The position numbers and the translations under genes were made by a program. Below, in pieces: positions 1 through 64,000 of a stretch of DNA of 64,000 nucleotides. Origin of the DNA: Actinomycetes bacterium (GTDB lineage Bacteria; Actinomycetota; Actinomycetes; Nanopelagicales; Nanopelagicaceae); the NCBI GenBank assembly GCA_947383695.1, contig OX376642.1, forward strand, positions 62,001-126,000, given 5' to 3'. Positions within the stretch are counted from its first letter, which is position 1; the number at the start of each line of letters is the position of its first letter. The notes below the pieces were generated by a model. The model was not told where the DNA came from, ran no database searches, and was given only the letters and a program-made list of their open reading frames with translations.

Positions 1-193
1 CAGGAAATCCAGTTTCATAAAAAGTGTGAACCCCTGTATCAAAGGACACGCCTTCATGTACTAATTCTGATAACAAACCACCAAGTTTATTCTCAGATTC
101 AATAACCACTACATTCGCATCAGGCCTTAAATCCTTCACTACCAATGCTGCAAACAACCCTGCAATGCCACCACCTGGAATTACTATTCTCAT
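1..193 (-). CDS. FAD/NAD(P)-binding oxidoreductase, N-terminal part (truncated by window edge)
   Basis: The first 64 codons of a minus-strand gene whose 3' end lies outside the window. Residues 1-15 read MRIVIPGGGIAGLFA, a GxGxxG dinucleotide-binding fold, followed by an acidic residue ending the second strand (VVVIES) and then KLGGLL, the pattern of FAD-dependent amine-oxidase, desaturase or UDP-galactopyranose-mutase-like flavoproteins. The ATG overlaps the stop of the upstream methyltransferase gene as ATGA, so the two are co-transcribed. Its place at the end of a surface-glycan operon suggests a sugar- or lipid-modifying flavoenzyme, but the substrate cannot be told from this fragment. 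Confidence 0.75.
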   Translation of the reverse strand, partial: MRIVIPGGGIAGLFAALVVKDLRPDANVVVIESENKLGGLLSELVHEGVSFDTGVHTFYETGFP

Positions 194-834
194 AGACCTT
201 GTATTTCCCTTTCAATATGAAGCGTAAAGTCCCATAAACCATATGAGTGGTCCAATTTAACGTGGCTCGAAATATTTGATTTAACAAAATGAAAAAACTT
301 CAAAGGATCGGCATAATAGAGTGATTGCCTTCGTAAATTCAAATCAGAGTAAGAAGAAAGAAAATTCACTGATATTCCAAATCTTGCTTTTTGGTAAAGA
401 TGTTGTAAAGATTCAAGAACGTAGATTTCCCAAATATCTTCAGATACATCTAATTTCAAATTAAAAACGCCACTCAAAATCATTCTGTCATGATGCCCCA
501 CATCATCGAAGCTCTTTATCAATTTGAAAGAAACATCTGGGAAAACCCTTTTCGCAGCAAGTAATGGAATCTCGGCGACCTCGTATCCTGTGTATTCAAA
601 AGAATAATTCTGCGCGGATAAAAGTTCTCTAGCTCTTCCGAATCCAGCCCCAACATCCGCCAAGTCTCCAAGGTTTTGAGTCTGAAAGCCGCGGAGTAGG
701 CGCGTTATTCGAAGGTCCTGAGAAGTGGCTGAATTCCAGTCTGACCCTTCAGGACTATCCCCAAATTGTGAAGCTTTTTCATCGAAATAGTTGATTATTT
801 GAGAGAAGTTGAATGATTCCAAATCAATACTCAT
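190..834 (-). CDS. SAM-dependent methyltransferase-like protein
   Basis: A 214-residue protein with a class I methyltransferase motif I (LADVGAGFGR, about residues 57-66) and a following acidic strand end (YTGYEVAE), as expected for S-adenosylmethionine binding. No signal peptide or membrane segment is visible, so it should be cytoplasmic. It overlaps the upstream glycosyltransferase by 11 bp and the downstream flavoprotein by 4 bp, so it belongs to the minus-strand operon that begins at the WbqC-like gene. Methylation or other modification of a sugar or lipid carrier intermediate is plausible from context only. The C-terminal half has no motif I recognise. Confidence 0.7.
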   Translation of the reverse strand: MSIDLESFNFSQIINYFDEKASQFGDSPEGSDWNSATSQDLRITRLLRGFQTQNLGDLADVGAGFGRARELLSAQNYSFEYTGYEVAEIPLLAAKRVFPDVSFKLIKSFDDVGHHDRMILSGVFNLKLDVSEDIWEIYVLESLQHLYQKARFGISVNFLSSYSDLNLRRQSLYYADPLKFFHFVKSNISSHVKLDHSYGLWDFTLHIEREIQGL

Positions 835-1741
835 CTCGAATGATAAATGAAGGCTTTCCTTTTACTTCCAAGAATATCCGAGAGATGTACAGACCAACCG
901 TACCAATTGAAAGTAGAATAATTCCGCTAGTGAACAAATTTAGTGCGACTAAGGTAGACCACCCTTCAACGGTTGTTGTCCCTCTTACTTTTAAGAAAGT
1001 TAAAAGAAAAATGCACAAAACCGTAAGTATCTCAAAAAACAAACCGAACATGAAAATGTACTTGAGTGGCTTGATTGAGGTGTTTGTTATCCCGTCTAGA
1101 GCCAATTTAAACTTTCTTCCCAAACTATAGTGGGACTTCTTCAGGGACAATTTTTCTATGGGAACTAGTTGTTGACGAAAGCCTGCGAACGCAAAAGTGT
1201 GAGCAATAAAAATCTCTTTTTCCGAGAAATTACTAATTACATCACGAACTTTCGATGTAAACAGGCGCGAAGTAACCAAGTTAATCGGTATATGTAATTC
1301 AGAGCTTGAAGAAATGAAGCGCCAAACAATTGATCCGGTTATTCGCTCCCAACTGGCCCCACGCCTGGAAACTTGGTGACCCATAAACACGTCAACTTCC
1401 GAGTGTAATTGTTTTTCGCGCCAGAAAATCTCAAGATTTGCTGGAGATTCTTCCAAATCAGAATCAGTGAGATACGACCATTTCCCAGTAGATTTGGTTA
1501 TCCCAGCCCAAAGCGCTTTATGATGTCCGAAATTTCTGCTGAAAATAAAGGCTTTTGTATCATGGGATTTACCACAAATCTCTTTCAGAATATCCGGAGT
1601 TCCATCAGTAGAGCCGTCATCGATATAAATGATCTCGTAACTTAAATTTAGTTTTTGTAAATGATTCCGTATTTCACTATCAAAAATGCGGATCGTGTTA
1701 GATGAATTATAAGTTGTGGTGATTACAGAAATATCTTTCAT
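824..1741 (-). CDS. Polyprenyl-phosphate-type family 2 glycosyltransferase
   Basis: A GT-A family 2 glycosyltransferase of 305 residues. The nucleotide-sugar site DDGSTDGT lies near residues 40-47 and the metal-binding DSD near residue 95. The C-terminus has two hydrophobic helices and ends with ISRIFLEVKGKPSFI, the tail seen in ArnC/GtrB/DPM1-like enzymes that load a sugar onto undecaprenyl phosphate. I start it at the ATG of 1741 because GGGGGA lies five bases upstream. A GTG at 1744 overlaps the upstream stop but is too close to that ribosome-binding site. It likely supplies a lipid-linked sugar for modification of the surface glycan. Confidence 0.85.
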   Translation of the reverse strand: MKDISVITTTYNSSNTIRIFDSEIRNHLQKLNLSYEIIYIDDGSTDGTPDILKEICGKSHDTKAFIFSRNFGHHKALWAGITKSTGKWSYLTDSDLEESPANLEIFWREKQLHSEVDVFMGHQVSRRGASWERITGSIVWRFISSSSELHIPINLVTSRLFTSKVRDVISNFSEKEIFIAHTFAFAGFRQQLVPIEKLSLKKSHYSLGRKFKLALDGITNTSIKPLKYIFMFGLFFEILTVLCIFLLTFLKVRGTTTVEGWSTLVALNLFTSGIILLSIGTVGLYISRIFLEVKGKPSFIIRDEY

Positions 1742-2424
1742 CACGATCCCCCAATAACATTAAGAGCATCCTGGCCATGCCAGGCAATCCCATGAACTAT
1801 CGATAGCATAGCCTGATCACGATTTGTAGTATTGCTTTTGGATTCAAAATCCCCATAATTTATGAATTTGAGAAGAATGTTTGCATCAAGGAAATCTCTA
1901 TTATCCAAATAGCTTGAGGCGCTGGGTCCAGAGATATAAGTTGTACCTCCAAATGACTGAACAATCCTAGCAATTTTCTTTGACGGGTTATAATCGAGCA
2001 AGTCTTCGGTAAGCGAATCAAACCTATTCTGTAATTTGAATATGTCTCTACTTATCGAAGTAATTAGATTCTGATTAAGTTCTGATAAAGAGGTAATTGT
2101 CCTATCACTGATTATTGGCAGAATGAAGCTTTCAACCAAATGAAAATACGGAGCCTTAGAGTAGGCATATGTAATTGACCTTATGTGCTTCTCCCGCCAA
2201 GAATTACTTGGAAGTTCAACTTCAAGAATTCTTCGATTGATATTGTCACCGACAGGAATGGTAAGCCAAACAGGAGATTCATTGACCAGGATCCTATTCC
2301 TGTTCCTCCAGTCATTTTTTGTGTATTGTGCTGTATCGAAGAAAACAAATAAATCAACTTCTGAGATAATCTTGAAGTATCCATACCATGGAATGTAATT
2401 TGACTGAAGGATAGCAATCCGCAT
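1741..2424 (-). CDS. WbqC-like family protein
   Basis: A 227-residue cytoplasmic protein. The N-terminus (MRIAILQSNYIPWYGYF) and the FFDTAQYTKNDWRNRN stretch near residue 30 are hallmarks of the WbqC-like family found in many O-antigen and glycan clusters, often beside DegT-type sugar aminotransferases. The family's exact reaction is not known to me; a role in amino-sugar modification is usually assumed. GGAG lies six bases before the ATG. It is the first gene of the minus-strand run to 1, downstream of rfbB. A WecE-type transaminase lies at 4360 on the other strand, which fits the usual association. Confidence 0.82.
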   Translation of the reverse strand: MRIAILQSNYIPWYGYFKIISEVDLFVFFDTAQYTKNDWRNRNRILVNESPVWLTIPVGDNINRRILEVELPSNSWREKHIRSITYAYSKAPYFHLVESFILPIISDRTITSLSELNQNLITSISRDIFKLQNRFDSLTEDLLDYNPSKKIARIVQSFGGTTYISGPSASSYLDNRDFLDANILLKFINYGDFESKSNTTNRDQAMLSIVHGIAWHGQDALNVIGGS

Positions 2425-2537
2425 TTCATCTCCAAGCAGTACTTGATTTTTGCGTTAAGGAAATAATTATGTGATGACTTATCTCTGCTACATGCCATCG
2501 TTCAAATTTGAGAAGAAGTATTCCCCAGCTTCTAATA

Positions 2538-3485
2538 TTACACCCACCAGGAATTGTTATTCAGATACCAATCAATAGTTAGTTTAAGTCCGAAGTCAAA
2601 ATCTATCTTTGGTTCAAAACCAAGGTTTGCTATGCTACTCGAATCTAGTGCATACCTAAAGTCGTGTCCTAGACGGTCTGACACTAATTCTACTAAATCT
2701 GATTCCATCCCCATTATTGATGAAATTCGCTGAATTAATTCCAAATTAGAAACTCGTTGCCCGGTGCCAATATTGTAGGTCGCTCCGGCACTACCTTCCT
2801 CAAGAACCAATTGAATTGCTCGACAATTGTCTTGTACATGAATCCATTCTCTTACGTTAGTTCCATCTCCGTAAACTGGTACTGGCAACTTGTAGGAGAG
2901 TTTTCTAATGATCACTGGAACAAGTTTCTCTGGATACTGATACTTTCCATAGTTATTGCAACTTCGGGTAGTTCGGACATCCAATCCATAAGTTTTAACA
3001 TAACTCCGAGCCAATAAATCAGAACCTGCTTTACTTGCGGAGTAAGGTGAGTTTGGGAAGAGTGGGTACTCCTCATTCACCGAACCCTCATGTATGGAAC
3101 CATAAACTTCGTCAGTGGAGACGTGCACAATTGTTTTGATTCCAGCATTTCGACTCGCTTCAAGAATATTGTAAGTGCCCAATACATTTGAAGTGACAAA
3201 CGCTGACCCATTTTCAATCGAACGGTCAACATGCGACTCCGCAGCAAAATGAATCACAAAATCATGCTTGGCTATAGAACTTTCAAGAGTGGGCACATCG
3301 CAAATATCGCCCTTGACGACGGATAATCGTGGATCGTTTGAAAATTCCGAGTAGTTTTTTGGATTAGCTGCATAGGTAAATTTGTCGTATATTGTTACTC
3401 CAGTTACGCCTTGTACATTTCTTAGGAGGTGCTCAACGTAGTTGGAACCTATAAATCCGGCGCCACCAGTAACGAAGTATCTCAT
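2538..3485 (-). CDS. rfbB: dTDP-glucose 4,6-dehydratase
   Basis: An extended short-chain dehydrogenase of 315 residues that converts dTDP-glucose to dTDP-4-keto-6-deoxyglucose. Visible motifs are the NAD-binding VTGGAGFIGSN at residues 5-15, STDEVYG around residue 125 and the catalytic YSASK around residue 150. It is divergent from rfbA with 92 bp between them. TAGGCT ends exactly six bases before the ATG, so the gene is probably leaderless. Together with RfbA and the WecE-like transaminase it provides the precursor for a 4-amino-4,6-dideoxy sugar. No rfbC or rfbD is in the window, so rhamnose itself is not completed here. Confidence 0.93.
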   Translation of the reverse strand: MRYFVTGGAGFIGSNYVEHLLRNVQGVTGVTIYDKFTYAANPKNYSEFSNDPRLSVVKGDICDVPTLESSIAKHDFVIHFAAESHVDRSIENGSAFVTSNVLGTYNILEASRNAGIKTIVHVSTDEVYGSIHEGSVNEEYPLFPNSPYSASKAGSDLLARSYVKTYGLDVRTTRSCNNYGKYQYPEKLVPVIIRKLSYKLPVPVYGDGTNVREWIHVQDNCRAIQLVLEEGSAGATYNIGTGQRVSNLELIQRISSIMGMESDLVELVSDRLGHDFRYALDSSSIANLGFEPKIDFDFGLKLTIDWYLNNNSWWV

Positions 3486-3577
3486 TCTGAAAGCCTAGTG
3501 CAGATTTTCTACGCTTCGCAGTAGGCTTTACCCATGCTGTTAACGTCTTTTTGTTCTAATCCCGTTTGTCGAACCAT

Positions 3578-4363
3578 ATGAAGGGTATTGTCCTCGCCGG
3601 TGGTCTGGGCACAAGATTACGTCCGGTCACTAAAGTGGCGAGCAAGCAGTTACTTCCCGTGTATGACAAACCACTTGTCTATTACCCACTCTCCACATTA
3701 ATGCTGGCAAATATAAGAGACATATTACTGATCACTGCTCCCAATCAACTCGAGAGGTTTAAAGATCTTTTGGGCGATGGCCGAGAATTTGGTATAAAAC
3801 TGTCCTATAGAATTCAAGATAACCCATCTGGTATCGCAGAAAGTCTAATTCTGGCCGAAGATTTTCTGAATGGATCAAAATCTGCATTAATTCTTGGTGA
3901 CAATCTGTTTCATGGATCAGGACTTGGCCGTAAGTTAGAAACTTTCACAAATGTTAATGGAGCTCAGATATTTGGATACCACGTTCAAGACCCAAGCCCT
4001 TACGGAGTGGCAACAATTAATGAGAAAAACAATGTGGTCGCACTAAATGAGAAGCCGAAAAATTCGGATTCTAAGATTGCAATTCCGGGATTGTACTTTT
4101 TTGATGAAACGGCATCAAATCGTGCTTCCAGATTGGAACCGAGCGATAGAGGTGAACTAGAAATCCTTGATCTTTTAAAATCTTACTTAGAGGATGTAGA
4201 GCTGAATTTAGAAATGCTCCCTCGTGGTACGGCATGGTTTGATTCTGGAACTTTTGATGATCTTCATGAAGCTGGTACTTATGTGAAGTTAATGCAAGAA
4301 CGGACCGGCGAACGAGTTGGAGATCCATTAGAGATTGCCAAATTTCGAGGGTGGGTATCTTGA
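3578..4363 (+). CDS. rfbA: Glucose-1-phosphate thymidylyltransferase
   Basis: A nucleotidyltransferase of 261 residues that makes dTDP-glucose from glucose-1-phosphate and dTTP. The sugar-nucleotide signature LAGGLGTRLRP is at residues 5-15, followed by the family's KQLLPVYDKP and LGDNLFHG. I chose the ATG at 3578 because family members begin MKGI(V/I)LAGG. A TTG at 3566 would add four residues and cannot be excluded, as no clear ribosome-binding site precedes either. The protein is somewhat shorter than the roughly 290-residue RmlA and lacks part of its C-terminal extension. Its stop overlaps the start of the transaminase (TTGA). Confidence 0.92.
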   Translation: MKGIVLAGGLGTRLRPVTKVASKQLLPVYDKPLVYYPLSTLMLANIRDILLITAPNQLERFKDLLGDGREFGIKLSYRIQDNPSGIAESLILAEDFLNGSKSALILGDNLFHGSGLGRKLETFTNVNGAQIFGYHVQDPSPYGVATINEKNNVVALNEKPKNSDSKIAIPGLYFFDETASNRASRLEPSDRGELEILDLLKSYLEDVELNLEMLPRGTAWFDSGTFDDLHEAGTYVKLMQERTGERVGDPLEIAKFRGWVS

Positions 4364-5472
4364 TTCCTTTTAATGTACCTTACGTTCCTGAAATTTCGAA
4401 GCAATATGCTCTTGAGGCATTGGAGAGCGATTACCAACAAGGAGACGGTCCCTTCACAACAAAAGCTTCAAAATCGGTTTCTGATCTTGTAGGTGGAGGT
4501 CATATTCTTCTTACGCCATCTTGTACCCACGCTCTTGAAATGGCAAGCATGTTGGCAAGCATTGGCCCAGGTGATGAAGTGATACTTCCTTCATTCACCT
4601 TCACATCTGCGGCTACGGCGGTTACAAAATTTGGTGCGACTCCGGTTTTCGTGGATATTGAAATGCAAACTAAAGGAATTGATGCAAATCAGGTTCGAGA
4701 GGCAATTACGCCTAGAACCAGAGCGATATCTTGGGTTAATTATGCGGGCGTCGCACCAGACATCGAGGCCCTTCAAAGTATTGCAAAAGAATTTAATCTT
4801 TTACTTATCGAGGATAACGCGCACGGTCTGGGTGGTTCGTACAAAGGGAAGCCACTAGGTAGCTTTGGAGACTTTGCTACACAAAGCTTTCATGCCACTA
4901 AGAATATTCAATGCGGCGAAGGAGGTGCATTGGTCATTAATAACGTAAAATATATTGACCGAGCCGAAGTTATTCGCGAAAAAGGAACCAATCGCTCCCG
5001 TTTTATTCGTGGCGAGGTTCAAAAATACGAATGGGTCGATCAAGGTAGTAGCTACCTGTTAGCAGAAGTGTTATCTGCGATTCTTTATGGACAACTTTTA
5101 GAATTTAGCAGAATACAAAATGACCGCTTAGGTAGTTGGAATGCATATTCAAACTATTTCATGGACTCTTACAATCTAAAGTTCAACGAAATGCAGGTTG
5201 CCCACATGTTTTTCATTGAGTTGCAGACAGAGAAAGAACGTGCACGAGTAATTGATGAACTTAAGAGTGCAGAGGTTTATTCTTCTTTTCATTACTCATC
5301 ACTAGCAGATTCTAAGTTCAGTGATTACATGGGATTTCCAAAGAGTTTAACACCGATAAGTAGTGAATTTTCTAAAACAATTTTGAGGCTACCTTTGTGG
5401 TTTGGGATGGGACCAGAAAACGTCACTTCCGTCCTCAATGCCTTAGAAAAAGTCCAACCTCAAACCATATAG
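4360..5472 (+). CDS. wecE: dTDP-4-amino-4,6-dideoxygalactose transaminase (WecE/RffA-like)
   Basis: A DegT/DnrJ/EryC1 PLP-dependent sugar aminotransferase of 370 residues. The catalytic lysine is in SFHATKNIQCGEGG near residue 180, with the family's SCTHALE phosphate-binding region near residue 55. The product begins IPFNVPYV, close to the N-terminus of E. coli WecE, so I start at the TTG of 4360 (preceded by GAGGGTGGG) rather than the GTG of 4351. WecE turns dTDP-4-keto-6-deoxyglucose into dTDP-4-amino-4,6-dideoxygalactose. The adjacent rfbA and rfbB supply that substrate. The exact product stereochemistry (Fuc4N or Qui4N) is inferred. Confidence 0.85.
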   Translation: MIPFNVPYVPEISKQYALEALESDYQQGDGPFTTKASKSVSDLVGGGHILLTPSCTHALEMASMLASIGPGDEVILPSFTFTSAATAVTKFGATPVFVDIEMQTKGIDANQVREAITPRTRAISWVNYAGVAPDIEALQSIAKEFNLLLIEDNAHGLGGSYKGKPLGSFGDFATQSFHATKNIQCGEGGALVINNVKYIDRAEVIREKGTNRSRFIRGEVQKYEWVDQGSSYLLAEVLSAILYGQLLEFSRIQNDRLGSWNAYSNYFMDSYNLKFNEMQVAHMFFIELQTEKERARVIDELKSAEVYSSFHYSSLADSKFSDYMGFPKSLTPISSEFSKTILRLPLWFGMGPENVTSVLNALEKVQPQTI

Positions 5473-5502
5473 AATTCGTAATAGATTCTTTAGGAATCAT
5501 GC

Positions 5503-7293
5503 TTAAAACTTACTACAACCCTCAACACCCTTGGGCTTTAAGAGATATTGAGTCCTTGGCTCCATCTCTCCTCCCGCACCCACAGGTGTTTGCCAAGATG
5601 CGACCCCGAGATAATCATTCATCGAAAACCCTAAGCTACCCAATGTCCTCCTAAAATCAATCGCCCTTGATCCCGTTGGTTCAATTAGCAGCCATGCTGC
5701 TCTTAACTCTGAGCACGATAATTCTTTGAATTTGAACAAGGCGACCGAATCAGAGCCAGGATATCCACCAATAAGCCAAGAATCCGCCAGAATTTTTGCA
5801 TTGAGATAAAACAATAAAGTTGAAGATTGGCCTGTCAAATCCAAGATTGGAGTTCCAGCAGATAAACCGGCTTTGCGTGCCAAATCGTTAGTGTTTTGGA
5901 GAAATTCTGACACATTTTTAGTGACCATCACGCCCTTGATTGGTGTGTCCAAATCTATTTTGGACTTCATTTTTGTAACTGATTGATTTTGGCGATAAGG
6001 ATGTGTTGAAGACCAAAAAACTGTCAGAAAAGAAAATAAGATCGAAGACAGCAATATCCAGGAAAGAAGATGATTAGAGGCAAAAATTCGGTCTTGATTG
6101 GTCGCTACTAGAATTAAAAACAGCAAAACAAAGTAAAAATACATCAACGACTGAACAAGTAAATTGTTATTAGAGCCAAACGCAGCTATGAAAGGAAAAA
6201 TTGACAGAAAAAGAAAATATCTCGGGGTAGATTTCTTCCAACGAGTTTTTACTGTGTAGAGAGCTAGCAGCGTCAATAAAAGCGCAAAAAGAACATTAAC
6301 TCCTGTATAGAAGAAGAACACTACTCCAAGAGTAATACTTGCAAATGAAATTGATAGATAAATGAGAACCCAACGTTTTTCTGATTCAAGTATTGCTATT
6401 ACTTTAAATCGAAAAATGTAAATCAATATAGCGAATGTAAAAATAGAGAGTGGGTAAGCTAGAAGCTTGAGAAAACTGTACTCAACAGATAACTCCAAAG
6501 CTAATTGAATACCTGTATACAAGTCACGAAAGAATTCAAATGGATTCCCAAATTTAGCTATTGAGAACAAACTAATTGTTATATAGGAAGTGGCAGGTAT
6601 CAAAAACACCCAAAGCCAATTTCGTAAATTTGTAAAAATCAAATAAATACATAATGCCGAAAGTAAAAGTAGCATCGATGTGGGTTTTGCAATAAACAAT
6701 ATTCCCAATGTGAAACCTAAATAAATAAAGTAAACCTTTTGCATGAGATTGGTATCAATAGTGGATACCTTCACAATTCCAATCCAAACTAAGAGAAGTG
6801 TCTGGAAAGTTAGAGAATTGTAACTAGGTGTTAGTATCCAAACTATTCCAAAAAAAGACAATGAGACGCAACTTGAGATAAACACCACGGTTGCTGTCTC
6901 TCTTTTTCTCCAAAGAGAATCGGATCTATTTGAATTAATTGATACATAAGTTGCGATTGATGCAAGAATTACTGTAAGGAATAAATTCAATAGTCTTAAA
7001 TTAAGAAGATTAAAACCTACTATTTTGCCAGCTAGGTGGTAAACCAACCCATAATTGGTTACAGCGTATTGATATTCGAGAGGATATCTGATGTCGATAA
7101 GGTATTTACCCTCATCAGAAAATTCGATTCCTGAGTCATAAAATGTGATAAACCAAAGGAGGGTAATGATTGAAATCGACGCTGAAACGATTAGTAGAAA
7201 CCAAACTGAAAACTTTAGGAGGACGGAATATAACCGATACCAAGGAGTTTCCATATTTGATGTCACAAGCATGGATTCTAGTCTTTGCGACAC
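5503..7293 (-). CDS. Polytopic membrane protein, GT-C glycosyltransferase-like
   Basis: A protein of up to 596 residues with about ten to twelve hydrophobic helices and a soluble C-terminal portion of roughly 150 residues, predicted extracellular. After the first helix the periplasmic loop carries an acidic pair (FSDEGKYL), as in GT39/ArnT/PMT-type enzymes that take sugars from lipid carriers. This supports, but does not prove, glycosyltransferase function. The start is uncertain: GTG at 7293, ATG at 7272 and ATG at 7254 are all possible, and none has a clear ribosome-binding site. It is convergent with wecE (30 bp gap) and divergent from the wbpD-like gene. Confidence 0.65.
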   Translation of the reverse strand: MSQRLESMLVTSNMETPWYRLYSVLLKFSVWFLLIVSASISIITLLWFITFYDSGIEFSDEGKYLIDIRYPLEYQYAVTNYGLVYHLAGKIVGFNLLNLRLLNLFLTVILASIATYVSINSNRSDSLWRKRETATVVFISSCVSLSFFGIVWILTPSYNSLTFQTLLLVWIGIVKVSTIDTNLMQKVYFIYLGFTLGILFIAKPTSMLLLLSALCIYLIFTNLRNWLWVFLIPATSYITISLFSIAKFGNPFEFFRDLYTGIQLALELSVEYSFLKLLAYPLSIFTFAILIYIFRFKVIAILESEKRWVLIYLSISFASITLGVVFFFYTGVNVLFALLLTLLALYTVKTRWKKSTPRYFLFLSIFPFIAAFGSNNNLLVQSLMYFYFVLLFLILVATNQDRIFASNHLLSWILLSSILFSFLTVFWSSTHPYRQNQSVTKMKSKIDLDTPIKGVMVTKNVSEFLQNTNDLARKAGLSAGTPILDLTGQSSTLLFYLNAKILADSWLIGGYPGSDSVALFKFKELSCSELRAAWLLIEPTGSRAIDFRRTLGSLGFSMNDYLGVASWQTPVGAGGEMEPRTQYLLKPKGVEGCSKF

Positions 7294-7323
7294 CCTAGCG
7301 CTAGAAAGGCCTTATCTACGCAG

Positions 7324-7359
7324 GTAGGGACACTATATTTGAGTATAGTTTTGCCCTAC
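7324..7359. repeat. Nested inverted repeat between divergent glycan genes
   Basis: GTAGGG (7324-7329) pairs with CCCTAC (7354-7359). Nested inside, ACTATA (7332-7337) pairs with TATAGT (7344-7349) around TTTGAG. The element lies between the divergent starts at 7293 and 7398 and could be an operator or a hairpin in the 5' leader of the wbp-like operon. The function is not known. Confidence 0.5.
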
Positions 7360-7397
7360 ATATTGATTAATGCATTTCAATTGCAAGGAGGCGCCAA

Positions 7398-7991
7398 ATG
7401 AATGATCCAGAATTCACTGTGCTTTCTAGAAGTGCGTTTGTTGGTATGGGTACTAAAGTTTGGCATTTCTCACAAATCGGTGATCAAGCTAAAATAGGAA
7501 AGAATTGCATAATTGGTAGTTTTGTGTACGTGGATAGAAATGTGGTAATCGGAAACAATTGCAAAATCCAAAACAAAGCACTCATCTATGATCCTGCAGT
7601 AATTCATGATGGCGTATTTATTGGCCCCGGCGCTATTCTCACGAATGATAAGAACCCACGTGCAGTTTCGACTTCTGGCGAGATTATCAATACCGGAGAC
7701 TGGAATAAAGTAGGAGTTGAGGTTTTTGAAGGCGCATCTATCGGGGCTGGTGCCATTTGTGTGGCTCCAATAAAAATAGGTAAATGGGCGGTGGTTGGAG
7801 CTGGGTCAGTCGTGATCAAGGACGTAAAGAACTATTCTCTAGTTGTTGGAAATCCCGCTCGACATGTAGCTTGGGTTGGGCCTTCAGGCGTAAAACTTCG
7901 AAAGTTATCGGACACACTCTTTGAGTGTCCTAAGACCTTGATTAAATTCGAGGAAATAGATTCTGAATTGTATGAAATAAGTCAGCAATGA
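7398..7991 (+). CDS. wbpD: UDP-2-acetamido-3-amino-glucuronate N-acetyltransferase (WbpD/WlbB-like)
   Basis: A left-handed beta-helix acyltransferase of 197 residues with hexapeptide repeats such as IGKNCIIGSFVYVD and IGNNCKI from residue 30 on, and the usual LTNDKNPRA loop near residue 85. The closest family I recognise is WbpD/WlbB, which acetylates the 3-amino group of UDP-GlcNAc(3N)A. A strong AAGGAGG precedes the ATG. It leads a four-gene operon in which the aminotransferase, oxidoreductase and UDP-sugar dehydrogenase of the same pathway follow with overlaps. The C-terminal roughly 25 residues after the helix are variable in the family. Confidence 0.85.
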   Translation: MNDPEFTVLSRSAFVGMGTKVWHFSQIGDQAKIGKNCIIGSFVYVDRNVVIGNNCKIQNKALIYDPAVIHDGVFIGPGAILTNDKNPRAVSTSGEIINTGDWNKVGVEVFEGASIGAGAICVAPIKIGKWAVVGAGSVVIKDVKNYSLVVGNPARHVAWVGPSGVKLRKLSDTLFECPKTLIKFEEIDSELYEISQQ

Positions 7992-9070
7992 AGCTCATAC
8001 CTCTTGCAAAGCCTCAAATATCAAGGGAGGAGCGGACTGCGGTTAATCGGGTCTTAAGAACTTTAAATCTCGCTCAAGGCCCCGAAGTAAAAAATTTTGA
8101 GAACGAATTCTCAAAATTTGTAGAGGACCGTGAATGTGTAGCTGTGAATTCAGGGACATCCGCGCTTCATTTATGTCTTATTGCCCTGGGGATTGGACCA
8201 GGAGATGAAGTTATTGTTCCTTCATTTACGTTTGCCGCTACGGCAAATGTTGTATCCCTAGTAGGCGCAACCCCAATTTTTGTAGATATTGATCCAAAAA
8301 CCTACTGCTTAGATCCCCTAATGATCAAAGATGCAATTACAACAAAGACTAGAGCAATCATCGTGGTTCACCTGTATGGGTTGCCAGCAGACATGAAAAG
8401 TATTTGCAGAATTGCAGATGAAAACTCCTTACTTGTGATTGAAGATGCCGCACAAGCGCACATTGCTTCTATAGATGGCAAGCTGGTTGGTACTTTTGGC
8501 GATGCAGCAGCTTTTTCTTTTTATCCGACCAAGAACATGACGTCAGGTGAAGGGGGAATGGCGGTTTTAAAGGAATCCAGCATTGCGCGGGTTTGTCGAC
8601 TCCTTCGAAATCAAGGTATGGAAAAAAGATATCAAAATGAAATTGTTGGCTTTAACTTAAGAATGACAGACATTCATGCTGCTATAGGTCGTGTTCAGCT
8701 GCGCAAACTTCCTAAAATGACGGAAAGAAGAATTGAAAACGCAAACTATTTGAGTGCCAATCTAGCAATAGATACTGTCCCATTTGTTGGAATTGGATAT
8801 AGGCATGTGTTTCATCAATATACGGTTCGATTGAAGAATAGTCGGGAAGAGTTCTCAGGAAAGTTGATTGAAAATGGGATTGGGAATGATGTTTATTACC
8901 CTACACAGGTTCATATGCTTCCTTCTTTTAATGCAGGCACTGAATTGCCTGAAACTTTAGCTGCGACTCAACAAGTATTATCGCTACCCGTTCACCCGGG
9001 TTTAAGTCGCAGAGACTTAAATAAGATCGTCTCAAGGTTTAATAAAATAATTGAAGAGCAAGGTTCATAA
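7988..9070 (+). CDS. wbpE: UDP-3-keto-GlcNAcA aminotransferase (WbpE/WlbC-like)
   Basis: A DegT/DnrJ/EryC1 PLP enzyme of 360 residues. The catalytic lysine is in SFYPTKNMTSGEGG (about residues 178-191) and the NSGTSALHLCL phosphate-binding segment is near residue 55. The start overlaps the previous stop as ATGA. In the Pseudomonas/Bordetella pathway WbpE transfers the amino group onto the 3-keto intermediate made by WbpB. All four partner genes are adjacent here, so this assignment is better than the generic DegT label. It differs clearly from the WecE-like transaminase at 4360. Confidence 0.87.
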   Translation: MKLIPLAKPQISREERTAVNRVLRTLNLAQGPEVKNFENEFSKFVEDRECVAVNSGTSALHLCLIALGIGPGDEVIVPSFTFAATANVVSLVGATPIFVDIDPKTYCLDPLMIKDAITTKTRAIIVVHLYGLPADMKSICRIADENSLLVIEDAAQAHIASIDGKLVGTFGDAAAFSFYPTKNMTSGEGGMAVLKESSIARVCRLLRNQGMEKRYQNEIVGFNLRMTDIHAAIGRVQLRKLPKMTERRIENANYLSANLAIDTVPFVGIGYRHVFHQYTVRLKNSREEFSGKLIENGIGNDVYYPTQVHMLPSFNAGTELPETLAATQQVLSLPVHPGLSRRDLNKIVSRFNKIIEEQGS

Positions 9071-10060
9071 ATGAGAAATTTACGTGTGGGATTGATCGGA
9101 CAAGGGATGATGGGTAAGAATCACTTGAGAATCCTAACAACCCTGAACGGCATAGAACTCGTAGGAGTAGCAGATCCCATCTATATTGACAATTCCTCGG
9201 GGAAGTTCTCGTACAGTTTGTACGCAGACTACAAAGACCTTTTGTCTCAAAATCTTGATTACTGTGTAATTGCTGCGCCAACTGGCTATCACAAAGAAAT
9301 TGCAATTAACGCCTTAAGTAATGGCGTAAATTGCCTAATTGAAAAACCCGTAGCCGTAAATTTTGCAGACGCCCAAGCAATACAAGTTGTAGCAAACAAG
9401 CAGAACCTTTTGGTTGGAATCGGCCACATTGAGCGGTACAACGCGGCTATTCGTGAACTTAGAAAAAGGCTTTTAGATGGTGAGCTAGGTTCCATTTATC
9501 AAATTTCGATTCGCCGACAGGGCCCGTTCCCTTCCAGGATTGCAGATGTTGGAGTTGTAAAGGATTTAGCCACACATGATATTGATCTAGTAATGTGGCT
9601 TTCAGGAAGCAGATTTTCAAACATAAACGCACAAACAGCTCACCGATCAGGTCGCAAGTATGAAGATTTAGTTTCAATAAATGGGCAATTAGAAAATAAA
9701 ACAATAATCAATGTTCTTGTTAATTGGTTGAGCCCATTAAAGGAGCGCAGCATTGTTGTGACTGGTGAAAAAGGCGCTTTTGTTGTAGACACATTGAATT
9801 CCGACTTGACCTTTTATGAGAATGGAATCCATGAAGTTTCCCAGGATGCATACTTACTGTTCAAGGGCGTTAGTCAGGGAAATGTAACAACATTTGCATT
9901 CGAGAAGCCAGAACCACTCTTGGTTGAGCACCAACAGTTTAGAGATAAGTTATTGGGGAAAGAAGCAGACATAGTTTCATTAGCGGAAGGTGTTGAAACC
10001 GTCAGAATTGCAGATGCCATACTCGAAAGCAGTGAAAAGAATCAGAGGATTATTCTGTGA
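9071..10060 (+). CDS. wbpB: UDP-GlcNAcA 3-oxidoreductase (WbpB/WlbA-like, Gfo/Idh/MocA family)
   Basis: A Gfo/Idh/MocA-type dehydrogenase of 329 residues. The Rossmann motif GLIGQGMMGKNH is at residues 7-18, the conserved EKPVAV at about residues 92-97, and HIERYNAA and DLATHDIDL later in the substrate-binding half. WbpB/WlbA oxidises C3 of UDP-N-acetyl-glucuronic acid. The gene begins directly after the aminotransferase stop and overlaps the following dehydrogenase gene by 4 bp. Other members of the family act on unrelated sugars, so the assignment rests on the operon. Confidence 0.85.
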   Translation: MRNLRVGLIGQGMMGKNHLRILTTLNGIELVGVADPIYIDNSSGKFSYSLYADYKDLLSQNLDYCVIAAPTGYHKEIAINALSNGVNCLIEKPVAVNFADAQAIQVVANKQNLLVGIGHIERYNAAIRELRKRLLDGELGSIYQISIRRQGPFPSRIADVGVVKDLATHDIDLVMWLSGSRFSNINAQTAHRSGRKYEDLVSINGQLENKTIINVLVNWLSPLKERSIVVTGEKGAFVVDTLNSDLTFYENGIHEVSQDAYLLFKGVSQGNVTTFAFEKPEPLLVEHQQFRDKLLGKEADIVSLAEGVETVRIADAILESSEKNQRIIL

Positions 10061-11340
10061 AAGTCACGGTAATTGGCTTAGGGAAAATTGGTCTGCCACT
10101 AGCAATAAATTTTGCTAGAAACGGAGCCACGGTTACAGGATTAGACCAACAAGAAGATGTAGTTCGTCAAATAAATAGTGGTACTGAACCTTTTCCTGGA
10201 GAAAGAGATCTCCTATTCCGCCTAAAGGAGTGCATCGCTAACTCAAGCCTAATTGCAAGCACAAACGTGGAAGAATGTTTATCTTCCGCAGAAGTAATTG
10301 TAATTTGTATTCCCTTGATTGTTGATTCAGATGGAAACCCTAACTTTGAGAATATTGATCGATTAGTGAATGAAATCGGCAAAAATATGTCTAAGGGTGC
10401 TCTTATTTGCTTTGAAACAACTTTGCCTGTGGGAACAACAAGAAGCCGCTTCACTGTAGACCTAGAAGCCGCTTCGAGATTTAAGGTCGGCAAGGATTTT
10501 TTCGTCGTTTTTTCTCCAGAGCGGGTGCTTACAGGGAGGGTGTTTGAAGACTTGCAGAAGTATCCAAAGCTAGTTGGTGGAGTAACCAATGAATGTACTT
10601 CAAAAGGCGTCGAGTTTTACACCAAAGTCTTAACCTTTGACATAAGGTCAGATCTTTCGAGGCCAAACGGTGTTTGGGCTATGAGGAATTCTGAATCAGC
10701 AGAATTCGCTAAAGTCGCTGAAACTACTTATCGTGATGTGAACATTGGATTAGCCAATGAATTTGCTGTTTATGCATCCAGTCTCAATATTGACATTATG
10801 GAAGTCATTTTCGCTTCTAATTCACAACCATATTCACATATACACAGGCCAGGAATTTCAGTAGGCGGACATTGTATTCCGGTTTATCCAAAGTTTTATA
10901 CTTGGAAAAATTCAGAGTCCCAGATTGTTACTGCTGCAAGAGCACGAAATCTAGACATGCCTTTTCGTGCAGTAAAACAAATAAAAGAAGAGTTCGGAGA
11001 CCTTAAAGAGTTGAAAGTGGGGGTTTTAGGAATTACTTATCGTGCAGGGGTGAAAGAATCAGCATTCTCTGGTGCGCTTGACTTATTGAGGTACCTACAG
11101 AATGAAGGGGTACAAGTTTTTGGCCTTGATCCATTTTATAATGAAAGTGAAATTTTAAGTTTTGGGTTTCTAGGCGTAGCAAATCTAGACGAATTAGATG
11201 GTGTCATTATTCATACTGATCACCCCGAGTTCAAGGCAATAGATTTTGAAAGCTTTAAAAATTTAAGGTTTATCTACGATGGTCGCAGGTCACTTACTGA
11301 ATTGAATGATTCAAAAATTCTTAAGTACCTAACTTTCTAA
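10057..11340 (+). CDS. wbpA: UDP-N-acetyl-hexosamine 6-dehydrogenase (WbpA/WecC-like)
   Basis: A nucleotide-sugar dehydrogenase of 427 residues that oxidises C6 of a UDP-N-acetylhexosamine to the uronate with two NAD+. The N-terminal VIGLGKIGLPLA is the NAD site. The catalytic cysteine is in GGHCIPVYP near residue 273, and a C-terminal domain with LGITYRAGVKES binds the UDP sugar. The GTG start overlaps the wbpB-like stop (GTGA). UDP-ManNAc dehydrogenase (WecC) is the alternative, but the three neighbouring genes favour UDP-GlcNAc as substrate. It is the last gene before the tRNA cluster, and no WbpI-type epimerase is seen. Confidence 0.87.
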   Translation: MKVTVIGLGKIGLPLAINFARNGATVTGLDQQEDVVRQINSGTEPFPGERDLLFRLKECIANSSLIASTNVEECLSSAEVIVICIPLIVDSDGNPNFENIDRLVNEIGKNMSKGALICFETTLPVGTTRSRFTVDLEAASRFKVGKDFFVVFSPERVLTGRVFEDLQKYPKLVGGVTNECTSKGVEFYTKVLTFDIRSDLSRPNGVWAMRNSESAEFAKVAETTYRDVNIGLANEFAVYASSLNIDIMEVIFASNSQPYSHIHRPGISVGGHCIPVYPKFYTWKNSESQIVTAARARNLDMPFRAVKQIKEEFGDLKELKVGVLGITYRAGVKESAFSGALDLLRYLQNEGVQVFGLDPFYNESEILSFGFLGVANLDELDGVIIHTDHPEFKAIDFESFKNLRFIYDGRRSLTELNDSKILKYLTF

Positions 11341-11346
11341 AACTTG

Positions 11347-11420
11347 TGGCTTGGGCCGGGATCGAACCGGCGACCTAACGATTTTCAGTCGTTCGCTCGT
11401 ACCAACTGAGCTACCAAGCC
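11347..11420 (-). tRNA. tRNA-Phe (GAA)
   Basis: A full cloverleaf on the minus strand: acceptor GGCTTGG with CCAAGCC, anticodon stem AACGA/TCGTT around loop CTGAAAA (anticodon GAA), and T-arm GCCGG-TTCGATC-CCGGC. The discriminator is A and CCA is not encoded. Confidence 0.96.
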
Positions 11421-11497
11421 AACAAAGATTTTGCTAGCAGTTGCCCGCCAGTACGCGTGGCACACAAATAAATTTGCATACAACACCAAAACCTTTG

Positions 11498-11571
11498 CGA
11501 CCCGGACGGGACTTGAACCCGCGACCTCCGCCGTGACAGGGCGGCGCGCTAACCAACTGCGCTACCGGGCC
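11498..11571 (-). tRNA. tRNA-Asp (GTC)
   Basis: Minus-strand cloverleaf with acceptor GGCCCGG/CCGGGTC (one G-U pair), anticodon stem CCGCC/GGCGG with loop CTGTCAC (anticodon GTC), and T-arm GCGGG-TTCAAGT-CCCGT. The discriminator is G, as expected for Asp. CCA is not encoded. Confidence 0.96.
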
Positions 11572-11661
11572 TTAAGTAATTGATAAACATAAGTGGCTCT
11601 TATGTCACTCCCAAAGCCTTTACTACTTTTACTTCTTTAGAACATTTACTGCGGTACTACG

Positions 11662-11734
11662 TGCCCCCAACGGGATTCGAACCCGTGTTACCGCCGTGAA
11701 AGGGCGATGTCCTAGGCCCCTAGACGATGGGGAC
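11662..11734 (-). tRNA. tRNA-Glu (TTC)
   Basis: Minus-strand cloverleaf closely resembling bacterial tRNA-Glu: acceptor GTCCCCA, D-arm CGTCTAGGGGCCTAGGACA, anticodon loop CTTTCAC (anticodon TTC), and T-arm ACGGG-TTCGAAT-CCCGT. The discriminator is A and CCA is not encoded. It forms a Glu-Asp-Phe cluster with the two downstream tRNAs. Confidence 0.96.
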
Positions 11735-11795
11735 GTACGAGGCTCGGCAATCTTACCCGCGTTTATCCGCTCAACCAAACCCGATATTCACGCGC

Positions 11796-11832
11796 AAAAA
11801 AGCCACTATCCGCCGGAAAACGGGTAGTGGCT
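11796..11832 (-). terminator. Rho-independent terminator of the SIMPL-domain gene
   Basis: On the minus strand AGCCACTA pairs with TAGTGGCT (11825-11832 with 11801-11808) and is followed by a run of six T. It lies 25 bp after the stop of the SIMPL-domain gene and ahead of the tRNA cluster. Confidence 0.85.
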
Positions 11833-11856
11833 CTTCTGTTTAAAGGTTGTGATTAA

Positions 11857-12588
11857 TTAGTTAAGCGCCCAGCGAACTGTGATTGTCACAGTTACATCCT
11901 GCTCTCCCAAATCGATCTCGATGGCTGCTGCATCTGCAGCGCCAGCCTTAGCTGTTGGGAATGGTGATGAGTACACAGGTGAAGATTGCTCTTCAAGAGA
12001 TAACACCTTTCCAATTGATGTGCCAAGAAGTTTTGCATATGAAGAAGCTTTTGACTTCGCGTTCGCTACCGCAGCAGCGCGAGCATCTTCTGTTGCAGCT
12101 GATGGATTAAGTGTTGTTGGGATAACTCCACCAAGCTGAACATTGTCTCCGCCAGCGGTCACAACTGCTTCAATGATCGTTCCAGCCTTTGATGCTGTGC
12201 GAACTAAAACATCAAATGATTGTGATGCGCGGTAGCCAGTGATCTTTGTACCGGTCTCTTGTGTCCAGTTGTATTCAGGATAAACAGAAATACTTGCTGA
12301 ACGAATGTCCTTGGTTGCAATTCCTGCATCCTTCAGCGCTGCGCGAACAGCTGCTGCAAATTTTGATGCGGTTGATAGCGCTGCTGCGTTTGTTGATCCA
12401 ACAGTCGAAACAGTTGCATTGAAGCGAACTGCATCAGGAACAACAGAGATCGTGCCAACACCAGTAACGGTGATGTAGCGATTATCTGCCGTACCCGCGC
12501 CATTTGCAGGGATCGCAAGAGCGACCACACCTGCAACGCCGGCGACTGTTACTGCGGTTAGGACCGTGCGAAGTTTGTTTAGTTTCAT
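11857..12588 (-). CDS. Secreted SIMPL-domain (DUF541) protein
   Basis: A protein of 243 residues with an N-terminal signal sequence (KLNKLRTVLTAVTVAGVAG, then a likely cleavage after AIPANGA near residue 31). The rest matches the SIMPL/DUF541 family: an early ITVTGVGTISVVPD strand, KDIRSASISVYPEYN near residue 98 and IGKVLSLEEQ near residue 190. The family is extracytoplasmic and its biochemical role is poorly known; some members affect stress tolerance. GATACT ends six bases before the ATG, consistent with a leaderless transcript. It is divergent from sua5 and ends in a good terminator. Confidence 0.88.
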   Translation of the reverse strand: MKLNKLRTVLTAVTVAGVAGVVALAIPANGAGTADNRYITVTGVGTISVVPDAVRFNATVSTVGSTNAAALSTASKFAAAVRAALKDAGIATKDIRSASISVYPEYNWTQETGTKITGYRASQSFDVLVRTASKAGTIIEAVVTAGGDNVQLGGVIPTTLNPSAATEDARAAAVANAKSKASSYAKLLGTSIGKVLSLEEQSSPVYSSPFPTAKAGAADAAAIEIDLGEQDVTVTITVRWALN

Positions 12589-12656
12589 GTATCAAGTATC
12601 TACTATTGGCTGGGTTAGACGGTAATTAATGCTGGGAATAGTGAGAGAATTACCCA

Positions 12657-13664
12657 ATGAGCCATTCACAGTTTGTTTCTAAGTGCACAGTTGATGCACT
12701 CCAAGCTGCTGCACAAACCCTTCTCGAAGGAAATCTGGTCGCTTTCCCCACCGAAACAGTTTATGGATTAGGTGCAGATGCTTGTAATGCTGATGCGGTT
12801 GCGCGGATTTATTCAGTAAAGGGCAGGCCAACGGATCATCCATTAATTGTGCATGTGGGATCGATGGATGCGTTGGGTGATTGGGCAAGTGATGTGCCTG
12901 AATATGCAATTTCGCTGGCGCGTGATTTTTGGCCAGGGCCAATGACCTTAATTGTGAAGCGCTCTGCGCTGGCTGGTGATTTTGTAACAGGCGGACAGGA
13001 CACAGTTGGAGTTCGAGTGCCTGATCACGCTGTCGCATTGGGATTGTTGCTGTCCTTTGCGCAGATTGGTGGCAAGGGTATTGCCGCACCGAGTGCTAAT
13101 CGATTTGGAAGTGTTTCGCCAACAACGGCGCAAGCTGTTGAAGATGAGCTGAGCGAGTATTTGGCAGATCCCGATCAGATTCTTGATGGTGGGCCATGCC
13201 AGGTGGGTGTGGAGTCAACGATTATTGATTGCACTGGTGATGTTCCAAGGATTTTGCGACCAGGTGCAGTGACTGTCGCGATGATTGAAGGGTCAACCGG
13301 ATTAGCAGTAGTTGGTAATGTGGAAAATGCCGCGATCCGTGTCAGTGGTTCGCTAGATAGTCACTATGCACCAGTGGCAAGAGTTGTATTGGATCAATAT
13401 CCCGTCACAGGACAAGGGTTTATTGCGATGGAAGATGTGGCAACACCTGACGGGGTGGTGCGATTGGCTGCACCAAAGACTCATGATGAGTTTGCACGAG
13501 TTCTATATGCGGCACTACGCACAGCAGATGAACAGAATTTGCAGACCGTGGTGGTTGCACAACCACAAGGCGCCGGAATTGCAATTGCAATCCGTGACCG
13601 GTTGAAGCGAGCTTCATGGGATGATTTAGATTCGAAGCAGACCATAAGGGATGGCAAACAATGA
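12657..13664 (+). CDS. sua5: L-threonylcarbamoyladenylate synthase (Sua5 type)
   Basis: The long Sua5 form (335 residues) of the enzyme that makes threonylcarbamoyl-AMP for the t6A37 tRNA modification. The YrdC domain occupies about residues 10-205, with FPTETVYGLGADA, KGRPTDHPLIVH and PSANRFGSVSPTTA. The last 120 residues form the Sua5 C-terminal domain, including SGSLDSHYAP. GAGAAT ends six bases before the ATG, as in ppk. It overlaps the flippase-like gene by 4 bp (ATGA), which ties a housekeeping gene to the second glycan locus. Confidence 0.93.
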   Translation: MSHSQFVSKCTVDALQAAAQTLLEGNLVAFPTETVYGLGADACNADAVARIYSVKGRPTDHPLIVHVGSMDALGDWASDVPEYAISLARDFWPGPMTLIVKRSALAGDFVTGGQDTVGVRVPDHAVALGLLLSFAQIGGKGIAAPSANRFGSVSPTTAQAVEDELSEYLADPDQILDGGPCQVGVESTIIDCTGDVPRILRPGAVTVAMIEGSTGLAVVGNVENAAIRVSGSLDSHYAPVARVVLDQYPVTGQGFIAMEDVATPDGVVRLAAPKTHDEFARVLYAALRTADEQNLQTVVVAQPQGAGIAIAIRDRLKRASWDDLDSKQTIRDGKQ

Positions 13665-14908
13665 GGGACAATTCGATTGTGTGGAAGAAATCTACGCTTT
13701 TGCGTCTTTTTTCATCCTCTGCAGCGTCGTTGCTACTAGTTTCCGTTGGCACACTATTAGTAACGAGAATCTACACACCTTCTCAATTTGGACAGTATTC
13801 ATTCATATTGTCATTGGCAATCCTTATTGCTCCCCTCTTAACTGCAACTTATGAATTTTTCATAGTCCCTAGCCAGACAGAAGAAGAATCTCTTCTTATC
13901 TTCAGAAAAGGACTATATAGAAACTTTAAGAATTCAATATTTCTCTTAGTGATCACCACAATTATCTATCTGCTATTTCCAGATGAATTTCTCAGCATAG
14001 ATGCTTATATAAACCCAATAATTCTGGCAACCATGCTTGCTTCAATATACGGTGTTTATAACTTGCTGACTCAAATTGCCCTTAGGCGTTTAGATTACGC
14101 AACAGTTTCCTCCAGGGGGCTGATTCAAAATGGCACCATTTACTCGTCACAATTACTCTTAGGAAATTCTCCTCTCAAAAGTTTCGGATTAATAGTTGGT
14201 GAGTTTATTGGTCGAATCATCACCATAGCCTTTATCTCAAAAAGGATAAGACTTAATCCGTCTATACATTTCCAAAGACCAAAAGGTGCGACCTCAATAT
14301 ATCGCTCCCAAATTCTAACAAATACCACTGCAACAATTTTCGAAATCATTACGGCTTCTTCTTTGTTTTTCTATATTTATCTGACAGAAAATCAAGAATC
14401 CTCTGGAAATTTTGCACTAGCACAAAAACTCTTGACTGTTCCGATCATTTTGTTTGGAACAACTACCTCGCAATACCTTTTCGCTTCTGGGTCTTATTCA
14501 GTGCGACGAGGGATTCATATGTCTCGTTCAGAGTTAGATAAAATACTGATAAAGCTGACCCTTACTAGTTTCGCAATTGGTGCCGGGGTATTTCTTTTCG
14601 GATCATTAGCAGTTGATTTTGTGTTGGATTCTAATTGGGCGACTGTTGGCTCTTTGATAACAATCATGTCCCCTTATTTGACTATTTCATTAATATGGGC
14701 CCAATTAAGTTTTACTTTTTACACAAAAGATATGTGGAGATCTTATTTCTTTTTCGCGACTTTTCGATTCAGTTTCACAATCGCAATTCTACTCATCTGT
14801 TATATGAATGAAGTCGCAATATCGCATGTAATTCATTTGGCACTAGGAACGAATTCAATTGTGAGTATTATTGCGATCAGTTTTTTACGGCAAAAACATG
14901 GATCTTAG
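13661..14908 (+). CDS. Wzx-like polysaccharide flippase
   Basis: A membrane protein of 415 residues with about twelve hydrophobic segments. The N-terminal region (LLVTRIYTPSQFGQYSF, about residues 32-48) is typical of polysaccharide-biosynthesis membrane proteins of the MOP superfamily, which flip undecaprenyl-linked repeat units across the membrane. The ATGA overlap with sua5 fixes the start and suggests translational coupling. Codon use becomes visibly more AT-rich here than in sua5, marking entry into the variable glycan locus. A ligase/polymerase-like partner lies at 19643. Confidence 0.82.
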   Translation: MRDNSIVWKKSTLLRLFSSSAASLLLVSVGTLLVTRIYTPSQFGQYSFILSLAILIAPLLTATYEFFIVPSQTEEESLLIFRKGLYRNFKNSIFLLVITTIIYLLFPDEFLSIDAYINPIILATMLASIYGVYNLLTQIALRRLDYATVSSRGLIQNGTIYSSQLLLGNSPLKSFGLIVGEFIGRIITIAFISKRIRLNPSIHFQRPKGATSIYRSQILTNTTATIFEIITASSLFFYIYLTENQESSGNFALAQKLLTVPIILFGTTTSQYLFASGSYSVRRGIHMSRSELDKILIKLTLTSFAIGAGVFLFGSLAVDFVLDSNWATVGSLITIMSPYLTISLIWAQLSFTFYTKDMWRSYFFFATFRFSFTIAILLICYMNEVAISHVIHLALGTNSIVSIIAISFLRQKHGS

Positions 14909-14957
14909 TATTAACCAAATTCAAGCCGGGAAAAGCTCGTGATGATATGATTACAAC

Positions 14958-15872
14958 ATGGTCATGTTTAAAGAAATGATTGATGTGCCTGCAATTCTTG
15001 CGCTTGCCTCAAAGCTTGGTTTGCGAGTCACGGATTCCAAAATAAGCCTGATTGGTATTGAAAGCGTACAATCAATCGACAATACGAATTCTAAATCCCT
15101 ATCGTATATTTCGAGTCTAGATTACGTAAAAGTTCCTGCCCACTCCCTGAAAGGTTTGGTGCTCTTACCATCCAACTTAATTGGTACAGAGTACTTCCAA
15201 GAAATCTCTACTAGCTATATTGCGACAGATGATCCTAAATATCTATTTGCATGTATTTACCATGAATTTTCGAAAAGCCAAACAATTCCGAGCTTTTTTT
15301 CAAAGGCAGAAGTAGAAGAATTGTTTGCCAAAAAGTGTTTGTACATTTCAGAGGATGCTCGAATTGCCAGGAATGTTGAAGTTGGCGAGGGGGCGATTAT
15401 TTATGGAAATGTATATCTTCTTGAAAATACGAGGATTGGAGCAAATGTAACTATCAAACCAAATACAACAATTGGTGGCGATGGTTTCGGTTATGCGACA
15501 CGAACAGGCTATCCCCCAATGAAAATTCCGCATTTTGGTGGCGTGATCGTGGGTAACAATGTTGATATCGGCTCTTCAGTCAGTATTGATAGAGGCGTCT
15601 TTGCGAACACTGTTATTTCGGATTCAGTAAAAATAGACAATGGCGTACATATCGCACATAACGTCGTTGTTGGCGAACGATCCTTGATTATTGCCCACTC
15701 AGAAGTATCGGGAAGCGTAGTGATAGGGAATGATGTGTGGATAGCACCAAGTGTTTCCATTCGCGAGAAATTGAAAATTGGAAATCGAGCATTTGTGGGC
15801 TTGGGATCAGTAGTTACAAAGGATGTGGAAGAAGATTCAATTGTGTTTGGAGTACCCGCTAAACCAGCCTAA
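14958..15872 (+). CDS. LpxD-like UDP-acylglucosamine N-acyltransferase homologue
   Basis: A 304-residue protein with both LpxD-type parts: an N-terminal uridine-binding-like domain (about residues 1-100) and a left-handed beta-helix domain with GGDGFGYA, IDRGVF and the catalytic-histidine segment DNGVHIAHNVVVG (near residue 230). LpxD acylates UDP-3-O-acyl-glucosamine in lipid A synthesis, which actinobacteria lack, so the substrate is more likely a glycan precursor amino sugar. TATGAT ends six bases before the ATG, which supports this start. A lone gene between the flippase-like gene and the convergent PIG-L deacetylase. The C-terminal three-helix bundle of LpxD is missing. Confidence 0.75.
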   Translation: MVMFKEMIDVPAILALASKLGLRVTDSKISLIGIESVQSIDNTNSKSLSYISSLDYVKVPAHSLKGLVLLPSNLIGTEYFQEISTSYIATDDPKYLFACIYHEFSKSQTIPSFFSKAEVEELFAKKCLYISEDARIARNVEVGEGAIIYGNVYLLENTRIGANVTIKPNTTIGGDGFGYATRTGYPPMKIPHFGGVIVGNNVDIGSSVSIDRGVFANTVISDSVKIDNGVHIAHNVVVGERSLIIAHSEVSGSVVIGNDVWIAPSVSIREKLKIGNRAFVGLGSVVTKDVEEDSIVFGVPAKPA

Positions 15873-15877
15873 AAACT

Positions 15878-16510
15878 CTACTTTTCAATTTGTCGGATAA
15901 GTTGAAAACCCTCGGCATACTTCCTACCGATTTGAAGTCCTCGAAATTCCAAGACAGATCGAATCTTACATTCTTCCGCGTAGAACCGATTTTGTTGTGA
16001 AGTGAATCTAGACAAAGCCTCAATCTTACAATTCAAAAACTCCTCATCAACTGAATTAAAAACGTCTATTTCCATTTCAAGATTGTTCCATGGGAGTTCG
16101 TATCCAAACAAAGTAGTAAATTTGAATGCACGAATTGATTCTTGTGATATGACCGAGTGATCTTGATGCACATCCAAGGTATTAGGGATATACACTCTTG
16201 ACCAACCAGCATCCCTATACTCTTCAATAAGAATGTCCAATATTTCCTGACGTTTTTCGTTGAATCTTCTTAAGGGAAAAGTTTTCCAATTTGTGTCAAC
16301 TCTTTGTATTCCAAGAATCTGAAGAGCTTGTAACGATTCAGATACTATTTTGTCTATTGAATCACTCACATTCGTTAGAGTTTCATGACAATCAGAGAAA
16401 ACGAGAGAGTGACATTCAATCCCGAGTGAAGTTGATTTTGCTATGGTAGCGCCCGCTCCGAACTCAATATCATCGGGATGCGCTCCTATAAACAGATACT
16501 TCTCTTTCAC
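15878..16510 (-). CDS. PIG-L/LmbE-family deacetylase
   Basis: A 210-residue zinc-dependent N-deacetylase-like protein. The metal-binding motif AHPDDIEFGAGA is at residues 10-21, with a second histidine motif DVHQDH near residue 122. The family removes N-acetyl groups from GlcNAc-containing glycolipids, mycothiol precursors or antibiotics. In this glycan locus, downstream of a family 4 glycosyltransferase, deacetylation of a surface sugar is more likely than the MshB step, although MshB belongs to the same family and no other candidate is in the window. The start is GTG, with a purine-rich AGAGAGAAGAA before it. Confidence 0.82.
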   Translation of the reverse strand: MKEKYLFIGAHPDDIEFGAGATIAKSTSLGIECHSLVFSDCHETLTNVSDSIDKIVSESLQALQILGIQRVDTNWKTFPLRRFNEKRQEILDILIEEYRDAGWSRVYIPNTLDVHQDHSVISQESIRAFKFTTLFGYELPWNNLEMEIDVFNSVDEEFLNCKIEALSRFTSQQNRFYAEECKIRSVLEFRGLQIGRKYAEGFQLIRQIEK

Positions 16511-16565
16511 TTCTTCTCTCTTTTCTGTAAAACATTCATAACAATTAGCGCCGCTGTTGAATTGA

Positions 16566-17807
16566 TCATCTTTTATTCTTTGCCATAGACTCTAAAACGT
16601 CAACAATTTGATCATACAATATCTCACCATTGAAGTTTTGTTGCGATAAAAATTCAGCGTTTTTCGACATCTCCTCTATTTTTTTGGAATCTTGAGATAA
16701 ATCCTTCAAAATGTCAAGAAGTGAGTTAGGTAATGAATTTGAATAAGGAATACCAATCTTATTTTCTGTTATAAACTGTGCGGCAAATCCTGGGATACTG
16801 GTAATCATGGGCTTAGAGTGATTTATAGCGTCGAGAAATTTATTTGGGAGCGACATAGAGAAATCATCAAGATCTGCGTAAGGTGCCAGAAGCAATGTTG
16901 ATCTCTTTGCAAGTACAAAGGCTTGGCAATCACTAACCCAGCCAGGCAGGATAAAATTGGAGCTTGTACTCAGACTTTCTATTAACTCAGATAGAATTGG
17001 ACCTGATCCAGCAATAACAAAATGAGTCGAAGATTTGTCTGCGCATTCTATAACTCTTTTAAAATCTAACGCATCAGTAAGAGTTCCTATATACGAGCAT
17101 CTAAAAGATCCATCATCAAAAACACCTAAACTGTCCCAAAACATCTCTGCAGAAGTTATTTCATTTTCTGTGTGCTCTGTTATCTTGCTTGCAAGGTAAT
17201 TCACTCGATCAAAAGATCGAATTTCTCTTTTCGCTTTTGATAAGGACCACTTCAAAAATTGTGGTGATATCGAACTTAAACCTGTTGCATTACGGAAAGT
17301 CCATCTCATCATGATGTAATACGGCTGAAGCAACAAGGCCGCTACTGCTTGAAAGTCTCGTGGGAACGCACGCTTCAAAACATCTGGCCATGCATCTTTG
17401 ATATCTAATACGGATGGGACCGAATGTTTCTTTAGCCAATGGATCATCACCCAAGCAATTTCAATCGGTGGGTAACCAACGAAGGCAACATCAGGCGGAT
17501 TTTCTCTTCGGATTTCTTTAATTAGATTAATCGCCAAAATAGAATGGTCAAGCAATCTGCCGAATCCGCGATTACTTTTATACCCCGAGCTGCCGATTAG
17601 TCGGATCGTTAGATTTTCAGCTGGACTTATGGTGGTTGTTTGACCAAAACGGTGTGATTTGGAGAAGTGATCGAAATCTGATGACCAAATAGTTACGTCA
17701 TGTCCCCTCTTGAGCAATGCCTCTGACAAATTCATCGCCCTCATGGGACGTAGCCCAAAGGAATCGATTTGAAGAGGCTCACCTGTCTGAAGTATCCAAA
17801 TCTTCAA
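16566..17807 (-). CDS. Glycosyltransferase family 4 (GT-B fold)
   Basis: A 413-residue GT-B glycosyltransferase. It begins KIWILQTGEPLQ, as WbuB/WcaL-like enzymes do. A mid-protein YIGTLTDALDFKRV and a C-terminal LLLAPYADLDDFSMSLPNKFLD segment form the nucleotide-sugar site. I start at the TTG of 17807 because GGGGGA lies five bases upstream. An ATG at 17861 would add 18 residues and overlap the preceding gene by 26 bp. It is downstream of the CapD-like dehydratase on the same strand and probably adds a sugar to the lipid-linked repeat unit. The donor sugar is unknown. Confidence 0.83.
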   Translation of the reverse strand: MKIWILQTGEPLQIDSFGLRPMRAMNLSEALLKRGHDVTIWSSDFDHFSKSHRFGQTTTISPAENLTIRLIGSSGYKSNRGFGRLLDHSILAINLIKEIRRENPPDVAFVGYPPIEIAWVMIHWLKKHSVPSVLDIKDAWPDVLKRAFPRDFQAVAALLLQPYYIMMRWTFRNATGLSSISPQFLKWSLSKAKREIRSFDRVNYLASKITEHTENEITSAEMFWDSLGVFDDGSFRCSYIGTLTDALDFKRVIECADKSSTHFVIAGSGPILSELIESLSTSSNFILPGWVSDCQAFVLAKRSTLLLAPYADLDDFSMSLPNKFLDAINHSKPMITSIPGFAAQFITENKIGIPYSNSLPNSLLDILKDLSQDSKKIEEMSKNAEFLSQQNFNGEILYDQIVDVLESMAKNKR

Positions 17808-17835
17808 AGTAATCCCCCGCTGTCTAAATTTATTG

Positions 17836-19530
17836 TCATCCTTGAAGAAATAATGGCTCAACCCTAGTGTGCATAATTGAGGGATGTCCTCGGATTTCTA
17901 TTGTTTCAGATGGTGCAACAAGCTTTTCATGTAGTTTTTCGCCAGCCCGTAAACCTGTGTAAACAATATCTATTTCCCGTTTAGACACCTCGATCATATG
18001 TCGAGCAATGTCACTAATTCGGACGGGTTCACCCATATCAAGAATTAATGTTTCACCATGCCCCCCAATAATTGCGGATTGGAGTACCAGATGTACAGCC
18101 TCACTGACCGTCATAAAATAGCGGGTTACTTCTGGGTGCGTAATAGTAACCGGACCACCTAGTTTAATCTGTTGACGAAAGGTATGAAGAAAAGAACCAT
18201 TGCTACCAATCACATTTCCAAAGCGAACAGATATATAGCGCTGGTCAACGCTTGAGATTCCTGCGGTAAGTCTTTCTGTAATCAGCTTACTCTTTCCCAA
18301 CTCACTTGTTGGATCAGCAGCTTTGTCTGTGGAGATATTCACAAATGTAGTTACGCCGTAACTCAAGGACGCCTGCAGGATATTTTGGGTTCCCAGAACA
18401 TTTGTTTTATAGGCTTCTTCAGGGAATCGCTCCAAAGTCGTTAAGTGCTTTAATGCTGCTGCATGAAAAACTATTTCTGGACGTACTTCTGAAAAAATCT
18501 GATTGACTCTATTTACATCTCGAATGTCACCAAGGATTAAACCATCATGAGTTAGTAAGCCGGTTCCATCCATACTAAGTTGCAAATTGAGCAAGGCTGT
18601 TTCGTCCCGATCCAACATCGTTAGGGATGCAGGCCCATATCTATCAATCTGCCGAACAATTTCTGAACCGATTGAGCCACCAGCGCCAGTTACTAAAACT
18701 CTTTTCCCACGTATGAATTTTGAGATCTCTGAGTCATCTGAACCAATAGCCTTACGGCCCAACAAATCTTCTTCAGAAATTTCAGAAATATCAGTCAAGC
18801 TCACTGCGCCAGACATAATTTCGAATGTTGTAGGAATTACTCTCAAATTTACGTTTAAACTTCTACAACGTCGTTCCAGATCCAAGAGGTTGGATGAATC
18901 GATCCCTGAAATAGCAACAATAAGAATTTTTATCTCATGTTTGTTTATGACTACTTCTAATGTGTCAATATTTCCCAACACACGTCTTCCAAATATTCTC
19001 AAGTTTGATTTGGCCGGATCGTCATCAAGAAATCCAATTGGATTATATTTCTCTACTTGCCATAACATTTGTTCGACGATTTGTCGTCCAGCTATTCCAG
19101 CCCCATAAACTAATGTCTTTTCACCATGCGATTCTTGCGGCAACAGTTTGGAAAATCTTGGGCTAGTTAGGATGCGCGTGACAAGCATAAAAACAATTGC
19201 CAAGGTGCCAGCGACAATTGGAACTGACCTTGGAACTAAGGAAAAGTCAGTGAGAACTCTTAGCGTAAACAACAAAATAATTATTGTTGCGGTCGATAAA
19301 CATAGAGCGATTACCTCTTCTAGTGAAGAATTCGCATATTTACCTGAGTACAAAGAGAAGCCATAATTAAAGATGATTGCGACCAGTCCCGCGGCGGTAC
19401 CGAATTTTACAATCTCGGTTGTCATGCCAGGTGGCATTTCGGCATCAAATCTGAGCAAGGTGGCAAGAGTTGATGCGGCCAGCCAAGAAGTTAAGTCGCC
19501 TAGAACCCTTAACAATCTCTTCTTTTTCAA
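17836..19530 (-). CDS. FlaA1/CapD-like UDP-N-acetyl-hexosamine 4,6-dehydratase, membrane bound
   Basis: A large nucleoside-diphosphate-sugar epimerase/dehydratase of the WbpM/PglF class (564 residues from this start). It has four N-terminal membrane helices, a first Rossmann domain with VYGAGIAGRQI and a second with VLVTGAGGSIGSE plus NISTDKAADPTSELGKSK. The tyrosine of the usual YxxxK is replaced (LGKSK), as in many large members. Such enzymes make UDP-4-keto-6-deoxy-HexNAc, the first step to bacillosamine- or FucNAc-type sugars. I chose TTG 19530 (AGAGG five bases upstream). ATG 19626 would leave only 16 bp to the divergent ligase gene. Confidence 0.85.
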   Translation of the reverse strand: MKKKRLLRVLGDLTSWLAASTLATLLRFDAEMPPGMTTEIVKFGTAAGLVAIIFNYGFSLYSGKYANSSLEEVIALCLSTATIIILLFTLRVLTDFSLVPRSVPIVAGTLAIVFMLVTRILTSPRFSKLLPQESHGEKTLVYGAGIAGRQIVEQMLWQVEKYNPIGFLDDDPAKSNLRIFGRRVLGNIDTLEVVINKHEIKILIVAISGIDSSNLLDLERRCRSLNVNLRVIPTTFEIMSGAVSLTDISEISEEDLLGRKAIGSDDSEISKFIRGKRVLVTGAGGSIGSEIVRQIDRYGPASLTMLDRDETALLNLQLSMDGTGLLTHDGLILGDIRDVNRVNQIFSEVRPEIVFHAAALKHLTTLERFPEEAYKTNVLGTQNILQASLSYGVTTFVNISTDKAADPTSELGKSKLITERLTAGISSVDQRYISVRFGNVIGSNGSFLHTFRQQIKLGGPVTITHPEVTRYFMTVSEAVHLVLQSAIIGGHGETLILDMGEPVRISDIARHMIEVSKREIDIVYTGLRAGEKLHEKLVAPSETIEIRGHPSIMHTRVEPLFLQG

Positions 19531-19642
19531 AACATCCTCTTTAGCCCATGCAAGTTGTGTCGCCAGCCATTTTGTATGACCTGTTGAGGTGAAATTGTAG
19601 CGATAAGCACAAATAAAGTTCCACATCCTCTAGCATCTTCTC

Positions 19643-21382
19643 ATGCTCAAAGTACTCGAGCCGCATAGATTTGCGATTCTAACTGCCTCGCTGGCAACAG
19701 TTGTGGTGCTGCCTCCAATTATGGACCCAATTAATCTACCTAAGCTTTGGATATTGGTAATCTGCACATGTGTGTCGATCTTTACATTTCTGAATTCAAA
19801 CTTGCAAGTTGTACTCAAGAAGAATCGAAGCACCCTTCTTATTTGTGCTTTTTTTACTACATCCTTATTGATCGCTGCATTCTTTAGCAATGGTTCATTA
19901 CATAGAATAATGATTGGCGTTTGGGGTAGAAACAATGGACTACTGACCTATGCGTGCTTTTTGATTTTGTTTCTGATTGTATCCCTACAAAATTCGGACT
20001 TACCAAGTAAATTCCTTATAAAATCCTTGGTCGTACTTGGATTCATTTTGAGTACCTATGGGTTTTTTCAATCGTTAGGTTTGGACCCAATTCCTTGGGA
20101 TAACCCAAATAAAGAACTCTTGCTCACTTTAGGAAACTCCAACTTTGGAAGTTCTATCCTAGCTGTCACAACACTTGCTACATTGATGAGTGCATTTGAT
20201 TCAGGCACAACGAAAAAACGCAGGAATCTCTTGTTAGGGTTTTTCCTATTTCAATTTGGAATTATTCTTGCTGCCCGACCGATTCAAGGAATAATCATGG
20301 TGGTTATCGGATCATCAATTATCATTGGTTTTAATTGGTCTTATTCGCAGAGGCGTAACTTGCAGATTGCTTCAAGATATTGGTGGAGTGTCCAAGCAAT
20401 ATTAGGTGCGTGTGCAGTTTTTGCCCTTTTTGGGATGGGCCCTATGCAGGCACTGTTAGCGGCAAACATTAGTTCGTTGAAAGATCGTTATTATCATTGG
20501 ATAGCGGCAATTAACATGTTTCAAGAAAATTTCCTATTTGGAGTCGGTCTTGATTCTTTTGGAGATAAATATCGCTTATATCGAGAAATTGAGGCCATCC
20601 AGAGCAGAGGCACTGCCATGTTTGGGACAAATAATGCACACAATACATTCTTGCAATTAGGAGCAACGGGTGGCATTTTCTTGCTAGTCACTTATTTATC
20701 TTTGATTTTGTTTACTATTTGGAGAGCAGTTATTGCCTTGAAGCGATTACCTGACAAGAAGTTAGTGAGTGGACTATTTGCGATCTGGTTGGTACTACAA
20801 CTGCAAAGTTTAATCTCAATTGATCAAGTCGGTGTCGCCGTATGGTCTTGGATAATTGGCGGTTGTTTAGTCGGCATTTCTAATTCTAATGTCGAGAAGA
20901 GCAATAATCAGAATCACCGAAAAATGGCCAACTCTAATAAATTAAAAAGAAAACCAATTCTGCTAGCAATGCCATTACTATTCAGTTTTGTAGCTGGCTT
21001 TGCGTTACTACCTACTGTAATTAATGACCTAAACATTAGGCAAAAAATCATTCAACTAGTAAATTCTAGGGATAGTGCTCAAGCTCTTCAAAATGCGAAC
21101 TCTTTGTACGGGGAAGCATTAAGTTCTCCAGAACCAGCTCTAGGAATTGTGGCTATTGAATATCTCTTGCAGTCGGGTGCAAACGATCTGGCGTTGAGTC
21201 TTGCTCAAAATAATGTCAAGAAATTTCCTAATTCCTTCGAAGCCTGGCACGCGCTTGCAGCGTGTTACGAAACTTTAGGTCAAAAGCAAAATGCCATCGC
21301 CCCACGTGAGGTTTCAATTAGATTAGATCCGCTGAATGAAGAGATTAAGAAATTGCTAGTGGACGATAAGCAGTCAAATTAG
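19643..21382 (+). CDS. O-antigen ligase/polymerase-like membrane protein with C-terminal TPR-like region
   Basis: A 579-residue protein with about twelve hydrophobic helices, a large outside loop and the Wzy_C-type segment NNAHNTFLQLGATGG near residue 331, as in WaaL/Wzy-family O-antigen ligases and polymerases. After a last helix near residue 455 the final 110 residues are helical, with a tetratricopeptide-like pattern (FPNSFEAWHALAACYETLGQ), a common tail in Gram-positive members. It probably polymerises or attaches the repeat units made by the surrounding genes. TAGCAT ends six bases before the ATG, suggesting a leaderless transcript. tRNA-Lys follows 27 bp after the stop. Confidence 0.82.
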   Translation: MLKVLEPHRFAILTASLATVVVLPPIMDPINLPKLWILVICTCVSIFTFLNSNLQVVLKKNRSTLLICAFFTTSLLIAAFFSNGSLHRIMIGVWGRNNGLLTYACFLILFLIVSLQNSDLPSKFLIKSLVVLGFILSTYGFFQSLGLDPIPWDNPNKELLLTLGNSNFGSSILAVTTLATLMSAFDSGTTKKRRNLLLGFFLFQFGIILAARPIQGIIMVVIGSSIIIGFNWSYSQRRNLQIASRYWWSVQAILGACAVFALFGMGPMQALLAANISSLKDRYYHWIAAINMFQENFLFGVGLDSFGDKYRLYREIEAIQSRGTAMFGTNNAHNTFLQLGATGGIFLLVTYLSLILFTIWRAVIALKRLPDKKLVSGLFAIWLVLQLQSLISIDQVGVAVWSWIIGGCLVGISNSNVEKSNNQNHRKMANSNKLKRKPILLAMPLLFSFVAGFALLPTVINDLNIRQKIIQLVNSRDSAQALQNANSLYGEALSSPEPALGIVAIEYLLQSGANDLALSLAQNNVKKFPNSFEAWHALAACYETLGQKQNAIAPREVSIRLDPLNEEIKKLLVDDKQSN

Positions 21383-21409
21383 GGTACGCTTGCGATTCAT
21401 CCTAAAATG

Positions 21410-21482
21410 GGGCCTATAGCTCAGTCGGTAGAGCAACGGACTTTTAATCCGTGGGTCGACGGTTCGAGCCCGTCTGGGCCCA
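21410..21482 (+). tRNA. tRNA-Lys (TTT)
   Basis: Cloverleaf with acceptor GGGCCTA/TGGGCCC, anticodon stem ACGGA/TCCGT around CTTTTAA (anticodon TTT), T-arm GACGG-TTCGAGC-CCGTC and discriminator A. CCA is not encoded. It marks the right-hand border of the second glycan locus. Confidence 0.96.
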
Positions 21483-21544
21483 CTGTTACGTGAAACATAA
21501 ATCGTGCTATTACAAATTCAATGCTTCGCCATTAGAGTGCAGAT

Positions 21545-22552
21545 GTGTCTAACAAGCCAAGCCTTCGTGATATTGCCAAACAAGCAAATGTTTCTTTGGG
21601 GACAGTTTCTAATGTTCTGAATCGCCCTCAACAAGTTTCTGAAGAGACTCGCCAAAAGGTTCGCAGCGCAATCGATATGTTGGGATTTATCCCTAACGAG
21701 ATCATGCAATCGTCTTCAAAGGACAGCCAAGTAATTGGATTAATTCTTCCACTTAGTAACAACCCTTTTTATGAAGAGCTGGCACAAGGAATCGAAGATG
21801 CTGTTGCAAAAGACGGACTCCGTGTTCTGATTGGATATAGCCGCGAAGATGAAGCAATTGAGCTGCATCTTTTGTCTGCAATGGTGGATGCAGGTTTTAA
21901 GGGTGTAATCCTTACCCCCGTCGGCGAGCGCAACCAAGTCTTTGAAAAGTTCATCGAAAAAAATGTTCGAGTTGGATATATCTCCCAAACAGATGAGCTT
22001 GTCGATCAATGTTCAGTATCGATTGATCAAGTACGTGGCGGGTACATCGGTCTTGAGTACCTGGCAAATCTTGGACACAAAAAGGTTTTGTGGATCTCAG
22101 GTCCGCCCCACCACCATCAATCCAATCAACGCTTTGTGGGAATTACAGAAGCGGCAAAGGAGTTTGATATCGAACTCTCTGTTATGAGCGCTCCTTCCTT
22201 AGACTTTCTGACTGGCGAACACATGGCCCCACAAATCATCGAAGCTGGTTTGCCCGACGCGGTTTTTGCAGGCAATGACTCATTAGCTCTGGGAATCATG
22301 AATTACTTTTATAAGCAAGGGATTAAAGTCCCTGATGAGGTGTCCTTCCTGGGCTATGACAACGTTTCTTATGCAGAATCGGCGCTAGTCCCTCTTACAA
22401 CCGTTTCTCAGACGCCGTATCAACTTGGATACACAATGGGTGCACAAATGGTGGTTGAGATAGCTGCTCCTGAAAACCACATCCACCAGCATGTGATCTT
22501 CCAACCGCAGATCGTTGAGCGTTTATCCACCCGCTCTAAACGATCGCTGTGA
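21545..22552 (+). CDS. LacI-family transcriptional regulator
   Basis: A 335-residue regulator. The N-terminal helix-turn-helix (LRDIAKQANVSLGTVSNVLN, residues 6-25) is followed by a periplasmic-binding-protein-like effector domain with VIGLILPLSNNPFYEEL and a conserved GYDN. LacI proteins usually repress sugar-uptake or catabolic operons and release DNA on binding a sugar. TAGAGT ends six bases before the GTG start, so a leaderless transcript is likely. No sugar transport or catabolic gene is adjacent, so the target cannot be named from position. The beta-galactosidase gene is over 30 kb away. Confidence 0.92.
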   Translation: MSNKPSLRDIAKQANVSLGTVSNVLNRPQQVSEETRQKVRSAIDMLGFIPNEIMQSSSKDSQVIGLILPLSNNPFYEELAQGIEDAVAKDGLRVLIGYSREDEAIELHLLSAMVDAGFKGVILTPVGERNQVFEKFIEKNVRVGYISQTDELVDQCSVSIDQVRGGYIGLEYLANLGHKKVLWISGPPHHHQSNQRFVGITEAAKEFDIELSVMSAPSLDFLTGEHMAPQIIEAGLPDAVFAGNDSLALGIMNYFYKQGIKVPDEVSFLGYDNVSYAESALVPLTTVSQTPYQLGYTMGAQMVVEIAAPENHIHQHVIFQPQIVERLSTRSKRSL

Positions 22553-22786
22553 CCATCCAAAAGTTGACCGGTCACCACGCTCAAATCCCTTCAAAATCTC
22601 GGTTATCTGACCTACCGTTCTGCCTAGAAGTTCAGCTGACGAATCCTCGTGGCCGATTCCCCTGATTTTCAGGGCTCGGACGCTCACCGGCGAATCATTG
22701 AAAGATGATTGCGCGCTCCGAACAGCTGCGGGATCGGTAAGCAACCTTTGGACAGAAGGGTTGTACACACGTGCGTCAATGTTTTG
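22553..22786. other. Non-coding stretch between two regulators, GC-richer than its flanks
   Basis: No supported gene. It contains the 10-bp palindrome TGACCGGTCA at 22565-22574, 13 bp after the LacI stop. A minus-strand frame across it is open but unconvincing. Base composition is visibly GC-richer than the following 400 bp. Confidence 0.4.
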
Positions 22787-22824
22787 AACTGTTCAATGAA
22801 CAGTTGGTGATCACTCATGAGTGA
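22787..22824 (+). promoter_or_regulatory. Two perfect palindromes over the luxR-type gene start
   Basis: AACTGTTCA (22787-22795) and TGAACAGTT (22797-22805) form a perfect 9-bp inverted repeat around a single A. Six bases further, TCACTCATGAGTGA (22811-22824) is a 14-bp perfect palindrome centred on the ATG at 22817. The first looks like an operator for a dimeric regulator, most simply the LuxR-type product itself. The second could hide the start codon in a hairpin. No Shine-Dalgarno sequence is visible. Confidence 0.6.
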
Positions 22825-23509
22825 GATTAGAAAGTTCATTGAGTGGTTAAGTTTTCATCCGTCATCGGAAGATATTGCCCGTGCGCTCGCAACTGAATAC
22901 CTCAGCGAATTCTCAGTACAGGGCATTCGTTTTGGACGTTTAAATAGTGATGATTCCATTGTTGTTTTGGGCCAATTTGGATACCCAGATGCAGATCTCT
23001 ATCGCGACCGAGTAATTCCAAGCAATGAATGGCGCGCAGTCAATGCACCAGACATTGTTTTAATTAGTAATGCAACACAAGGTGAATTCACACCTAATGA
23101 AACTATGTATGTTTCATGTTTACGAGATCGCGGTGTAATTCAAGGATATTTAATTGTTGAATTTAAGAACCCAGTCAGGGATTCAGAGAAAGCTCGAACC
23201 GCTGAGGCGATTGAAGATATGTGTGTCCCAATCTCGCTGTATATGTCCTTCCAAAACCGCGGCGCTCATGCCGATTCCCATGTGGCGATTTTGAATGACT
23301 CCCGGGACTCTGGGGCTGGCCAGCTTTCAGCTCGCCAACTGTCGATTCTGCGGGGCATGGTCGAGGGCAAGACCAACCACGAGCTAGCCACCGAGATGGG
23401 CTTTTCCGTCTCGACCATCCGCCACGAGACCATGAGGATCTACCAGGCGTTAGCGGTCAGCGACCGCAAAGAAGCGGCCAAAAAGGCGCTCACGCTCAGC
23501 CTCATATAA
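22817..23509 (+). CDS. LuxR-type helix-turn-helix regulator
   Basis: A 230-residue regulator. The C-terminal 65 residues are a LuxR/GerE DNA-binding domain (SARQLSILRGMVEGKTNHEL, then FSVSTIRHETMRIY). The N-terminal roughly 150 residues look GAF-like (IRFGRLNSDDSIVVLGQFG and a later DRGVIQGYLIVEFK), suggesting a small ligand or redox sensor. There is no receiver-type phosphorylation motif. The DNA-binding part has much more GC-rich codons than the sensor half. The gene is flanked by palindromes and by a membrane sigma-factor gene downstream, which it may control. Confidence 0.85.
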   Translation: MSEIRKFIEWLSFHPSSEDIARALATEYLSEFSVQGIRFGRLNSDDSIVVLGQFGYPDADLYRDRVIPSNEWRAVNAPDIVLISNATQGEFTPNETMYVSCLRDRGVIQGYLIVEFKNPVRDSEKARTAEAIEDMCVPISLYMSFQNRGAHADSHVAILNDSRDSGAGQLSARQLSILRGMVEGKTNHELATEMGFSVSTIRHETMRIYQALAVSDRKEAAKKALTLSLI

Positions 23510-23719
23510 AAGTTATATGGGCTCACCGCGACTCGCGGACACGCTCAAACCCTCAATAACGGCTTTACCCTTGCCTACCCCATAGACTAGAGACCTGATT
23601 CCGGCAGGCTTGTTTCTCGCTGCCATTCGGCGAAAGCCCTCCATGCACTTCCCCCACCTACGCTCAACCACCGCATCCAGGAAAACTTTCTAAAGAAAGT
23701 TTCCAAAAGGGCACAACAT
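23510..23719. other. Non-coding stretch with an inverted repeat at 23680-23704
   Basis: No supported gene between the LuxR-type gene and the sigma-factor gene. Near its end, GGAAAACTTTC (23680-23690) and GAAAGTTTCC (23695-23704) form an inverted repeat of 10 bp arms with one bulged A and loop TAAA. There is no T-run behind it, so an operator is more likely than a terminator. Confidence 0.5.
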
Positions 23720-23748
23720 TTGGCCCCCAGCGGTGTCTTAACTATTAG
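23720..23748 (+). promoter_or_regulatory. Candidate promoter of the sigma-factor gene
   Basis: TTGGCC (23720-23725), a 17-bp spacer and TATTAG (23743-23748) form a weak sigma70-type promoter 46 bp upstream of the chosen start codon. It lies just after the 23680-23704 inverted repeat, where a bound regulator would affect it. Confidence 0.35.
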
Positions 23749-23794
23749 AGGGCAAGACGTTGCCTTCATTATGAAACTCGCGGGAGTTACTCAA

Positions 23795-25237
23795 ATGGCA
23801 CTATTGAAGTCGAAAGCGGCGAAAGCAGCTGCAGCGACCGATGCCGCCCGCATTTTGAGCGCAAATCCCGCCGACGCTCTTATTGATACACCTGCTCAAG
23901 GCTCTTCAGCTGACTGGACTATCGCTCAGCTAAGCGCGATCTACACAGAGCACCGCACACAGCTCGTCTCACAGGCACGCCGCATCACCCGCGATGAGGC
24001 AGAGGCCAACGAGGTCGTCCAGGAAGCATTCTTGAAGTTCATGCTTGCAGCCCCAGATCTAGATACAGCAGATCGTGCAATTGCATACCTTCGTACATCA
24101 GTAAACAACCTTGCGTTGAACGTAATCCGCGCACGTGGTGCACGTCCTAACTTGGTAGCAATCGATGCTGACACAACCCAGGAGCGTCTAAACGAGATCG
24201 CATCTGAAAACCACATCGATCTTGATACAACTATCTCTGCTGCAGAAGATGCCGCGATTATCCGCGAAGCACTTGCTCGCCTGACCTCTGACCAGCGCAC
24301 AGCGCTTGTTATGTGGGAAATGGAAGGCCGCACAACAGAAGAAATCGCAACTGCGCTTAACACAAGCCCAGCAAATGTTCGCCACATTTTGGTTCGCGCT
24401 CGCAAGTCAATGGTCCGCGTTCTTGAGGACTGGATCGTTGATGAAAAGACTGGCCTAACAGCACTTAACGCGCTTTCAACAACTTACAAGAAGTCAGTAG
24501 AGCTAGCCCAGAAATCATCAAAGGCTGCGCTTTCACTTCTACTAGTTATTACCGCTTTCCTTGGCTTCAACTCAATGACTGGAAATGAAAGCCCAGTACT
24601 GCCAGTTGTTGCCCAGGTTGAAACTGAGACATCACCTATGTCTCCTGTTGCACCTTCAGCATCAGCTACAGCTACCGCTAAGGCTCAAGCTGCAGCAACA
24701 GCTGCTGCAAAGAAGGCTCAGCAAGCAGCGATCAACGCAAAGATCGCAGCGCTTTCATTCTTTGGTCTTGATAACAACGGAATCCCAACAAGCTTCACAG
24801 TTACCGATGCAGATGGTTCATTCGGTAAGGGCCGTGTTACAAAGGGAATTTCAACCGTTGGCACATCAGGAATCTTGATCAACAACCAGTTCATCACAGG
24901 CTCAGTCGGTCCAAATGTTCTTATCGATCAGCTGATCACAATCGATGGAACTGGAACTAATTACAGCCTGAACAACATCAACGTTGGCTTTGCTGGGAAC
25001 TGGAACTCAGTTGAAATCAACTCAGTTGATACATCTATCGAGCGCCTGGCTAACGGTCAGCACTTGATCACAGCAACAGCAAACATCGGCTACTTGAAGC
25101 CATCTACTTTTGCGATCCCAACCGGAGCACGTGGTTACGACCTAACCGATGCTCCAGCGACGATCACAACTCGAGTTCTTCTGAACTCAGGCAAGACCAC
25201 CATCCTCGCGCAAGCGGTGCAGGTGACAAACAAATAA
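23795..25237 (+). CDS. ECF-like sigma factor fused to a transmembrane helix and an extracytoplasmic domain
   Basis: A 480-residue protein. Sigma region 2 covers about residues 45-115 (EANEVVQEAFLKFML, then AIAYLRTSVNNLALN) and region 4 about 150-212 (LTSDQRTALVMWEMEGRTTE, then SPANVRHILVRARKS). A hydrophobic helix follows at about 244-260 (AALSLLLVITAFLGF), then a Pro/Ser/Ala-rich linker, an Ala/Lys-rich helix (292-320) and a beta-rich domain of about 160 residues. Topology should place the sigma part inside and the C-terminus outside. GGGAG lies eight bases before this ATG; TTG 23720 would place promoter-like DNA inside the gene. The next gene is the large surface protein. Confidence 0.82.
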   Translation: MALLKSKAAKAAAATDAARILSANPADALIDTPAQGSSADWTIAQLSAIYTEHRTQLVSQARRITRDEAEANEVVQEAFLKFMLAAPDLDTADRAIAYLRTSVNNLALNVIRARGARPNLVAIDADTTQERLNEIASENHIDLDTTISAAEDAAIIREALARLTSDQRTALVMWEMEGRTTEEIATALNTSPANVRHILVRARKSMVRVLEDWIVDEKTGLTALNALSTTYKKSVELAQKSSKAALSLLLVITAFLGFNSMTGNESPVLPVVAQVETETSPMSPVAPSASATATAKAQAAATAAAKKAQQAAINAKIAALSFFGLDNNGIPTSFTVTDADGSFGKGRVTKGISTVGTSGILINNQFITGSVGPNVLIDQLITIDGTGTNYSLNNINVGFAGNWNSVEINSVDTSIERLANGQHLITATANIGYLKPSTFAIPTGARGYDLTDAPATITTRVLLNSGKTTILAQAVQVTNK

Positions 25238-25240
25238 ATA

Positions 25241-25378
25241 GGTTTCCTCGCCGCGTCCGGATACACGGTGGGGAATTTGGTGAATCAGCACGTGCGATTC
25301 ATCGAATCGGGTGAGTTTTTAACTTACCCAAAGCCGACCGGGGGAAATTCCCTCGATCGACTAATCGAAAGGAAACAA
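25241..25378 (+). promoter_or_regulatory. Structured 5' leader of the surface-protein gene
   Basis: GGGAATTT (25271-25278) can pair with AAATTCCC (25345-25352), enclosing two hairpins: GGTGAATC/GATTCATC (25279-25303, loop containing GCACGTGC) and GGGTGAGTT/AACTTACCC (25309-25329). A fourth hairpin, TCGAT/ATCGA (25353-25368), lies right before the ribosome-binding site AAAGGA. Such a leader could stabilise the mRNA or gate translation. It matches no riboswitch class I recognise. Confidence 0.55.
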
Positions 25379-27889
25379 ATGTCTACAAAGACAACTTTCA
25401 AGCGCATCGCGCTTGTAGCAGTTGCTGCGTTGGGCTTTGGTGTTCTTACTTCAGTTGCGCCTGCAAGCGCAGCAGCAAGTGCCGCCACTGGCTTCACGAT
25501 TGGAACATCTTCACCAGCTCGCGTTGGTGTAGTATCAACAACACCAATCACTGTTGCACACGCAGCAGGAACAGCAGGAACAGCAGACACAATCACAATC
25601 TCAGCGAAGATCACATCTGCACCAGATACTTCAAAGGTGATCACAGATACAAACACATCTTCACTTGGTCTTACATTTGACACACCAACAGGTGGTCTGA
25701 CTGTAGCTAACACATATGCAATCGGTGGTGCAAGCGGAGTTATTACTCAGCCAAACACAACTACAGCAAAAACTTCTTCAGCTACATGGTTGAAGTTTGC
25801 AGCTGACGTTGCAGGTACATACACGATTCTTGTTTCAGCTGGTTCTTCTTACGCAGCTGGTGCAGTATCAACAAGCTACACAATTACAACAGCTGGCGCT
25901 CCAGCAACGATGGCATTGTCATCAGTAATTGGTTCAGTTGTAACAGGTGGAACTGCAGGTCAGATTCTTGCAATGACACTTAAGGATGCAGCTGGAAACG
26001 CAACAGTTCTCTCAGATAACGAAGCTGTTAACTTGACTACAGCAGACACAACACTTGCTATCCATGCTCCAGTAGCAGGTGGCGCAAACGCAGTGTTCGC
26101 TAAGGGTGAAGACACATTGGGTACATACTATGCAAAGGTAATTGAGACAGGAACTGTAGCGGCTGGAACAAGCCCAATTACATTTACTGCTTCAGGCCTA
26201 CTTTCACCAACAATCACAAGCAACATTTCAGTAACAAAGGTAGTTGCTACTACAAATGCAGCAGATGTTGTTGCTTGTACTACAGCCGCTAACTGTGTAA
26301 CAACAGGAACTGATACAACAACTGCGATTGCTCGCACTGTTGGCGGATCAGTTGGCGTAACTGTAACTCCATTCACAGCTCAGGCAACTGCACGTAACTT
26401 CCTAGTGATTGTTACAAACAACGCGACTGGCTTGACATACAACTCTTCATACACAGTAGCTGCTGATGGAACTACATCAACATTTACTGTTCCAGCACCA
26501 ACTGCTGCGGGAACTGTTGTAGTGGACTTTGGTCAAGTTGTTGGAACATTCACATACGGAATCCCAGCAGCTTCAGCAATCGCAGTGACCCCAGCTTCAG
26601 TTCTATCTGCAACTGGTGGATCAACAACAATCGATGTGAAGGCAACAAACCAATACGGTACTGCAGCACAGTACGTACCAGTGAGCGTAAGCGTTGCTGG
26701 TCGTAACACAGTTGCAACAACTGCTCTAGGTGTGACAGATGCAAATGGTTTCATTTCATACACACTTAAGGATGCAGGAACTGTTGGAACAACTGACACA
26801 GTGACATTCTCGTCAACTGCTGCAGGTGTTGCTAACAAGACAGCAACCATCACATACGGAACAGTTACAGTTGCAAAGGTTTCTTTCACAGGACCTAACA
26901 CAACATCTGGCGTTGCATCAACAACGACAACAGTGAGCCCAATCCGTGCTAACCAGACTCCAGAAGCTTCTACAGCTTCAGCGTCTGTTGTAGTTACAGA
27001 TGCCGCTGGAAACCTTCTAGCAGGAGTTCCAGTTGTATTCACGGTAAGCGGAACGACAGCAGCAATTACTTCAAACGCTGTAACTGTTTACACTTCAGCA
27101 GCTGGTGTTGCAGCTTCAACTGTATTTGCATGGGTAGCTGGTACATACACAGTTACAGCAACTGCAGGTGGAGTAACAGGAACTGGTTCATACACATTCG
27201 CTAACTCAACACCAGCAGACGCTCGCGTTCTTTCAGCTAAGGTTGATGGCGGAATCATCACAGCAACTGTTGTTGATCGTTTCGGTAACCCAGTGTCTGG
27301 TGTTGATGTTTACGCATCACGTACATCAGGTACAGGATACTTCGGTGCTGGTGTAAGCAAGACAACAACAAAGACAGGCACTGATGGAACTGCTGAGTTC
27401 ACACTCATCGGAAATGCTGATGTCAAGGTTTCAACACTTGATTACAACGCAGTTGCTGGTACAAACGCACCAGGACAGACTTGCGCACTTGCAGGTAACT
27501 TCGACTGTGCAGTTGGCGCAACAGCTGCTGTGGCATTCACAGCAACTACAGCTGGAACAACAACAGCAGCAGCAAAGAACTACGGTTCATCATTTGCTCC
27601 AGCTGGTGTTTCAACAGTTACAGTAGCTGTAAGCAACAGCGCAGCAGCAGATGCAGCAACAGCAGCAGCAGATGCAGCAGCAGAAGCAACTGATGCAGCA
27701 AATGCAGCAACTGATGCAGCTAACGCTGCAGCAGAGGCAGCAGATGCAGCAACAGCTGCAGCACAAGATGCTGCAGATGCAGTAGCTGCTCTATCTACTC
27801 AGGTTTCAGAGATGGTGAATGCTCTAAAGAAGCAGATCACAGCTCTAACAAACCTAGTAATCAAGATCCAGAAGAAGGTAAAGGCATAA
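25379..27889 (+). CDS. Large secreted Ig-like surface protein with alanine-rich coiled-coil tail
   Basis: An 836-residue protein with a clear signal peptide (KRIALVAVAALGFGVLTSVA, cleavage after APASA near residue 31). The body is Thr/Ala/Val-rich beta-sandwich sequence with Big_1/invasin-like repeats (TIDVKATNQYGTAAQYVPVS, LLAGVPVVFTVSG, TATVVDRFGNPVSGVDVYAS). The last roughly 85 residues are an alanine-rich helix with a DAA repeat, ending in a heptad-patterned Leu/Lys segment. AAAGGAAAC precedes this ATG; an earlier frame opening at 25268 lies in leader RNA. Strongly biased codons (AAG, AAC, GCA, ACA) suggest high expression, as for an S-layer-like or adhesive protein. No LPXTG is seen. Confidence 0.82.
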   Translation: MSTKTTFKRIALVAVAALGFGVLTSVAPASAAASAATGFTIGTSSPARVGVVSTTPITVAHAAGTAGTADTITISAKITSAPDTSKVITDTNTSSLGLTFDTPTGGLTVANTYAIGGASGVITQPNTTTAKTSSATWLKFAADVAGTYTILVSAGSSYAAGAVSTSYTITTAGAPATMALSSVIGSVVTGGTAGQILAMTLKDAAGNATVLSDNEAVNLTTADTTLAIHAPVAGGANAVFAKGEDTLGTYYAKVIETGTVAAGTSPITFTASGLLSPTITSNISVTKVVATTNAADVVACTTAANCVTTGTDTTTAIARTVGGSVGVTVTPFTAQATARNFLVIVTNNATGLTYNSSYTVAADGTTSTFTVPAPTAAGTVVVDFGQVVGTFTYGIPAASAIAVTPASVLSATGGSTTIDVKATNQYGTAAQYVPVSVSVAGRNTVATTALGVTDANGFISYTLKDAGTVGTTDTVTFSSTAAGVANKTATITYGTVTVAKVSFTGPNTTSGVASTTTTVSPIRANQTPEASTASASVVVTDAAGNLLAGVPVVFTVSGTTAAITSNAVTVYTSAAGVAASTVFAWVAGTYTVTATAGGVTGTGSYTFANSTPADARVLSAKVDGGIITATVVDRFGNPVSGVDVYASRTSGTGYFGAGVSKTTTKTGTDGTAEFTLIGNADVKVSTLDYNAVAGTNAPGQTCALAGNFDCAVGATAAVAFTATTAGTTTAAAKNYGSSFAPAGVSTVTVAVSNSAAADAATAAADAAAEATDAANAATDAANAAAEAADAATAAAQDAADAVAALSTQVSEMVNALKKQITALTNLVIKIQKKVKA

Positions 27890-27922
27890 TCTGCCCCCCT
27901 TTGATCTGATAAAGATCTAGAA

Positions 27923-27962
27923 CCGAGACCCGGTTCCCTCTTCGGAGGGGGCCGGGTTTCGG
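27923..27962 (+). terminator. Strong hairpin terminator after the surface-protein gene
   Basis: CCGA-ACCCGG-CCCTC pairs with GAGGG-CCGGGT-TCGG around a TTCG loop, 33 bp after the stop codon. The T-tract is poor, as is common in actinobacteria, but the stem is very stable. Confidence 0.78.
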
Positions 27963-28042
27963 CTTCCCTGGGGAACTTGCTTGGCAGAGGGCACACTGTT
28001 ACTACGCACCTGGTTCACAGGAATCTGCGGTGTAATTGGTTT

Positions 28043-29395
28043 ATGACCCAGGCGACCCGCATTTATAAGCACTCGGCAGCAGGTACGGACTGGGCGGCGC
28101 TGATGTTGGGCGCTGGGTTGGGCCTGACTCTGGCTCTGCAGGCGACGACTCTGCGCAGCGGGGATTTCAAGGATTTCTATTCAGTTGTTGTGACAGTTAG
28201 TCGCTTGGCAGCTTTGGTGGGTACATACCTGTCGATTGTTGGAATCTTTTTGGTGGCACGTATTCCTGTTGTGGAACGCGGAGTTGGCCATGATCGATTG
28301 GTGACCTGGCATCGAAAGCTGGGGCCTTGGTCTTTGTATTTAATCGGTGCGCATGTGTTTTTGATTGTGTTGGGTTTTGCGGGGCAAGATCAGATTCCTT
28401 TGTATAAAGAGATGTGGCAGTTCTTAACAACATATGACTGGATGTGGTTTGCGCTCGCTGGTTTTGTGTTGATGGTTCAAGCGGGTGTGACCTCATATAA
28501 GAAGGCGCGCGCCAAGATGAGTTATGAGACTTGGTGGTTGGTTCACATCCTGACCTATGCGGCGGTTGCTGCATCATTTATGCACCAGATTGTTAATGGT
28601 TCGATGTTTATTGATCATCCATTAAATAAGGCGTACTGGATTACTTTGTATATTTCGATGGCTTTGGCGATTGGGTATTGGAGATTCTGGGTTCCGATTT
28701 GGCGATCACTGAAAGTAAATTTGCGAGTTGAAAAAGTTGTGGTCGAAGGACCCGGAGTTGTTTCGGTAATTATGAAGGGTCGCAATTTAGATCGATTGGC
28801 TGCGCAAGGTGGGCAGTTCTTTGGGTGGAGATTTATAGCCCGTGGGCATGCGTTGATGTCGCATCCATATTCTTTGTCGGCTGCGCCGACCAAGAATCAT
28901 TTGCGAATTACCGTGAAGGATTTAGGAGATCACTCAAGATCGTTGGCGTTCTTAAAGCCGGGGACGCGAGTCTTTGTTGAAGGTCCTTATGGGGCATTTA
29001 CTGCAGGGCGTTCTACTTCACCGCATGTGGTGTTGGTGGGTGGTGGAGTTGGAATTACTCCGGTGCGAGCGTTGATGGATGAGTTCAATGGTGGAGCTCA
29101 GATAGATGTGATTTTTAGGGCTTCTCGCGAAGAGGATTTAGTTCTTAAGGGCGAGATGGATTATTTGGCTAACAACAGCGGTGGGTCGATACGGATTCAT
29201 TACTTAGTAGGGCCGCGAAAGAACCATCCGATGGATGCGCGATCATTGAAGGCGTTAGTGCCGACCTTTGCCGATAGTGATATCTATATTTGCGGGCCAG
29301 AGCCGTTGGTGAGTGCGGTGCGTAAGGCTGCGGAGGATCTAGGTGTGCCAAAGAACCGTTTCCATGATGAGGCTTTTGCATTTCATAGCGAATAA
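28043..29395 (+). CDS. Ferric-reductase-like transmembrane flavocytochrome/ferredoxin reductase
   Basis: About 450 residues: a six-helix ferric-reductase-like membrane domain with histidines spaced for haem (WHRKLGPWSLYLIGAH and WWLVHILTYAAVAASFMHQ), then an FAD-binding domain (HPYSLSAAP near residue 265) and an NAD(P)-binding domain (LVGGGVGITPVRALM, later YICGPEPLV). It should carry electrons from NAD(P)H across the membrane. I start at the ATG of 28043, where TGTAAT ends six bases upstream; the frame opens further upstream without a ribosome-binding site. The next two genes, an FMN-binding protein and ApbE, provide its likely extracytoplasmic acceptor. Confidence 0.88.
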   Translation: MTQATRIYKHSAAGTDWAALMLGAGLGLTLALQATTLRSGDFKDFYSVVVTVSRLAALVGTYLSIVGIFLVARIPVVERGVGHDRLVTWHRKLGPWSLYLIGAHVFLIVLGFAGQDQIPLYKEMWQFLTTYDWMWFALAGFVLMVQAGVTSYKKARAKMSYETWWLVHILTYAAVAASFMHQIVNGSMFIDHPLNKAYWITLYISMALAIGYWRFWVPIWRSLKVNLRVEKVVVEGPGVVSVIMKGRNLDRLAAQGGQFFGWRFIARGHALMSHPYSLSAAPTKNHLRITVKDLGDHSRSLAFLKPGTRVFVEGPYGAFTAGRSTSPHVVLVGGGVGITPVRALMDEFNGGAQIDVIFRASREEDLVLKGEMDYLANNSGGSIRIHYLVGPRKNHPMDARSLKALVPTFADSDIYICGPEPLVSAVRKAAEDLGVPKNRFHDEAFAFHSE

Positions 29396-29528
29396 TTAGC
29401 CGTAGATACTCTGTGGTGGGATTGCGGGCGTTCACAGAAATCTTTCAGGTTGGTGGGCTTTGATAAGCCTGTTGAACCATTCGAGGGGTTAAACGCTAGA
29501 AACAAAGAGCACGAAGTGAGGGTATGAG

Positions 29529-30125
29529 ATGAAGCGGGCGTTGCTTATCGCAGGAGGCACTGTGGGGGGCCTCGGTGCGGTTTTGGCGATTACTCCGCCT
29601 CAGTTGGGTTCGACCAGTGCGATTAACATCGCCGGGGCTCCAGTGATTGGGACAGGAACAACCGCGGTTGCGTCTGCTTCATCATCATCTTCCAACACTG
29701 CTGTTGCGACAACAAAGGCGAGTGCTGCTGCTACAAAGGCTGCGAAGCCGGTTGCGACGAAGAAGGCAAGCAGCGGGAATTCAGGAAGTAATACTGCAAC
29801 GGCTGCGACGACAACTGCGCCAGCAACTCAGGCACCTGCGTCACCGGCTGCGATCAATGGAACATTTACAGGTCCATCTGTTTTTGTGAACTACGGAAAT
29901 GTTCAAGTGAAAATTACAGTTGTGAATGGTCGCATTACAGATGCGGTTGCAGTTGTTGCTCCAAGTGGTCGAAATGATCGCTATACAAATATGGCGGTGC
30001 CGATTTTGAAGCAGCAGACATTGAAGGCGCAGAGTGCAAATATTCAAGGTGCATCTGGTGCCTCATACACAAGTTACGGTTGGTTTACATCGCTTCAGGG
30101 AGCGCTCGCTCAAGCTGGTTTGTAG
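29529..30125 (+). CDS. Secreted/anchored FMN-binding domain protein
   Basis: A 198-residue protein with an N-terminal hydrophobic anchor or signal (LLIAGGTVGGLGAVLAI), a Ser/Thr/Ala/Lys-rich linker (residues 45-105) and a C-terminal FMN-binding domain. The segment SGASYTS near residue 180 matches the flavinylation motif (S/T)GAxxT, where ApbE links FMN through a phosphoester to the threonine. It lies between the flavocytochrome and apbE, which fits a system passing electrons outward to a covalently bound FMN. GAGGG lies ahead of the ATG. Confidence 0.87.
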   Translation: MKRALLIAGGTVGGLGAVLAITPPQLGSTSAINIAGAPVIGTGTTAVASASSSSSNTAVATTKASAAATKAAKPVATKKASSGNSGSNTATAATTTAPATQAPASPAAINGTFTGPSVFVNYGNVQVKITVVNGRITDAVAVVAPSGRNDRYTNMAVPILKQQTLKAQSANIQGASGASYTSYGWFTSLQGALAQAGL

Positions 30126-30147
30126 TTCGCGCAGATAGGGTTTGGGT

Positions 30148-30909
30148 ATGAATCATCTGCGTCGACAGTTTCCTGTGTGGGGAACAATTGTGGATGTGGA
30201 TTGTTATTCGCAATCTGTCGGTGGTGCGGATTTAGATATCGCAATGGAATCAGTGATTGCGTTTTGTGAAGTTGTTGATCAAGATTTTTCGACCTATAAA
30301 GATGGGTCGTGGGTGACGCGGTTGAGGCGTGGTGCGGTTGCGATTGAGGATTGTCCTGATGATGTGCGCGCTGTGTGGGATTTGTGTTTGCGTGCGAAGG
30401 ATTTGAGTGATGGGGCTTTTGATCCGTGGGCAGTTAAGGGCGGGTTTGATCCATCGGGGTTGGTTAAGGGTTGGGCTGCCGATGCGGCATCAAATATTTT
30501 GGTTGCGGCAGGTGTTCAGCACTGTCAGGTAAATGCTGCAGGGGATTTAGCGTTGCGTGGTGGATGGTTCGATTCAGTGGCTGGGGTTGTAAAGCCTTGG
30601 TCGATTGGTGTTGTTAATCCTGATGATCGCGCGGAGATTGTGAAGGTGTATGAAATTACCGATGGTGCGATTGCGACATCTGGAACTTATGAACGCGGTG
30701 CACATATTCATGATCCATTGAATGGATTGATTGCGATTGGGGCGAAGAGTGCGACCGTTGTTGGGGCTGAGGGCTGGCTGTGTGATGCGATGGCAACAGC
30801 GGTCATGGTTGGCGGTCAGGATTCAGCAAAATGGTTTGGCCAGCCTGAATTGCAGGGATATCAGGTATTTGCAGTGAATCGACATGAACAAAGTGCGTGG
30901 GAGATTTAG
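30148..30909 (+). CDS. apbE: FAD:protein FMN transferase (ApbE family)
   Basis: A 253-residue ApbE-like enzyme that transfers FMN from FAD to a threonine of target proteins. Seen are the FDPSGLVKGWAAD segment (near residue 110), NAAGDLALRGG (near 130) and the C-terminal ATSGTYERGAHIHDP (near 180), with conserved metal- and FAD-binding residues. I take the ATG at 30148, since TAGGGT ends six bases before it; a TTG six bases earlier is less likely. No lipobox or signal peptide is visible, so the enzyme may act in the cytoplasm or leave by another route. The preceding gene encodes its apparent substrate. Confidence 0.9.
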   Translation: MNHLRRQFPVWGTIVDVDCYSQSVGGADLDIAMESVIAFCEVVDQDFSTYKDGSWVTRLRRGAVAIEDCPDDVRAVWDLCLRAKDLSDGAFDPWAVKGGFDPSGLVKGWAADAASNILVAAGVQHCQVNAAGDLALRGGWFDSVAGVVKPWSIGVVNPDDRAEIVKVYEITDGAIATSGTYERGAHIHDPLNGLIAIGAKSATVVGAEGWLCDAMATAVMVGGQDSAKWFGQPELQGYQVFAVNRHEQSAWEI

Positions 30910-30910
30910 G

Positions 30911-33568
30911 ATGCTCACTATGTCTTCGACCAATCGCGCAAGAAAAGCTACAACCATTGTTCTTGCTCTGGTTGTCGGATTTGTTTCATTGGGATTTTCG
31001 CCGGCGTATGCGCTGGATGAGCGAGTTATCGATGTTGTTGAGGTGACCTGGAATGGTGCACCTGCATTGCGCGGCGATGCAAAGGTTGTTGCTGGGGTTA
31101 TTGATACCGAAGTAAATGCTGACTGGAAAAAGTACACAACGATGGTGGGCGATAACGGAAGTCGCACAGTGTCATTTAAGAGCGGCAAGATTTTGGATAC
31201 ACCGATTTCATTGGTGTCGAAGATGGCGTGTACTGGATATGCGGCCAGTGATTTTATGAATTCAATTCGTCCCGAGGCATATCGCCGTTTGGGAATTAGC
31301 GATTATTCAAATCGGTACTTAGTTGTTGTCTCGCCTCGTGCGGGATGTGTGTGGTCGGGTCGCGCGCAAATGGGTGGGCCGAAAAGTAAAAGCGGAACGC
31401 TGATTTTGCACGATAGCGAATCCTCTTTTGTTATTGCACACGAGCTTGGCCATACCTTTGGTTTAGGTCACTCAAACTTCTTGCGCTGCGATGACAAGGC
31501 ATCTGATGGTGCGTGGGGCACAAATTGCAAAGGTGTTGAATACGGCGGAACTATTGATGTGATGGGCAATGTTGATACAACATCACCGCTGAGCACCTAT
31601 CACCAGTGGCGAATGGGGTTGCTCGAGGATTCACAAATCAAGCAGGTGTGGCAATCAGAGGTAGTGAATTTAGCTCCGAGTGATTTCGCAAATGGTGTGA
31701 AGGCGATTTTTATTCGTGATGGAAAGGCTGGGTATTGGGTTGAGTACCGTCGCAAGACTGATGGTGCTGTCTATAAGCCAGGTCTTGCGATTTATCGTTT
31801 AGATCCCCCACCGGTATCTGCGATTGTTTCTCCCAACCCTGAAGATGGTGCAGCTTCCGAGTTCCCATCAGTGCTGGGTACTGATTTCTGGATGCTGAAT
31901 CTTGATAACTACACCTACAACACTTCCTCATCCTTGAGCGGATCGATGACGGGGCTGACTGCAAAGACTTACTCCGGCAATGTTTCTTTTAGTGCGGTTG
32001 CCTCTGAAACAGGTGCTGTTGTAACAATTACAAAGAAGGCGGATACAACTCCTCCGCCAGTTCCTAATGTGCTTCCTGTTGATCAATGGCGTTCACCGAG
32101 CATGGTGATTCTTGGTCCAGGCGGTGAAGATGCAGATACTGCAATCGTTGGTTTCGAAGGCCAGATCGATGGCAAAGTTGAAACGTTAAAGGCATCAGAT
32201 GTTGAAGGTTGGATGCCAACCTATTTATCTCCCTTTGTTGCGCCCAAGACTTTTTACTTACGTGATTTGCCTGAAGGTAGTTTTAACTTTGCGATGCGTG
32301 CGATAGATATCGTGGGCAACAAGAGTGATTGGTCAACTCCGCAAAAGGTTGTTATTGATCGTGCGCATCCAGTTGTCACCAATGATTTTGTATTAACTGG
32401 TGTTGCTGCTGGCGAGTTATCGCTGCAGTGGAAGGGTGCAACTGATGCGGGCAGCGGAATCTGCCAAGCAAATGTTGTTGATGAAGATGGCTGGATTTTG
32501 GCGACTAGTTCTGTAAAGAATGCGCCCGTTCTTAAGGTTGCAAGCGGTACAAAGTTAGTTGGAACCGCTCAGATTTTTGATTGCATTGGCAATGGATTAA
32601 CAGGGGATATCAGTATTTCAAATACCGTGGTTGCTGCCGATAAGAGTTCAAAGACAGGTAAGTGGAGCGCTGCTGGCGCTGCTTATGGTGCTGGTGCGAT
32701 TAAGTGCGTTGGTAAGTGCACAGCGTCGTTAACTGTTTCTGGCAAGAATGATGTTTTGGTGGGCACAGGTGCGGCAACGATTGCAGTAGGAAATAAGACT
32801 GTGGCAACTATCGCCGATAGCAAGGTTACCAAGCTGCGCATTGGTGCAACCGTTGATGTGGGAGCCAGCAAGAAGGTTGTTCGTGTCAGTGGATCTAACT
32901 TTGTATTAATTGGATTGAGTTCAGTAACGACAACCTTAGGAACTTTAAAAGAGGTTGATCGCGCACCTGCGATTTCTGATCCATCATTGGTTGATTCCAA
33001 GCAAGTTGCATTAGCCAAGTTAGGTTTCCGCGCCGATGATTTCAGCCAGGAGTGGACGATTTTGCCGATGGCAAATGGAACAACCTTGCTCGATCCATCG
33101 CTGGATCTATGTAATGGAAAGTTTGACTCTGAAAAGGATCGCGTTGAGCGTCGTCAGGTAACGGCGACAAAGGTTGGATCAACATTTTCATTCTTATCAA
33201 CTGAGGTTGTGAAGTACTCATCGGCAGCTGCGGCAAGTGCTGCGCAGAAAGAGTTGGTAAAGGTTTTGGCGCAGTGCCAGACCGATAAGGGGTACAAGGA
33301 TTCAACTGGAACTTTGGTTCCTTATGATTTTAAGAAGTTAACCACGATCCCAACGGGCGTTGTTTCTGAAGGCAATCGCGTCTTTGTTCATACAGTGATC
33401 GATACAGATATTCGAGCACGTACATTGCTTGGTTTCTACCAATTCAATGGCGATACCTTTACAGGGCTTTATGTGATGAACGCTGAAGGCTTTAGCGATG
33501 CACAGGTAGCAAAGTGGCTCAAGGTCGCGGCGACAATGGGTCAGCGTTTACAAGGAAAAGCTATTTAA
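30911..33568 (+). CDS. Secreted zinc metalloprotease (gametolysin/M11-like)
   Basis: An 885-residue secreted protein. The signal peptide (ATTIVLALVVGFVSLGFSPA, then YALD) is followed by a metalloprotease domain with the zinc motif HELGHTFGLGH near residue 177 and a downstream DVMGN that may form the Met-turn. The fit is best to reprolysin/M11-like metzincins. After about residue 370 come fibronectin-like and other beta-rich regions with no family I recognise, and the last 150 residues form a separate domain. GGGAG lies eight bases before this ATG, one base after the apbE stop. It overlaps the convergent aldo/keto reductase gene by 4 bp. Confidence 0.83.
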   Translation: MLTMSSTNRARKATTIVLALVVGFVSLGFSPAYALDERVIDVVEVTWNGAPALRGDAKVVAGVIDTEVNADWKKYTTMVGDNGSRTVSFKSGKILDTPISLVSKMACTGYAASDFMNSIRPEAYRRLGISDYSNRYLVVVSPRAGCVWSGRAQMGGPKSKSGTLILHDSESSFVIAHELGHTFGLGHSNFLRCDDKASDGAWGTNCKGVEYGGTIDVMGNVDTTSPLSTYHQWRMGLLEDSQIKQVWQSEVVNLAPSDFANGVKAIFIRDGKAGYWVEYRRKTDGAVYKPGLAIYRLDPPPVSAIVSPNPEDGAASEFPSVLGTDFWMLNLDNYTYNTSSSLSGSMTGLTAKTYSGNVSFSAVASETGAVVTITKKADTTPPPVPNVLPVDQWRSPSMVILGPGGEDADTAIVGFEGQIDGKVETLKASDVEGWMPTYLSPFVAPKTFYLRDLPEGSFNFAMRAIDIVGNKSDWSTPQKVVIDRAHPVVTNDFVLTGVAAGELSLQWKGATDAGSGICQANVVDEDGWILATSSVKNAPVLKVASGTKLVGTAQIFDCIGNGLTGDISISNTVVAADKSSKTGKWSAAGAAYGAGAIKCVGKCTASLTVSGKNDVLVGTGAATIAVGNKTVATIADSKVTKLRIGATVDVGASKKVVRVSGSNFVLIGLSSVTTTLGTLKEVDRAPAISDPSLVDSKQVALAKLGFRADDFSQEWTILPMANGTTLLDPSLDLCNGKFDSEKDRVERRQVTATKVGSTFSFLSTEVVKYSSAAAASAAQKELVKVLAQCQTDKGYKDSTGTLVPYDFKKLTTIPTGVVSEGNRVFVHTVIDTDIRARTLLGFYQFNGDTFTGLYVMNAEGFSDAQVAKWLKVAATMGQRLQGKAI

Positions 33569-34497
33569 GCGCTGACAGCGTTGAGTTTTTCAACCTCTGC
33601 GGGTGTTAGCTCAATAACCTGAACGATCTCTTCTAACTGCGGCACTGTGCGTGCTGATGCAATTGGAACACTTACGGAAGATTGTGAACGAAGCCAAGCA
33701 AGAGCGATTGCTGAAAGAGGCGCTCCGTTATGAGCGGCACTAACTTCATCCATTGCGGTCAGAATTGCGTAACCCTTATCAGTTGCATATTCGCGAGCAC
33801 CGGCTGCGCGCTTTGAATCAACTTCGGTTACTCCTGGGCGATACTTTCCTGACAAGAAACCGCGAGCGATTCCGTAAAAAGGAATGTTTGAAATTCCAAG
33901 TGATTCAACTGTTGGAGCTAATTCTGTTTCGAAGGTTTTTCTATCAACCAAGTTATACAAATCTTGAACTGCGATATATGCAGGGATGTTGTTGTTCTCG
34001 CTGTATGCAATTGATTCGCGCAGGCGGGATGCGGTGAAGTTAGAGGCTGCGATGTAGCGAACTTTTCCTTCTGCGATTAACTGTGCGTATGCACCGAGGG
34101 TTTCTTCCAGTGAAACTGTTTCATCATCTGCGTGGCTGTAATACAGATCGATGTAATCGGTTTGCAAACGGTTAAGGGATTCTTCGCAGGCAGCAAAGAT
34201 GTTCTTTGCTGACAATCCTGGGCGGCTATACATCTTTGAAACCTTGGTTGCGATCACCATTTCGCTGCGGTTGTTGCGGGATTTCATCCAACTGCCGATC
34301 ACTGTTTCAGACTCTCCGCCGACATGGCCTTCGACCCACTGGTTATACATATCTGCGGTGTCGATGAAGTTGCCGCCATGGCTTTTGTAGGCATCCATCA
34401 CGAGGTGGCTTTCAGCCTCAGTGGCATTTCCGCCAAAGATATTGCTGCCTAGGCAGAGTTCATGAACAACAAGGTCGGATTCAGGGATAGTGATCAT
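33565..34497 (-). CDS. Aldo/keto reductase
   Basis: A 310-residue NADPH-dependent oxidoreductase of the AKR fold. Catalytic-tetrad residues can be placed as Asp and Tyr in FIDTADMYNQWVEG (residues 40-53), Lys in IATKVSK (near 82) and His in LYYSHADD (near 118). The C-terminal cofactor loop includes VPIASARTVPQLEE. It resembles YajO/general stress 69-type reductases, and the natural substrate is unknown. TAATCT ends six bases before the ATG, so it is probably leaderless. It is divergent from the UPF0303 gene by 28 bp. Confidence 0.92.
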   Translation of the reverse strand: MITIPESDLVVHELCLGSNIFGGNATEAESHLVMDAYKSHGGNFIDTADMYNQWVEGHVGGESETVIGSWMKSRNNRSEMVIATKVSKMYSRPGLSAKNIFAACEESLNRLQTDYIDLYYSHADDETVSLEETLGAYAQLIAEGKVRYIAASNFTASRLRESIAYSENNNIPAYIAVQDLYNLVDRKTFETELAPTVESLGISNIPFYGIARGFLSGKYRPGVTEVDSKRAAGAREYATDKGYAILTAMDEVSAAHNGAPLSAIALAWLRSQSSVSVPIASARTVPQLEEIVQVIELTPAEVEKLNAVSA

Positions 34498-34525
34498 GGA
34501 GTCAGATTAAGGCACAATTGCGCAC

Positions 34526-35017
34526 ATGGCGACTACAACTGGTGGATTTTCAAGTGAAGGGCTGGCGTTAGAGGCCAAGACTCTGGAGTTGGAATCCTTG
34601 TCGCAAAAAGAGGCGATTGAAATCGGTGAGATCGCATTGGATATGGGTTTTGCTCGCGGGTTAGGTATTGCAGTTGAGGTGCGATTGAAGGATTGGATTG
34701 TTTTTCACGCATCCTTGCCGGGATCTACTGCTGATAATGATTCGTGGATTGCGCGCAAAGCGCGGGTTGTTTTAGCAACCGGAAATTCCACGATGTATGA
34801 ACGGGTGCTGGCAGAAGAACAAGGCATCGATTGGTATGCGGTTAAGGGTTTGCCTGAAGAAACTCATGCGATTCATGGTGGTGGATTGCCTTTGAATGTT
34901 AAGGGCATGGGTTGTGTTGGAATTTTGTTGAATAGCGGTTTGCCACAAGTGCAGGATCATTTGTTAGGTGTTGAAGTGTTGACAGAGTTTTTGGCACGCA
35001 AAGGCGAGCTGCTATGA
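34526..35017 (+). CDS. UPF0303/HbpS-like (DUF336) protein
   Basis: A 163-residue cytoplasmic protein of the UPF0303 family, related to the HbpS/GlcG-like fold that binds haem or small ligands. Family features are ARGLGIAVEVRL near residue 45, the conserved HASLPGSTADNDSWIARKA near 70, and HGGGLPLNVKG near 115. Some relatives are annotated as haem-degrading, but nothing here proves haem use. It overlaps the PfkB kinase gene by 4 bp (ATGA) and leads an apparent sugar-metabolism operon with a kinase and an aldose-epimerase-like gene. Confidence 0.8.
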   Translation: MATTTGGFSSEGLALEAKTLELESLSQKEAIEIGEIALDMGFARGLGIAVEVRLKDWIVFHASLPGSTADNDSWIARKARVVLATGNSTMYERVLAEEQGIDWYAVKGLPEETHAIHGGGLPLNVKGMGCVGILLNSGLPQVQDHLLGVEVLTEFLARKGELL

Positions 35018-35916
35018 GCATCTGGGTGTGCGGTGAAGTTCTGATTGATATTTTGCCAACAGGCCCTGTTGTTGGTGGAGGTCCTGCAAATACTGCAAAG
35101 GCTTTAGCGCGTTTGGGATATGAAGTTGATTTTATTGATGGAATTTCAAGTGATGCATACGGCGTTAGCGCACGCAAAGAGTTAGAGCGTGATGGTGTTG
35201 GGCTTTCCTTAGCGTTAAGCAGCGATAAGCCAACATGTACAGCAACAGTTACTTTGGATTCAAAAGGCTCTGCCTCCTATGAGTTCTTGATAGATGGCAC
35301 CGCAACCTTTGATTTCAATTCTTCTTGGCTGCCTGATCCAGAGCGTTTAAAACCAAGTGTTTTACACATCGGAACCCTGGTGACGATTGTGGAGCCAGCC
35401 TCAACAACTTTGTATGACTGGGCGGTTAAATGCGCCGAATTTGCACCAGTTGTCTTTGATCCCAATGTGCGTTCATCAGTTGTGGGCGATCGCGATAAGT
35501 ACCGTGCTGCGGTTGAAAAATGGGTTGGTATCTCAAGTGTTGTAAAGCTGTCAGATGATGATATTTCTTGGTTATATCCAGGTGAGGCGATGGATGAGGT
35601 TACTAAACGTTGGATCGCTGGTGGAACTTCCTTAGTAGTTGTTACTCGTGGTGCTCATGGAATTATTGGCTACACCGAACATGGTTTTGAAGAGGTAGAT
35701 GGTGCAAAGGTAGTTGTAGTCGACACAGTCGGTGCCGGTGACACAGTCGGTGCGATTCTGGTTGAAGGAATTATTAAGCACTCAGTTATTGGTTTGCAGG
35801 GAGCAACATTGAACGCGGTTCTGCATCGCGCAGCGATCGCTGCAGGAATTACCGTTTCACGTGCTGGTGCTCAACCTCCACGATTGCACGAACTAGTAGA
35901 AGCGCTGGATGCCTAA
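35014..35916 (+). CDS. PfkB-family carbohydrate kinase (fructokinase-like)
   Basis: A 300-residue ribokinase-fold sugar kinase. The N-terminal GEVLIDILPTG and GGGPANTAKALARLG motifs bind sugar, and the C-terminal DTVGAGDTVGA (near residue 240) holds the catalytic aspartate and anion hole. Fructokinase is the most common annotation for this length and N-terminus, but ribose, adenosine or other substrates are possible. It overlaps the genes on both sides, pointing to a tightly coupled operon with the UPF0303 protein and the aldose-1-epimerase-like protein. Confidence 0.88.
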   Translation: MSIWVCGEVLIDILPTGPVVGGGPANTAKALARLGYEVDFIDGISSDAYGVSARKELERDGVGLSLALSSDKPTCTATVTLDSKGSASYEFLIDGTATFDFNSSWLPDPERLKPSVLHIGTLVTIVEPASTTLYDWAVKCAEFAPVVFDPNVRSSVVGDRDKYRAAVEKWVGISSVVKLSDDDISWLYPGEAMDEVTKRWIAGGTSLVVVTRGAHGIIGYTEHGFEEVDGAKVVVVDTVGAGDTVGAILVEGIIKHSVIGLQGATLNAVLHRAAIAAGITVSRAGAQPPRLHELVEALDA

Positions 35917-36683
35917 TGCAATTTATTGATGATGCAGAGTTTCAAATCGCAATCGATGATGACAATGGTGCGCGAATCACTTCATTGAAGTGGCGCGAGA
36001 ATGAGTTTGCGGTTCCCTTTCGCGGACAGGTTCACACATCGGGTTGGTACTCGATGGCTCCGTGGGCAGGACGTATCAAAGAGGGTTTGATTACAAATAG
36101 TGCGGGGCAACAGATTCAACTGCCAGCAACAATTGATCCACCACATGCGCTGCATGGTTTTGGTTTGATCTCGTCATGGCAGGAAATCGGCCCAGGACGC
36201 TCACTTTTGCATCTGCCATCACCATATGGTGATGCAACCGTTGAACAAAAAATTGAAGTTCTGGATGATGCGATTCGTTGGTCTTTGGAATATGAACCTA
36301 ATGGTTGTGATTTGCCTGCCTGGTTAGGTTTCCATCCCTGGTTTGCTCGCGATCTAGAACGTGGTGGCAGCGCTGAGATCGAATTTGATGCAACTGAAAT
36401 GTTGATCCGTGGCAGCGATGGAATTCCAACAGGAAAGCGCAGTGCGCCAACACAGCCGCCTTGGGATGATGCATTTACTGGGATTAAAGGCACCCCTGCT
36501 GTTGTTTGGGAAGACGTTGCCCGTATCTCGATTGAATGTGATGCGCCATGGTGGGTTGTTTATAGCGAAGATAGTGATGGCGTATGTATTGAGCCACAAA
36601 CCGCACCACCTGATGCGCAGAACTTAGGCATTAGTGGCGAGAACTACATCGAAGCTTTGTTTGTTTTTGAATCTCTTGAATAG
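35916..36683 (+). CDS. Aldose 1-epimerase-like (galactose mutarotase-fold) protein
   Basis: A 255-residue protein of the aldose-epimerase/GalM superfamily. Supporting segments are NGARITSLKWRENEF near residue 18, APWAGRIKEG near 50, PPHALHGFG near 70 (catalytic-histidine region) and LPAWLGFHPWFARD near 135. It should interconvert sugar anomers or a phosphorylated sugar. The start codon shares a base with the stop of the PfkB gene (TAATG), so the epimerase and kinase are translationally coupled. Beta-galactosidase at 53087 could supply galactose or glucose, but that link is only inference. Confidence 0.82.
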   Translation: MQFIDDAEFQIAIDDDNGARITSLKWRENEFAVPFRGQVHTSGWYSMAPWAGRIKEGLITNSAGQQIQLPATIDPPHALHGFGLISSWQEIGPGRSLLHLPSPYGDATVEQKIEVLDDAIRWSLEYEPNGCDLPAWLGFHPWFARDLERGGSAEIEFDATEMLIRGSDGIPTGKRSAPTQPPWDDAFTGIKGTPAVVWEDVARISIECDAPWWVVYSEDSDGVCIEPQTAPPDAQNLGISGENYIEALFVFESLE

Positions 36684-36692
36684 ACTGGATAA

Positions 36693-38045
36693 ATGATTAA
36701 TCGCGACCGTTTAGCTGCATTACGAAAAATCGAAGATGAACGTTTCTTAGCTCTGCATCCAAAGAGCGGTGAAATGTTTAAGGCCGGACAAAAGAACATG
36801 CCTGGCGGCGTTCCAATGTCATGGATGGCAAAGTGGCCTGGGGCGTATCCGGTTTTTGTAAGTGAAGCTAAAGGTGCGCGCTTTACCGATGTTGATGGCA
36901 ACACATATATTGATTTTTGTTTAGGTGATACCGGTTCAATGACAGGCCACTCACCAGATGCAACTGTGGCTGCAATTCGCGAGCAAGCAGGCAAGGGAAT
37001 TACCGCGATGCTTCCAACAGCAGATGCAGCAATAGTGTCGGCAGAGTTAGCGGCCCGCTTTGGTTTGCCGCTGTGGCAGTTCACGGTCTCTGCAACAGAT
37101 GCCAACCGTCACGTTATTCGTTACAGCCGCATGATTACAGGCCGTTCAAAGATTGTTGTAATCGATCGTTGCTACCACGGTTCAGTAGATGAAACCTTTG
37201 CAACCTTGGATTCACTTGGAAACACAGTGGCCCGCGAAGGAAATATCGGAGCACCTGTTGCACTTGATCAAACAACTCGTGTTGTGGAATTCAATGACAT
37301 TGCAGGTATGGAAAAAGCATTGGCACATGGCGATGTTGCAGCGATCTTGATGGAGCCTGCCATGACAAATGTGGGAATTGTGTTGCCACAAGCTGGTTAC
37401 CTGGAAGCAGTTGCTGAATTAGCAAAGAAGTACGGCACCATTTTGATTATTGATGAGACCCACACAATCTCTGTTGGTCCTGGTGGAATGACTGCGGACC
37501 GCGGATTGAAGCCAGATTTCCTAACAATCGGTAAAGCAATCGGTGGCGGAATTCCAACTGGAACATTTGGAATGACTCAAGCGATCGCAGACAAGATTAA
37601 GTCAATGGTTGAGTTAGAGATTATTGATACCGGTGGAGTCGGTGGAACTTTGGCGGGAAATGCATTGTCATTAGCTGCGATGCGTGCAACGTTGACACAG
37701 GTTCTAACTCAAGAAAACTTTGATCGCATGATTGATTTAGGAACCCGTTGGTCAGATGGGGTGGATGCTGCGATTACTGAATTTGATCTGCCATGGACCT
37801 GTAATCGTTTAGGTGCACGTGGCGAGTACATGTTTGGCAAGGTCGCTCCAGTTACTGGTGCCGATGCCAACAACGCTGGTGACTTTGAATTAGAGCAGTA
37901 CATCCATTTGCGAATGTTGAATGATGGCTTTTTGATCACTCCATTCCACAACATGGCGTTGATGTGTCCAGATACAACCGCGGCTGATGTTGATGCCCAC
38001 ACCAAGGCGTTTCACACCATGTGTGCCGAGTTAGTTAAACCCTAA
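36693..38045 (+). CDS. Class III PLP-dependent aminotransferase (HemL-like)
   Basis: A 450-residue fold-type I enzyme of the class III aminotransferase/glutamate-1-semialdehyde aminomutase family. Seen are FTDVDGNTYIDFCLGDTGSM (N-terminal), the cofactor-binding aspartate in ILIIDETHTISVGPGG (near residue 255) and the catalytic lysine in FLTIGKAIGGG (near 278). It differs from HemL in several substrate-site segments, so it is probably a transaminase for an amino acid or amine rather than part of tetrapyrrole synthesis. TAGACT ends six bases before the ATG. It overlaps the convergent mshD gene by 15 bp. Confidence 0.85.
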   Translation: MINRDRLAALRKIEDERFLALHPKSGEMFKAGQKNMPGGVPMSWMAKWPGAYPVFVSEAKGARFTDVDGNTYIDFCLGDTGSMTGHSPDATVAAIREQAGKGITAMLPTADAAIVSAELAARFGLPLWQFTVSATDANRHVIRYSRMITGRSKIVVIDRCYHGSVDETFATLDSLGNTVAREGNIGAPVALDQTTRVVEFNDIAGMEKALAHGDVAAILMEPAMTNVGIVLPQAGYLEAVAELAKKYGTILIIDETHTISVGPGGMTADRGLKPDFLTIGKAIGGGIPTGTFGMTQAIADKIKSMVELEIIDTGGVGGTLAGNALSLAAMRATLTQVLTQENFDRMIDLGTRWSDGVDAAITEFDLPWTCNRLGARGEYMFGKVAPVTGADANNAGDFELEQYIHLRMLNDGFLITPFHNMALMCPDTTAADVDAHTKAFHTMCAELVKP

Positions 38046-38507
38046 CGACCCGTACAGCTTCAAACCTTTTTCATTGTCTGCATCTACATACAAAATCGCG
38101 TGCTTAAGTCCTTTGTTTACAAGGTAATTGATCGCCTCTACAGATAGGGCTCGGGCAATGCCTTTTCCGGCGTGATCTGGGTGGGTTCCGACGACATAGA
38201 GCTCGCCCACTGGGTCTTGATTGATTAAATCTTGATGGATCTTGGTCCAGACAAAGCCTTCAATGGTGCCGTTTTCTGTGGCAAGGAAGAAACCTTTTTC
38301 ATCAAACCATGGTTCTGACATTCGGTTGTCTAAGTCTTGCATCGCCCAATTACCTTGATCTGGGTGGTGTGCAAAGACTAGGTTGTTTAAGTCAAGCCAT
38401 TGTTGTTTGTGAACTGAAGGATCAAAGGTTTCGATTGTGTAATCGTGATCGGCTTGTGGAAGTGAGTTTGTATCTAGATCACGATGTAGTTTGAGTATGT
38501 GACGCAT
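38031..38507 (-). CDS. mshD: Mycothiol synthase, single-domain form (MshD C-terminal GNAT domain)
   Basis: A 158-residue GNAT acetyltransferase that matches the C-terminal, catalytic half of mycothiol synthase: FAHHPDQGNW near residue 45, EPWFDEKGFFLA near 65, FVWTKIH, GELYVVGTHPDHAGKGIARAL (acetyl-CoA loop) and AILYVDADNEKGLKLY at the end. MshD acetylates Cys-GlcN-Ins to give mycothiol. Mycobacterial MshD has two GNAT domains and is about twice as long, so this is a reduced form. It lies 2 bp after glnR on the same strand. mshA is at 43182, so part of the pathway is clustered here. Confidence 0.85.
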   Translation of the reverse strand: MRHILKLHRDLDTNSLPQADHDYTIETFDPSVHKQQWLDLNNLVFAHHPDQGNWAMQDLDNRMSEPWFDEKGFFLATENGTIEGFVWTKIHQDLINQDPVGELYVVGTHPDHAGKGIARALSVEAINYLVNKGLKHAILYVDADNEKGLKLYGSLGFN

Positions 38508-38509
38508 TT

Positions 38510-39190
38510 TTACGCATCAACGGTAAAGCGATAACCAACATTTCGAACTGTGCCAATGATGGCTTCAAACTCTGGACCTAACTTTGAACGAAGACGACGG
38601 ATGTGAACATCTACTGTGCGTGTTCCACCGAAGTAGTCATAGCCCCAGATCTCTTGAAGCAGTTGAGCTCTGGTGAAAACACGGCCTGGGTGTTGTGCAA
38701 GGTACTTCAGTAGCTCGAACTCTTTGAAGGTTAAATCAAGAACATTTCCTTTTAGGCGAGCGGTGTAAGTAGCTTCATCAATAGTTACATCACCGCTGCG
38801 GATTTCTGCGCTGTGTGGATCTGCTGCAACCATTTCAATTGCGTGCTTGCCAAGTGCGATGCGAATACGTGCATCAACTTCGGCAGGACCTGCGGTATCG
38901 AGAATGACATCATCGATTCCCCAATCTGCGTTAAATGCGGTAAGTCCGCCTTCAGTTGTGATTGCAACGATGGGGCAACCAACACCCGTTGAGTGAAGGA
39001 GTTTGGTGAGTGATTTAACTGCGGGTAGATCGCGGCGAGCATCAATAAGAACTAGATCGACATCGGGAGCATCTACGAGGACGCTTGCTTCTGCAGGCAG
39101 AATTTTCACTTGATGCTGCAGTAAACCCAGTGCTGGAAGCACCTCTGCGCTAGCGCCAAGAGTGTTCGTAAGTAGCAGAACCTTCGCCAT
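38510..39190 (-). CDS. glnR: GlnR, atypical OmpR-type nitrogen response regulator
   Basis: A 226-residue regulator with an atypical receiver domain (residues 1-120) and a winged-helix DNA-binding domain (about 130-226: [20 protein letters not shown], then [12 protein letters not shown] and TVRNVGYRF). The receiver keeps D50 (VLIDARRD) but lacks the usual N-terminal acidic pair, as in actinobacterial GlnR, which is phosphorylation-independent and controls nitrogen assimilation genes. Strings such as [26 protein letters not shown] are near-diagnostic. No histidine kinase is adjacent. TAGTCT ends six bases before the ATG. mshD follows in the same operon. Confidence 0.92.
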
Positions 39191-39195
39191 TGAGA

Positions 39196-39202
39196 CAGAC
39201 TA
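39196..39202. promoter_or_regulatory. Overlapping divergent -10 elements of glnR and the thioredoxin gene
   Basis: On the minus strand TAGTCT (39202-39197) ends six bases before the glnR ATG. On the plus strand CAGACT (39196-39201) ends six bases before the GTG at 39208. The two elements occupy the same bases, so transcription of the two genes may be mutually exclusive at any moment. Confidence 0.45.
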
Positions 39203-39207
39203 CTCCC

Positions 39208-39618
39208 GTGAAATCTTTGCTTCCAATTGTCATCGTGCTGGTCTTAGCCAGTGGATACGGTGTGTGGCATAAGCGCACCCGCGGCAAGATCGTGGTGAAG
39301 CCAGATAAGGGATTGATTACGCCAGCGATGATCGGGGCGGATTTAGGCTCTAGAGCCACGCTTTTGCAGTTCTCCTCGGCCTTTTGCGGACCGTGCAGAG
39401 CGACTCGTTTGCTCATTGAGGATGTCACCGCCGATATGGCAGATGTGGCCCATGTAGAGGTTGATGCTGAGGCGAACCTGGAGTTAGTGCGAAAGCTGGA
39501 TATTCGCAGCACCCCAACGACACTATTTTTGGACTCTGCCGGGCACGAGGTCGGTCGAGCAGTGGGTGCGCCTAAGCGAGATCAAGTTATTGCAGCTATT
39601 AATGCAATTGCACAGTAA
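39208..39618 (+). CDS. Membrane-anchored thioredoxin-like protein
   Basis: A 136-residue protein with an N-terminal membrane anchor (LLPIVIVLVLASGYGVW) and a thioredoxin domain facing outward. The active site is FCGPCRATR near residue 65, and the cis-proline segment is IRSTPTTLFLD near residue 107. I prefer the GTG at 39208 to a TTG at 39190, which would overlap the glnR start. In several actinobacteria a thioredoxin precedes a DUF4395 protein and sulfur-transfer genes, and the same order is seen here, pointing to thiol or sulfur metabolism. Confidence 0.83.
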   Translation: MKSLLPIVIVLVLASGYGVWHKRTRGKIVVKPDKGLITPAMIGADLGSRATLLQFSSAFCGPCRATRLLIEDVTADMADVAHVEVDAEANLELVRKLDIRSTPTTLFLDSAGHEVGRAVGAPKRDQVIAAINAIAQ

Positions 39619-39671
39619 GTGCGAATAACTCGCAACTCGCTTAACCGCTGCAACCTCTTTACTCTTAACCC

Positions 39672-39743
39672 ATGTTGTTAGCAGCCACTAAGCGCCGTGT
39701 AATTGATTACGGCCGTATGACTGCTTCCTTGTGTATCGCTTAA
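39672..39743 (+). CDS. Putative 23-residue leader peptide ahead of the DUF4395 gene
   Basis: A short frame, MLLAATKRRVIDYGRMTASL followed by CIA and TAA. It resembles the small actinobacterial leader-peptide family with a basic RR-x-x-D-x-x-R core and a cysteine near the end, found before sulfur and cysteine metabolism genes. TACTCT ends six bases before the ATG, so translation would start at the transcript's first base. A perfect hairpin begins at its stop codon (39741-39765). Stalling at the cysteine codon could change RNA folding and so expression of the DUF4395 gene. The reading is inferred from pattern and position. Confidence 0.6.
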   Translation: MLLAATKRRVIDYGRMTASLCIA

Positions 39744-39776
39744 TTGTTTCTTCATCCAACAATTAACGCCATTTTT
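39741..39776 (+). promoter_or_regulatory. Attenuator-like hairpin after the leader peptide
   Basis: TAATTGTT (39741-39748) pairs perfectly with AACAATTA (39758-39765) around a nine-base loop. Five T follow at about 39772-39776. The stem starts with the stop codon of the leader peptide, so a ribosome finishing or stalling there would block it. The stem is AT-rich and modest in strength. Confidence 0.45.
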
Positions 39777-39805
39777 AACTTACAAACAACACAAAGGAAT
39801 TTAAA

Positions 39806-40249
39806 ATGACACAGGTATCAGATCTTAAAAAGGTAACAACGGTATTAGATGCACGCGGTCCACGTTTTGGTGCTGCGATCACAACAGTTGTATTTGCAGC
39901 TGCGCTCGCAACACATAACGCATGGTTCATCGTTGCTCAAGCTATAGTTTTTGCAATTGGTGCATTTAAGGGACCGCAGTTCACTCCATATGCATACATT
40001 TACAAGTTTGCAGTAAAGCCATTTTTAAAGGGTGAGGTTCCAACAGAAGATGTTCGCCCACCGCAGTTTGCACAGAGCGTTGGTTTGTTGTTTGCACTCG
40101 TTGCTATCACAGGAGCGCTCTTTGGTATTGAAGCACTTGTCGTTGGCGCAGTCGCGATGGCATTAGGCGCAGCTTTCTTGAACGCAGCCTTTAATTTCTG
40201 CCTTGGCTGCGAGATTTACCTGCTCCTACTTCGCGCACGCGCAAAGTAA
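39806..40249 (+). CDS. DUF4395 family membrane protein
   Basis: A 147-residue protein with about four hydrophobic segments and the family's C-terminal CLGC pair (NFCLGCEIY near residue 130). FKGPQFTPY and GEVPTEDVRPPQFAQ are conserved loop sequences. The family commonly lies next to thioredoxin and thiosulfate sulfurtransferase genes in actinobacteria and is thought to have a role in sulfur or thiol handling, but its reaction is not known to me. AAAGGAA precedes the ATG. A leader peptide and hairpin lie upstream, and the fur gene begins 17 bp after the stop. Confidence 0.85.
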   Translation: MTQVSDLKKVTTVLDARGPRFGAAITTVVFAAALATHNAWFIVAQAIVFAIGAFKGPQFTPYAYIYKFAVKPFLKGEVPTEDVRPPQFAQSVGLLFALVAITGALFGIEALVVGAVAMALGAAFLNAAFNFCLGCEIYLLLLRARAK

Positions 40250-40266
40250 GGCGGTAGGCTTCGCAT

Positions 40267-40677
40267 ATGGCAACCAAGCATGAACTACATGAAAAGGGTC
40301 TGCGCTTAACACCGCAGCGCGAATTAGTACTGTCTGCTGTGCGTGCCTTGGGGCATGCAACACCTGAAGAGGTTGCAGAAAAGGTTCGCCAAACACATCC
40401 TGGAATCAATCTTTCAACTGTCTATCGCAACCTGGAAACCCTTGAAAATGTTGGCTTAGTTCAACACACCCACTTGGGTCATGGTGGTGCGACCTATCAC
40501 GCAGCTGAAGAGTTAACCCACCTGCACTTAGTGTGTGGAACATGTGGATCTGTCGGAGATGCGCCAATCGAGGTTGCCGCTAACTTTGTAAACACATTGG
40601 CCGATGATTACGGCTTTAAAACAGATGTCACGCACTTTGCGATCTATGGCACCTGTGCTGCATGCGTTAAGCCCTAG
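40267..40677 (+). CDS. Fur-family metal-dependent repressor
   Basis: A 136-residue Fur-type regulator. The winged helix includes LRLTPQRELVLSAVR and LSTVYRNLETLENVGLV. The dimerisation domain has the metal ligands HLGHGGATYH, HLHLVCGTCG and CAAC, the two CxxC pairs that hold structural zinc. By its position beside the sulfur and mycothiol genes it corresponds to the conserved Fur-like gene at this site in other actinobacteria. Whether it senses iron, zinc, manganese or peroxide is not decidable. TAGGCT ends six bases before the ATG. Confidence 0.92.
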   Translation: MATKHELHEKGLRLTPQRELVLSAVRALGHATPEEVAEKVRQTHPGINLSTVYRNLETLENVGLVQHTHLGHGGATYHAAEELTHLHLVCGTCGSVGDAPIEVAANFVNTLADDYGFKTDVTHFAIYGTCAACVKP

Positions 40678-40692
40678 CGATACCCTTGGCGC

Positions 40693-41592
40693 ATGAGCGC
40701 CGTATTAGTTGAGGATGGTCCCGATAAGGGAGCTGTCTGGCACTTTGGTGAACCAGTTAAAGAACAACGCGCGTTAGAGGCAGGAACTGCATGGGCAGAT
40801 CTTTCTCATTTAAATATCGTTGCCGTTACCGGTGAAGATCGCCTGAAGTGGCTCCATGATTTAACAACACAGTTTGTCAGCGATTTACAGCCTGGCGTCT
40901 GGATGCCATCAATGATCTTGGATGCACAGGGCCATGTCGAATTTCAATTTAACTTAGTTGATGATGGAAGCACGACTTATTTAGTTTTAGATCCTGGCTA
41001 TGTTGAAAAGCTAGTTGAGTACTTAACAAAGATGAAGTTCATGCTGCGGGTTGATGTGCGTGATGCAAGTGCTGAATTTGTTGTGCTGCGTGCACCAGGT
41101 GTTGCAGATTCAATTGGTGGCCCATTTGCTTTAGTGCCACGTTCTGAAGTTGAAGAGATGAAACAAACATTTGGTGGGGTCGCAACACAAGTCGGTACCT
41201 GGGCTTTGGATGCAGAACGTGTTGCAAAGGGGCGTCCACGTATTGGTTTTGAGACTGATCACAAATCAATTCCTAATGAACTAGGTGTATTGAACACTGC
41301 GGTGCATATGAAAAAGGGTTGCTACCGTGGTCAAGAAACTGTGGCAAAGATTTATAACTTAGGTAATCCACCACGTCGTTTGGTGATGTTGCACCTTGAT
41401 GGCAGCGATGTTGGTTTTCCAGCAGCTGGAACCAAGGTTGAAAATGATGGCGTTGTAGTTGGCTTTGTCGGCACAGTTGCCCGTCACCATGAATTAGGAA
41501 CCATCGCGCTAGCCATTGTTAAGCGCAATACTCCAGCGGATGCAACGCTAACAATCGATGGAATTCCGGCCAATCAAGAGGTAATCGTTTAA
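40693..41592 (+). CDS. ygfZ: YgfZ/GcvT-like folate-binding protein for Fe-S cluster maintenance
   Basis: A 299-residue protein of the YgfZ family, a folate-binding GcvT paralogue needed for maturation or repair of some iron-sulfur enzymes. The hallmark KGCYRGQETVAKI motif, with its conserved cysteine, is near residues 204-216. The N-terminal part has DLSHLNIVAVTGEDRLKWLH, where the tetrahydrofolate domain begins. TACCCT ends six bases before the ATG. The neighbouring metal regulator and nitrobindin-like gene fit a metal and redox block. Confidence 0.9.
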   Translation: MSAVLVEDGPDKGAVWHFGEPVKEQRALEAGTAWADLSHLNIVAVTGEDRLKWLHDLTTQFVSDLQPGVWMPSMILDAQGHVEFQFNLVDDGSTTYLVLDPGYVEKLVEYLTKMKFMLRVDVRDASAEFVVLRAPGVADSIGGPFALVPRSEVEEMKQTFGGVATQVGTWALDAERVAKGRPRIGFETDHKSIPNELGVLNTAVHMKKGCYRGQETVAKIYNLGNPPRRLVMLHLDGSDVGFPAAGTKVENDGVVVGFVGTVARHHELGTIALAIVKRNTPADATLTIDGIPANQEVIV

Positions 41593-41608
41593 CCGCTATT
41601 CTTAAGCC

Positions 41609-41737
41609 ATGGAGTTGTTCACCTCAGTAATCCTTGGCCTTGTTGCCATTGCACTAGGCGTTGCGCTCATTGTTTACGCATTTAAAGGTCGCCAATCACA
41701 AGCGCGACGTATTACTAACTGGAGGCAACGCCGCTAA
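41609..41737 (+). CDS. Small single-span membrane protein (42 residues)
   Basis: Sequence MELFTSVILGLVAIALGVAL begins a hydrophobic helix that runs to about residue 24, followed by a basic tail (residues 26-42: FKGRQSQARRITNWRQR and a final R). TATTCT ends six bases before the ATG, and the stop overlaps the next ATG as TAATG, so the gene is probably translated and coupled to the nitrobindin-like gene. No function can be assigned; the topology should be N-out with the basic tail in the cytoplasm. Confidence 0.7.
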   Translation: MELFTSVILGLVAIALGVALIVYAFKGRQSQARRITNWRQRR

Positions 41738-42237
41738 TGGTTTTCACAATCCCTGAAGGTTTGCATCCAGATTTGAATCCATTGGCATGGATCGTTGGAA
41801 CCTGGCGCGGAAAAGGTCATGGTGAATATCCAACGATCCAACCCTTTGAGTACGCACAAGAGGTTGTTTTTAACCATGATGGTCGTAACTTTCTTAACTA
41901 CTTTTCTCGTTCCTGGATCATTGATGCAGAGGGCGAAATTGTTCGTCCAGGTGCATCAGAGGTTGGTTTCTGGCGCGTTAAGCCCAACAATGTTTTAGAG
42001 GTTGTCATTTCACACAACACCGGAATTACTGAAGGTTGGGTGGGTCAGTTTGATGGTCCCAAGATTCAATTAGTTTTAGATCAAGGGTATTCAGCACCAT
42101 CTGCCAAGGTTGTTACAGCTGGTGTGCGTTTATATGGACTGGTTGAAGGACAGTTATTTAGCGCCTACGACATGGCCGCTGAAGGACATGAACTACAGGC
42201 ACACATCTGGTCATCATTAGAACGTCAAAGTGAGTAA
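41737..42237 (+). CDS. Nitrobindin-like (DUF1794) haem-binding protein
   Basis: A 166-residue beta-barrel protein of the FABP-like/nitrobindin family. The signature GTWRGKGHGEYPTI is near residues 21-34, and the C-terminal HIWSSLERQ (near 158) contains the histidine expected to bind haem. Bacterial relatives bind ferric haem and can isomerise peroxynitrite. The upstream small membrane protein is coupled by TAATG and the downstream asparaginase by an 8-bp overlap, forming a compact operon. Confidence 0.87.
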   Translation: MVFTIPEGLHPDLNPLAWIVGTWRGKGHGEYPTIQPFEYAQEVVFNHDGRNFLNYFSRSWIIDAEGEIVRPGASEVGFWRVKPNNVLEVVISHNTGITEGWVGQFDGPKIQLVLDQGYSAPSAKVVTAGVRLYGLVEGQLFSAYDMAAEGHELQAHIWSSLERQSE

Positions 42238-43159
42238 CGCTAACTCGATGCTCGGTGAGGTTTTAGCTGAGGTCACACGTAGCGGAGTTGTTGAATCTGT
42301 TCACGCAGGTCATCTTGTTTTGCTTAACGCTGATGGATCAATTCTCTTTCAAAAGGGCGATCCCACTTTAGATATTTACTCACGTTCATCGCTCAAATCA
42401 ATTCAGGCATCTGCGATGGTGCGCGCTGGTCTAGATATCGAACCACGTCTATTGGCTTTGGTCTGTGCATCACACTCTGGAACACCAATGCATCAGCAAG
42501 GCGCACAAGCGATTTTGGCAAAGGTTGGTCTTGATGAGCACTCATTGCAATGCATCTTGGATCGTCCATTAGATGAAGAGCTTCGACGCACAGCAAATCC
42601 AACCCGTTTAGCGATGAACTGCAGCGGAAAGCATGCAGGAATGCTTGCAACCTGTGTCATTAATGGTTGGCCGACAGATACATATTTGGATCCAGCACAT
42701 CCTTTGCAGCTTGCGATCAAAGCAGAGGTTGAAACAATGAGCGGTGAAGCAGTTGCGCTTACAAGTGTTGATGGTTGCGGCGCACCGCTATTTCTCTTTT
42801 CATTGTTAGGTCTTGCTCGCGCAATTCGCACACTAACAATTAGCGCAGATCCTGTTCATCAAGGCGTTGCTCAAGCTTGTCGCGATTTTCCTGAAATGGT
42901 TGCAGGTCCTGGTCGCTTGGGAACACGGATGATGCAAAACATTCCGGGATTATTTATGAAAGAAGGCGCAGAAGCGGTCAATGTTGCATCTTTGCCAGAT
43001 GGTCGAACATTGGCGATCAAGATCAGTGATGGCAATCAACGTGCAATGTCTGCAATTACCGCTGCAGCACTTGCCAAGTTTGGTGTTGATGCCAAAGAAG
43101 TACCAGTAAACACACTTGGTGCTGGGCTTCCAGTAGGCACCATTCGCGCAACGCTGTAG
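42230..43159 (+). CDS. Asparaginase (Rhizobium-type, PF06089 family)
   Basis: A 309-residue enzyme of the asparaginase family typified by Rhizobium AnsA, unrelated to E. coli AnsB. Conserved segments are YSRSSLKSIQASAMV, ASHSGTPMHQQGAQ, LAMNCSGKHAGMLATC (with the conserved cysteine and lysine) and SVDGCGAPLFLF. It would hydrolyse asparagine to aspartate and ammonia, which suits the nearby nitrogen regulator GlnR. The GTG start overlaps the preceding gene by 8 bp; an ATG at 42248 is an alternative. Confidence 0.9.
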   Translation: MSNANSMLGEVLAEVTRSGVVESVHAGHLVLLNADGSILFQKGDPTLDIYSRSSLKSIQASAMVRAGLDIEPRLLALVCASHSGTPMHQQGAQAILAKVGLDEHSLQCILDRPLDEELRRTANPTRLAMNCSGKHAGMLATCVINGWPTDTYLDPAHPLQLAIKAEVETMSGEAVALTSVDGCGAPLFLFSLLGLARAIRTLTISADPVHQGVAQACRDFPEMVAGPGRLGTRMMQNIPGLFMKEGAEAVNVASLPDGRTLAIKISDGNQRAMSAITAAALAKFGVDAKEVPVNTLGAGLPVGTIRATL

Positions 43160-43181
43160 ATAGGCGTACCCTTAAAGGTCT

Positions 43182-44429
43182 ATGAATGGCCGCATTGCAA
43201 CTGTAATGGTGCATACCTCGCCCCTGGATCAACCAGGTATTGGCGATGCTGGCGGCATGAACATTTATGTTTTGGAATCTGCCCAACGCATGGCTGCGAT
43301 GGGTGTTTCGGTGGATATCTTCACACGTCGCACTGATGCAGATGCACCAGAGATTGTTGAAATTTCTCCGGGTGTTCGAGTTCGACATATTGATTGCGGA
43401 CATGGAACGCTGACCAAGGAACAACTACCGGCACATATTGCAGGTTTATCACGTGAGTTTTTGCGAATCTTAAAGAGTGAAAATTACGATGTGATTCACT
43501 CGCATTACTGGTTATCCGGCAAGGTTGCGATGCAGGCAGCTAAAGAGCTTTCAATACCGTTAGTACACACAATGCACACCATGGCGCGGGTTAAGAATTT
43601 GAATTTAGCTGAAGGTGAAAGCCCAGAGCCAATGATTCGTGTGCAGGGAGAAACTCAGGTTGTAGCAGCGGCTAATGCTTTGATCGCAAACACTGATGCC
43701 GAAGGTGCAAGCCTGGTTTCTTTATACGATGCCTGCCCCGACATCGTCCATGTTGTTAGCCCAGGTGTAGATCTATACACATTCACACCTGGTGAAAGCC
43801 GCAGCGCAGCTCGCGAGTTTGTTGGTCTGCCACATGACGCCTTAGTTGTTTCCTTTGTTGGTCGCATTCAGCCACATAAAGGCCCCGAAGTTTTAATCCG
43901 TGCAACAAGTGAACTTGTTAAGCACTCACCGTTACTTCGCCACAAGTTAGTAGTCAACGTTATGGGTGGCGCTTCCGGTGCAAACACCGACGAGGTTGAT
44001 CGTCTGAAAGAGCTATCAACCTGGCTTGGTATCGATGATGTTGTTCGCTTCGAGCCACCTGTTGCTCGTAAAGATTTAGCGCAGTGGTATCGCGCAGCTG
44101 ATTTAGTTGTTGTTCCAAGTTACAGCGAAAGCTTTGGTTTAGTTGCACTTGAAGCCCAAGCATGCGGAACACCTGTTGTTGCAACAGCGGTGGGCGGTCT
44201 TCGTACCGCAGTTGCAGATGGTATTTCTGGAGTTTTAGTTGATGGACATGATCCAAAGGCGTGGTCATCGGTTATTGCGCGTTTGCTGCAGGAGCCTCAG
44301 CGCCGTGTACTGCTTTCCATGGGTGCGATTGAACATGCTTCTCACTTTGGTTGGGATGCAACCGCCCGCGGAACACTGGATATTTACGATCTTGTCATCG
44401 GTGAAGCACGCAAATCATTGGAAGCGTAA
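43182..44429 (+). CDS. mshA: D-inositol-3-phosphate glycosyltransferase (mycothiol synthesis)
   Basis: A 415-residue GT-B family 4 glycosyltransferase that joins GlcNAc to inositol-3-phosphate, the first step of mycothiol synthesis. The N-terminus HTSPLDQPGIGDAGGMNIYV is the diagnostic MshA loop. Also seen are HSHYWLSGKVA, the acceptor-site MHTMARVKN, SFVGRIQPHKGPEVLI and the nucleotide-binding ESFGLVALEAQACGTPVVA. TACCCT lies nine bases before the ATG, with AAAGG between. The YbjN-like gene begins at the next base after its stop. Confidence 0.95.
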   Translation: MNGRIATVMVHTSPLDQPGIGDAGGMNIYVLESAQRMAAMGVSVDIFTRRTDADAPEIVEISPGVRVRHIDCGHGTLTKEQLPAHIAGLSREFLRILKSENYDVIHSHYWLSGKVAMQAAKELSIPLVHTMHTMARVKNLNLAEGESPEPMIRVQGETQVVAAANALIANTDAEGASLVSLYDACPDIVHVVSPGVDLYTFTPGESRSAAREFVGLPHDALVVSFVGRIQPHKGPEVLIRATSELVKHSPLLRHKLVVNVMGGASGANTDEVDRLKELSTWLGIDDVVRFEPPVARKDLAQWYRAADLVVVPSYSESFGLVALEAQACGTPVVATAVGGLRTAVADGISGVLVDGHDPKAWSSVIARLLQEPQRRVLLSMGAIEHASHFGWDATARGTLDIYDLVIGEARKSLEA

Positions 44430-44912
44430 ATGGCTGGCATTGATCCACGAGTAACTATCGAAGAGTTTTTAGATTCACATGATCTGGAATATGACCGTAA
44501 AGATAACAATACTTTTTTACTGACCTTGCCGGGCGAAAAGAAGTTGCAAACTCATTGTGCATTGGTAGTTGGTGATCACTCTTTAAGTATTAACGCCTTC
44601 GTGATTCGCAAACCTGATGACAACGCCGATCAAGTACATGCCTGGTGCATGTCAAAGAATGCATCGATGTATGGAATCGCCTTTGCAACTAACGAAGTTG
44701 GCGATATTTTCTTAGTTGGCCGATTGCCATTGTTTGCCGTCACAGATCGCGAGCTAGATCGCCTCATTGGTTCTGTTCTTCAATACAGCGACAACTCATT
44801 TAATCCGCTGCTGGAACTTGGCTTTGCAAATGCGATCCGTCGCGAGTGGGCATGGAGACTCTCACGCGGAGAATCCCTGGCCAATTTAGATGCTTTCAAG
44901 CATTTGGTTTAG
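44430..44912 (+). CDS. YbjN-domain protein
   Basis: A 160-residue cytoplasmic protein of the YbjN family, whose fold resembles type III secretion chaperones. Recognisable are THCALVVGDHSLSINAFVIR in the first half and a C-terminal FNPLLELGFANAIRREWAW. In other actinobacteria a YbjN protein commonly lies between mshA and phosphoglycerate mutase, as here. The molecular function is unknown; E. coli YbjN affects stress and motility regulation. It starts right after the mshA stop with no gap. Confidence 0.85.
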   Translation: MAGIDPRVTIEEFLDSHDLEYDRKDNNTFLLTLPGEKKLQTHCALVVGDHSLSINAFVIRKPDDNADQVHAWCMSKNASMYGIAFATNEVGDIFLVGRLPLFAVTDRELDRLIGSVLQYSDNSFNPLLELGFANAIRREWAWRLSRGESLANLDAFKHLV

Positions 44913-44921
44913 ACTGCAACC

Positions 44922-45671
44922 ATGACTAACTTCGAACTCGTACTTTTGCGCCACGGCGAATCTGAATGGAACGCTAAAAATCTCTTCACCGGTTGGGTAG
45001 ATGTACGTCTATCTGACAAGGGCGAAGCCGAGGCTCGTCGCGGTGGTTCGATGTTGGCAGAGCGTGGCTTGCTGCCAGATGTTGTTCACACTTCATTGCT
45101 ACGTCGTGCGATCCATACCTCGCAGTTAGCTCTCGATACATGTGATCGTCACTGGATTCCGGTAAAGCGTTCATGGCGATTGAATGAACGTCACTACGGC
45201 GCATTGCAGGGCAAGGACAAGGCACAGACTTTGGCACAGTACGGCGAAGAGCAGTTCCAATTGTGGCGTCGTAGCTTTGATGTTCCGCCTCCAGCAATTG
45301 ATGACGCTGATCCTTTTAGCCAGGCAAAAGACCCACGGTATGCAGATTTAGGCGCAGCGGCACCAAAAACTGAGTGTCTGAAAGATGTTATTACCCGCAT
45401 GCTTCCGTACTGGGATGAGTCAATCGTTCCGGATTTAAAGGCTGGCAAGCGCGTATTGGTAACTGCGCACGGAAACTCATTGCGTGCATTGGTAAAGCAC
45501 CTCGATGGAATTAGTGATGCTGATATCGCAGGGCTCAATATTCCTACCGGTATTCCGCTGTACTACAAGCTGGATGAAAACTTTAAGCCAGTTGTAAAGG
45601 GTGGAGAGTATTTAGATCCAGAGGCTGCAAAGGAAGCAATCGCAGCTGTAGCAAACCAGGGAAAGAAGTAA
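44922..45671 (+). CDS. gpmA: 2,3-bisphosphoglycerate-dependent phosphoglycerate mutase
   Basis: A 249-residue glycolytic enzyme that interconverts 3- and 2-phosphoglycerate. The phosphohistidine motif LRHGESEWN is at residues 8-16, [14 protein letters not shown] near 90 and the second catalytic histidine in [12 protein letters not shown] near 184. Length and motifs match the dPGM family. TAGACT ends six bases before the ATG, giving the expected leaderless pattern. It is convergent with the LpqE-like lipoprotein gene, with 3 bp between stops and no visible terminator. Confidence 0.95.
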
Positions 45672-45674
45672 GCG

Positions 45675-46208
45675 CTACTTAGTTGCAGTAGGTGATGGTG
45701 AAGGTGACGCAGTTGTTGTCGCCAAAATTGCACCACCAGTAATTCCTGAGTACTCATCTGTGTTATCGCGAACGATGACATCCTTTGTAATCTCGCCAGC
45801 GCGAGCAAAGAACATTGTTACGCGAACATGAGTTCCGGGTACTGCACCAAATCCAGCAAGAACCGCCTTAGCGTTTGCACTTGGTCCTTCAAAAATAATT
45901 GGTGAGTTCTTAGGCAAAGTGTTCTTACCTGTTAATTGAGCAACGGTTCCGTTGATCGCAACACCGAGTAGTGCATCTTCATTATCTGAAGCGCTCACGA
46001 TTGTTCCCACAAGAACACCAGTTCCGCCATCTGCTGCAACTACAAGCAGATTAACTACACGGATGTTGTTCTCTGTAGAGATGATTGAAGCTTCAGCACC
46101 ATCAGTTACCTGTGTTACTTGACGAGATGAAGCGTTAAATCCAGCTCCACATCCAGTAAGTGAGACGGCAAGAGATGCAATTGCTAATGCAGAAAGTGTG
46201 CGACGCAT
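45675..46208 (-). CDS. LpqE-like lipoprotein
   Basis: A 177-residue lipoprotein. The signal peptide ends in the lipobox SLTGC, with the acylated cysteine at residue 20, so the protein is anchored outside the membrane. A beta-rich body (VRVVN-like strands, LLGVAINGTVAQLTG) and a Thr/Ser/Pro tail follow. In Mycobacterium the lipoprotein LpqE is divergent from carD, and the same order here suggests orthology, though sequence evidence alone is modest. GACAAT lies seven bases before the ATG. The function is unknown; there is no copper-binding Met/His motif. Confidence 0.75.
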   Translation of the reverse strand: MRRTLSALAIASLAVSLTGCGAGFNASSRQVTQVTDGAEASIISTENNIRVVNLLVVAADGGTGVLVGTIVSASDNEDALLGVAINGTVAQLTGKNTLPKNSPIIFEGPSANAKAVLAGFGAVPGTHVRVTMFFARAGEITKDVIVRDNTDEYSGITGGAILATTTASPSPSPTATK

Positions 46209-46264
46209 AGGGGCAATTGTCTCACATCAAATTAGTAGTGTTTGACGCTGCTTTTACCGGGTTT

Positions 46265-46293
46265 TGTGAATGAGCAATTGCTGGTAGAATTGA
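46265..46293 (+). promoter_or_regulatory. Candidate promoter of carD
   Basis: TAGAAT at 46286-46291 is a good -10 hexamer 23 bp before the carD ATG. The bases 17 upstream (TTTTGT) are a poor -35. An alternative TTGACG further upstream pairs with a poorer -10. AGGG precedes the ATG, so carD has an ordinary leader. Confidence 0.4.
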
Positions 46294-46314
46294 CCCTCTA
46301 GCGAAGGGCATCAC

Positions 46315-46797
46315 ATGACATTTAAGGTCGGCGAAACCGTTGTTTATCCTCATCACGGGGCTGCATTAATCGAAGCTATTGAAACTCGTGTGATCAAGGG
46401 TGAAGAAAAGACCTACCTAGTGTTAAAAGTTGCTCAAGGCGATCTAACTGTCCGCGTTCCTGCAGACAATGTGGATCTAGTCGGAGTTCGTGATGTTGTT
46501 GATTCAGCTGGCCTAGATCGCGTATTCAGCGTATTGCGCCAGCCATACACAGAAGAGCCAACAAACTGGTCCCGTCGCTACAAGGCAAATCTAGAAAAGC
46601 TTGCTTCAGGTGATGTTATTAAGGTTGCCGAAGTTGTTCGCGATCTTTACCGTCGCGATCTAGATCGTGGACTTTCAGCAGGAGAAAAGCGCATGCTCGC
46701 CAAGGCGAAGCAGATCCTAGTTTCAGAGCTCGCTCTTGCAGAGCGCACTGATGAAGAAAAGGCTGCAGTAATCCTTGACGAGGTTTTAGCTTCCTAA
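46315..46797 (+). CDS. carD: CarD-family RNA polymerase-binding transcription regulator
   Basis: A 160-residue protein. The N-terminal RNA-polymerase-interacting domain ([20 protein letters not shown], then [17 protein letters not shown]) is followed by an all-helical DNA-binding domain (about 75-160) with a conserved tryptophan region [14 protein letters not shown] near residue 84. CarD stabilises the open promoter complex, mostly at rRNA and housekeeping genes. The position just ahead of ispD/ispF-cysS genes matches other actinobacteria. AGGG before the ATG is a weak ribosome-binding site. Confidence 0.95.
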
Positions 46798-46801
46798 ATT
46801 C

Positions 46802-47425
46802 ATGACACCTTCTCTGAAGGTTGTTGTGGCGATTACCTCGCCAATTGCGTTCCATCAATTAAAGAATCAAACAATTCTGTCCACCTGCATTAAATCTGCA
46901 CAAAACTTTGTCTCCTCAGTTGGTAGCAACGCTAAGTTAGCAATTGCAGGTTCAGCAGAAGATTTAGCTAAGGTCGCCGATATCCCGTGCGAAAAGATTG
47001 TGTGTGATCCCAACAAGCCAGGTGATCTAGCAGCTGCGATTCGCGCTACACCCACAGATCTTGTGATGATTCATGATTCCCAAAGAGCCCTTACCCAGCA
47101 AGGGCAGTTTGAAGCTGTGTATGCGGCCTTAATTAACGGCATCGATGCGGTACGCCCAGTTTCACCCTTTACCGAGACTCTGAAATCGATAAATGCAGAT
47201 AATTACATCGACGAAACGATCGACCGTAACTCAATGATGCGTGTTTCAACCCCCGAATTGATTCGTTTCAGCGCAATTGATTTTGATTCACAAATTTCAA
47301 CCTGGTTTGTCCCATTATTTAGTGGCGCAAAGATCGCAACAGTTGATGCCGATGCAGATAGCGCCCGAATTAACTCAGAAAAAGAGATTGAATTAATGAG
47401 TTACTTACTGGACTGGAACAAGTAA
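46802..47425 (+). CDS. Degenerate IspD-like protein, lacking the nucleotide-binding signature
   Basis: A 207-residue protein. The middle is IspD-like: DLVMIHDSQRALTQ (compare IHDAARPL in IspD), GIDAVRPVSPFTETLKSIN and a following RNSMMRVSTPELIRF. The N-terminus (KVVVAITSPIAFHQLKNQ) has lost the AxGxGxR nucleotide-binding loop, so cytidylyltransferase activity is doubtful. It sits right after carD, where other actinobacteria have ispD, and ends with a 21-bp convergent overlap with an intact ispD. It may be a decaying ancestral copy or a re-purposed one. The reading frame itself is intact. Confidence 0.72.
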   Translation: MTPSLKVVVAITSPIAFHQLKNQTILSTCIKSAQNFVSSVGSNAKLAIAGSAEDLAKVADIPCEKIVCDPNKPGDLAAAIRATPTDLVMIHDSQRALTQQGQFEAVYAALINGIDAVRPVSPFTETLKSINADNYIDETIDRNSMMRVSTPELIRFSAIDFDSQISTWFVPLFSGAKIATVDADADSARINSEKEIELMSYLLDWNK

Positions 47426-48085
47426 TTCGGCGATAGCTAAATCCTGCGGGTAAGTAATCTTGATATTGAAGATATCTCCAGGCACTGCAAGAGTTTTTAC
47501 TTCAGGCGCGAACTTCTCCATACATGCAGCGGTGTCAGTTCCGACAAATCCTTGTGCTTGGGCCTTTTCGTAGGCAGCTAATAATTGTTGAGCTCTAAAG
47601 CCTTGTGGTGTTTGAACGCGTGCAACGGTTTCGGTGCGTGCTGTATCCATCTCATGTGAATCTAATGCAATTGTGGGAATCGCTCCACCATGTGTTTGTG
47701 CACCATTTGCGATTGCCACAAAAAGTTCAGGGGTTGCCAACGGGCGAGCACCATCGTGAATCAAAACCAAATCAATTGATCCTGACTCGATATCTGCCTT
47801 TAGATATTGCAGCGCTTTGTACTCGCTCTCGTGGCGAGTTGATCCACCGTGAACAATTTCAGTATTGGCAAGGGATCCATCTTTGGTTAACGCTTCGCGT
47901 GCGAATTCTTCATCATCAGGATTGATAACCAAGATGCTTCGCACATTAGAAAAGTTTGCACGAGAGTTTTCAAGTGATCTAGAAATAATGTGTTTGCCGT
48001 TTAATTGCAGCCAGACCTTGTTCATGCTGTGGCCAAAGCGAGTTCCAGACCCTGCGGCCAGAACAACTGAGGCAACGGTGCTCAT
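47405..48085 (-). CDS. ispD: 2-C-methyl-D-erythritol 4-phosphate cytidylyltransferase
   Basis: A 226-residue enzyme making CDP-ME from MEP and CTP, step 3 of the MEP isoprenoid pathway. The CTP-binding loop SVVLAAGSGTRFG is at residues 6-18, with LIHDGARPLATP near 107, VQTPQGF near 157 and GTDTAACME near 175. It lies 2 bp after the DXR-II-like gene on the same strand. That unusual pair is inserted between carD plus a degenerate ispD and the usual ispF-cysS-rlmB run. It is less than typical in a few positions but all key residues are present. Confidence 0.92.
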   Translation of the reverse strand: MSTVASVVLAAGSGTRFGHSMNKVWLQLNGKHIISRSLENSRANFSNVRSILVINPDDEEFAREALTKDGSLANTEIVHGGSTRHESEYKALQYLKADIESGSIDLVLIHDGARPLATPELFVAIANGAQTHGGAIPTIALDSHEMDTARTETVARVQTPQGFRAQQLLAAYEKAQAQGFVGTDTAACMEKFAPEVKTLAVPGDIFNIKITYPQDLAIAELLVPVQ

Positions 48086-48087
48086 GA

Positions 48088-49389
48088 TTACTTTTGTGCA
48101 GGTGCGTAGGTAAGACCTAATTCATCCTGCTTCTTACGCAAAGCAACGATAAATGAATCTTGATTGAGCTCAACATGGTCATATGTCAGCAGCTCGCCAA
48201 CACCAATGGGCTTAATGATCTTTGCGCCAGCTACTAATCCAATGGGAACCAAGTTATCCCGCTTGGCATCCATGGCGTTATCGGCGTATCCACGCACTGT
48301 AAATCCACCAATGCCATCAATAACATCGCCTACTTCTAGGTTTTTCTTAGTCATTGTTACAACTTCAGCGTTTAAGTGCGGTGCATACAGTGATGATTCA
48401 CGATCCAGGATCGCGCGATAAACAGTGATTGGCGCTTCAATCGAAGCTAAATGGAATGGACGGTACAGCGCAAAGTAAGGACCAGGCCCCATCGCTAAGT
48501 AACTCATTTCATGTGCGATGTACGGATCGTTGTGGCGAACAATGACAAAGACTCCTGGTGCAACATCGCCGGTGCAGTAATCAACGACACCAGGACGATC
48601 GAGAACTCCACCATCGGCTGCAAGAGCAAAGGTGTCCTGCAAGGTTTTCACAGATGATGCTGGTCCATACATTCCGCGCTTTGAAAGTTGCAGACCAGTG
48701 GTGTTGGCAAGTGCCACCATTTCAGTCATTGTCTTTGAACCATCGGTAAATGAACACAACATCTTTGGGTTCATCTTCTTGGCGATTGCGGTTTCGCGCA
48801 CAGAATCTGGTGTGCTCAGTGGCTCAAAAGGATTGTTCTTTCCTTTACCTGCGCAAATAATTTCAAAGTTTAAATCACGAGCGTAATCAACAAGGACCTT
48901 TGCTTCAATTGGTTCATCACCATGGCACACGGCGTAGATAACTCCGTTGTCCGTTGCAACTTTGTGCAGTAGCGGCCCAATAGTCACATCCATTTCCACA
49001 TTCAGAACCGCAACATCCTTCTTTGCAAGAAGTGATGAATAAGTAATCTGTGCGCCGATATCTGGAATACCGGTTCCTTCAACAACTAAATCAACAGGAA
49101 GCTCTGACACCAAAGTCGCATCGGTACTGCCAGTGTGCTTGCCCTCTAAAATCGCTTTAGATAAAACATCCTTGTCATCGCTGAAAACAATCTCAGTGAT
49201 TCCTAAATCTGCATAAACAACCTTGACTCGCTCAAGATCTGTATCGATGATGATTGATAGGGAAATTCCCTCTTTGCGACCCAACTGATTACCAAAACCA
49301 CGGCCCATCTGGCCAGCACCCACTAATGCGATGCGTGTATCGCGGCCGATTTTTAGTGCATGATCTCGAAGTCGAGATGTGTAGGTCAC
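48088..49389 (-). CDS. DXR-II/DRL-like NAD(P)-dependent oxidoreductase with SAF domain
   Basis: A 433-residue protein. A homoserine-dehydrogenase-like Rossmann domain (RIALVGAGQMGRGFGNQL near residue 18) leads to a catalytic domain (NVEMDVTIGPLLHK, VCHGDEP, CAGKGKNNPFEP, LYRPFHLASIE) and a C-terminal SAF domain (KNLEVGDVIDGIGGFTVRGY). This matches the family of the Brucella DRL enzyme, an alternative 1-deoxy-D-xylulose-5-phosphate reductoisomerase. Adjacency to ispD and ispF supports the MEP role, but other members of the family have other substrates. I start at the GTG of 49389 (AAAGAG upstream); the frame extends further but would run into the ispF promoter. Confidence 0.78.
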   Translation of the reverse strand: MTYTSRLRDHALKIGRDTRIALVGAGQMGRGFGNQLGRKEGISLSIIIDTDLERVKVVYADLGITEIVFSDDKDVLSKAILEGKHTGSTDATLVSELPVDLVVEGTGIPDIGAQITYSSLLAKKDVAVLNVEMDVTIGPLLHKVATDNGVIYAVCHGDEPIEAKVLVDYARDLNFEIICAGKGKNNPFEPLSTPDSVRETAIAKKMNPKMLCSFTDGSKTMTEMVALANTTGLQLSKRGMYGPASSVKTLQDTFALAADGGVLDRPGVVDYCTGDVAPGVFVIVRHNDPYIAHEMSYLAMGPGPYFALYRPFHLASIEAPITVYRAILDRESSLYAPHLNAEVVTMTKKNLEVGDVIDGIGGFTVRGYADNAMDAKRDNLVPIGLVAGAKIIKPIGVGELLTYDHVELNQDSFIVALRKKQDELGLTYAPAQK

Positions 49390-49461
49390 TATGAACTCTT
49401 TTCCATGGATACAGCCTGTATGCGTATTAAACACCACCCGCGAAGCCGATACTCTTAGACA

Positions 49462-49941
49462 ATGAACCTTTCCAAGATGCGCACCGGTGTCGGTGTAGAT
49501 GCGCATCAATTTGGCGACAGTGGGCCTTGCTCGCTGGCTGGATTGCAGTGGCCTGAGACTCCACGCTTAGTTGGCCATTCTGATGGCGATGCAGCAGTCC
49601 ACGCATTATGTGACGCGGTTCTTTCGGCCTGCCAACTTGGAGATGTCGGAACTTTTTTTGGTGTCGATACTCCTGAAATGGCAGGGGTTACAGGTGTTGC
49701 AATGATTGAAAAACTTCGTGATTTTGTTACCGCTAAAGGTTTTGTCATTAACAATGTTGCCTTGCAAATAGTTGGCAATCAGCCAAAGATCACTCCACGA
49801 CGCGAAGAGGCACAAAAGGTTTTATCTGATGCATTGGGTGCGCCAGTATCGGTTGCAGCAACAACATCTGATCAAATGGGGTTTACCGGCAGAGGTGAAG
49901 GAATTTACGTGATTGCTAACGCCTTGGTGATTGCTCCATGA
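49462..49941 (+). CDS. ispF: 2-C-methyl-D-erythritol 2,4-cyclodiphosphate synthase
   Basis: A 159-residue enzyme closing the cyclic diphosphate in the MEP pathway. The metal site GVDAHQFG at about residues 10-17, GHSDGDAAVHALCDAV near 38 and TTSDQMGFTGRGEGI near 133 are all family signatures. TACTCT ends six bases before the ATG, so it is transcribed leaderless and divergent from the DXR-II-like gene. Its stop overlaps the cysS start as ATGA. No ispE, ispG or ispH is in the window. Confidence 0.95.
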   Translation: MNLSKMRTGVGVDAHQFGDSGPCSLAGLQWPETPRLVGHSDGDAAVHALCDAVLSACQLGDVGTFFGVDTPEMAGVTGVAMIEKLRDFVTAKGFVINNVALQIVGNQPKITPRREEAQKVLSDALGAPVSVAATTSDQMGFTGRGEGIYVIANALVIAP

Positions 49942-51323
49942 CGTTGAAGTTATACGACACAGCAACCCGCGAGATCAGTGAATTTAAATCGCTTGAATCA
50001 GGCAAGGTTTCGATCTATGTCTGCGGTGCAACGGTGCAGTCCTACCCACACATCGGCCATGTTCGTAGCGGTGTTAACTTTGATATTTTGCGTCGCTGGT
50101 TAATCAAGAGCGGTTACTCAGTTACATTTATTCGCAATGTCACCGACATTGATGACAAAATTTTGCACAAAGCTGTTCATGAAGAAATGCCGTGGTGGGC
50201 GTTGGCTATGAAGTACGAGCGCATCTTCTCTGAAGCTTATGCGGCGCTTAATGTAATGCCTCCAACATATGAACCACGTGCAACCGGCCACATCACGCAG
50301 ATGGTCGAACTTATGCAGACCCTTATTGAAAACGGTGCTGCATATGCACCAGGCAATGGCGATGTGTACCTCGAGGTTCGTAAGTTAAAGCGATATCTCA
50401 CCTTGTCCCGTCAACATCTTGATGATCTACAACCTGCAGCAGATGCTGATGAAACATACAAAAAAGATGTACGTGACTTTGCTTTATGGAAGGCTGCAAA
50501 GCCCGGAGATCCATCATGGCCAACCCCGTGGGGTCCAGGTCGTCCAGGATGGCACTTGGAATGTTCTGCAATGGCACATGCCTACCTTGGTGAAAAGTTT
50601 GATATTCACGGTGGCGGATTAGATTTAGTGTTCCCGCATCATGAAAATGAGATCGCACAATCAGAAGCTGCTGGTTACGGATTTGCGCAACGTTGGTTGC
50701 ACAATGCATGGGTAACTCAATCTGGTGAAAAGATGTCAAAGTCATTAGGAAACACATTGCAGGTTCATGAGATCTTGAAATCTTTCCGCGGAATAGAGCT
50801 TCGTTGGTATTTAGGTGGAGCGCATTACCGTTCGATGCTTGAATACTCACCAGAGGCGCTGCAAGAGGCTGCAACTAATTTCCGTCGAATTGAAAACTTT
50901 TTAAATCGCGCAACAGAGGTTTTTGGTTCACAACCAACACCAACATTGAGCGATGCATTTACAGCTGCGATGAATGATGATTTAGCGGTTCCTGCAGCAC
51001 TTGCAACTATTAGCGAAAATCTTCGACTAGGTAATCAAGCGCTGACAGATAATGACACCGCTGCGATTTCTTCCAACGCTAATGAGATTCGTGGAGCGCT
51101 CGAGGTATTGGGATGCGATCCATTTGATGCCGCATTTGCCTCAACAGGTGGCTCAGATCTATCTGAAGCCCTTGATGGCACCATTAAATTGGCTTTGGCA
51201 GAGCGCGCAGCTGCCCGTGAGCGTAAGGATTTCGCTGCATCAGATGCCATCCGTGATGGGCTTGCTGCTTTAGGAATTACAATTGAGGACACTGCTCAAG
51301 GACCTCGCTGGTCTATTAATTAA
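49938..51323 (+). CDS. cysS: Cysteinyl-tRNA synthetase
   Basis: A 461-residue class I aminoacyl-tRNA synthetase. The zinc-ligand cysteine is in VCGATVQSYPHIGHVRS, which also holds the HIGH motif, near residues 28-44. GWHLECSAMA near 200 provides another zinc ligand, and EKMSKSLGN near 263 is the KMSKS loop. Length and motif spacing are normal for CysRS, not the MshC mycothiol ligase, which is related. It is coupled to ispF by a 4-bp overlap and followed by rlmB after 21 bp, a common actinobacterial order. Confidence 0.95.
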   Translation: MTLKLYDTATREISEFKSLESGKVSIYVCGATVQSYPHIGHVRSGVNFDILRRWLIKSGYSVTFIRNVTDIDDKILHKAVHEEMPWWALAMKYERIFSEAYAALNVMPPTYEPRATGHITQMVELMQTLIENGAAYAPGNGDVYLEVRKLKRYLTLSRQHLDDLQPAADADETYKKDVRDFALWKAAKPGDPSWPTPWGPGRPGWHLECSAMAHAYLGEKFDIHGGGLDLVFPHHENEIAQSEAAGYGFAQRWLHNAWVTQSGEKMSKSLGNTLQVHEILKSFRGIELRWYLGGAHYRSMLEYSPEALQEAATNFRRIENFLNRATEVFGSQPTPTLSDAFTAAMNDDLAVPAALATISENLRLGNQALTDNDTAAISSNANEIRGALEVLGCDPFDAAFASTGGSDLSEALDGTIKLALAERAAARERKDFAASDAIRDGLAALGITIEDTAQGPRWSIN

Positions 51324-51344
51324 TTACTGAAACGAGATCTGACC

Positions 51345-52283
51345 ATGGCTGGCAATTCATCCCGAAAAGGCGCTATTCGCCAATCAAAAAAGGGGCCATC
51401 TGCCGGTACTGGTGGAAACAACAAGCGTCGCCTTGAAGGAAAAGGTCCAACTCCAAAGGCTGAAGACCGTCCTTATCACGCAGCTGCAAAGCGTAAGAAG
51501 GCTGCTGAAAAGAAGGAGACCCGTTCACCTCGTATGCCAAAGGGTGATCGTCCACGTGGTGAAATCGTTGCAGGTCGTAACGCAGTTCTTGAAGCGCTGC
51601 GCGAAAGTGTTCCGGCTACAGAGTTATTAGTTGCACGCAGTATCGATGTTGATGATCGCGTCGCAGAAAGCTTAAAGCTTGCATTGCACTTAGGTTTACA
51701 AATTCGTGAAGCACACCGTGCCGAAGTTGAAGGTATTTCACCTAATAGCCAAGGAATTATTCTTGCCATCAAGCCATTCCAGTACTCAAGCTTTGAAGAG
51801 ATTATGGAACGCGCAAAGCATCCATCATTAATCGTGGCACTCGATGGTGTTACAGATCCTCGTAACCTTGGTGCAATCATTCGTTCAGCTGCAGCATTTG
51901 GTGCAGCCGGTGTAATCATGACTGAACGTCGTGCAGCAACAATGACTGCATCTGCTTGGAAATCTTCTGCAGGTGCGGCGGCACGTTTGCCAATCGCACA
52001 GATTACAAATCTTGCTCGCACCATTGATGCGGCTAAGAAAGCTGGAATGTTTGTGGTTGGTCTTGATGGTGAATCTGATGAGATCATTAGCAACATGAAG
52101 GTTGCAACCGAGCCACTTATGGTGATCGTTGGATCTGAAGGCAAGGGTCTTGCTCGATTGACCAAGGAAAAGTGCGACCTCGTAATCTCAATTCCAATCA
52201 GCGCATCAACTGAATCTCTCAATGCAAGTGTTGCGACCTCAATCGCGCTCTTCCACATAGATCAGCAGCGCCGCGCAAAGTAG
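51345..52283 (+). CDS. rlmB: 23S rRNA (guanosine-2'-O)-methyltransferase RlmB, SpoU family
   Basis: A 312-residue SPOUT methyltransferase. The N-terminal roughly 70 residues are a highly basic extension (many Lys/Arg, GPTPKAEDRPYHAAAKRKK), as in actinobacterial TrmH-group proteins. The substrate-binding domain begins at GEIVAGRNAVLEAL. Motif 1 is DPRNLGAIIRSAAAFGA, motif 2 IVGSEGKGLARL and motif 3 IPISASTESLNASVATSIAL. It should methylate a guanosine in domain V of 23S rRNA. No clear ribosome-binding site precedes the ATG. Confidence 0.93.
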   Translation: MAGNSSRKGAIRQSKKGPSAGTGGNNKRRLEGKGPTPKAEDRPYHAAAKRKKAAEKKETRSPRMPKGDRPRGEIVAGRNAVLEALRESVPATELLVARSIDVDDRVAESLKLALHLGLQIREAHRAEVEGISPNSQGIILAIKPFQYSSFEEIMERAKHPSLIVALDGVTDPRNLGAIIRSAAAFGAAGVIMTERRAATMTASAWKSSAGAAARLPIAQITNLARTIDAAKKAGMFVVGLDGESDEIISNMKVATEPLMVIVGSEGKGLARLTKEKCDLVISIPISASTESLNASVATSIALFHIDQQRRAK

Positions 52284-52292
52284 GTAAAAGCC

Positions 52293-53081
52293 TTGAAATA
52301 CAACCGTTTTATCGCCATCGGAGACTCATTCACCGAAGGTATGTGTGATGAGAAAAAGTACGGTCAGTACCGCGGATGGGCTGATCGTGTTGCCGATGTA
52401 ATGGCCCAGGCGCAGCCTGGTTTTCAATACGCAAACCTTTCAATTCGCGGAAAGTTGCTCAAGCAGGTTATTGATGAGCAGTTAGATGCTGCGATTGAAC
52501 AAGTTGTAGACAAGACAACACTTGTTTCATTCCATGCGGGCGCAAATGATGTTATTCGTCCTAAATACAACCCCAATCTAGTTTTACCTTTGTATGCTGA
52601 AGCTGCACGCAAGTTAGCGGCCTCAGGTGCCACAGTTATGTTGTTTACCGTCTTGGAAGACAGTGGTAGCGAAGGACGTTTAGCTGAAAGCTGGAAAGCA
52701 CGATTTAAAGATTTCAATGAGAATGTTCGCGCTGTTGCAGATGAAATCGGTGCAATCTTGTGTGATGCAAATGAGGAGCCAGCCTTTAAAGATCCGCGTT
52801 TCTTAGCTTTTGATCGTTTACATTTAAATCCAATGGGTCATGATCGAGTCGCTCAAGCTGTACTTGAAACAATTGATCTTCCATTTGATCCTTCATGGCG
52901 TAGACCTTTGCCTCCAGCAGAACCAACACATAAGTTTGTTCAAACCGCGATCACAACAGTGTGGTTTGTAACCTTTGCCTTGCCATGGTTATGGCGACGT
53001 GCACGTGGAAAATCTTCAGGTGATGGTCGTACCTGTAAATATCCTCATGCGATCAACTGGCCGCTGTCACATCTGGACTAA
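52293..53081 (+). CDS. SGNH/GDSL-family hydrolase
   Basis: A 262-residue esterase-like protein. Block I AIGDSFTEGM (Ser nucleophile near residue 10), block II in LSIRGKLL, block III HAGANDVIRP near 80 and block V FDRLHLNPMGHD (Asp/His near 180) give the complete SGNH set. Near the C-terminus a hydrophobic stretch (TTVWFVTFALPWLW) is followed by basic residues. The start is TTG with TAGGTA ending six bases upstream. The substrate is not known; lipid or acyl-glycan esters are usual for the family. Confidence 0.88.
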   Translation: MKYNRFIAIGDSFTEGMCDEKKYGQYRGWADRVADVMAQAQPGFQYANLSIRGKLLKQVIDEQLDAAIEQVVDKTTLVSFHAGANDVIRPKYNPNLVLPLYAEAARKLAASGATVMLFTVLEDSGSEGRLAESWKARFKDFNENVRAVADEIGAILCDANEEPAFKDPRFLAFDRLHLNPMGHDRVAQAVLETIDLPFDPSWRRPLPPAEPTHKFVQTAITTVWFVTFALPWLWRRARGKSSGDGRTCKYPHAINWPLSHLD

Positions 53082-53086
53082 GACCT

Positions 53087-56000
53087 TTAAATCGAGGTAA
53101 CAGTCCACTCCCAGGTATGTACACCGGTTTTAATCAAGTACTTATCTAAAGTATCTGGACCACATGATGCGGTACCAACTCCACGGTGCGCGGTATCGAT
53201 ATGAACCACTGTGTTTCCACATGGAACTACCTCTACATCATGTGTGGAATCAGCTAAATCCGCATCTCTGTTAGGCGTTACCGACACCTGAGCTGGCTTG
53301 CCCATCACAAAACGCAGACCGGTTCCTTGAGCATTTACTAACTCAAACCAACGTACCGCAGTGTGTCCACCATTTTCTTGCGGCCGAACATATGGGATGT
53401 ATTGAGCAGCAACAGTTGAAACATAACGACCGATGCGCCCGATTTTGCGATCAGGGTAGGTCTCATGCGCACCTGTTCCAAAGTAGACAAGTTCATTCAA
53501 TGAACCATCTAGCTCAAACAAAGTTCCTACACGAGCCAGATCATCAAATGCCTTAGGAACCGTTACAGACTCCTTAACATGGAATCCACCAACAACCGGT
53601 GTGATTACCTGTGTGTGCTTGAAGTTAACGCCAGTGCTTGTCTGCCAAGTATTTGTCACCTTGATAGAGGTATTTGATTGCTGAACTAAGCAATCGGTGC
53701 GTGAAATTTCACGAACGCCGTAACGCTCCCACTTTGTTGCGATGTGCCCAATTCGATCATTATCAGTTGGTGCACGCCACAATGAAACAGATGGTGCAAC
53801 GATTCCGTATGGCAAAACAATCTGCCCATGCTCATCGACTACATCACCAAGATCCTTTGCCTTTTTGGCAGGTGCAAGTGCTTGTGACGGTAATGCGATT
53901 TGGCTCCAGCCAACCTCAGACATTGGTAGCGCCCATGGAGTGCTTGCAACACAAACAAGTGAGAAGTTAATAAAGCGTTCACCGCGTGCTGTTCCCTTAG
54001 CTAACTTCTTTGAACTGACCTTGAAGTTTGCAAACTTACGAGGTGCAACCTTAGGAAGCTTTACAACTCCGCTATCCAAGATTTCTCCATCGCAGGTGAT
54101 GTTCCATTGCAATTGGTACTCGCTCAGATCCTTGAAGAAGTGCTTGTTAAATACCTTGAATTGTCCTGTTGCAGCTTTAACTCCGGTAATTACTACAGGG
54201 GCCGCAAGTGCCTTAAATTCATGCATTGCAGGCTTAGGTGTGCGATCTGGAAAGACCATGCCATCGCAGCAGAAGTTTCCATCATGCTTTACTTCGCCGT
54301 AATCGCCACCGTATGCGTTGCGCTTAGTGCCATCAGCAAGTGTTTGAACAGGACCGTGATCCCACATCTCCCAAATAAATCCACCTTGCAAACCTCGGGT
54401 TGCTTCAATCGCCTCCCAGTATTCAGCCAAGGTTCCGTTGCTGTTACCCATTGCATGCGAGTACTCGCACATAATCAATGGTCGGTCAGCCTTTGGTGAC
54501 TTTGCGTACTCCTTGATCGCGTTAACAGTTGGATACATCGGTGCGATCACATCGGTGAGTGAATGACTTCCCATCCAGTTTCCGCGGATTCCGCCTTCGT
54601 AATGCAGTGGACGTGATGGATCAAAGCTACGAGCATATGCAGCAGCGGCTTCATGATTGGTACCAGCACCAGATTCATTACCAAGTGACCACATGACAAC
54701 TGATGGATGATGGATATCGCGCTGAACCATTCTGCCTACACGATCAACAAAAGCAGTTAAGTACTTTGTGTCATCACAGATTGATGAGATAAATGCATGT
54801 GATTCGATATTTGCTTCACCAATGACATAGAAGCCAAGCTCATCACAAAGATCCAAGAAGGCTGCATCATTTGGGTAGTGCGATGTACGTACCGCGTTGA
54901 AGTTCCAACGCTTGAGCTCTAGCAAATCCTGACGCATGTCATCGCGTGTTAGCGCACGACCTGTAAATCTATTGAAGTCGTGACGGTTAATTCCATAAAA
55001 AATGATTGGTTGGCCGTTAACTAAAAAGTCCTGGCCCTTAATGACAATGGAACGGAAACCGATACGCTGCTGTGAAACCTCAATTACAACCCCGCTTGGA
55101 TCAAGCAATTCGATGTGAAGGGTATATAGATGTGGGGCTTCAGCAGACCATGGATTTACCTTAGGAATTCGAGTATTTAGGTGCACCTTGCCATGTGGCC
55201 ATGGCTCATTTTCCATGATCGCAGCCTTGGCATCAGCGGGAAGATTTCCATGCCAGTACTTACCGTGGAAGTAATCATCGCTGCGCTTCTTTAGATTTGC
55301 ATCTCGTTCTGTCCACTGTGGTGAGGTGAAGTTCTTAATCGTCTTTTCAAGGTTTGCGCTTTTTACCTTTGGTAGCTCTGTGATGGATGCGCGAAGCGTG
55401 TAACCATCAGTTGAAAGGTTATCCAGCGAACCTAGATCAGCTTCAATAGACAGTGTTCCAGTTGTTCCATCTTTTTCAAGACCAGAAACAGTTTTGAATC
55501 GCTCAATGAAAACCTTATTGGTTGCATACAACTTTACCGAACGTGTGATTCCACCATGCCACCATTGGTCTTGGTCCTCAATAAAGGTTGCATCAGACCA
55601 CTTAGTCACATCGATACGAACAACGTTGTTACCGCTCTTTACAAACTGTGTCACATCAAATTCGGCAGCAAGACGAGAATCCTTTGTCATACCAACTTTA
55701 ACACCGTTGATAAAGATCAAAGCAACTGATTCATAGCCACCTAGTTGTAGAACTACACGCTTGCCTGACCAGCTCTTTGGTAGATCAAAATCTCGTTCAT
55801 AGACACCAGTTGGATTTTCTTCTGGAACAAAGGGAGGCTGTTCCGCAAAAGGCATTTGGGTGTTTGTATAAATTGGCTTATCAAAAAACACATCAGATGG
55901 TTCCTGCATCGTCCATAAACCTGGAACTGGAATTGATGCCCAGCGCTTGCCTAACTTTTCAGTTGGCTTATGCAACAACTGGAAACGCCAGGTACCGTCC

Positions 56001-56089
56001 AAAGAGATCTGCTCAAAGTGCTCGATATTAAGCATCGGCAAACGGTTAACAGAGGTGGTCTCGGGGCTCATCCAATAGTTGTTGATCAC
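53087..56089 (-). CDS. lacZ: Beta-galactosidase, glycoside hydrolase family 2 (LacZ-like)
   Basis: A 1000-residue GH2 enzyme with the five-domain LacZ layout: sugar-binding domain, two Ig-like domains, TIM barrel and C-terminal Bgal_small_N domain. The acid/base glutamate is in VMWSLGNESGAG and the nucleophile in LIMCEYSHAMGNSNG. It lacks a signal peptide, so lactose or galactosides must be imported. The start is GTG 56089, or ATG 56071 just after it. No transporter or LacI gene is adjacent. Convergent with the SGNH hydrolase gene. A saprotrophic, carbohydrate-using lifestyle is suggested. Confidence 0.94.
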   Translation of the reverse strand: MINNYWMSPETTSVNRLPMLNIEHFEQISLDGTWRFQLLHKPTEKLGKRWASIPVPGLWTMQEPSDVFFDKPIYTNTQMPFAEQPPFVPEENPTGVYERDFDLPKSWSGKRVVLQLGGYESVALIFINGVKVGMTKDSRLAAEFDVTQFVKSGNNVVRIDVTKWSDATFIEDQDQWWHGGITRSVKLYATNKVFIERFKTVSGLEKDGTTGTLSIEADLGSLDNLSTDGYTLRASITELPKVKSANLEKTIKNFTSPQWTERDANLKKRSDDYFHGKYWHGNLPADAKAAIMENEPWPHGKVHLNTRIPKVNPWSAEAPHLYTLHIELLDPSGVVIEVSQQRIGFRSIVIKGQDFLVNGQPIIFYGINRHDFNRFTGRALTRDDMRQDLLELKRWNFNAVRTSHYPNDAAFLDLCDELGFYVIGEANIESHAFISSICDDTKYLTAFVDRVGRMVQRDIHHPSVVMWSLGNESGAGTNHEAAAAYARSFDPSRPLHYEGGIRGNWMGSHSLTDVIAPMYPTVNAIKEYAKSPKADRPLIMCEYSHAMGNSNGTLAEYWEAIEATRGLQGGFIWEMWDHGPVQTLADGTKRNAYGGDYGEVKHDGNFCCDGMVFPDRTPKPAMHEFKALAAPVVITGVKAATGQFKVFNKHFFKDLSEYQLQWNITCDGEILDSGVVKLPKVAPRKFANFKVSSKKLAKGTARGERFINFSLVCVASTPWALPMSEVGWSQIALPSQALAPAKKAKDLGDVVDEHGQIVLPYGIVAPSVSLWRAPTDNDRIGHIATKWERYGVREISRTDCLVQQSNTSIKVTNTWQTSTGVNFKHTQVITPVVGGFHVKESVTVPKAFDDLARVGTLFELDGSLNELVYFGTGAHETYPDRKIGRIGRYVSTVAAQYIPYVRPQENGGHTAVRWFELVNAQGTGLRFVMGKPAQVSVTPNRDADLADSTHDVEVVPCGNTVVHIDTAHRGVGTASCGPDTLDKYLIKTGVHTWEWTVTSI

Positions 56090-56203
56090 GTGGGGAAGTC
56101 TCTCAGGAAAGTACGCTCAATTCATAGTTGAGGCTGAGTTACATTCAGGTGGAAGTCGTCTCCCGGCTACTTGTTGTTCATTTTTGCTCACGAGAATAGG
56201 TGT

Positions 56204-58249
56204 ATGAAAGGTTTACAGATCACAGATCGAGAGATTAGTTGGCTCTCTTTTGATCAAAGAGTTCTTGAACTCGCTGAGGACCCAAATTTACCCCTCCTGG
56301 AACGTGTTCGATTCCTAGCTATCTTTTCCTCAAATCTTGATGAGTTTTACATGGTTCGAGTGGCATCTTTGCTCAGCAAAATAGAAAACAATATTTCTCT
56401 AGTAAACGCAGCTGGTTACACACCGAGAGAATTGCTAAAGCTGGTCTTTGATGAAACAGAAAGGCTGGTAGAACGCCAATCAGATGTTTTTCAAAATGAC
56501 ATTTTGCCAGCATTGAATAAAGTTGGCATAACTTTTGTTGGCTGGGATGAGCTTGATAAATCAGAAAGACAGTTCACATCGAAACTATTTGAGGAAAGAA
56601 TATTCCCAGTACTAACTCCTCTTGCTGTTGACCCAACTCACCCCTTTCCATACATTTCGGGTCTTTCATTAAATCTTGCTGTAATAGTTCGCAATCCAAA
56701 TAATAATGATGAGTTTTTTGCCCGAGTAAAAGTACCATCTAATCTTCCGCGCTTAATCGCAACATCTAAAGTTGGGGCAACACGCTTTCTATTACTAGAG
56801 GATTTAATTGCAATTCATCTTCAAGAGTTATTTCCTGGAATGGTAATAGAAGATCACTACACCTTTCGAGTGACCAGAAATCAAGATTTAGATTTGGATG
56901 ATGAAGAAACCGAGGATCTTCTCTTTAGTCTCGAGCAGGAGTTATTGCGACGGAAATTTGGACCGCCAGTTCGATTGGAGATCGAAGAGGGTGTCGACGA
57001 AAAACTCATTGAAGTTTTAGCAGATGAACTTGGAATTGATTCAGAAACTGTGATCAGAGTGCCATCACCTTTGGATCTGACTGCATTCCACAAGATCGCC
57101 GATCTAGATTTCCCTGATCTTAAATATCCTTCATTTCGCTCACGAACAGCCAGGGCCCTAACTGAAGTGGATTCTGAGGATCCAGATCTCTTCTTTTCCG
57201 CACTTCGTCAGGGCGAGATCTTGTTACACCACCCTTATGAATCATTTACCTCATCGGTAGTAAAGTTTCTTGAAAATGCAGCTCAAGATCCTTCGGTGCT
57301 TGCTATCAAGCAAACCTTGTATAGAACATCTGGTGATTCTCCAATTATGGAGGCGCTTATTGAGGCGGCAGAAGCTGGTAAACAAGTACTTGCTGTTGTA
57401 GAAATTCGCGCACGATTTGATGAGCAAGCAAATGTTCGTTGGGCTCGCAAATTAGAAGCAGCAGGTGCACACGTGGTCTATGGACTGATGGGCTTAAAAA
57501 CTCATGCCAAACTTTCTCTTGTAATTCGAGATGAACCAAACGGAATAAAAAGTTATTGTCATATTGGAACCGGAAATTACAATCCCAAGACCGCGAGAAT
57601 GTATGAAGATATTGGAATTTTGAGTGCAGATAATGAACTTACAGGTGACCTAACACGGCTGTTTAATCAGCTTTCAGGATTTGCTCCTCAAAGTACATAC
57701 TCTCGTCTACTTGTTGCTCCAAGTAATTTGCGCCTAGGAATTATGGAACGAATAGATCGAGAGATTGAAAACGCTAAAGCAGGAAAGCCCTCTGGAATTC
57801 AATTTAAGTTGAATTCAATATTGGATGAAACATTTGTAGCAAAACTATACGAGGCATCACAAGAAGGTGTGAAGATAGATTTATTAATACGAGGAATTTG
57901 TGCCGTGCAACCGGGTATAAAAGGAATCTCGGAGAATATTCAAGTGAGATCAGTGCTGGGCAGGTTTCTTGAGCATTCTCGAATCTTTCACTTCGTGAAC
58001 GCTGGTGATCACGAGTATTGGATTGGAAGTGCAGATCTCATGGCTCGAAATCTCGATCGGCGCGTGGAGGCACTTGTGCGTGTTGAGAGGAAAGATCATC
58101 AGAAACGACTTCAAAACCTCTTAAACCTTGGTCTATCAGAAGAAACTGCAAGTTGGCACTTGAAGGGAAAGCAATGGAGTCGGTCGCACAAGAATTTAAA
58201 GGAGTTGCACTCTGAACTAGCCTCTTTATATACAAAGGAGCTTCAGTGA
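56204..58249 (+). CDS. ppk: Polyphosphate kinase 1
   Basis: A 681-residue enzyme that reversibly polymerises ATP gamma-phosphate into polyphosphate. N-domain start (ISWLSFDQRVLELAED), FSSNLDEFYMVRVASL, the catalytic-histidine regions with GLKTHAKLSLVIR (phosphohistidine, near residue 440) and the second IFHFVNAGDHEYWIGSADLM are all present. The ATG at 56204 has GAGAAT ending six bases upstream; the frame opens 33 bp earlier. Its stop overlaps the Nudix gene start (GTGA). With ppx at 59136 this forms a polyphosphate-turnover block. Confidence 0.95.
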   Translation: MKGLQITDREISWLSFDQRVLELAEDPNLPLLERVRFLAIFSSNLDEFYMVRVASLLSKIENNISLVNAAGYTPRELLKLVFDETERLVERQSDVFQNDILPALNKVGITFVGWDELDKSERQFTSKLFEERIFPVLTPLAVDPTHPFPYISGLSLNLAVIVRNPNNNDEFFARVKVPSNLPRLIATSKVGATRFLLLEDLIAIHLQELFPGMVIEDHYTFRVTRNQDLDLDDEETEDLLFSLEQELLRRKFGPPVRLEIEEGVDEKLIEVLADELGIDSETVIRVPSPLDLTAFHKIADLDFPDLKYPSFRSRTARALTEVDSEDPDLFFSALRQGEILLHHPYESFTSSVVKFLENAAQDPSVLAIKQTLYRTSGDSPIMEALIEAAEAGKQVLAVVEIRARFDEQANVRWARKLEAAGAHVVYGLMGLKTHAKLSLVIRDEPNGIKSYCHIGTGNYNPKTARMYEDIGILSADNELTGDLTRLFNQLSGFAPQSTYSRLLVAPSNLRLGIMERIDREIENAKAGKPSGIQFKLNSILDETFVAKLYEASQEGVKIDLLIRGICAVQPGIKGISENIQVRSVLGRFLEHSRIFHFVNAGDHEYWIGSADLMARNLDRRVEALVRVERKDHQKRLQNLLNLGLSEETASWHLKGKQWSRSHKNLKELHSELASLYTKELQ

Positions 58250-59139
58250 CTCAGGAAATAATCCAAGCTGCTGGTGCCGTTCTATGGCGTCGCTTGAGTG
58301 ATGATCTGTTGCAGATTGCTTTGATTCATCGACCACGTTACAACGATTGGTCTTTTCCGAAGGGCAAGCAAGAAGAGGGTGAGACTGCAATTACTTGTGC
58401 TTATCGAGAAGTGTTGGAAGAAACAGGCTACGAGAGTGTGTTCGGCCCAGATTTAGGAGAAATCCACTACGACGTTGAGGGTGTCAAAAAAAGGGTCAGG
58501 TATTGGTCAGCGGAGGCAATCGGTAATCCAATTGGCGTTTTGGATATACAAGAAGTTGATCAACTTATTTGGGTCACATTAGAGGATGCTAAAAGTAAAT
58601 TAACCTCAGATAGCGACAGAATAATCTTGGAAAATTTTCGACTCTTTGGAGCTGACACTCACCCATTAATCTTATTGAGACATGCAAAGGCTATAAGTCG
58701 CGAAGATTGGGATTCTGATGATGGAGATCGTCCACTTGCACAATCAGGTCAGTTGCAGTCCAAGAGATTTCATTCCCAATTCTTGCCATTTGGTATTAAG
58801 GAAATTCACACTTCAGATGCAGTACGTTGCTATGAAAGTATTGAACAATTAGCACGTTCACTTAGTACTAATCCAATTTTTTCACCACAGCTAAGTGAAT
58901 ATTCCTTTCAGAAAAATCCCAAGTCCTGGAAGACAACAATTTCAGACATCATAGAAAATGAAATTACAACACTTGTTTGTAGCCATAATCCCGTTATCCC
59001 TGAAATTGTGAAACATTTAATTGGAAAGAAAAGCCTAAAGAAATTAGATCACGATCTACTTCCAGGCGAGGCATGGATACTCCATCTGAAAGACGCTGAA
59101 GTCATTGCTATTGACTGGATTCCAGCACCAATAATTTAA
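58246..59139 (+). CDS. mutT1: MutT1-type Nudix hydrolase fused to a histidine phosphatase
   Basis: A 297-residue two-domain protein. The N-terminal Nudix domain (1-135) has the Nudix box GKQEEGETAITCAYREVLEE followed by TGY. The C-terminal half (140-297) is a phosphoglycerate-mutase-type histidine phosphatase with LLRHAKAISRE and CSHNPVIPEI. The same fusion next to ppk is known as MutT1 in mycobacteria, where it removes 8-oxo-GTP or related nucleotides stepwise. GTG start overlaps the ppk stop; its own stop overlaps the convergent ppx gene by 4 bp. Confidence 0.92.
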   Translation: MTQEIIQAAGAVLWRRLSDDLLQIALIHRPRYNDWSFPKGKQEEGETAITCAYREVLEETGYESVFGPDLGEIHYDVEGVKKRVRYWSAEAIGNPIGVLDIQEVDQLIWVTLEDAKSKLTSDSDRIILENFRLFGADTHPLILLRHAKAISREDWDSDDGDRPLAQSGQLQSKRFHSQFLPFGIKEIHTSDAVRCYESIEQLARSLSTNPIFSPQLSEYSFQKNPKSWKTTISDIIENEITTLVCSHNPVIPEIVKHLIGKKSLKKLDHDLLPGEAWILHLKDAEVIAIDWIPAPII

Positions 59140-60053
59140 TTGCTTAGCCAATCCAATCGACGTAAAACAATTCCCTCTCTTAGTGCCCAGGGACAGATTT
59201 CTACTTCATGTACATCTAGATTATCCATAACCGAATATGCGACTACCGCGCCTGCGACAATTTGACGTGCCCTACTCGTTGAAACCCCAGGCAGATCAGC
59301 TCGGGATTTATCTGTCATTTCAGCTAACCGTGGAATAGCTTTTTCTAGAGAATCCTTCTCTAAGAATTTTGGATTATCACCAAACCAGTTAGCGGTTATT
59401 CGAGCCAGAGTTCTAAATGTTTTACTAGTCGCTACAAAGTGATTTGCATCATGCGACTTTAAAGTTTTTGGTAAATTTTTTGTCAGTATTTGTTCAACAT
59501 GATTTCCGAGCAATTCAATTGATTTAGATGAGTATGGATCGCCATTTAGAAATTCACGAGTAAGTCGGGCGGCTCCCAATGGAAGCGAGAGAGTGGCTTC
59601 AGGATTTTCATCAATGCCTGTTGCAATTTCTAATGATCCTCCTCCAATGTCCAAGACAAGCAATTTTCCGGCGGACCAACCAAGCCAACGGCGCACCGCT
59701 AAAAAAGTCATTTTAGCTTCTTCGTCACCTTCGAGAATCTCTAATTCAATTCCGTGTTTTTGACTTATTTCTGCAATTATTGCTGTTCCATTTTTTGAAT
59801 CGCGTATGGCTGAGGTAGCAAAGGCTAGAATTTCATCTGTCTCATTCTTTCGAGCATGTGCAACAGATTCACTTATAGCTTGATGTAAAAGTGAAATACC
59901 TTCCTCTGAGATTGCACCAGTCGCATCCAAGTATTCAGTGAGGCGAAGTTCAACCTTATAATTTGTTGTCGGAGTTGGCCGAGCACCGGGATGAGCATCC
60001 ATTACTTGAAGGTGGATGGTGTTAGAGCCCACATCAAGAACGCCTAATCTCAC
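59136..60053 (-). CDS. ppx: Ppx/GppA-family exopolyphosphatase
   Basis: A 305-residue ASKHA-fold phosphatase of the short actinobacterial Ppx type. N-terminal LGVLDVGSNTIHLQV forms the first phosphate loop, LAFATSAIRDSKNG near 80 carries the catalytic-acid region, and VLDIGGGSLEIATG near 140 is the second loop. It would release phosphate from polyphosphate or hydrolyse pppGpp. The start is GTG, with TAGGTT ending six bases upstream. Together with ppk and mutT1 it makes a polyphosphate and nucleotide-pool neighbourhood. Confidence 0.92.
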   Translation of the reverse strand: MRLGVLDVGSNTIHLQVMDAHPGARPTPTTNYKVELRLTEYLDATGAISEEGISLLHQAISESVAHARKNETDEILAFATSAIRDSKNGTAIIAEISQKHGIELEILEGDEEAKMTFLAVRRWLGWSAGKLLVLDIGGGSLEIATGIDENPEATLSLPLGAARLTREFLNGDPYSSKSIELLGNHVEQILTKNLPKTLKSHDANHFVATSKTFRTLARITANWFGDNPKFLEKDSLEKAIPRLAEMTDKSRADLPGVSTSRARQIVAGAVVAYSVMDNLDVHEVEICPWALREGIVLRRLDWLSN

Positions 60054-60156
60054 CTGCTAAACCTATCGGTGAGCCAGTAAATAGCCTTGGATTTTAAGAT
60101 TTGGCTCATGCCTGCCATAATTACGGCTGCTGTATTCGGGGTAACTCGAAGAGCAG

Positions 60157-60231
60157 GCCTCTCTAGCTCAGTGGTAGAGCAGCGCACTTGTAATGCGCAG
60201 GTCGTCAGTTCAATCCTGACGGGGGGCTCCA
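60157..60231 (+). tRNA. tRNA-Thr (TGT), CCA encoded
   Basis: Cloverleaf with acceptor GCCTCTC/GGGGGGC (two G-U pairs), anticodon stem GCGCA/TGCGC around CTTGTAA (anticodon TGT), T-arm GTCAG-TTCAATC-CTGAC, discriminator T. Unlike the other four tRNAs in the window its 3' CCA is encoded (60229-60231). Confidence 0.95.
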
Positions 60232-60275
60232 GATCTTTCGCACAGCAGTACTACCTTTCAACGAGGGGGGTAACG

Positions 60276-60794
60276 ATGCAAAACAACTCTTTTCCTCATG
60301 ATGCATTCTCTGAAGAACTTTCAGCAAATAACGAGTACATCAAATCCTTCAAATACTCAGGTTTAACAGGTGTTGCCCAAAAGGGTTTAGCGATCGTTAC
60401 CTGCATGGACTCACGCATCAATCCCTTGTCGATCATGGGAATGAAATCAGGAGATGCCAAGATTTTACGTAACGCTGGAGCGCGTGTGACAGAGGATGTG
60501 CTCAGAACCTTGGTGCTTGCAACCTATCTTTTGGGTGTCAAGAAGATTCTTGTAATGCCACACACCAACTGTCGTATGGCATCAGCTGAAGAAGCAGATA
60601 TTCACGAGCACATCCAAAATGAATTCGGTGTGGATACCCGCAGCCTGGAGTTTAGAACTGTTAAAGATCAAGAAAAGGCACTTGCGTTAGATGTCAGCAG
60701 AATTCGTGCATATCCATTTTTAAATAAGGATGTTGTAGTTGGCGGCGCGATTTACGATGTTACGACAGGAAAAATTACTCCGGTTGAGTGCTAA
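60276..60794 (+). CDS. Beta-class carbonic anhydrase
   Basis: A 172-residue zinc enzyme interconverting CO2 and bicarbonate. Zinc ligands and the catalytic dyad are in VTCMDSRINP (near residue 42) and MPHTNCRMAS (near residue 95), with NAGARVTEDVLRTL between. The size and spacing match the short actinobacterial beta-CA subtype. AGGGGGG lies before the ATG; an open frame further upstream runs through the tRNA and is not coding. The 3' end overlaps the convergent hydrolase gene by 20 bp. Confidence 0.93.
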   Translation: MQNNSFPHDAFSEELSANNEYIKSFKYSGLTGVAQKGLAIVTCMDSRINPLSIMGMKSGDAKILRNAGARVTEDVLRTLVLATYLLGVKKILVMPHTNCRMASAEEADIHEHIQNEFGVDTRSLEFRTVKDQEKALALDVSRIRAYPFLNKDVVVGGAIYDVTTGKITPVEC

Positions 60795-61560
60795 TCGGAT
60801 TTACTCTGTGATTTGGCACCATCGTTACAGGAAAACTTAAATCCTCTAAGAACTGCATCATGATTGCAATGAATAGATCTGGCTTTTCCTTAACCAAAGC
60901 ATGTGATGTTCCAGGAAGAACCGCTAACTGACCCAACGCTAAGGCTTCATATAGCTCTTGAGTGTGCTTCAAGGTAACCATGTCATCATCACCTGAAACA
61001 ACTAGTACTGGGCACTGAATTTGCGCCAACTGCTGCTTAGAAATATCAGGCTCTGTATCCCAAATTTTGAACATGCGAGTTACCTTTTCCAGCAAGGTAT
61101 GTGGCTCATCAGGAGAGATCAATGTGTACTCAGCTAAATCATCCTCTGAAACAGATGGTTCACCCATCACGTAATCAACACCTGAGTAATGGAAGTTTCC
61201 ACCGATGGAAATAACTGATTTCACTAAATCGGGACGCTGAATTGCGACCAACAAAGCAATAATTGCACCATCTGAGTATCCGATTAAATGTGCGGGCTCT
61301 TTAACAATTGTTTCTAAATATGCAATCGCTTCTCGGGTTTGAAACTCAAAGTGCAAGCTTCCGTGACGGTCAGCGGTAAAGCCATGCGCAGTGCGGTCGT
61401 AACCAAAGACATGAAAATCATCTTCAAGTGCAGGAACTAACAAGTAATCCCAGCTAGAGGTTTTACTTAAACCACCGTGGAGCAAAACAACCGCTTCGCC
61501 ATCATTTTCCCACTCGTAGCAGTACAGATCGTGGCCATCTATCTTTACATACTCAGGCAT
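60775..61560 (-). CDS. Alpha/beta hydrolase
   Basis: A 261-residue alpha/beta-fold hydrolase. The oxyanion segment LLHGGLSKTSSWDYL is near residue 27, the nucleophile elbow HLIGYSDGAII near residue 95, the acid VVSGDDDMVT near 195 and the catalytic histidine GTSHALV near 220. It resembles small-molecule esterases and epoxide-hydrolase relatives without a specific match. The start shares bases with the ndh stop (TAATG), so the two genes form an operon. Confidence 0.87.
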   Translation of the reverse strand: MPEYVKIDGHDLYCYEWENDGEAVVLLHGGLSKTSSWDYLLVPALEDDFHVFGYDRTAHGFTADRHGSLHFEFQTREAIAYLETIVKEPAHLIGYSDGAIIALLVAIQRPDLVKSVISIGGNFHYSGVDYVMGEPSVSEDDLAEYTLISPDEPHTLLEKVTRMFKIWDTEPDISKQQLAQIQCPVLVVSGDDDMVTLKHTQELYEALALGQLAVLPGTSHALVKEKPDLFIAIMMQFLEDLSFPVTMVPNHRVNPISTQPE

Positions 61561-62795
61561 TACAAAGAGTCCATGATGTGACGGTTGCCGCGATCAAAGG
61601 TTAAGTAGTTCCAGGTCCAGTCAGCCATGGTGCCAATTTTATTACGGCCGCCCAATAAATAGAACAAGTGCAACCACAACCATGCATACCAAGCAGGAAT
61701 TCCAACTAGGCGAAGCTTCTTAACTTCAACTATTGCTTTGTGGCGACCAATCGTGGCCATAGAACCTTTATCGATGTACTTAAATGGTTTTAACTCTTGC
61801 CCTGCAGCTAAACGCTTTATTTGTTTTGCAACGTGACGCGCTTGCTGCATTGCGACAGGTGCAACCATCGGCATCATTCGGCCATTTTCTCCAACCAGGC
61901 CAGCGATATCTCCAATCGCAAAGATGTGTGGGTAATGCTTTACCTGCAAGGTTTGATCGACATCGATGCGAGTGTTTACAAGAGGTAGATTCAATAAGGC
62001 ACCTGCTGGTTCACCTTGAACACCAGCTGCCCAAATTGTGACCTCAGATGGCAAGCTGCTTCCATCCTTCATCTCGATCTTGCGTGGCTTAATCGCTTGC
62101 ACCGCGGTATTTACATGAACAGTTACGCCAAGCTTTTCTAAATCCTTTTGACCATGTGCAGAAAGCTTCTCTGAAAACATTGGCAGAATTCGAGGACCTG
62201 CTTCAATTAAATTAATTTTAATGTGCGCTGCAGCATGTGCTTGATCATGCTTCAAAGGCCCACGAACTAGCTCAGCAAAGGCTCCGGCCATTTCTACTCC
62301 GGTGGGACCACCACCAACAACAGAGATTGAAAAGATTGTGTCATCTTCAAAGCGACATAAATCTTCAAAGCGGCGCAAAACTTCGGCACGGATGGTTAGC
62401 GCCTCATTAACGCTCTTCATTCCCAATGCATGTTCTGTAACACCTGGAACACCAAAATCTGCCGTTGCAGAACCAAGGGCCACAATTAAGTAATCAAACT
62501 CAAGAACTTCGCTGCTGTCTAATTTGATCGTATTGTTTTTGTGGTCAACAGAAATTGGAGAACCCATGCGAAATTGGATTCCTGTTTTGCGAAGGGCTCC
62601 GCGAATTGGGTGAGCAACGTGATCTGCTGCAAGCCCTGCCGTTGATACCTGATACAGCAATGGCAAAAAAGTTTGAAAGTTGTGGCGATCGACCAAGGTC
62701 ACATGAGCATCGTTGACCAATGCGCGTGCTGCCGTAAGTCCACCAAAGCCGGCACCCAGAATTACTACACGTGGCTTCTGAGGTGTCTTTTGCAT
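61560..62795 (-). CDS. ndh: Type II NADH dehydrogenase (NDH-2)
   Basis: A 411-residue membrane-associated flavoprotein that moves electrons from NADH to quinone without pumping protons. FAD site VVILGAGFGGLTAARAL at the N-terminus, NADH site FSISVVGGGPTGVEMAGAF near residue 160 and the second FAD segment HIFAIGDIAGLVG near 290 are clear. The C-terminal amphipathic/hydrophobic part (WYAWLWLHLFYLLGG) should attach it to the membrane. TAGACT ends six bases before the ATG. Divergent from the SDR gene, with overlapping -10 elements. Confidence 0.93.
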   Translation of the reverse strand: MQKTPQKPRVVILGAGFGGLTAARALVNDAHVTLVDRHNFQTFLPLLYQVSTAGLAADHVAHPIRGALRKTGIQFRMGSPISVDHKNNTIKLDSSEVLEFDYLIVALGSATADFGVPGVTEHALGMKSVNEALTIRAEVLRRFEDLCRFEDDTIFSISVVGGGPTGVEMAGAFAELVRGPLKHDQAHAAAHIKINLIEAGPRILPMFSEKLSAHGQKDLEKLGVTVHVNTAVQAIKPRKIEMKDGSSLPSEVTIWAAGVQGEPAGALLNLPLVNTRIDVDQTLQVKHYPHIFAIGDIAGLVGENGRMMPMVAPVAMQQARHVAKQIKRLAAGQELKPFKYIDKGSMATIGRHKAIVEVKKLRLVGIPAWYAWLWLHLFYLLGGRNKIGTMADWTWNYLTFDRGNRHIMDSL

Positions 62796-62818
62796 GGGTT
62801 AAGTCTAGGCTTCACAGC

Positions 62819-64000
62819 ATGAACTCGCCTATCGGACACCGTAAGTACCTCGTCACAGGGGCATCGGGATATGTGGGTGGTCGTTTAGTGCGCGCTCTTG
62901 TTGATGAGAAGGATGATGTTCGAATTTTAGTGCGCGATAAAAACAAGATCATGGGTCAACCATGGGCAACGCAGGTAGATATTTGCGAAGGCAGTGCTGA
63001 AAATTTCGCAGATCTGCAAAGAGCTCTGGAAGGTATTCATACAGCTTTTTACCTACTGCACTCAATTAACTTGGGTCCTCACTTTGATGAGATTGAAAGT
63101 GAAATGGCTCGCAACTTTGCAAAGGCGGCTGAACTTGCCGGTGTTTCTCAAATCATTTACTTGGGTGGAATCGCCAATGATGCAAATATCAGTAAGCACC
63201 TTGCATCCCGTGCGATGACGGGTGAGTCACTTGCAACAACATCGGTACCTGTTTTAGAGCTTCGCGCCGGAATCATTATCGGTTCAGGCTCTGCCAGCTT
63301 TGAGATGTTGCGTCACTTAACCCACCGTCTGCCGATTATGACAACACCTAAGTGGGTTATGAATAAAACACATCCAATTGCGATCCGCGATGTTTTGTAT
63401 TACCTCAAGGCCACGGCTCGTTTAGAAACTCCTGTCAATAAAGTTTTTGATATCGGTGGTCCAGAAGTTCTGTCCTACGCCGACATGATGCAAAAGTTTG
63501 CAAAACTATCTGGTTTGAAGAAGCGTTGGATTATCAGAGTTCCAGTTTTAACCCCAGGACTATCTAGTTTGTGGATCGGTTTAGTTACACCTGTTCCAAC
63601 CGCGTTGGCACGTCCGCTAGTTGGATCACTGATTAGTGAAGTTGTTGCAGATCCTGCAAAAAGTATTGATGCGCTTATTCCAAAGCCTGCAGAAGGCTTG
63701 ATTGATGTTGAAAATGCAATCCAGTTGGCACTTTCTAAGATCACGACGCACAACGTTGAAACACGGTGGTCTGATGCGACGATGCCAACTGCGCCGTGGC
63801 AAAAGGCGCAAGGAGACCCTGATTGGGCGGGCGAAATGGTGTTGCGTGATCGACGTGAACGCATTACCGATGTTTCCGCAGAAAAGGTGTGGCGACAGGT
63901 AGAACGAATCGGTGGCGACAATGGTTGGTTTGGTTCAGATTTATTGTGGTGGGCCCGCGGAGTATTGGATCGCTTCTTAGTTGGTGGAGTTGGTTTACGT
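62819..64000 (+). CDS. NAD(P)-binding SDR/DUF2867 protein, N-terminal 394 codons (cut by window end)
   Basis: The gene runs off the right edge, still open. The N-terminal roughly 290 residues are an atypical short-chain dehydrogenase (YLVTGASGYVGGRLVRAL, then YLLHSIN and VLELRAGIIIGSGS). From about residue 330 a second domain begins (RRERITDVSAEKVWRQVERI), typical of DUF2867 proteins fused to such SDRs. The family is found in actinobacteria and its substrate is unknown. TAGGCT lies seven bases before the ATG and overlaps the ndh -10 on the other strand. Confidence 0.88.
   Translation, partial: MNSPIGHRKYLVTGASGYVGGRLVRALVDEKDDVRILVRDKNKIMGQPWATQVDICEGSAENFADLQRALEGIHTAFYLLHSINLGPHFDEIESEMARNFAKAAELAGVSQIIYLGGIANDANISKHLASRAMTGESLATTSVPVLELRAGIIIGSGSASFEMLRHLTHRLPIMTTPKWVMNKTHPIAIRDVLYYLKATARLETPVNKVFDIGGPEVLSYADMMQKFAKLSGLKKRWIIRVPVLTPGLSSLWIGLVTPVPTALARPLVGSLISEVVADPAKSIDALIPKPAEGLIDVENAIQLALSKITTHNVETRWSDATMPTAPWQKAQGDPDWAGEMVLRDRRERITDVSAEKVWRQVERIGGDNGWFGSDLLWWARGVLDRFLVGGVGLR

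Follow-up and report, generated by a model that had tools for sequence, protein, structure and literature searches.

The gene at positions 23795 to 25237 of the window (the whole 64,000-nucleotide stretch of DNA that was analysed) is predicted to encode a sigma factor with a membrane extension, and we consider it rather probable that this is a one-component, membrane-held ECF sigma factor that is released by regulated proteolysis and dedicated to its own surface-protein operon. The sequence evidence for this reading consists of the architecture of the protein, its conservation, the partner gene, the structure of the RNA leader, a promoter present in a single copy and the co-segregation of promoter and sigma classes. 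The operon would consist of promoter, sigma gene, structured RNA leader and the gene for a secreted surface protein (Table 1). Conservation throughout the family, the surface partner, the leader, the promoter and the way in which sigma classes have exchanged their outer domains say more about function than does the topology of the protein.

Table 1. Features of the sigma factor operon in the window, with the evidence for each
Feature	Position	Strand	Evidence
ECF-like promoter of sigma gene: CAACATTT (23714-23721), 11 nt, GTGTCTT (23733-23739)	23714..23739	+	genome search; kept in class A relatives
Putative ribosome-binding site GCGGGAG of sigma gene	23780..23786	+	sequence; kept in near relatives
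Membrane-tethered ECF sigma factor (predicted), 480 aa	23795..25237	+	translation, Pfam, 63 distinct relatives
Sigma region 2, residues 49-115	23939..24139	+	Pfam PF04542 (Sigma70_r2), E 6.6e-12
Sigma region 4, residues 155-206	24257..24412	+	Pfam PF08281 (Sigma70_r4_2), E 2.8e-13
Basic juxtamembrane segment, residues 216-243, DEKTGLTALNALSTTYKKSVELAQKSSK	24440..24523	+	strong conservation among relatives
Predicted single transmembrane helix, residues 244-262	24524..24580	+	hydropathy and flanking charge, 63 relatives
Variable Pro/Ser/Ala linker with Ala/Lys-rich helix, residues 263-317	24581..24745	+	
All-beta domain, residues 318-480, predicted extracytoplasmic	24746..25234	+	AlphaFold pLDDT 92.4
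RNA leader of surface-protein gene, through its ATG	25240..25381	+	alignment, covariation, folding; no Rfam match
Hairpin P1 with conserved CCGGA loop	25245..25274	+	10/11 pairs changed on both sides
Hairpin P2 with bulged A, ACGU loop	25277..25305	+	8/12 pairs changed on both sides
Variable hairpin P3	25309..25329	+	leader comparison
Hairpin P4, just 5' of ribosome-binding site	25335..25359	+	7/9 pairs changed on both sides
Ribosome-binding site GAAAGGAAA of surface-protein gene	25367..25375	+	near-invariant in 48 leaders
Secreted surface protein, 836 aa: signal peptide, Big_1 Ig-like domains, acidic Ala-rich C-terminal coiled coil	25379..27889	+	Pfam PF02369

Translation of the window gave a frame of 480 aa from the ATG at 23795 to the stop at 25237, and both the position and the description of this frame in the sequence-only reading were accurate. 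The TTG (23720) from which a longer frame could start falls within the conserved promoter. The Pfam region 3 model stayed below cut-off and TIGR02937 was above its cut-off, and the protein thus has the composition of an ECF (group 4) sigma factor, with sigma regions 2 and 4 and without regions 1 and 3; the Foldseek matches were AlgU/SigH/SigE-like. Pfam found nothing C-terminal of region 4 and no recognised anti-sigma domain in the cytoplasmic part. All parts had been placed in one polypeptide, and nearly every relative has a single open frame in which sigma part, helix, linker and beta domain follow each other, with no frameshift that would separate the C-terminal part.

The most hydrophobic 19-mer of the protein, and its sole strongly hydrophobic stretch, was found at residues 244-262 (AALSLLLVITAFLGFNSMT), and among the 63 relatives the best 19-mer had a KD mean of 1.92 and a minimum of 1.61. 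The mean net charge in the same 63 proteins was +3.6 in the 15 residues before the helix and -0.7 in the 15 residues after it. Given that the segment before the predicted helix is basic and the segment after it acidic to neutral, an N-in/C-out orientation is likely by the positive-inside rule, and the proposed topology with the sigma part inside and the outer domain outside is accordingly likely as judged from hydropathy and charge, membrane insertion being a prediction. Structural modelling returned the parts that had been read from the sequence, the AlphaFold model (with relatives) consisting of folded sigma helices, a disordered linker, a helix at residues 293-313 and the beta domain, which begins near residue 318. 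The juxtamembrane segment and the helix (GLTALDALSTTYKKAAELAQKSSKVALSLLLVVTAFLGFNSMTG in many relatives) were strongly conserved and the linker varied freely.

When modelled alone by AlphaFold, the beta domain had ten strands and no helix (pLDDT 92.4, pTM 0.88). The sequence-only reading had not recognised this outer domain, and profile, sequence and structure searches gave no convincing match: comparison of 63 outer domains with Pfam gave scattered weak matches and no family above chance, comparison of the sequence with the PDB gave no match and Foldseek gave none at E<=0.001. The NTF2/cystatin-like or LpqH-like fold matches that were obtained were weak and partial (Z<=5), the best of them being an NTF2/cystatin-like match (Z 5.0, rmsd 3.6 over 82 residues) without a Pfam counterpart, and for this reason no fold is claimed for the domain. 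The fold search of the PDB with the full model returned sigma factors only. In three relatives (L128, L129 and L138) a short helical tail was found in place of the beta domain and, on the evidence of these sequences, the beta fold itself is therefore not essential to the scheme.

In total 63 distinct full-length relatives of the sigma factor were collected, all from the same freshwater actinobacterial family (Nanopelagicaceae/Ca. Planktophila) and including those of Ca. Planktophila versatilis, Ca. P. lacus and the freshwater isolates IMCC19121, IMCC25003 and IMCC26103. Strong matches to the sigma gene were found in about 55 of the 151 family genomes sampled, including 17/17 single-contig genomes (the source genome is itself a single contig of 1.43 Mb), and in an order-wide sample 95 of 296 genomes were positive, all of them within the same family. 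The outer domain was not found in the 395 other Actinomycetota genomes sampled. By these searches the membrane extension of this ECF sigma factor is of a kind unmatched in the libraries used, and the protein, as far as sampled, belongs to one family only. A divergent subgroup of sigma factors (L128 in G109, L129 in G030, L138 in G165, L130 in G210, L133 and L134) is spread across several genera, which suggests, from the sequences compared, that the whole locus has been exchanged between genera, and in L128, L129 and L138 the helical tail is accompanied by different surface-protein ends. In another relative (L043, 1573-8160) the sigma gene, leader and surface gene are tandemly duplicated on one contig.

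The sequence-only reading was correct in stating that ECF groups with C-terminal membrane extensions are known, examples being ECF48, ECF52, ECF53 and IutY (PMC8999054, PMC5826349). The ECF52 protein SCO4117 of Streptomyces coelicolor is autoregulated when truncated, and positive autoregulation and release by a protease have been proposed for it (PMC5826349). The window protein resembles it in being an actinobacterial ECF sigma factor whose single polypeptide also comprises a C-terminal transmembrane helix, a linker containing prolines and an outer domain, and the C-terminal transmembrane region of ECF52 is predicted here too, as a single hydrophobic segment in the 63 relatives. In contrast, the zinc finger (pfam13490) that ECF52 has between sigma region 4 and the membrane helix is absent here, the window protein having no Pfam match beyond the sigma domains and no cysteine (0 in 480 residues), and the proline-rich extension with a carbohydrate-binding module corresponds to a short variable P/S/A linker, the module being present in 0/63 outer domains (Pfam). 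Further differences from ECF52 are the beta domain without a known family, the fixed surface-protein partner and the RNA leader. Since the zinc finger and the carbohydrate module both fail, the window sigma factor is, by its predicted architecture, ECF52-like but not filed in ECF52.

IutY belongs to a Gram-negative host, and the membrane-bound part fused to it is a FecR-like anti-sigma part of the type used in iron cell-surface signalling. In this protein (ECF243, Pseudomonas putida) the sigma part is inside and is fused to a membrane-spanning C-terminal regulatory part, from which it is released by Prc and RseP (PMC8999054). The likeness lies in this fusion of a sigma factor to a membrane-spanning C-terminal part, whereas no FecR or anti-sigma Pfam match was obtained for the window protein or the 63 outer domains. 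The actinobacterial groups ECF48 and ECF53 have C-terminal membrane extensions and are expected to be activated by proteolysis (PMC8999054), but their descriptions include a ZAS-type zinc-finger part, along with one or two transmembrane helices, and there is no zinc finger here. The SnoaL (NTF2-fold) extension of the ECF41/ECF56 type had no Pfam match here, the NTF2-like match (Z 5.0) being weak and partial. No report on this locus was found in the open literature searched.

The class A promoter pattern had one match in the genome by exact search, and a longer version of the pattern, with up to 3 mismatches allowed, still had only one. Class B relatives carry a corresponding but different element (ACAT/ACAA ... 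TTCGTAG or GCGTAG), and the class of the promoter matched the class of the sigma regions in 57/57 classifiable loci (28 class A and 29 class B/B2). A class B sigma part combined with a window-like outer domain was found in L043 (two copies), L044, L045, L046 and L083. Sigma regions 2 and 4 of these exchanged loci were at 83-95% to the class B locus L026 and at 42-58% to the window, while their outer domains were at 66-70% to the window type (versus 42-48%) and the P1-P2 part of their leaders at 84-93% to the window type (versus 76-83%). The exchanged loci thus point to recombination that cut between the sigma part and the outer domain, the promoter travelling with the sigma part and leader P1-P2 with the outer domain. 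Given that the promoter class tracked the sigma class even after exchange of the outer domain, the comparison supports autoregulation and suggests that the sigma factor autoregulates one operon, although mere physical adjacency could be an alternative source of the co-segregation. Because outer domains have been exchanged between the sigma classes, promoter specificity is also directly testable. Just 5' of the promoter of class B sigma genes (e.g. L026 and L071) a strongly conserved direct repeat, TGTCCGTTTTGTCC, was observed, possibly an operator; class A loci, that of the window among them, lack it.

The absence of an adjacent anti-sigma gene, pointed out earlier, was evident from the neighbours, a LuxR-type regulator upstream and a secreted protein downstream. 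A same-strand gene for a secreted protein was located 131-200 nt 3' of the sigma gene in 50/50 testable loci (those whose sequence extends 240 nt or more beyond the sigma gene), and the genes farther out varied, with polysaccharide genes being common. Within groups of surface proteins the identity was about 80% in the first 32 residues, about 66% in the last 80 and 30-35% in the middle, so by these alignments the predicted partner is a hypervariable surface protein between conserved ends. Given how firmly the outer domain is linked to the surface protein, the state of the coat would be the first candidate signal for this domain. The idea that the Ala/Lys-rich linker helix might pair with the surface protein at its acidic Ala-rich tail was dropped, because the basic helix is not conserved beyond near relatives.

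The same linkage could mean that the outer domain has a structural role, e.g. in anchoring the surface protein or assisting its assembly, with the sigma part gauging the amount of attached surface protein and thus responding to product feedback and not to external stress. We regard this as a rather unlikely alternative. It would account for the surface gene being the invariant neighbour, for the joint movement of outer domain and leader P1-P2 in the exchanged loci, apart from sigma part and promoter, and for the five loci L128, L129, L138, L090 and L093, in which unusual outer domains occur together with unusual C-terminal ends of the surface protein. However, phylogenetic linkage can yield the same pattern, and when joint evolution of outer domain and surface protein was tested, the C-terminal tails of the surface proteins in the exchanged loci showed no clear segregation, being at 71-77% to the window type versus 64-71%, a slight difference.

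The leader between the two genes was analysed in 48 loci with an alignment made by sequence only and not fitted to structure. The three hairpins (P1, P2 and P4) had 97.1% of cells paired and compensatory changes in 25/32 pairs; 0/500 shuffles matched the observed values and slid controls were 34-51% paired. The folding z of the window leader was -5.2. None of the 4227 Rfam covariance models matched at 25240-25381 up to E 1, and five leaders from relatives likewise had no match up to E 0.1. A c-di-AMP (ydaO) riboswitch, guessed from the GGTGGGGAATTTGGTGAATC motif, was dropped as Rfam gave no such match. From covariation and folding the leader is a strongly supported structured RNA element without an Rfam entry. 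In most relatives a UUUCC at the 5' end of the leader is complementary to GGAAA in the ribosome-binding site; at least 5 Watson-Crick pairs were formed in 77% as compared to 12% in shuffled controls, with no covariation for this pairing, both sides being nearly invariant. The minimum-energy fold of the window leader uses the UUUCC/GGAAA pairing and, given this fold and the complementarity, the leader is a possible gate of translation.

A covariance model of the leader found one copy in its own genome, only before the surface gene, and matched 59 of the 151 family genomes, nearly the same set as the sigma gene; both were present in 17/17 single-contig family genomes sampled. The mismatches between the two sets that were examined were largely contig ends or second leader copies before other surface genes and, since these second copies precede other surface genes, the leader belongs to the surface gene. 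This placement, in the own genome and in the second copies of relatives, together with the lack of a match to any known riboswitch family, would also fit an ordinary mRNA-stabilising or processing element of an abundant secreted protein, in an operon whose sigma factor answers general envelope stress, the co-transcription being one of convenience. We judge this explanation improbable: a general stress regulon is difficult to reconcile with the fact that every single-contig genome of the sample has the sigma gene together with the leader and with the lack of a further promoter copy in the genome.

In the favoured reading, a membrane-held sigma factor dedicated to its own operon, the sigma domains would be cytoplasmic, and the beta domain would face outward and may there monitor the cell surface, possibly the product of its own operon or damage to that product. 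At rest the sigma factor would be kept at the membrane and is assumed to be inactive, a state to which the basic, conserved segment next to the membrane may contribute. A signal would lead to cleavage outside and then within the membrane, by which the sigma domain would be freed to transcribe its own promoter and so to raise the output of both sigma factor and surface protein, and the leader RNA would set the yield of surface protein after transcription, e.g. by protection or cleavage of the mRNA or by gating of the ribosome-binding site. The N-in/C-out orientation predicted for the hydrophobic helix in all 63 relatives is shared by RseA and other known substrates of site-2 proteases, and one Peptidase_M50/RseP-type (site-2-protease) homologue was found in the genome.

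Release may be dispensable if an uncleaved sigma factor can bring RNA polymerase to the membrane in the manner of ToxR/CadC-type regulators, so that transcription of the operon would be coupled to sites of insertion and secretion and its activity tuned by conformational change. The juxtamembrane and transmembrane segment, which outside the sigma regions ranks among the best conserved parts, and the freely varying linker fit such a rigid coupling as well as they fit a cleavage site, and no protease gene of a known type was found in the immediate neighbourhood of the sigma gene in the window. Nevertheless transcription without cleavage appears quite unlikely, given the site-2-protease homologue in the genome and given that tested membrane-bound ECF fusions are released proteolytically (IutY, PMC8999054).

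In some relatives the locus had a further component. In L135 (=L051), L154 (=L057), L133 and L134 a second surface gene was found a few kb away in inverted orientation, with a tyrosine recombinase gene (Phage_integrase) between the two surface genes, in L134 directly beside one of them. The identity of the two surface-gene copies has a sharp onset within the leader, at a short inverted repeat, and spans the signal peptide, while the middles differ. In the place of P3 some relatives have a 15-nt inverted repeat (e.g. CTCATGACTTATGAG in L135), and the leader repeat was TCTCATGGTTCATGAGA-like in L133 and CTCATTGCTAATGAG in L134. In L135 and L154 each leader has one copy of the site, the two being in opposite orientation. 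Given an inverted second gene, a recombinase and a repeat in each of them, these four loci (L135/L051, L154/L057, L133 and L134) are, by their sequence anatomy, probable two-gene DNA inversion switches. The window has one leader in its genome, no CTCATNNCNTATGAG site and no recombinase among the adjacent ORFs and, since it lacks the leader insert and the second copy, no switch is claimed for it. Many other leaders carry an insert without a nearby recombinase; among unselected loci, a nearby recombinase was present in 3/15 with a leader insert and 0/22 without one (p 0.06, not significant alone), where an insert means at least 55 nt between P2 and P4, counted by hand, and a threshold of 75 nt classed none as carrying one.

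S-layer genes are switched by site-specific recombination in Campylobacter fetus. A phase-variable surface protein switched by site-specific recombination is also known in C. difficile, CwpV (PMC2784873). The relatives resemble these systems in that their two surface genes are inverted, have conserved starts, are separated by a tyrosine recombinase gene and carry a short inverted repeat in the 5' leader at the onset of their identity, but the putative switch, known from sequence anatomy, would place the alternative genes behind the gene for a membrane-tethered sigma factor. A wider scheme is conceivable in which the operon is a control module for the surface coat, the tethered sigma factor reading the coat outside and driving its own operon only, and in which some lineages feed an inversion switch with a recombination site embedded in the leader; we put this forward tentatively, as a possibility that falls somewhat short of being likely. 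If true, a cell could change its main surface protein while sensor, promoter and leader stay as they are. Few lake bacteria are as numerous as Ca. Planktophila and its relatives, which have very small genomes with few regulators. A conserved operon that links a tethered sigma factor to a hypervariable surface protein offers a handle on the control of what phages and grazers meet.

The surroundings of the operon were also examined. The LuxR-type regulator of the window (22817-23509) is located directly 5' of the sigma gene, and a LuxR-type gene family was present at most 2.5 kb upstream in 9 of 48 loci of relatives. On the other side, at 27977-30909, a ferric-reductase-like membrane protein, an FMN-binding-domain protein (weak match) and an ApbE flavin transferase are encoded in a row, a possible extracellular flavin/electron-transfer set, and ferric-reductase-like and FMN-binding-domain genes were also located 3' of the surface gene in L043, L055, L056 and L075. 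This row is followed at 30884-33568 by the gene for a secreted protein of 894 aa with weak M12/M43-like metalloprotease matches below cut-off (Pfam).

Follow-up and report, generated by a model that had tools for sequence, protein, structure and literature searches.

The 64-kb window, by which we mean the whole stretch of DNA that was analysed, comes from a bacterium whose closest named relatives are the acI freshwater actinobacteria (Candidatus Planktophila / Nanopelagicales), and it contains a 23-codon gene that probably gauges cysteine on behalf of the sulfur-related gene downstream. In the reading that we favor, and that we consider likely, this leaderless regulatory open reading frame (ORF) acts in cis as a sensor of charged tRNA-Cys, and it controls the translation of a DUF4395 gene. 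Ribosome pausing at the Cys codon, the direction of the response, and an output that is translational rather than transcriptional are parts of this reading that we infer. Two controls appear to be combined at the locus, namely the single-Cys leader and a second site that would act at the DNA level. Cysteine control by leader peptides, described in mycobacteria and streptomycetes, would also operate in the most abundant bacteria of fresh water, which have no sulfate reduction and rely on sulfur in reduced form (PMC5301498), and DUF4395, whose function is unassigned, gains a firm sulfur context. The mycobacterial Ms5788A switch, of which the window leader is, judged by its sequence, a distant single-Cys relative, was already known; what is new is a palindrome common to three operon types, with nur in the DUF4395 operon, and the natural deletions of the leader.

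The leader reading frame and its neighborhood

The ORF (39672–39743, forward strand) has 23 codons followed by TAA and encodes MLLAATKRRVIDYGRMTASLCIA, exactly the coordinates and peptide proposed in a first-pass annotation, which had also called it leaderless and too short for ordinary gene callers; both points are supported. A -10-like box, TACTCT (39660–39665, forward strand), is separated from the ATG by 6 nt, as expected of a leaderless transcript. Because a TA-N3-T box lies at the equivalent position in essentially all relatives, a transcript start on the first base of the leader ATG is well supported.

Among small ORFs on both strands of the window, the leader alone carries the pattern [KR]R..D..R...C, and a peptide profile search of its own 1.43-Mb genome returned a single significant copy (E 2.4e-11). 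Across the order Candidatus Nanopelagicales, the same type of search found the peptide in 133 of 201 genomes, and among relatives of the same genus and family 69 of 97 regions upstream of DUF4395 had it, typically as xxFTKRRVIDFGRLAGSLCRM. Lake MAGs whose records bear the titles Bifidobacterium breve or Streptomyces griseus (L199, L207, L212, L217, L240, L247 and L261) resemble Nanopelagicales in their leader loci, and these record names seem to be wrong. The residues R, R, D, R and C were invariant in all 48 representatives compared, while each of the Arg codons of the motif appeared as three or four synonyms; synonymous positions varied, and dN/dS for the motif was approximately 0.11. Both the peptide and the single Cys codon, which the window leader shares with most relatives, are therefore conserved, a point that the annotation had left to a comparison with relatives. 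By these comparative measures the leader ORF is a real coding sequence. A chance ORF lying above a conserved promoter and untranslated region (UTR) is scarcely credible: the frame is short, the best family match of the window peptide alone reaches merely E 0.011, and the promoter palindrome described below is kept even where the ORF is absent, but the low dN/dS, the five invariant residues and the existence of paralogues with differing flanks all speak against coincidence.

Downstream lie the gene taken to be controlled, which encodes a DUF4395 membrane protein (39806–40249, forward strand; PF14340, E 3.6e-39), a Fur-family gene that is Nur-like by sequence (40267–40677, forward strand), and a YgfZ/GcvT-like gene. 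Upstream are a thioredoxin gene (PF00085; 39190–39618) and, on the opposite strand, a GlnR-type regulator gene. The DUF4395 gene, its thioredoxin neighbor and a mycothiol gene in the same block had all been named beforehand, and profile searches confirmed them, the last as mshA (43182–44429; TIGR03449, 6.4e-161). The Nur-like gene immediately follows DUF4395 in 34 of 58 loci and stands behind a sulfurtransferase gene in approximately 20 more; the order DUF4395, sulfurtransferase, nur is seen in about 20 of the relatives compared with the window, whose own species has evidently lost the sulfurtransferase at this operon.

A helix between the Cys codon and the Shine-Dalgarno region

The first-pass annotation had described an 8-bp hairpin at the stop codon followed by five T, and had proposed cysteine-responsive attenuation. 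A hairpin is indeed present (39740–39766, forward strand; 9 bp, -4.0 kcal/mol when folded alone), with arms TTAATTGTT and AACAATTAA that consist of A and T only, except for one G-C pair. The TTTTT run (39772–39776, forward strand) begins 6 nt past the stem instead of immediately after it, and is not conserved: UUUU follows the stop-codon hairpin in just four of 47 loci, which makes a terminator unlikely. An intrinsic terminator or classical transcription attenuator was rejected on these grounds together with the weakness of the hairpin. Transcriptional attenuation in the broader sense, in which the hairpin or Rho would end transcription before DUF4395 unless a ribosome stalls at the Cys codon, is in our estimate rather unlikely. 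It can point to the T-run of the window and to the Rho-dependent attenuation put forward for terminator-less mycobacterial cys leaders (PMC1262725), but the nearly all-A-U stem, the scarcity of U-runs in relatives, and a conserved structure that reaches the Shine-Dalgarno (SD) region weigh against it. In predicted folds, the stop-codon hairpin caps a longer helix that covaries, and is not a conserved terminator. The idea of a cysteine sensor is itself well supported by comparison, through the invariant Cys, the homology to Ms5788A and the sulfur operons; it is the terminator-like role of the hairpin that did not hold.

When leader mRNAs were folded, an extended, interrupted hairpin reached from the Leu-Cys codons, where its 5' arm starts, to a 3' arm that stops immediately short of the SD sequence of DUF4395 or inside it. 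In the window, a segment of the Ser-Leu-Cys codons, UUCCUUGUGU (39725–39734, forward strand), which includes the Cys codon UGU (39732–39734), is complementary to, and predicted to pair with, the SD region ACACAAAGGAA (39789–39799, forward strand). The arms co-vary between clades, as in GUCGAAUG/CAUUCGAC (L036), CUGCUGAU/AUCAGCAG (L082) and GUUGGAUAAAUAG/CUAUUUAUCUAAC (L098). RNAalifold on MAFFT alignments gave modest covariation within single clades, with two-sided changes in one of 14 and two of nine pairs, and the all-clade alignment misaligned the helix arms; we therefore turned to chimeras in which ORF ends and UTRs were exchanged between species. Native pairs summed to -944.9 kcal/mol against a swapped mean of -741.6 (sd 20.5), and none of 10,000 permutations was as stable as the native set, a test that carries no correction for phylogeny and does not remove shared ancestry. 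The gain in pairing of native over chimeric sequences starts 3–4 nt before the Cys codon and peaks at +8 to +11; further upstream it was absent. Two genera (g10 and g13; L089, L091–L093 and L099) lack the Cys-anchored helix. The loci L089, L091, L092, L093 and L099 of these genera have longer UTRs and a different, more G+C-rich hairpin resembling GCCCGCGTCAGCGGC.

Across relatives, the 12 nt preceding the SD sequence pair more than in chimeras (0 of 10,000 permutations), and masking a ribosome on the Cys codon raises their unpaired fraction from 0.42 to 0.68. For the window sequence, the same masking raises the unpaired fraction of the SD from 0.26 to 0.77. The SD core across relatives is hidden no more than in chimeras (z 1.1), and its pairing with the ORF is no stronger than in synonymous shuffles (p 0.50). 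These two results do not support the idea that leader codons generally conceal the SD core, and our claim is accordingly limited to the stretch immediately before the SD.

A covarying helix that runs from the Cys codon to the SD region, and that a cysteine-starved ribosome would melt, points to control of DUF4395 that is probably translational. When cysteine is plentiful, the ribosome would pass the single Cys codon and leave the leader, after which the Leu-Cys-x-x-stop segment could base-pair with the 5' UTR as far as the SD region; with this helix formed, and the stop-codon hairpin at its tip, translation of DUF4395 would be low. When cysteine is scarce, a ribosome paused at the Cys codon would occupy the 5' arm of the helix, leaving the SD region free, so that DUF4395 could be made.

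The known working part of such a leader is the Cys codon, yet five residues are invariant and four of them lie 6 to 13 residues upstream of it. If one Cys codon can be enough, and given that RR..D..R is kept, the nascent chain may help the ribosome to pause. A stronger form of this idea is unlikely: KRRxxDxxR would interact with the tunnel of the ribosome, and a small molecule, either cysteine or another sulfur compound, would be the signal rather than the charging of tRNA-Cys alone. The two modes of sensing may also be combined. The tunnel reading would account for the invariance of residues distant from the Cys codon despite free synonymous change, and for their retention in Streptomyces- and Mycobacterium-like homologues. 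However, an internal hairpin, P1 (39692–39713, forward strand), built from the Arg-Arg and Gly-Arg codons in the predicted folds of many relatives, may explain part of the conservation of those same Arg codons, and the Cys runs of mycobacterial relatives fit codon sensing.

Paralogous leaders, the upstream palindrome and natural leader loss

A second leader of the same type occurs in other genomes of the order and is absent, as a significant copy, from the window's own genome. It precedes either an exported rhodanese with a Sulf_transp protein of the YeeE/YedE type (L176–L180, L183, L184, L186, L187 and L190–L195) or cysK-cysE (L181, L182, L185 and L188); these operon families were confirmed by profiles for L176 and L181, and were assigned at the remaining loci by sequence similarity on sight. 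At L176, L177, L180, L184, L186, L187 and L193, the leader of the rhodanese operon has an SD-like sequence in front of it instead of a -10 box, which makes a leaderless start improbable for these copies. The acI bacteria are described as lacking assimilatory sulfate reduction (PMC5301498), and this, together with paralogues at sulfur operons, constitutes the best non-experimental evidence for cysteine as the signal that the leader would sense.

Upstream of the leader promoter, with its center at -45 from the ATG, is the palindrome TGCGA-N5-TCGCA (39620–39634), a candidate Nur-box-like operator. Of 68 leader loci, 64 have the form TGCRA-N5-TYGCA ahead of the promoter, 62 of these at one fixed distance, and so do 23 of 27 DUF4395 loci that have no leader; its rate in shuffled sequence was 0.36%. 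Among the paralogous leaders, 15 of 18 have the palindrome at 9 or 10 of its 10 positions, and it is seen, for example, at L176, L177, L180, L185, L188, L190 and L193. We did not find the strict palindrome in Streptomyces- and Mycobacterium-like leader loci. Being common to the DUF4395, cysK-cysE and sulfurtransferase/transporter operons, it may be the operator of a sulfur regulon, with the form of a Nur box. One further match in the window's own genome (G000:C1:276713, L107) lies approximately 130 nt upstream of a rhodopsin-like gene, and may be due to chance.

Compared with solved structures, the Fur-family protein encoded behind DUF4395 matched 3EYY best (E 4.4e-45; next best 2.3e-16), which we take to be Streptomyces coelicolor Nur. 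The Nur-like protein may bind the palindrome, which would add a separate layer of transcriptional control to the leader. It is conceivable, although we regard it as doubtful, that Nanopelagicales possess a two-tier module for cysteine acquisition, with a metal-sensing palindrome of the Nur type and a single-Cys leader in which KRRxxDxxR acts as a nascent-chain brake. If so, one Cys codon would gate the DUF4395, cysK-cysE and sulfurtransferase/transporter operons. The paralogues at cysK-cysE and sulfurtransferase operons, the palindrome, nur and the loss of the leader had all been overlooked in the first-pass annotation, of which the leader-peptide part stands and the terminator part falls.

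The leader is missing from over a quarter of DUF4395 loci. In many, mostly from the window's genus (e.g. L004, L016, L017, L019, L025, L028 and L061), the leader and its UTR have been deleted together, and the ATG of DUF4395 has taken the position of the leader start codon, with the same palindrome and promoter in front of it, indicating that the leader is a removable module. After such a deletion, DUF4395 itself is, by its position, leaderless at the same promoter. This loss as a unit with the UTR bears on the possibility that the ORF encodes a small protein with a function of its own in trans, which we consider very improbable: strong purifying selection on the peptide would be expected of such a protein, but the cis position before sulfur operons and the covarying helix to the SD region of the next gene, like the joint loss, argue for a cis-acting leader. 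Because the promoter is unchanged, these natural deletions supply ready comparisons of loci with and without the leader.

Relation to known leader peptides and operators

The Streptomyces Nur box, tTGCaa-N5-ttGCAA (PMC3919588), resembles the upstream palindrome in its half-sites and spacing, and a Nur-like protein is encoded in the same operon here. In contrast to the Streptomyces box, the palindrome stands on sulfur operons, and no strict match was found at the Ni-SOD gene that the window's own genome encodes.

The window peptide matched NF042933 (leader_Ms5788A; Canestrari et al. 2020, 10.1111/mmi.14498) at 15.4 bits (E 0.011), below the curated cut-off of 45 bits. The leaders of 18 of 20 relatives also matched this family, with a best E of 2.6e-6 and scores such as 24.9 bits that likewise fall under the cut-off. 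NF042934 (cis_reg_atten putative leader peptides), whose members share with Nanopelagicales leaders a short peptide, an Arg-rich motif and a Cys, was matched weakly by nine of the 20 relatives and gave no match to the window peptide. Strong members of the NF042933 type elsewhere in the phylum include VSARLELMLTKRRAVDLCRVAGCCCCCCSC, followed by DUF4395 and then rhodanese in genomes of 5–6 Mb that are presumably Mycobacterium, and MKRQADLTKRRAVDLCRVAAMLCRPF, ahead of rhodanese in genomes of 6–10 Mb that are presumably Streptomyces. The locus L120 has leader, DUF4395 and sulfurtransferase in the same order. These family matches and the shared gene order indicate that the window leader is, on comparative evidence, a divergent single-Cys homologue of the mycobacterial Ms5788A family at the same gene and operon.

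The two agree in several respects. The KRR-x-x-D-x-x-R...C layout that had been read as that of a sulfur-type leader is present, matches the TKRRxxDxxR....C motif of the Ms5788A family, and is homologous to actinobacterial Cys leader peptides. In both cases a short leaderless ORF with T-K-R-R-x-x-D-x-x-R and then Cys is the first ORF before DUF4395, which in Mycobacterium-like genomes belongs to an operon with a sulfurtransferase, and attenuation through ribosome pausing at cysteine is probable. The window leader differs in having one Cys codon where the family has a run of them, in the loss of the sulfurtransferase from its operon, and in its covarying helix from Cys codon to SD and its upstream palindrome. 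For the mycobacterial polycysteine leaders, Canestrari et al. in 2020 reportedly proposed a model of RBS sequestration. Two reports on these leaders describe a ribosome that waits at Cys and thereby governs a downstream helix (PMC9031893, PMC9094748). Leaders of cys operons in Mycobacterium and Propionibacterium (PMC1262725) resemble that of the window in having Cys close to the stop codon and no obvious terminator; they carry runs of Cys and no conserved terminator hairpins, whereas the leader described here has a single Cys codon and a covarying helix.
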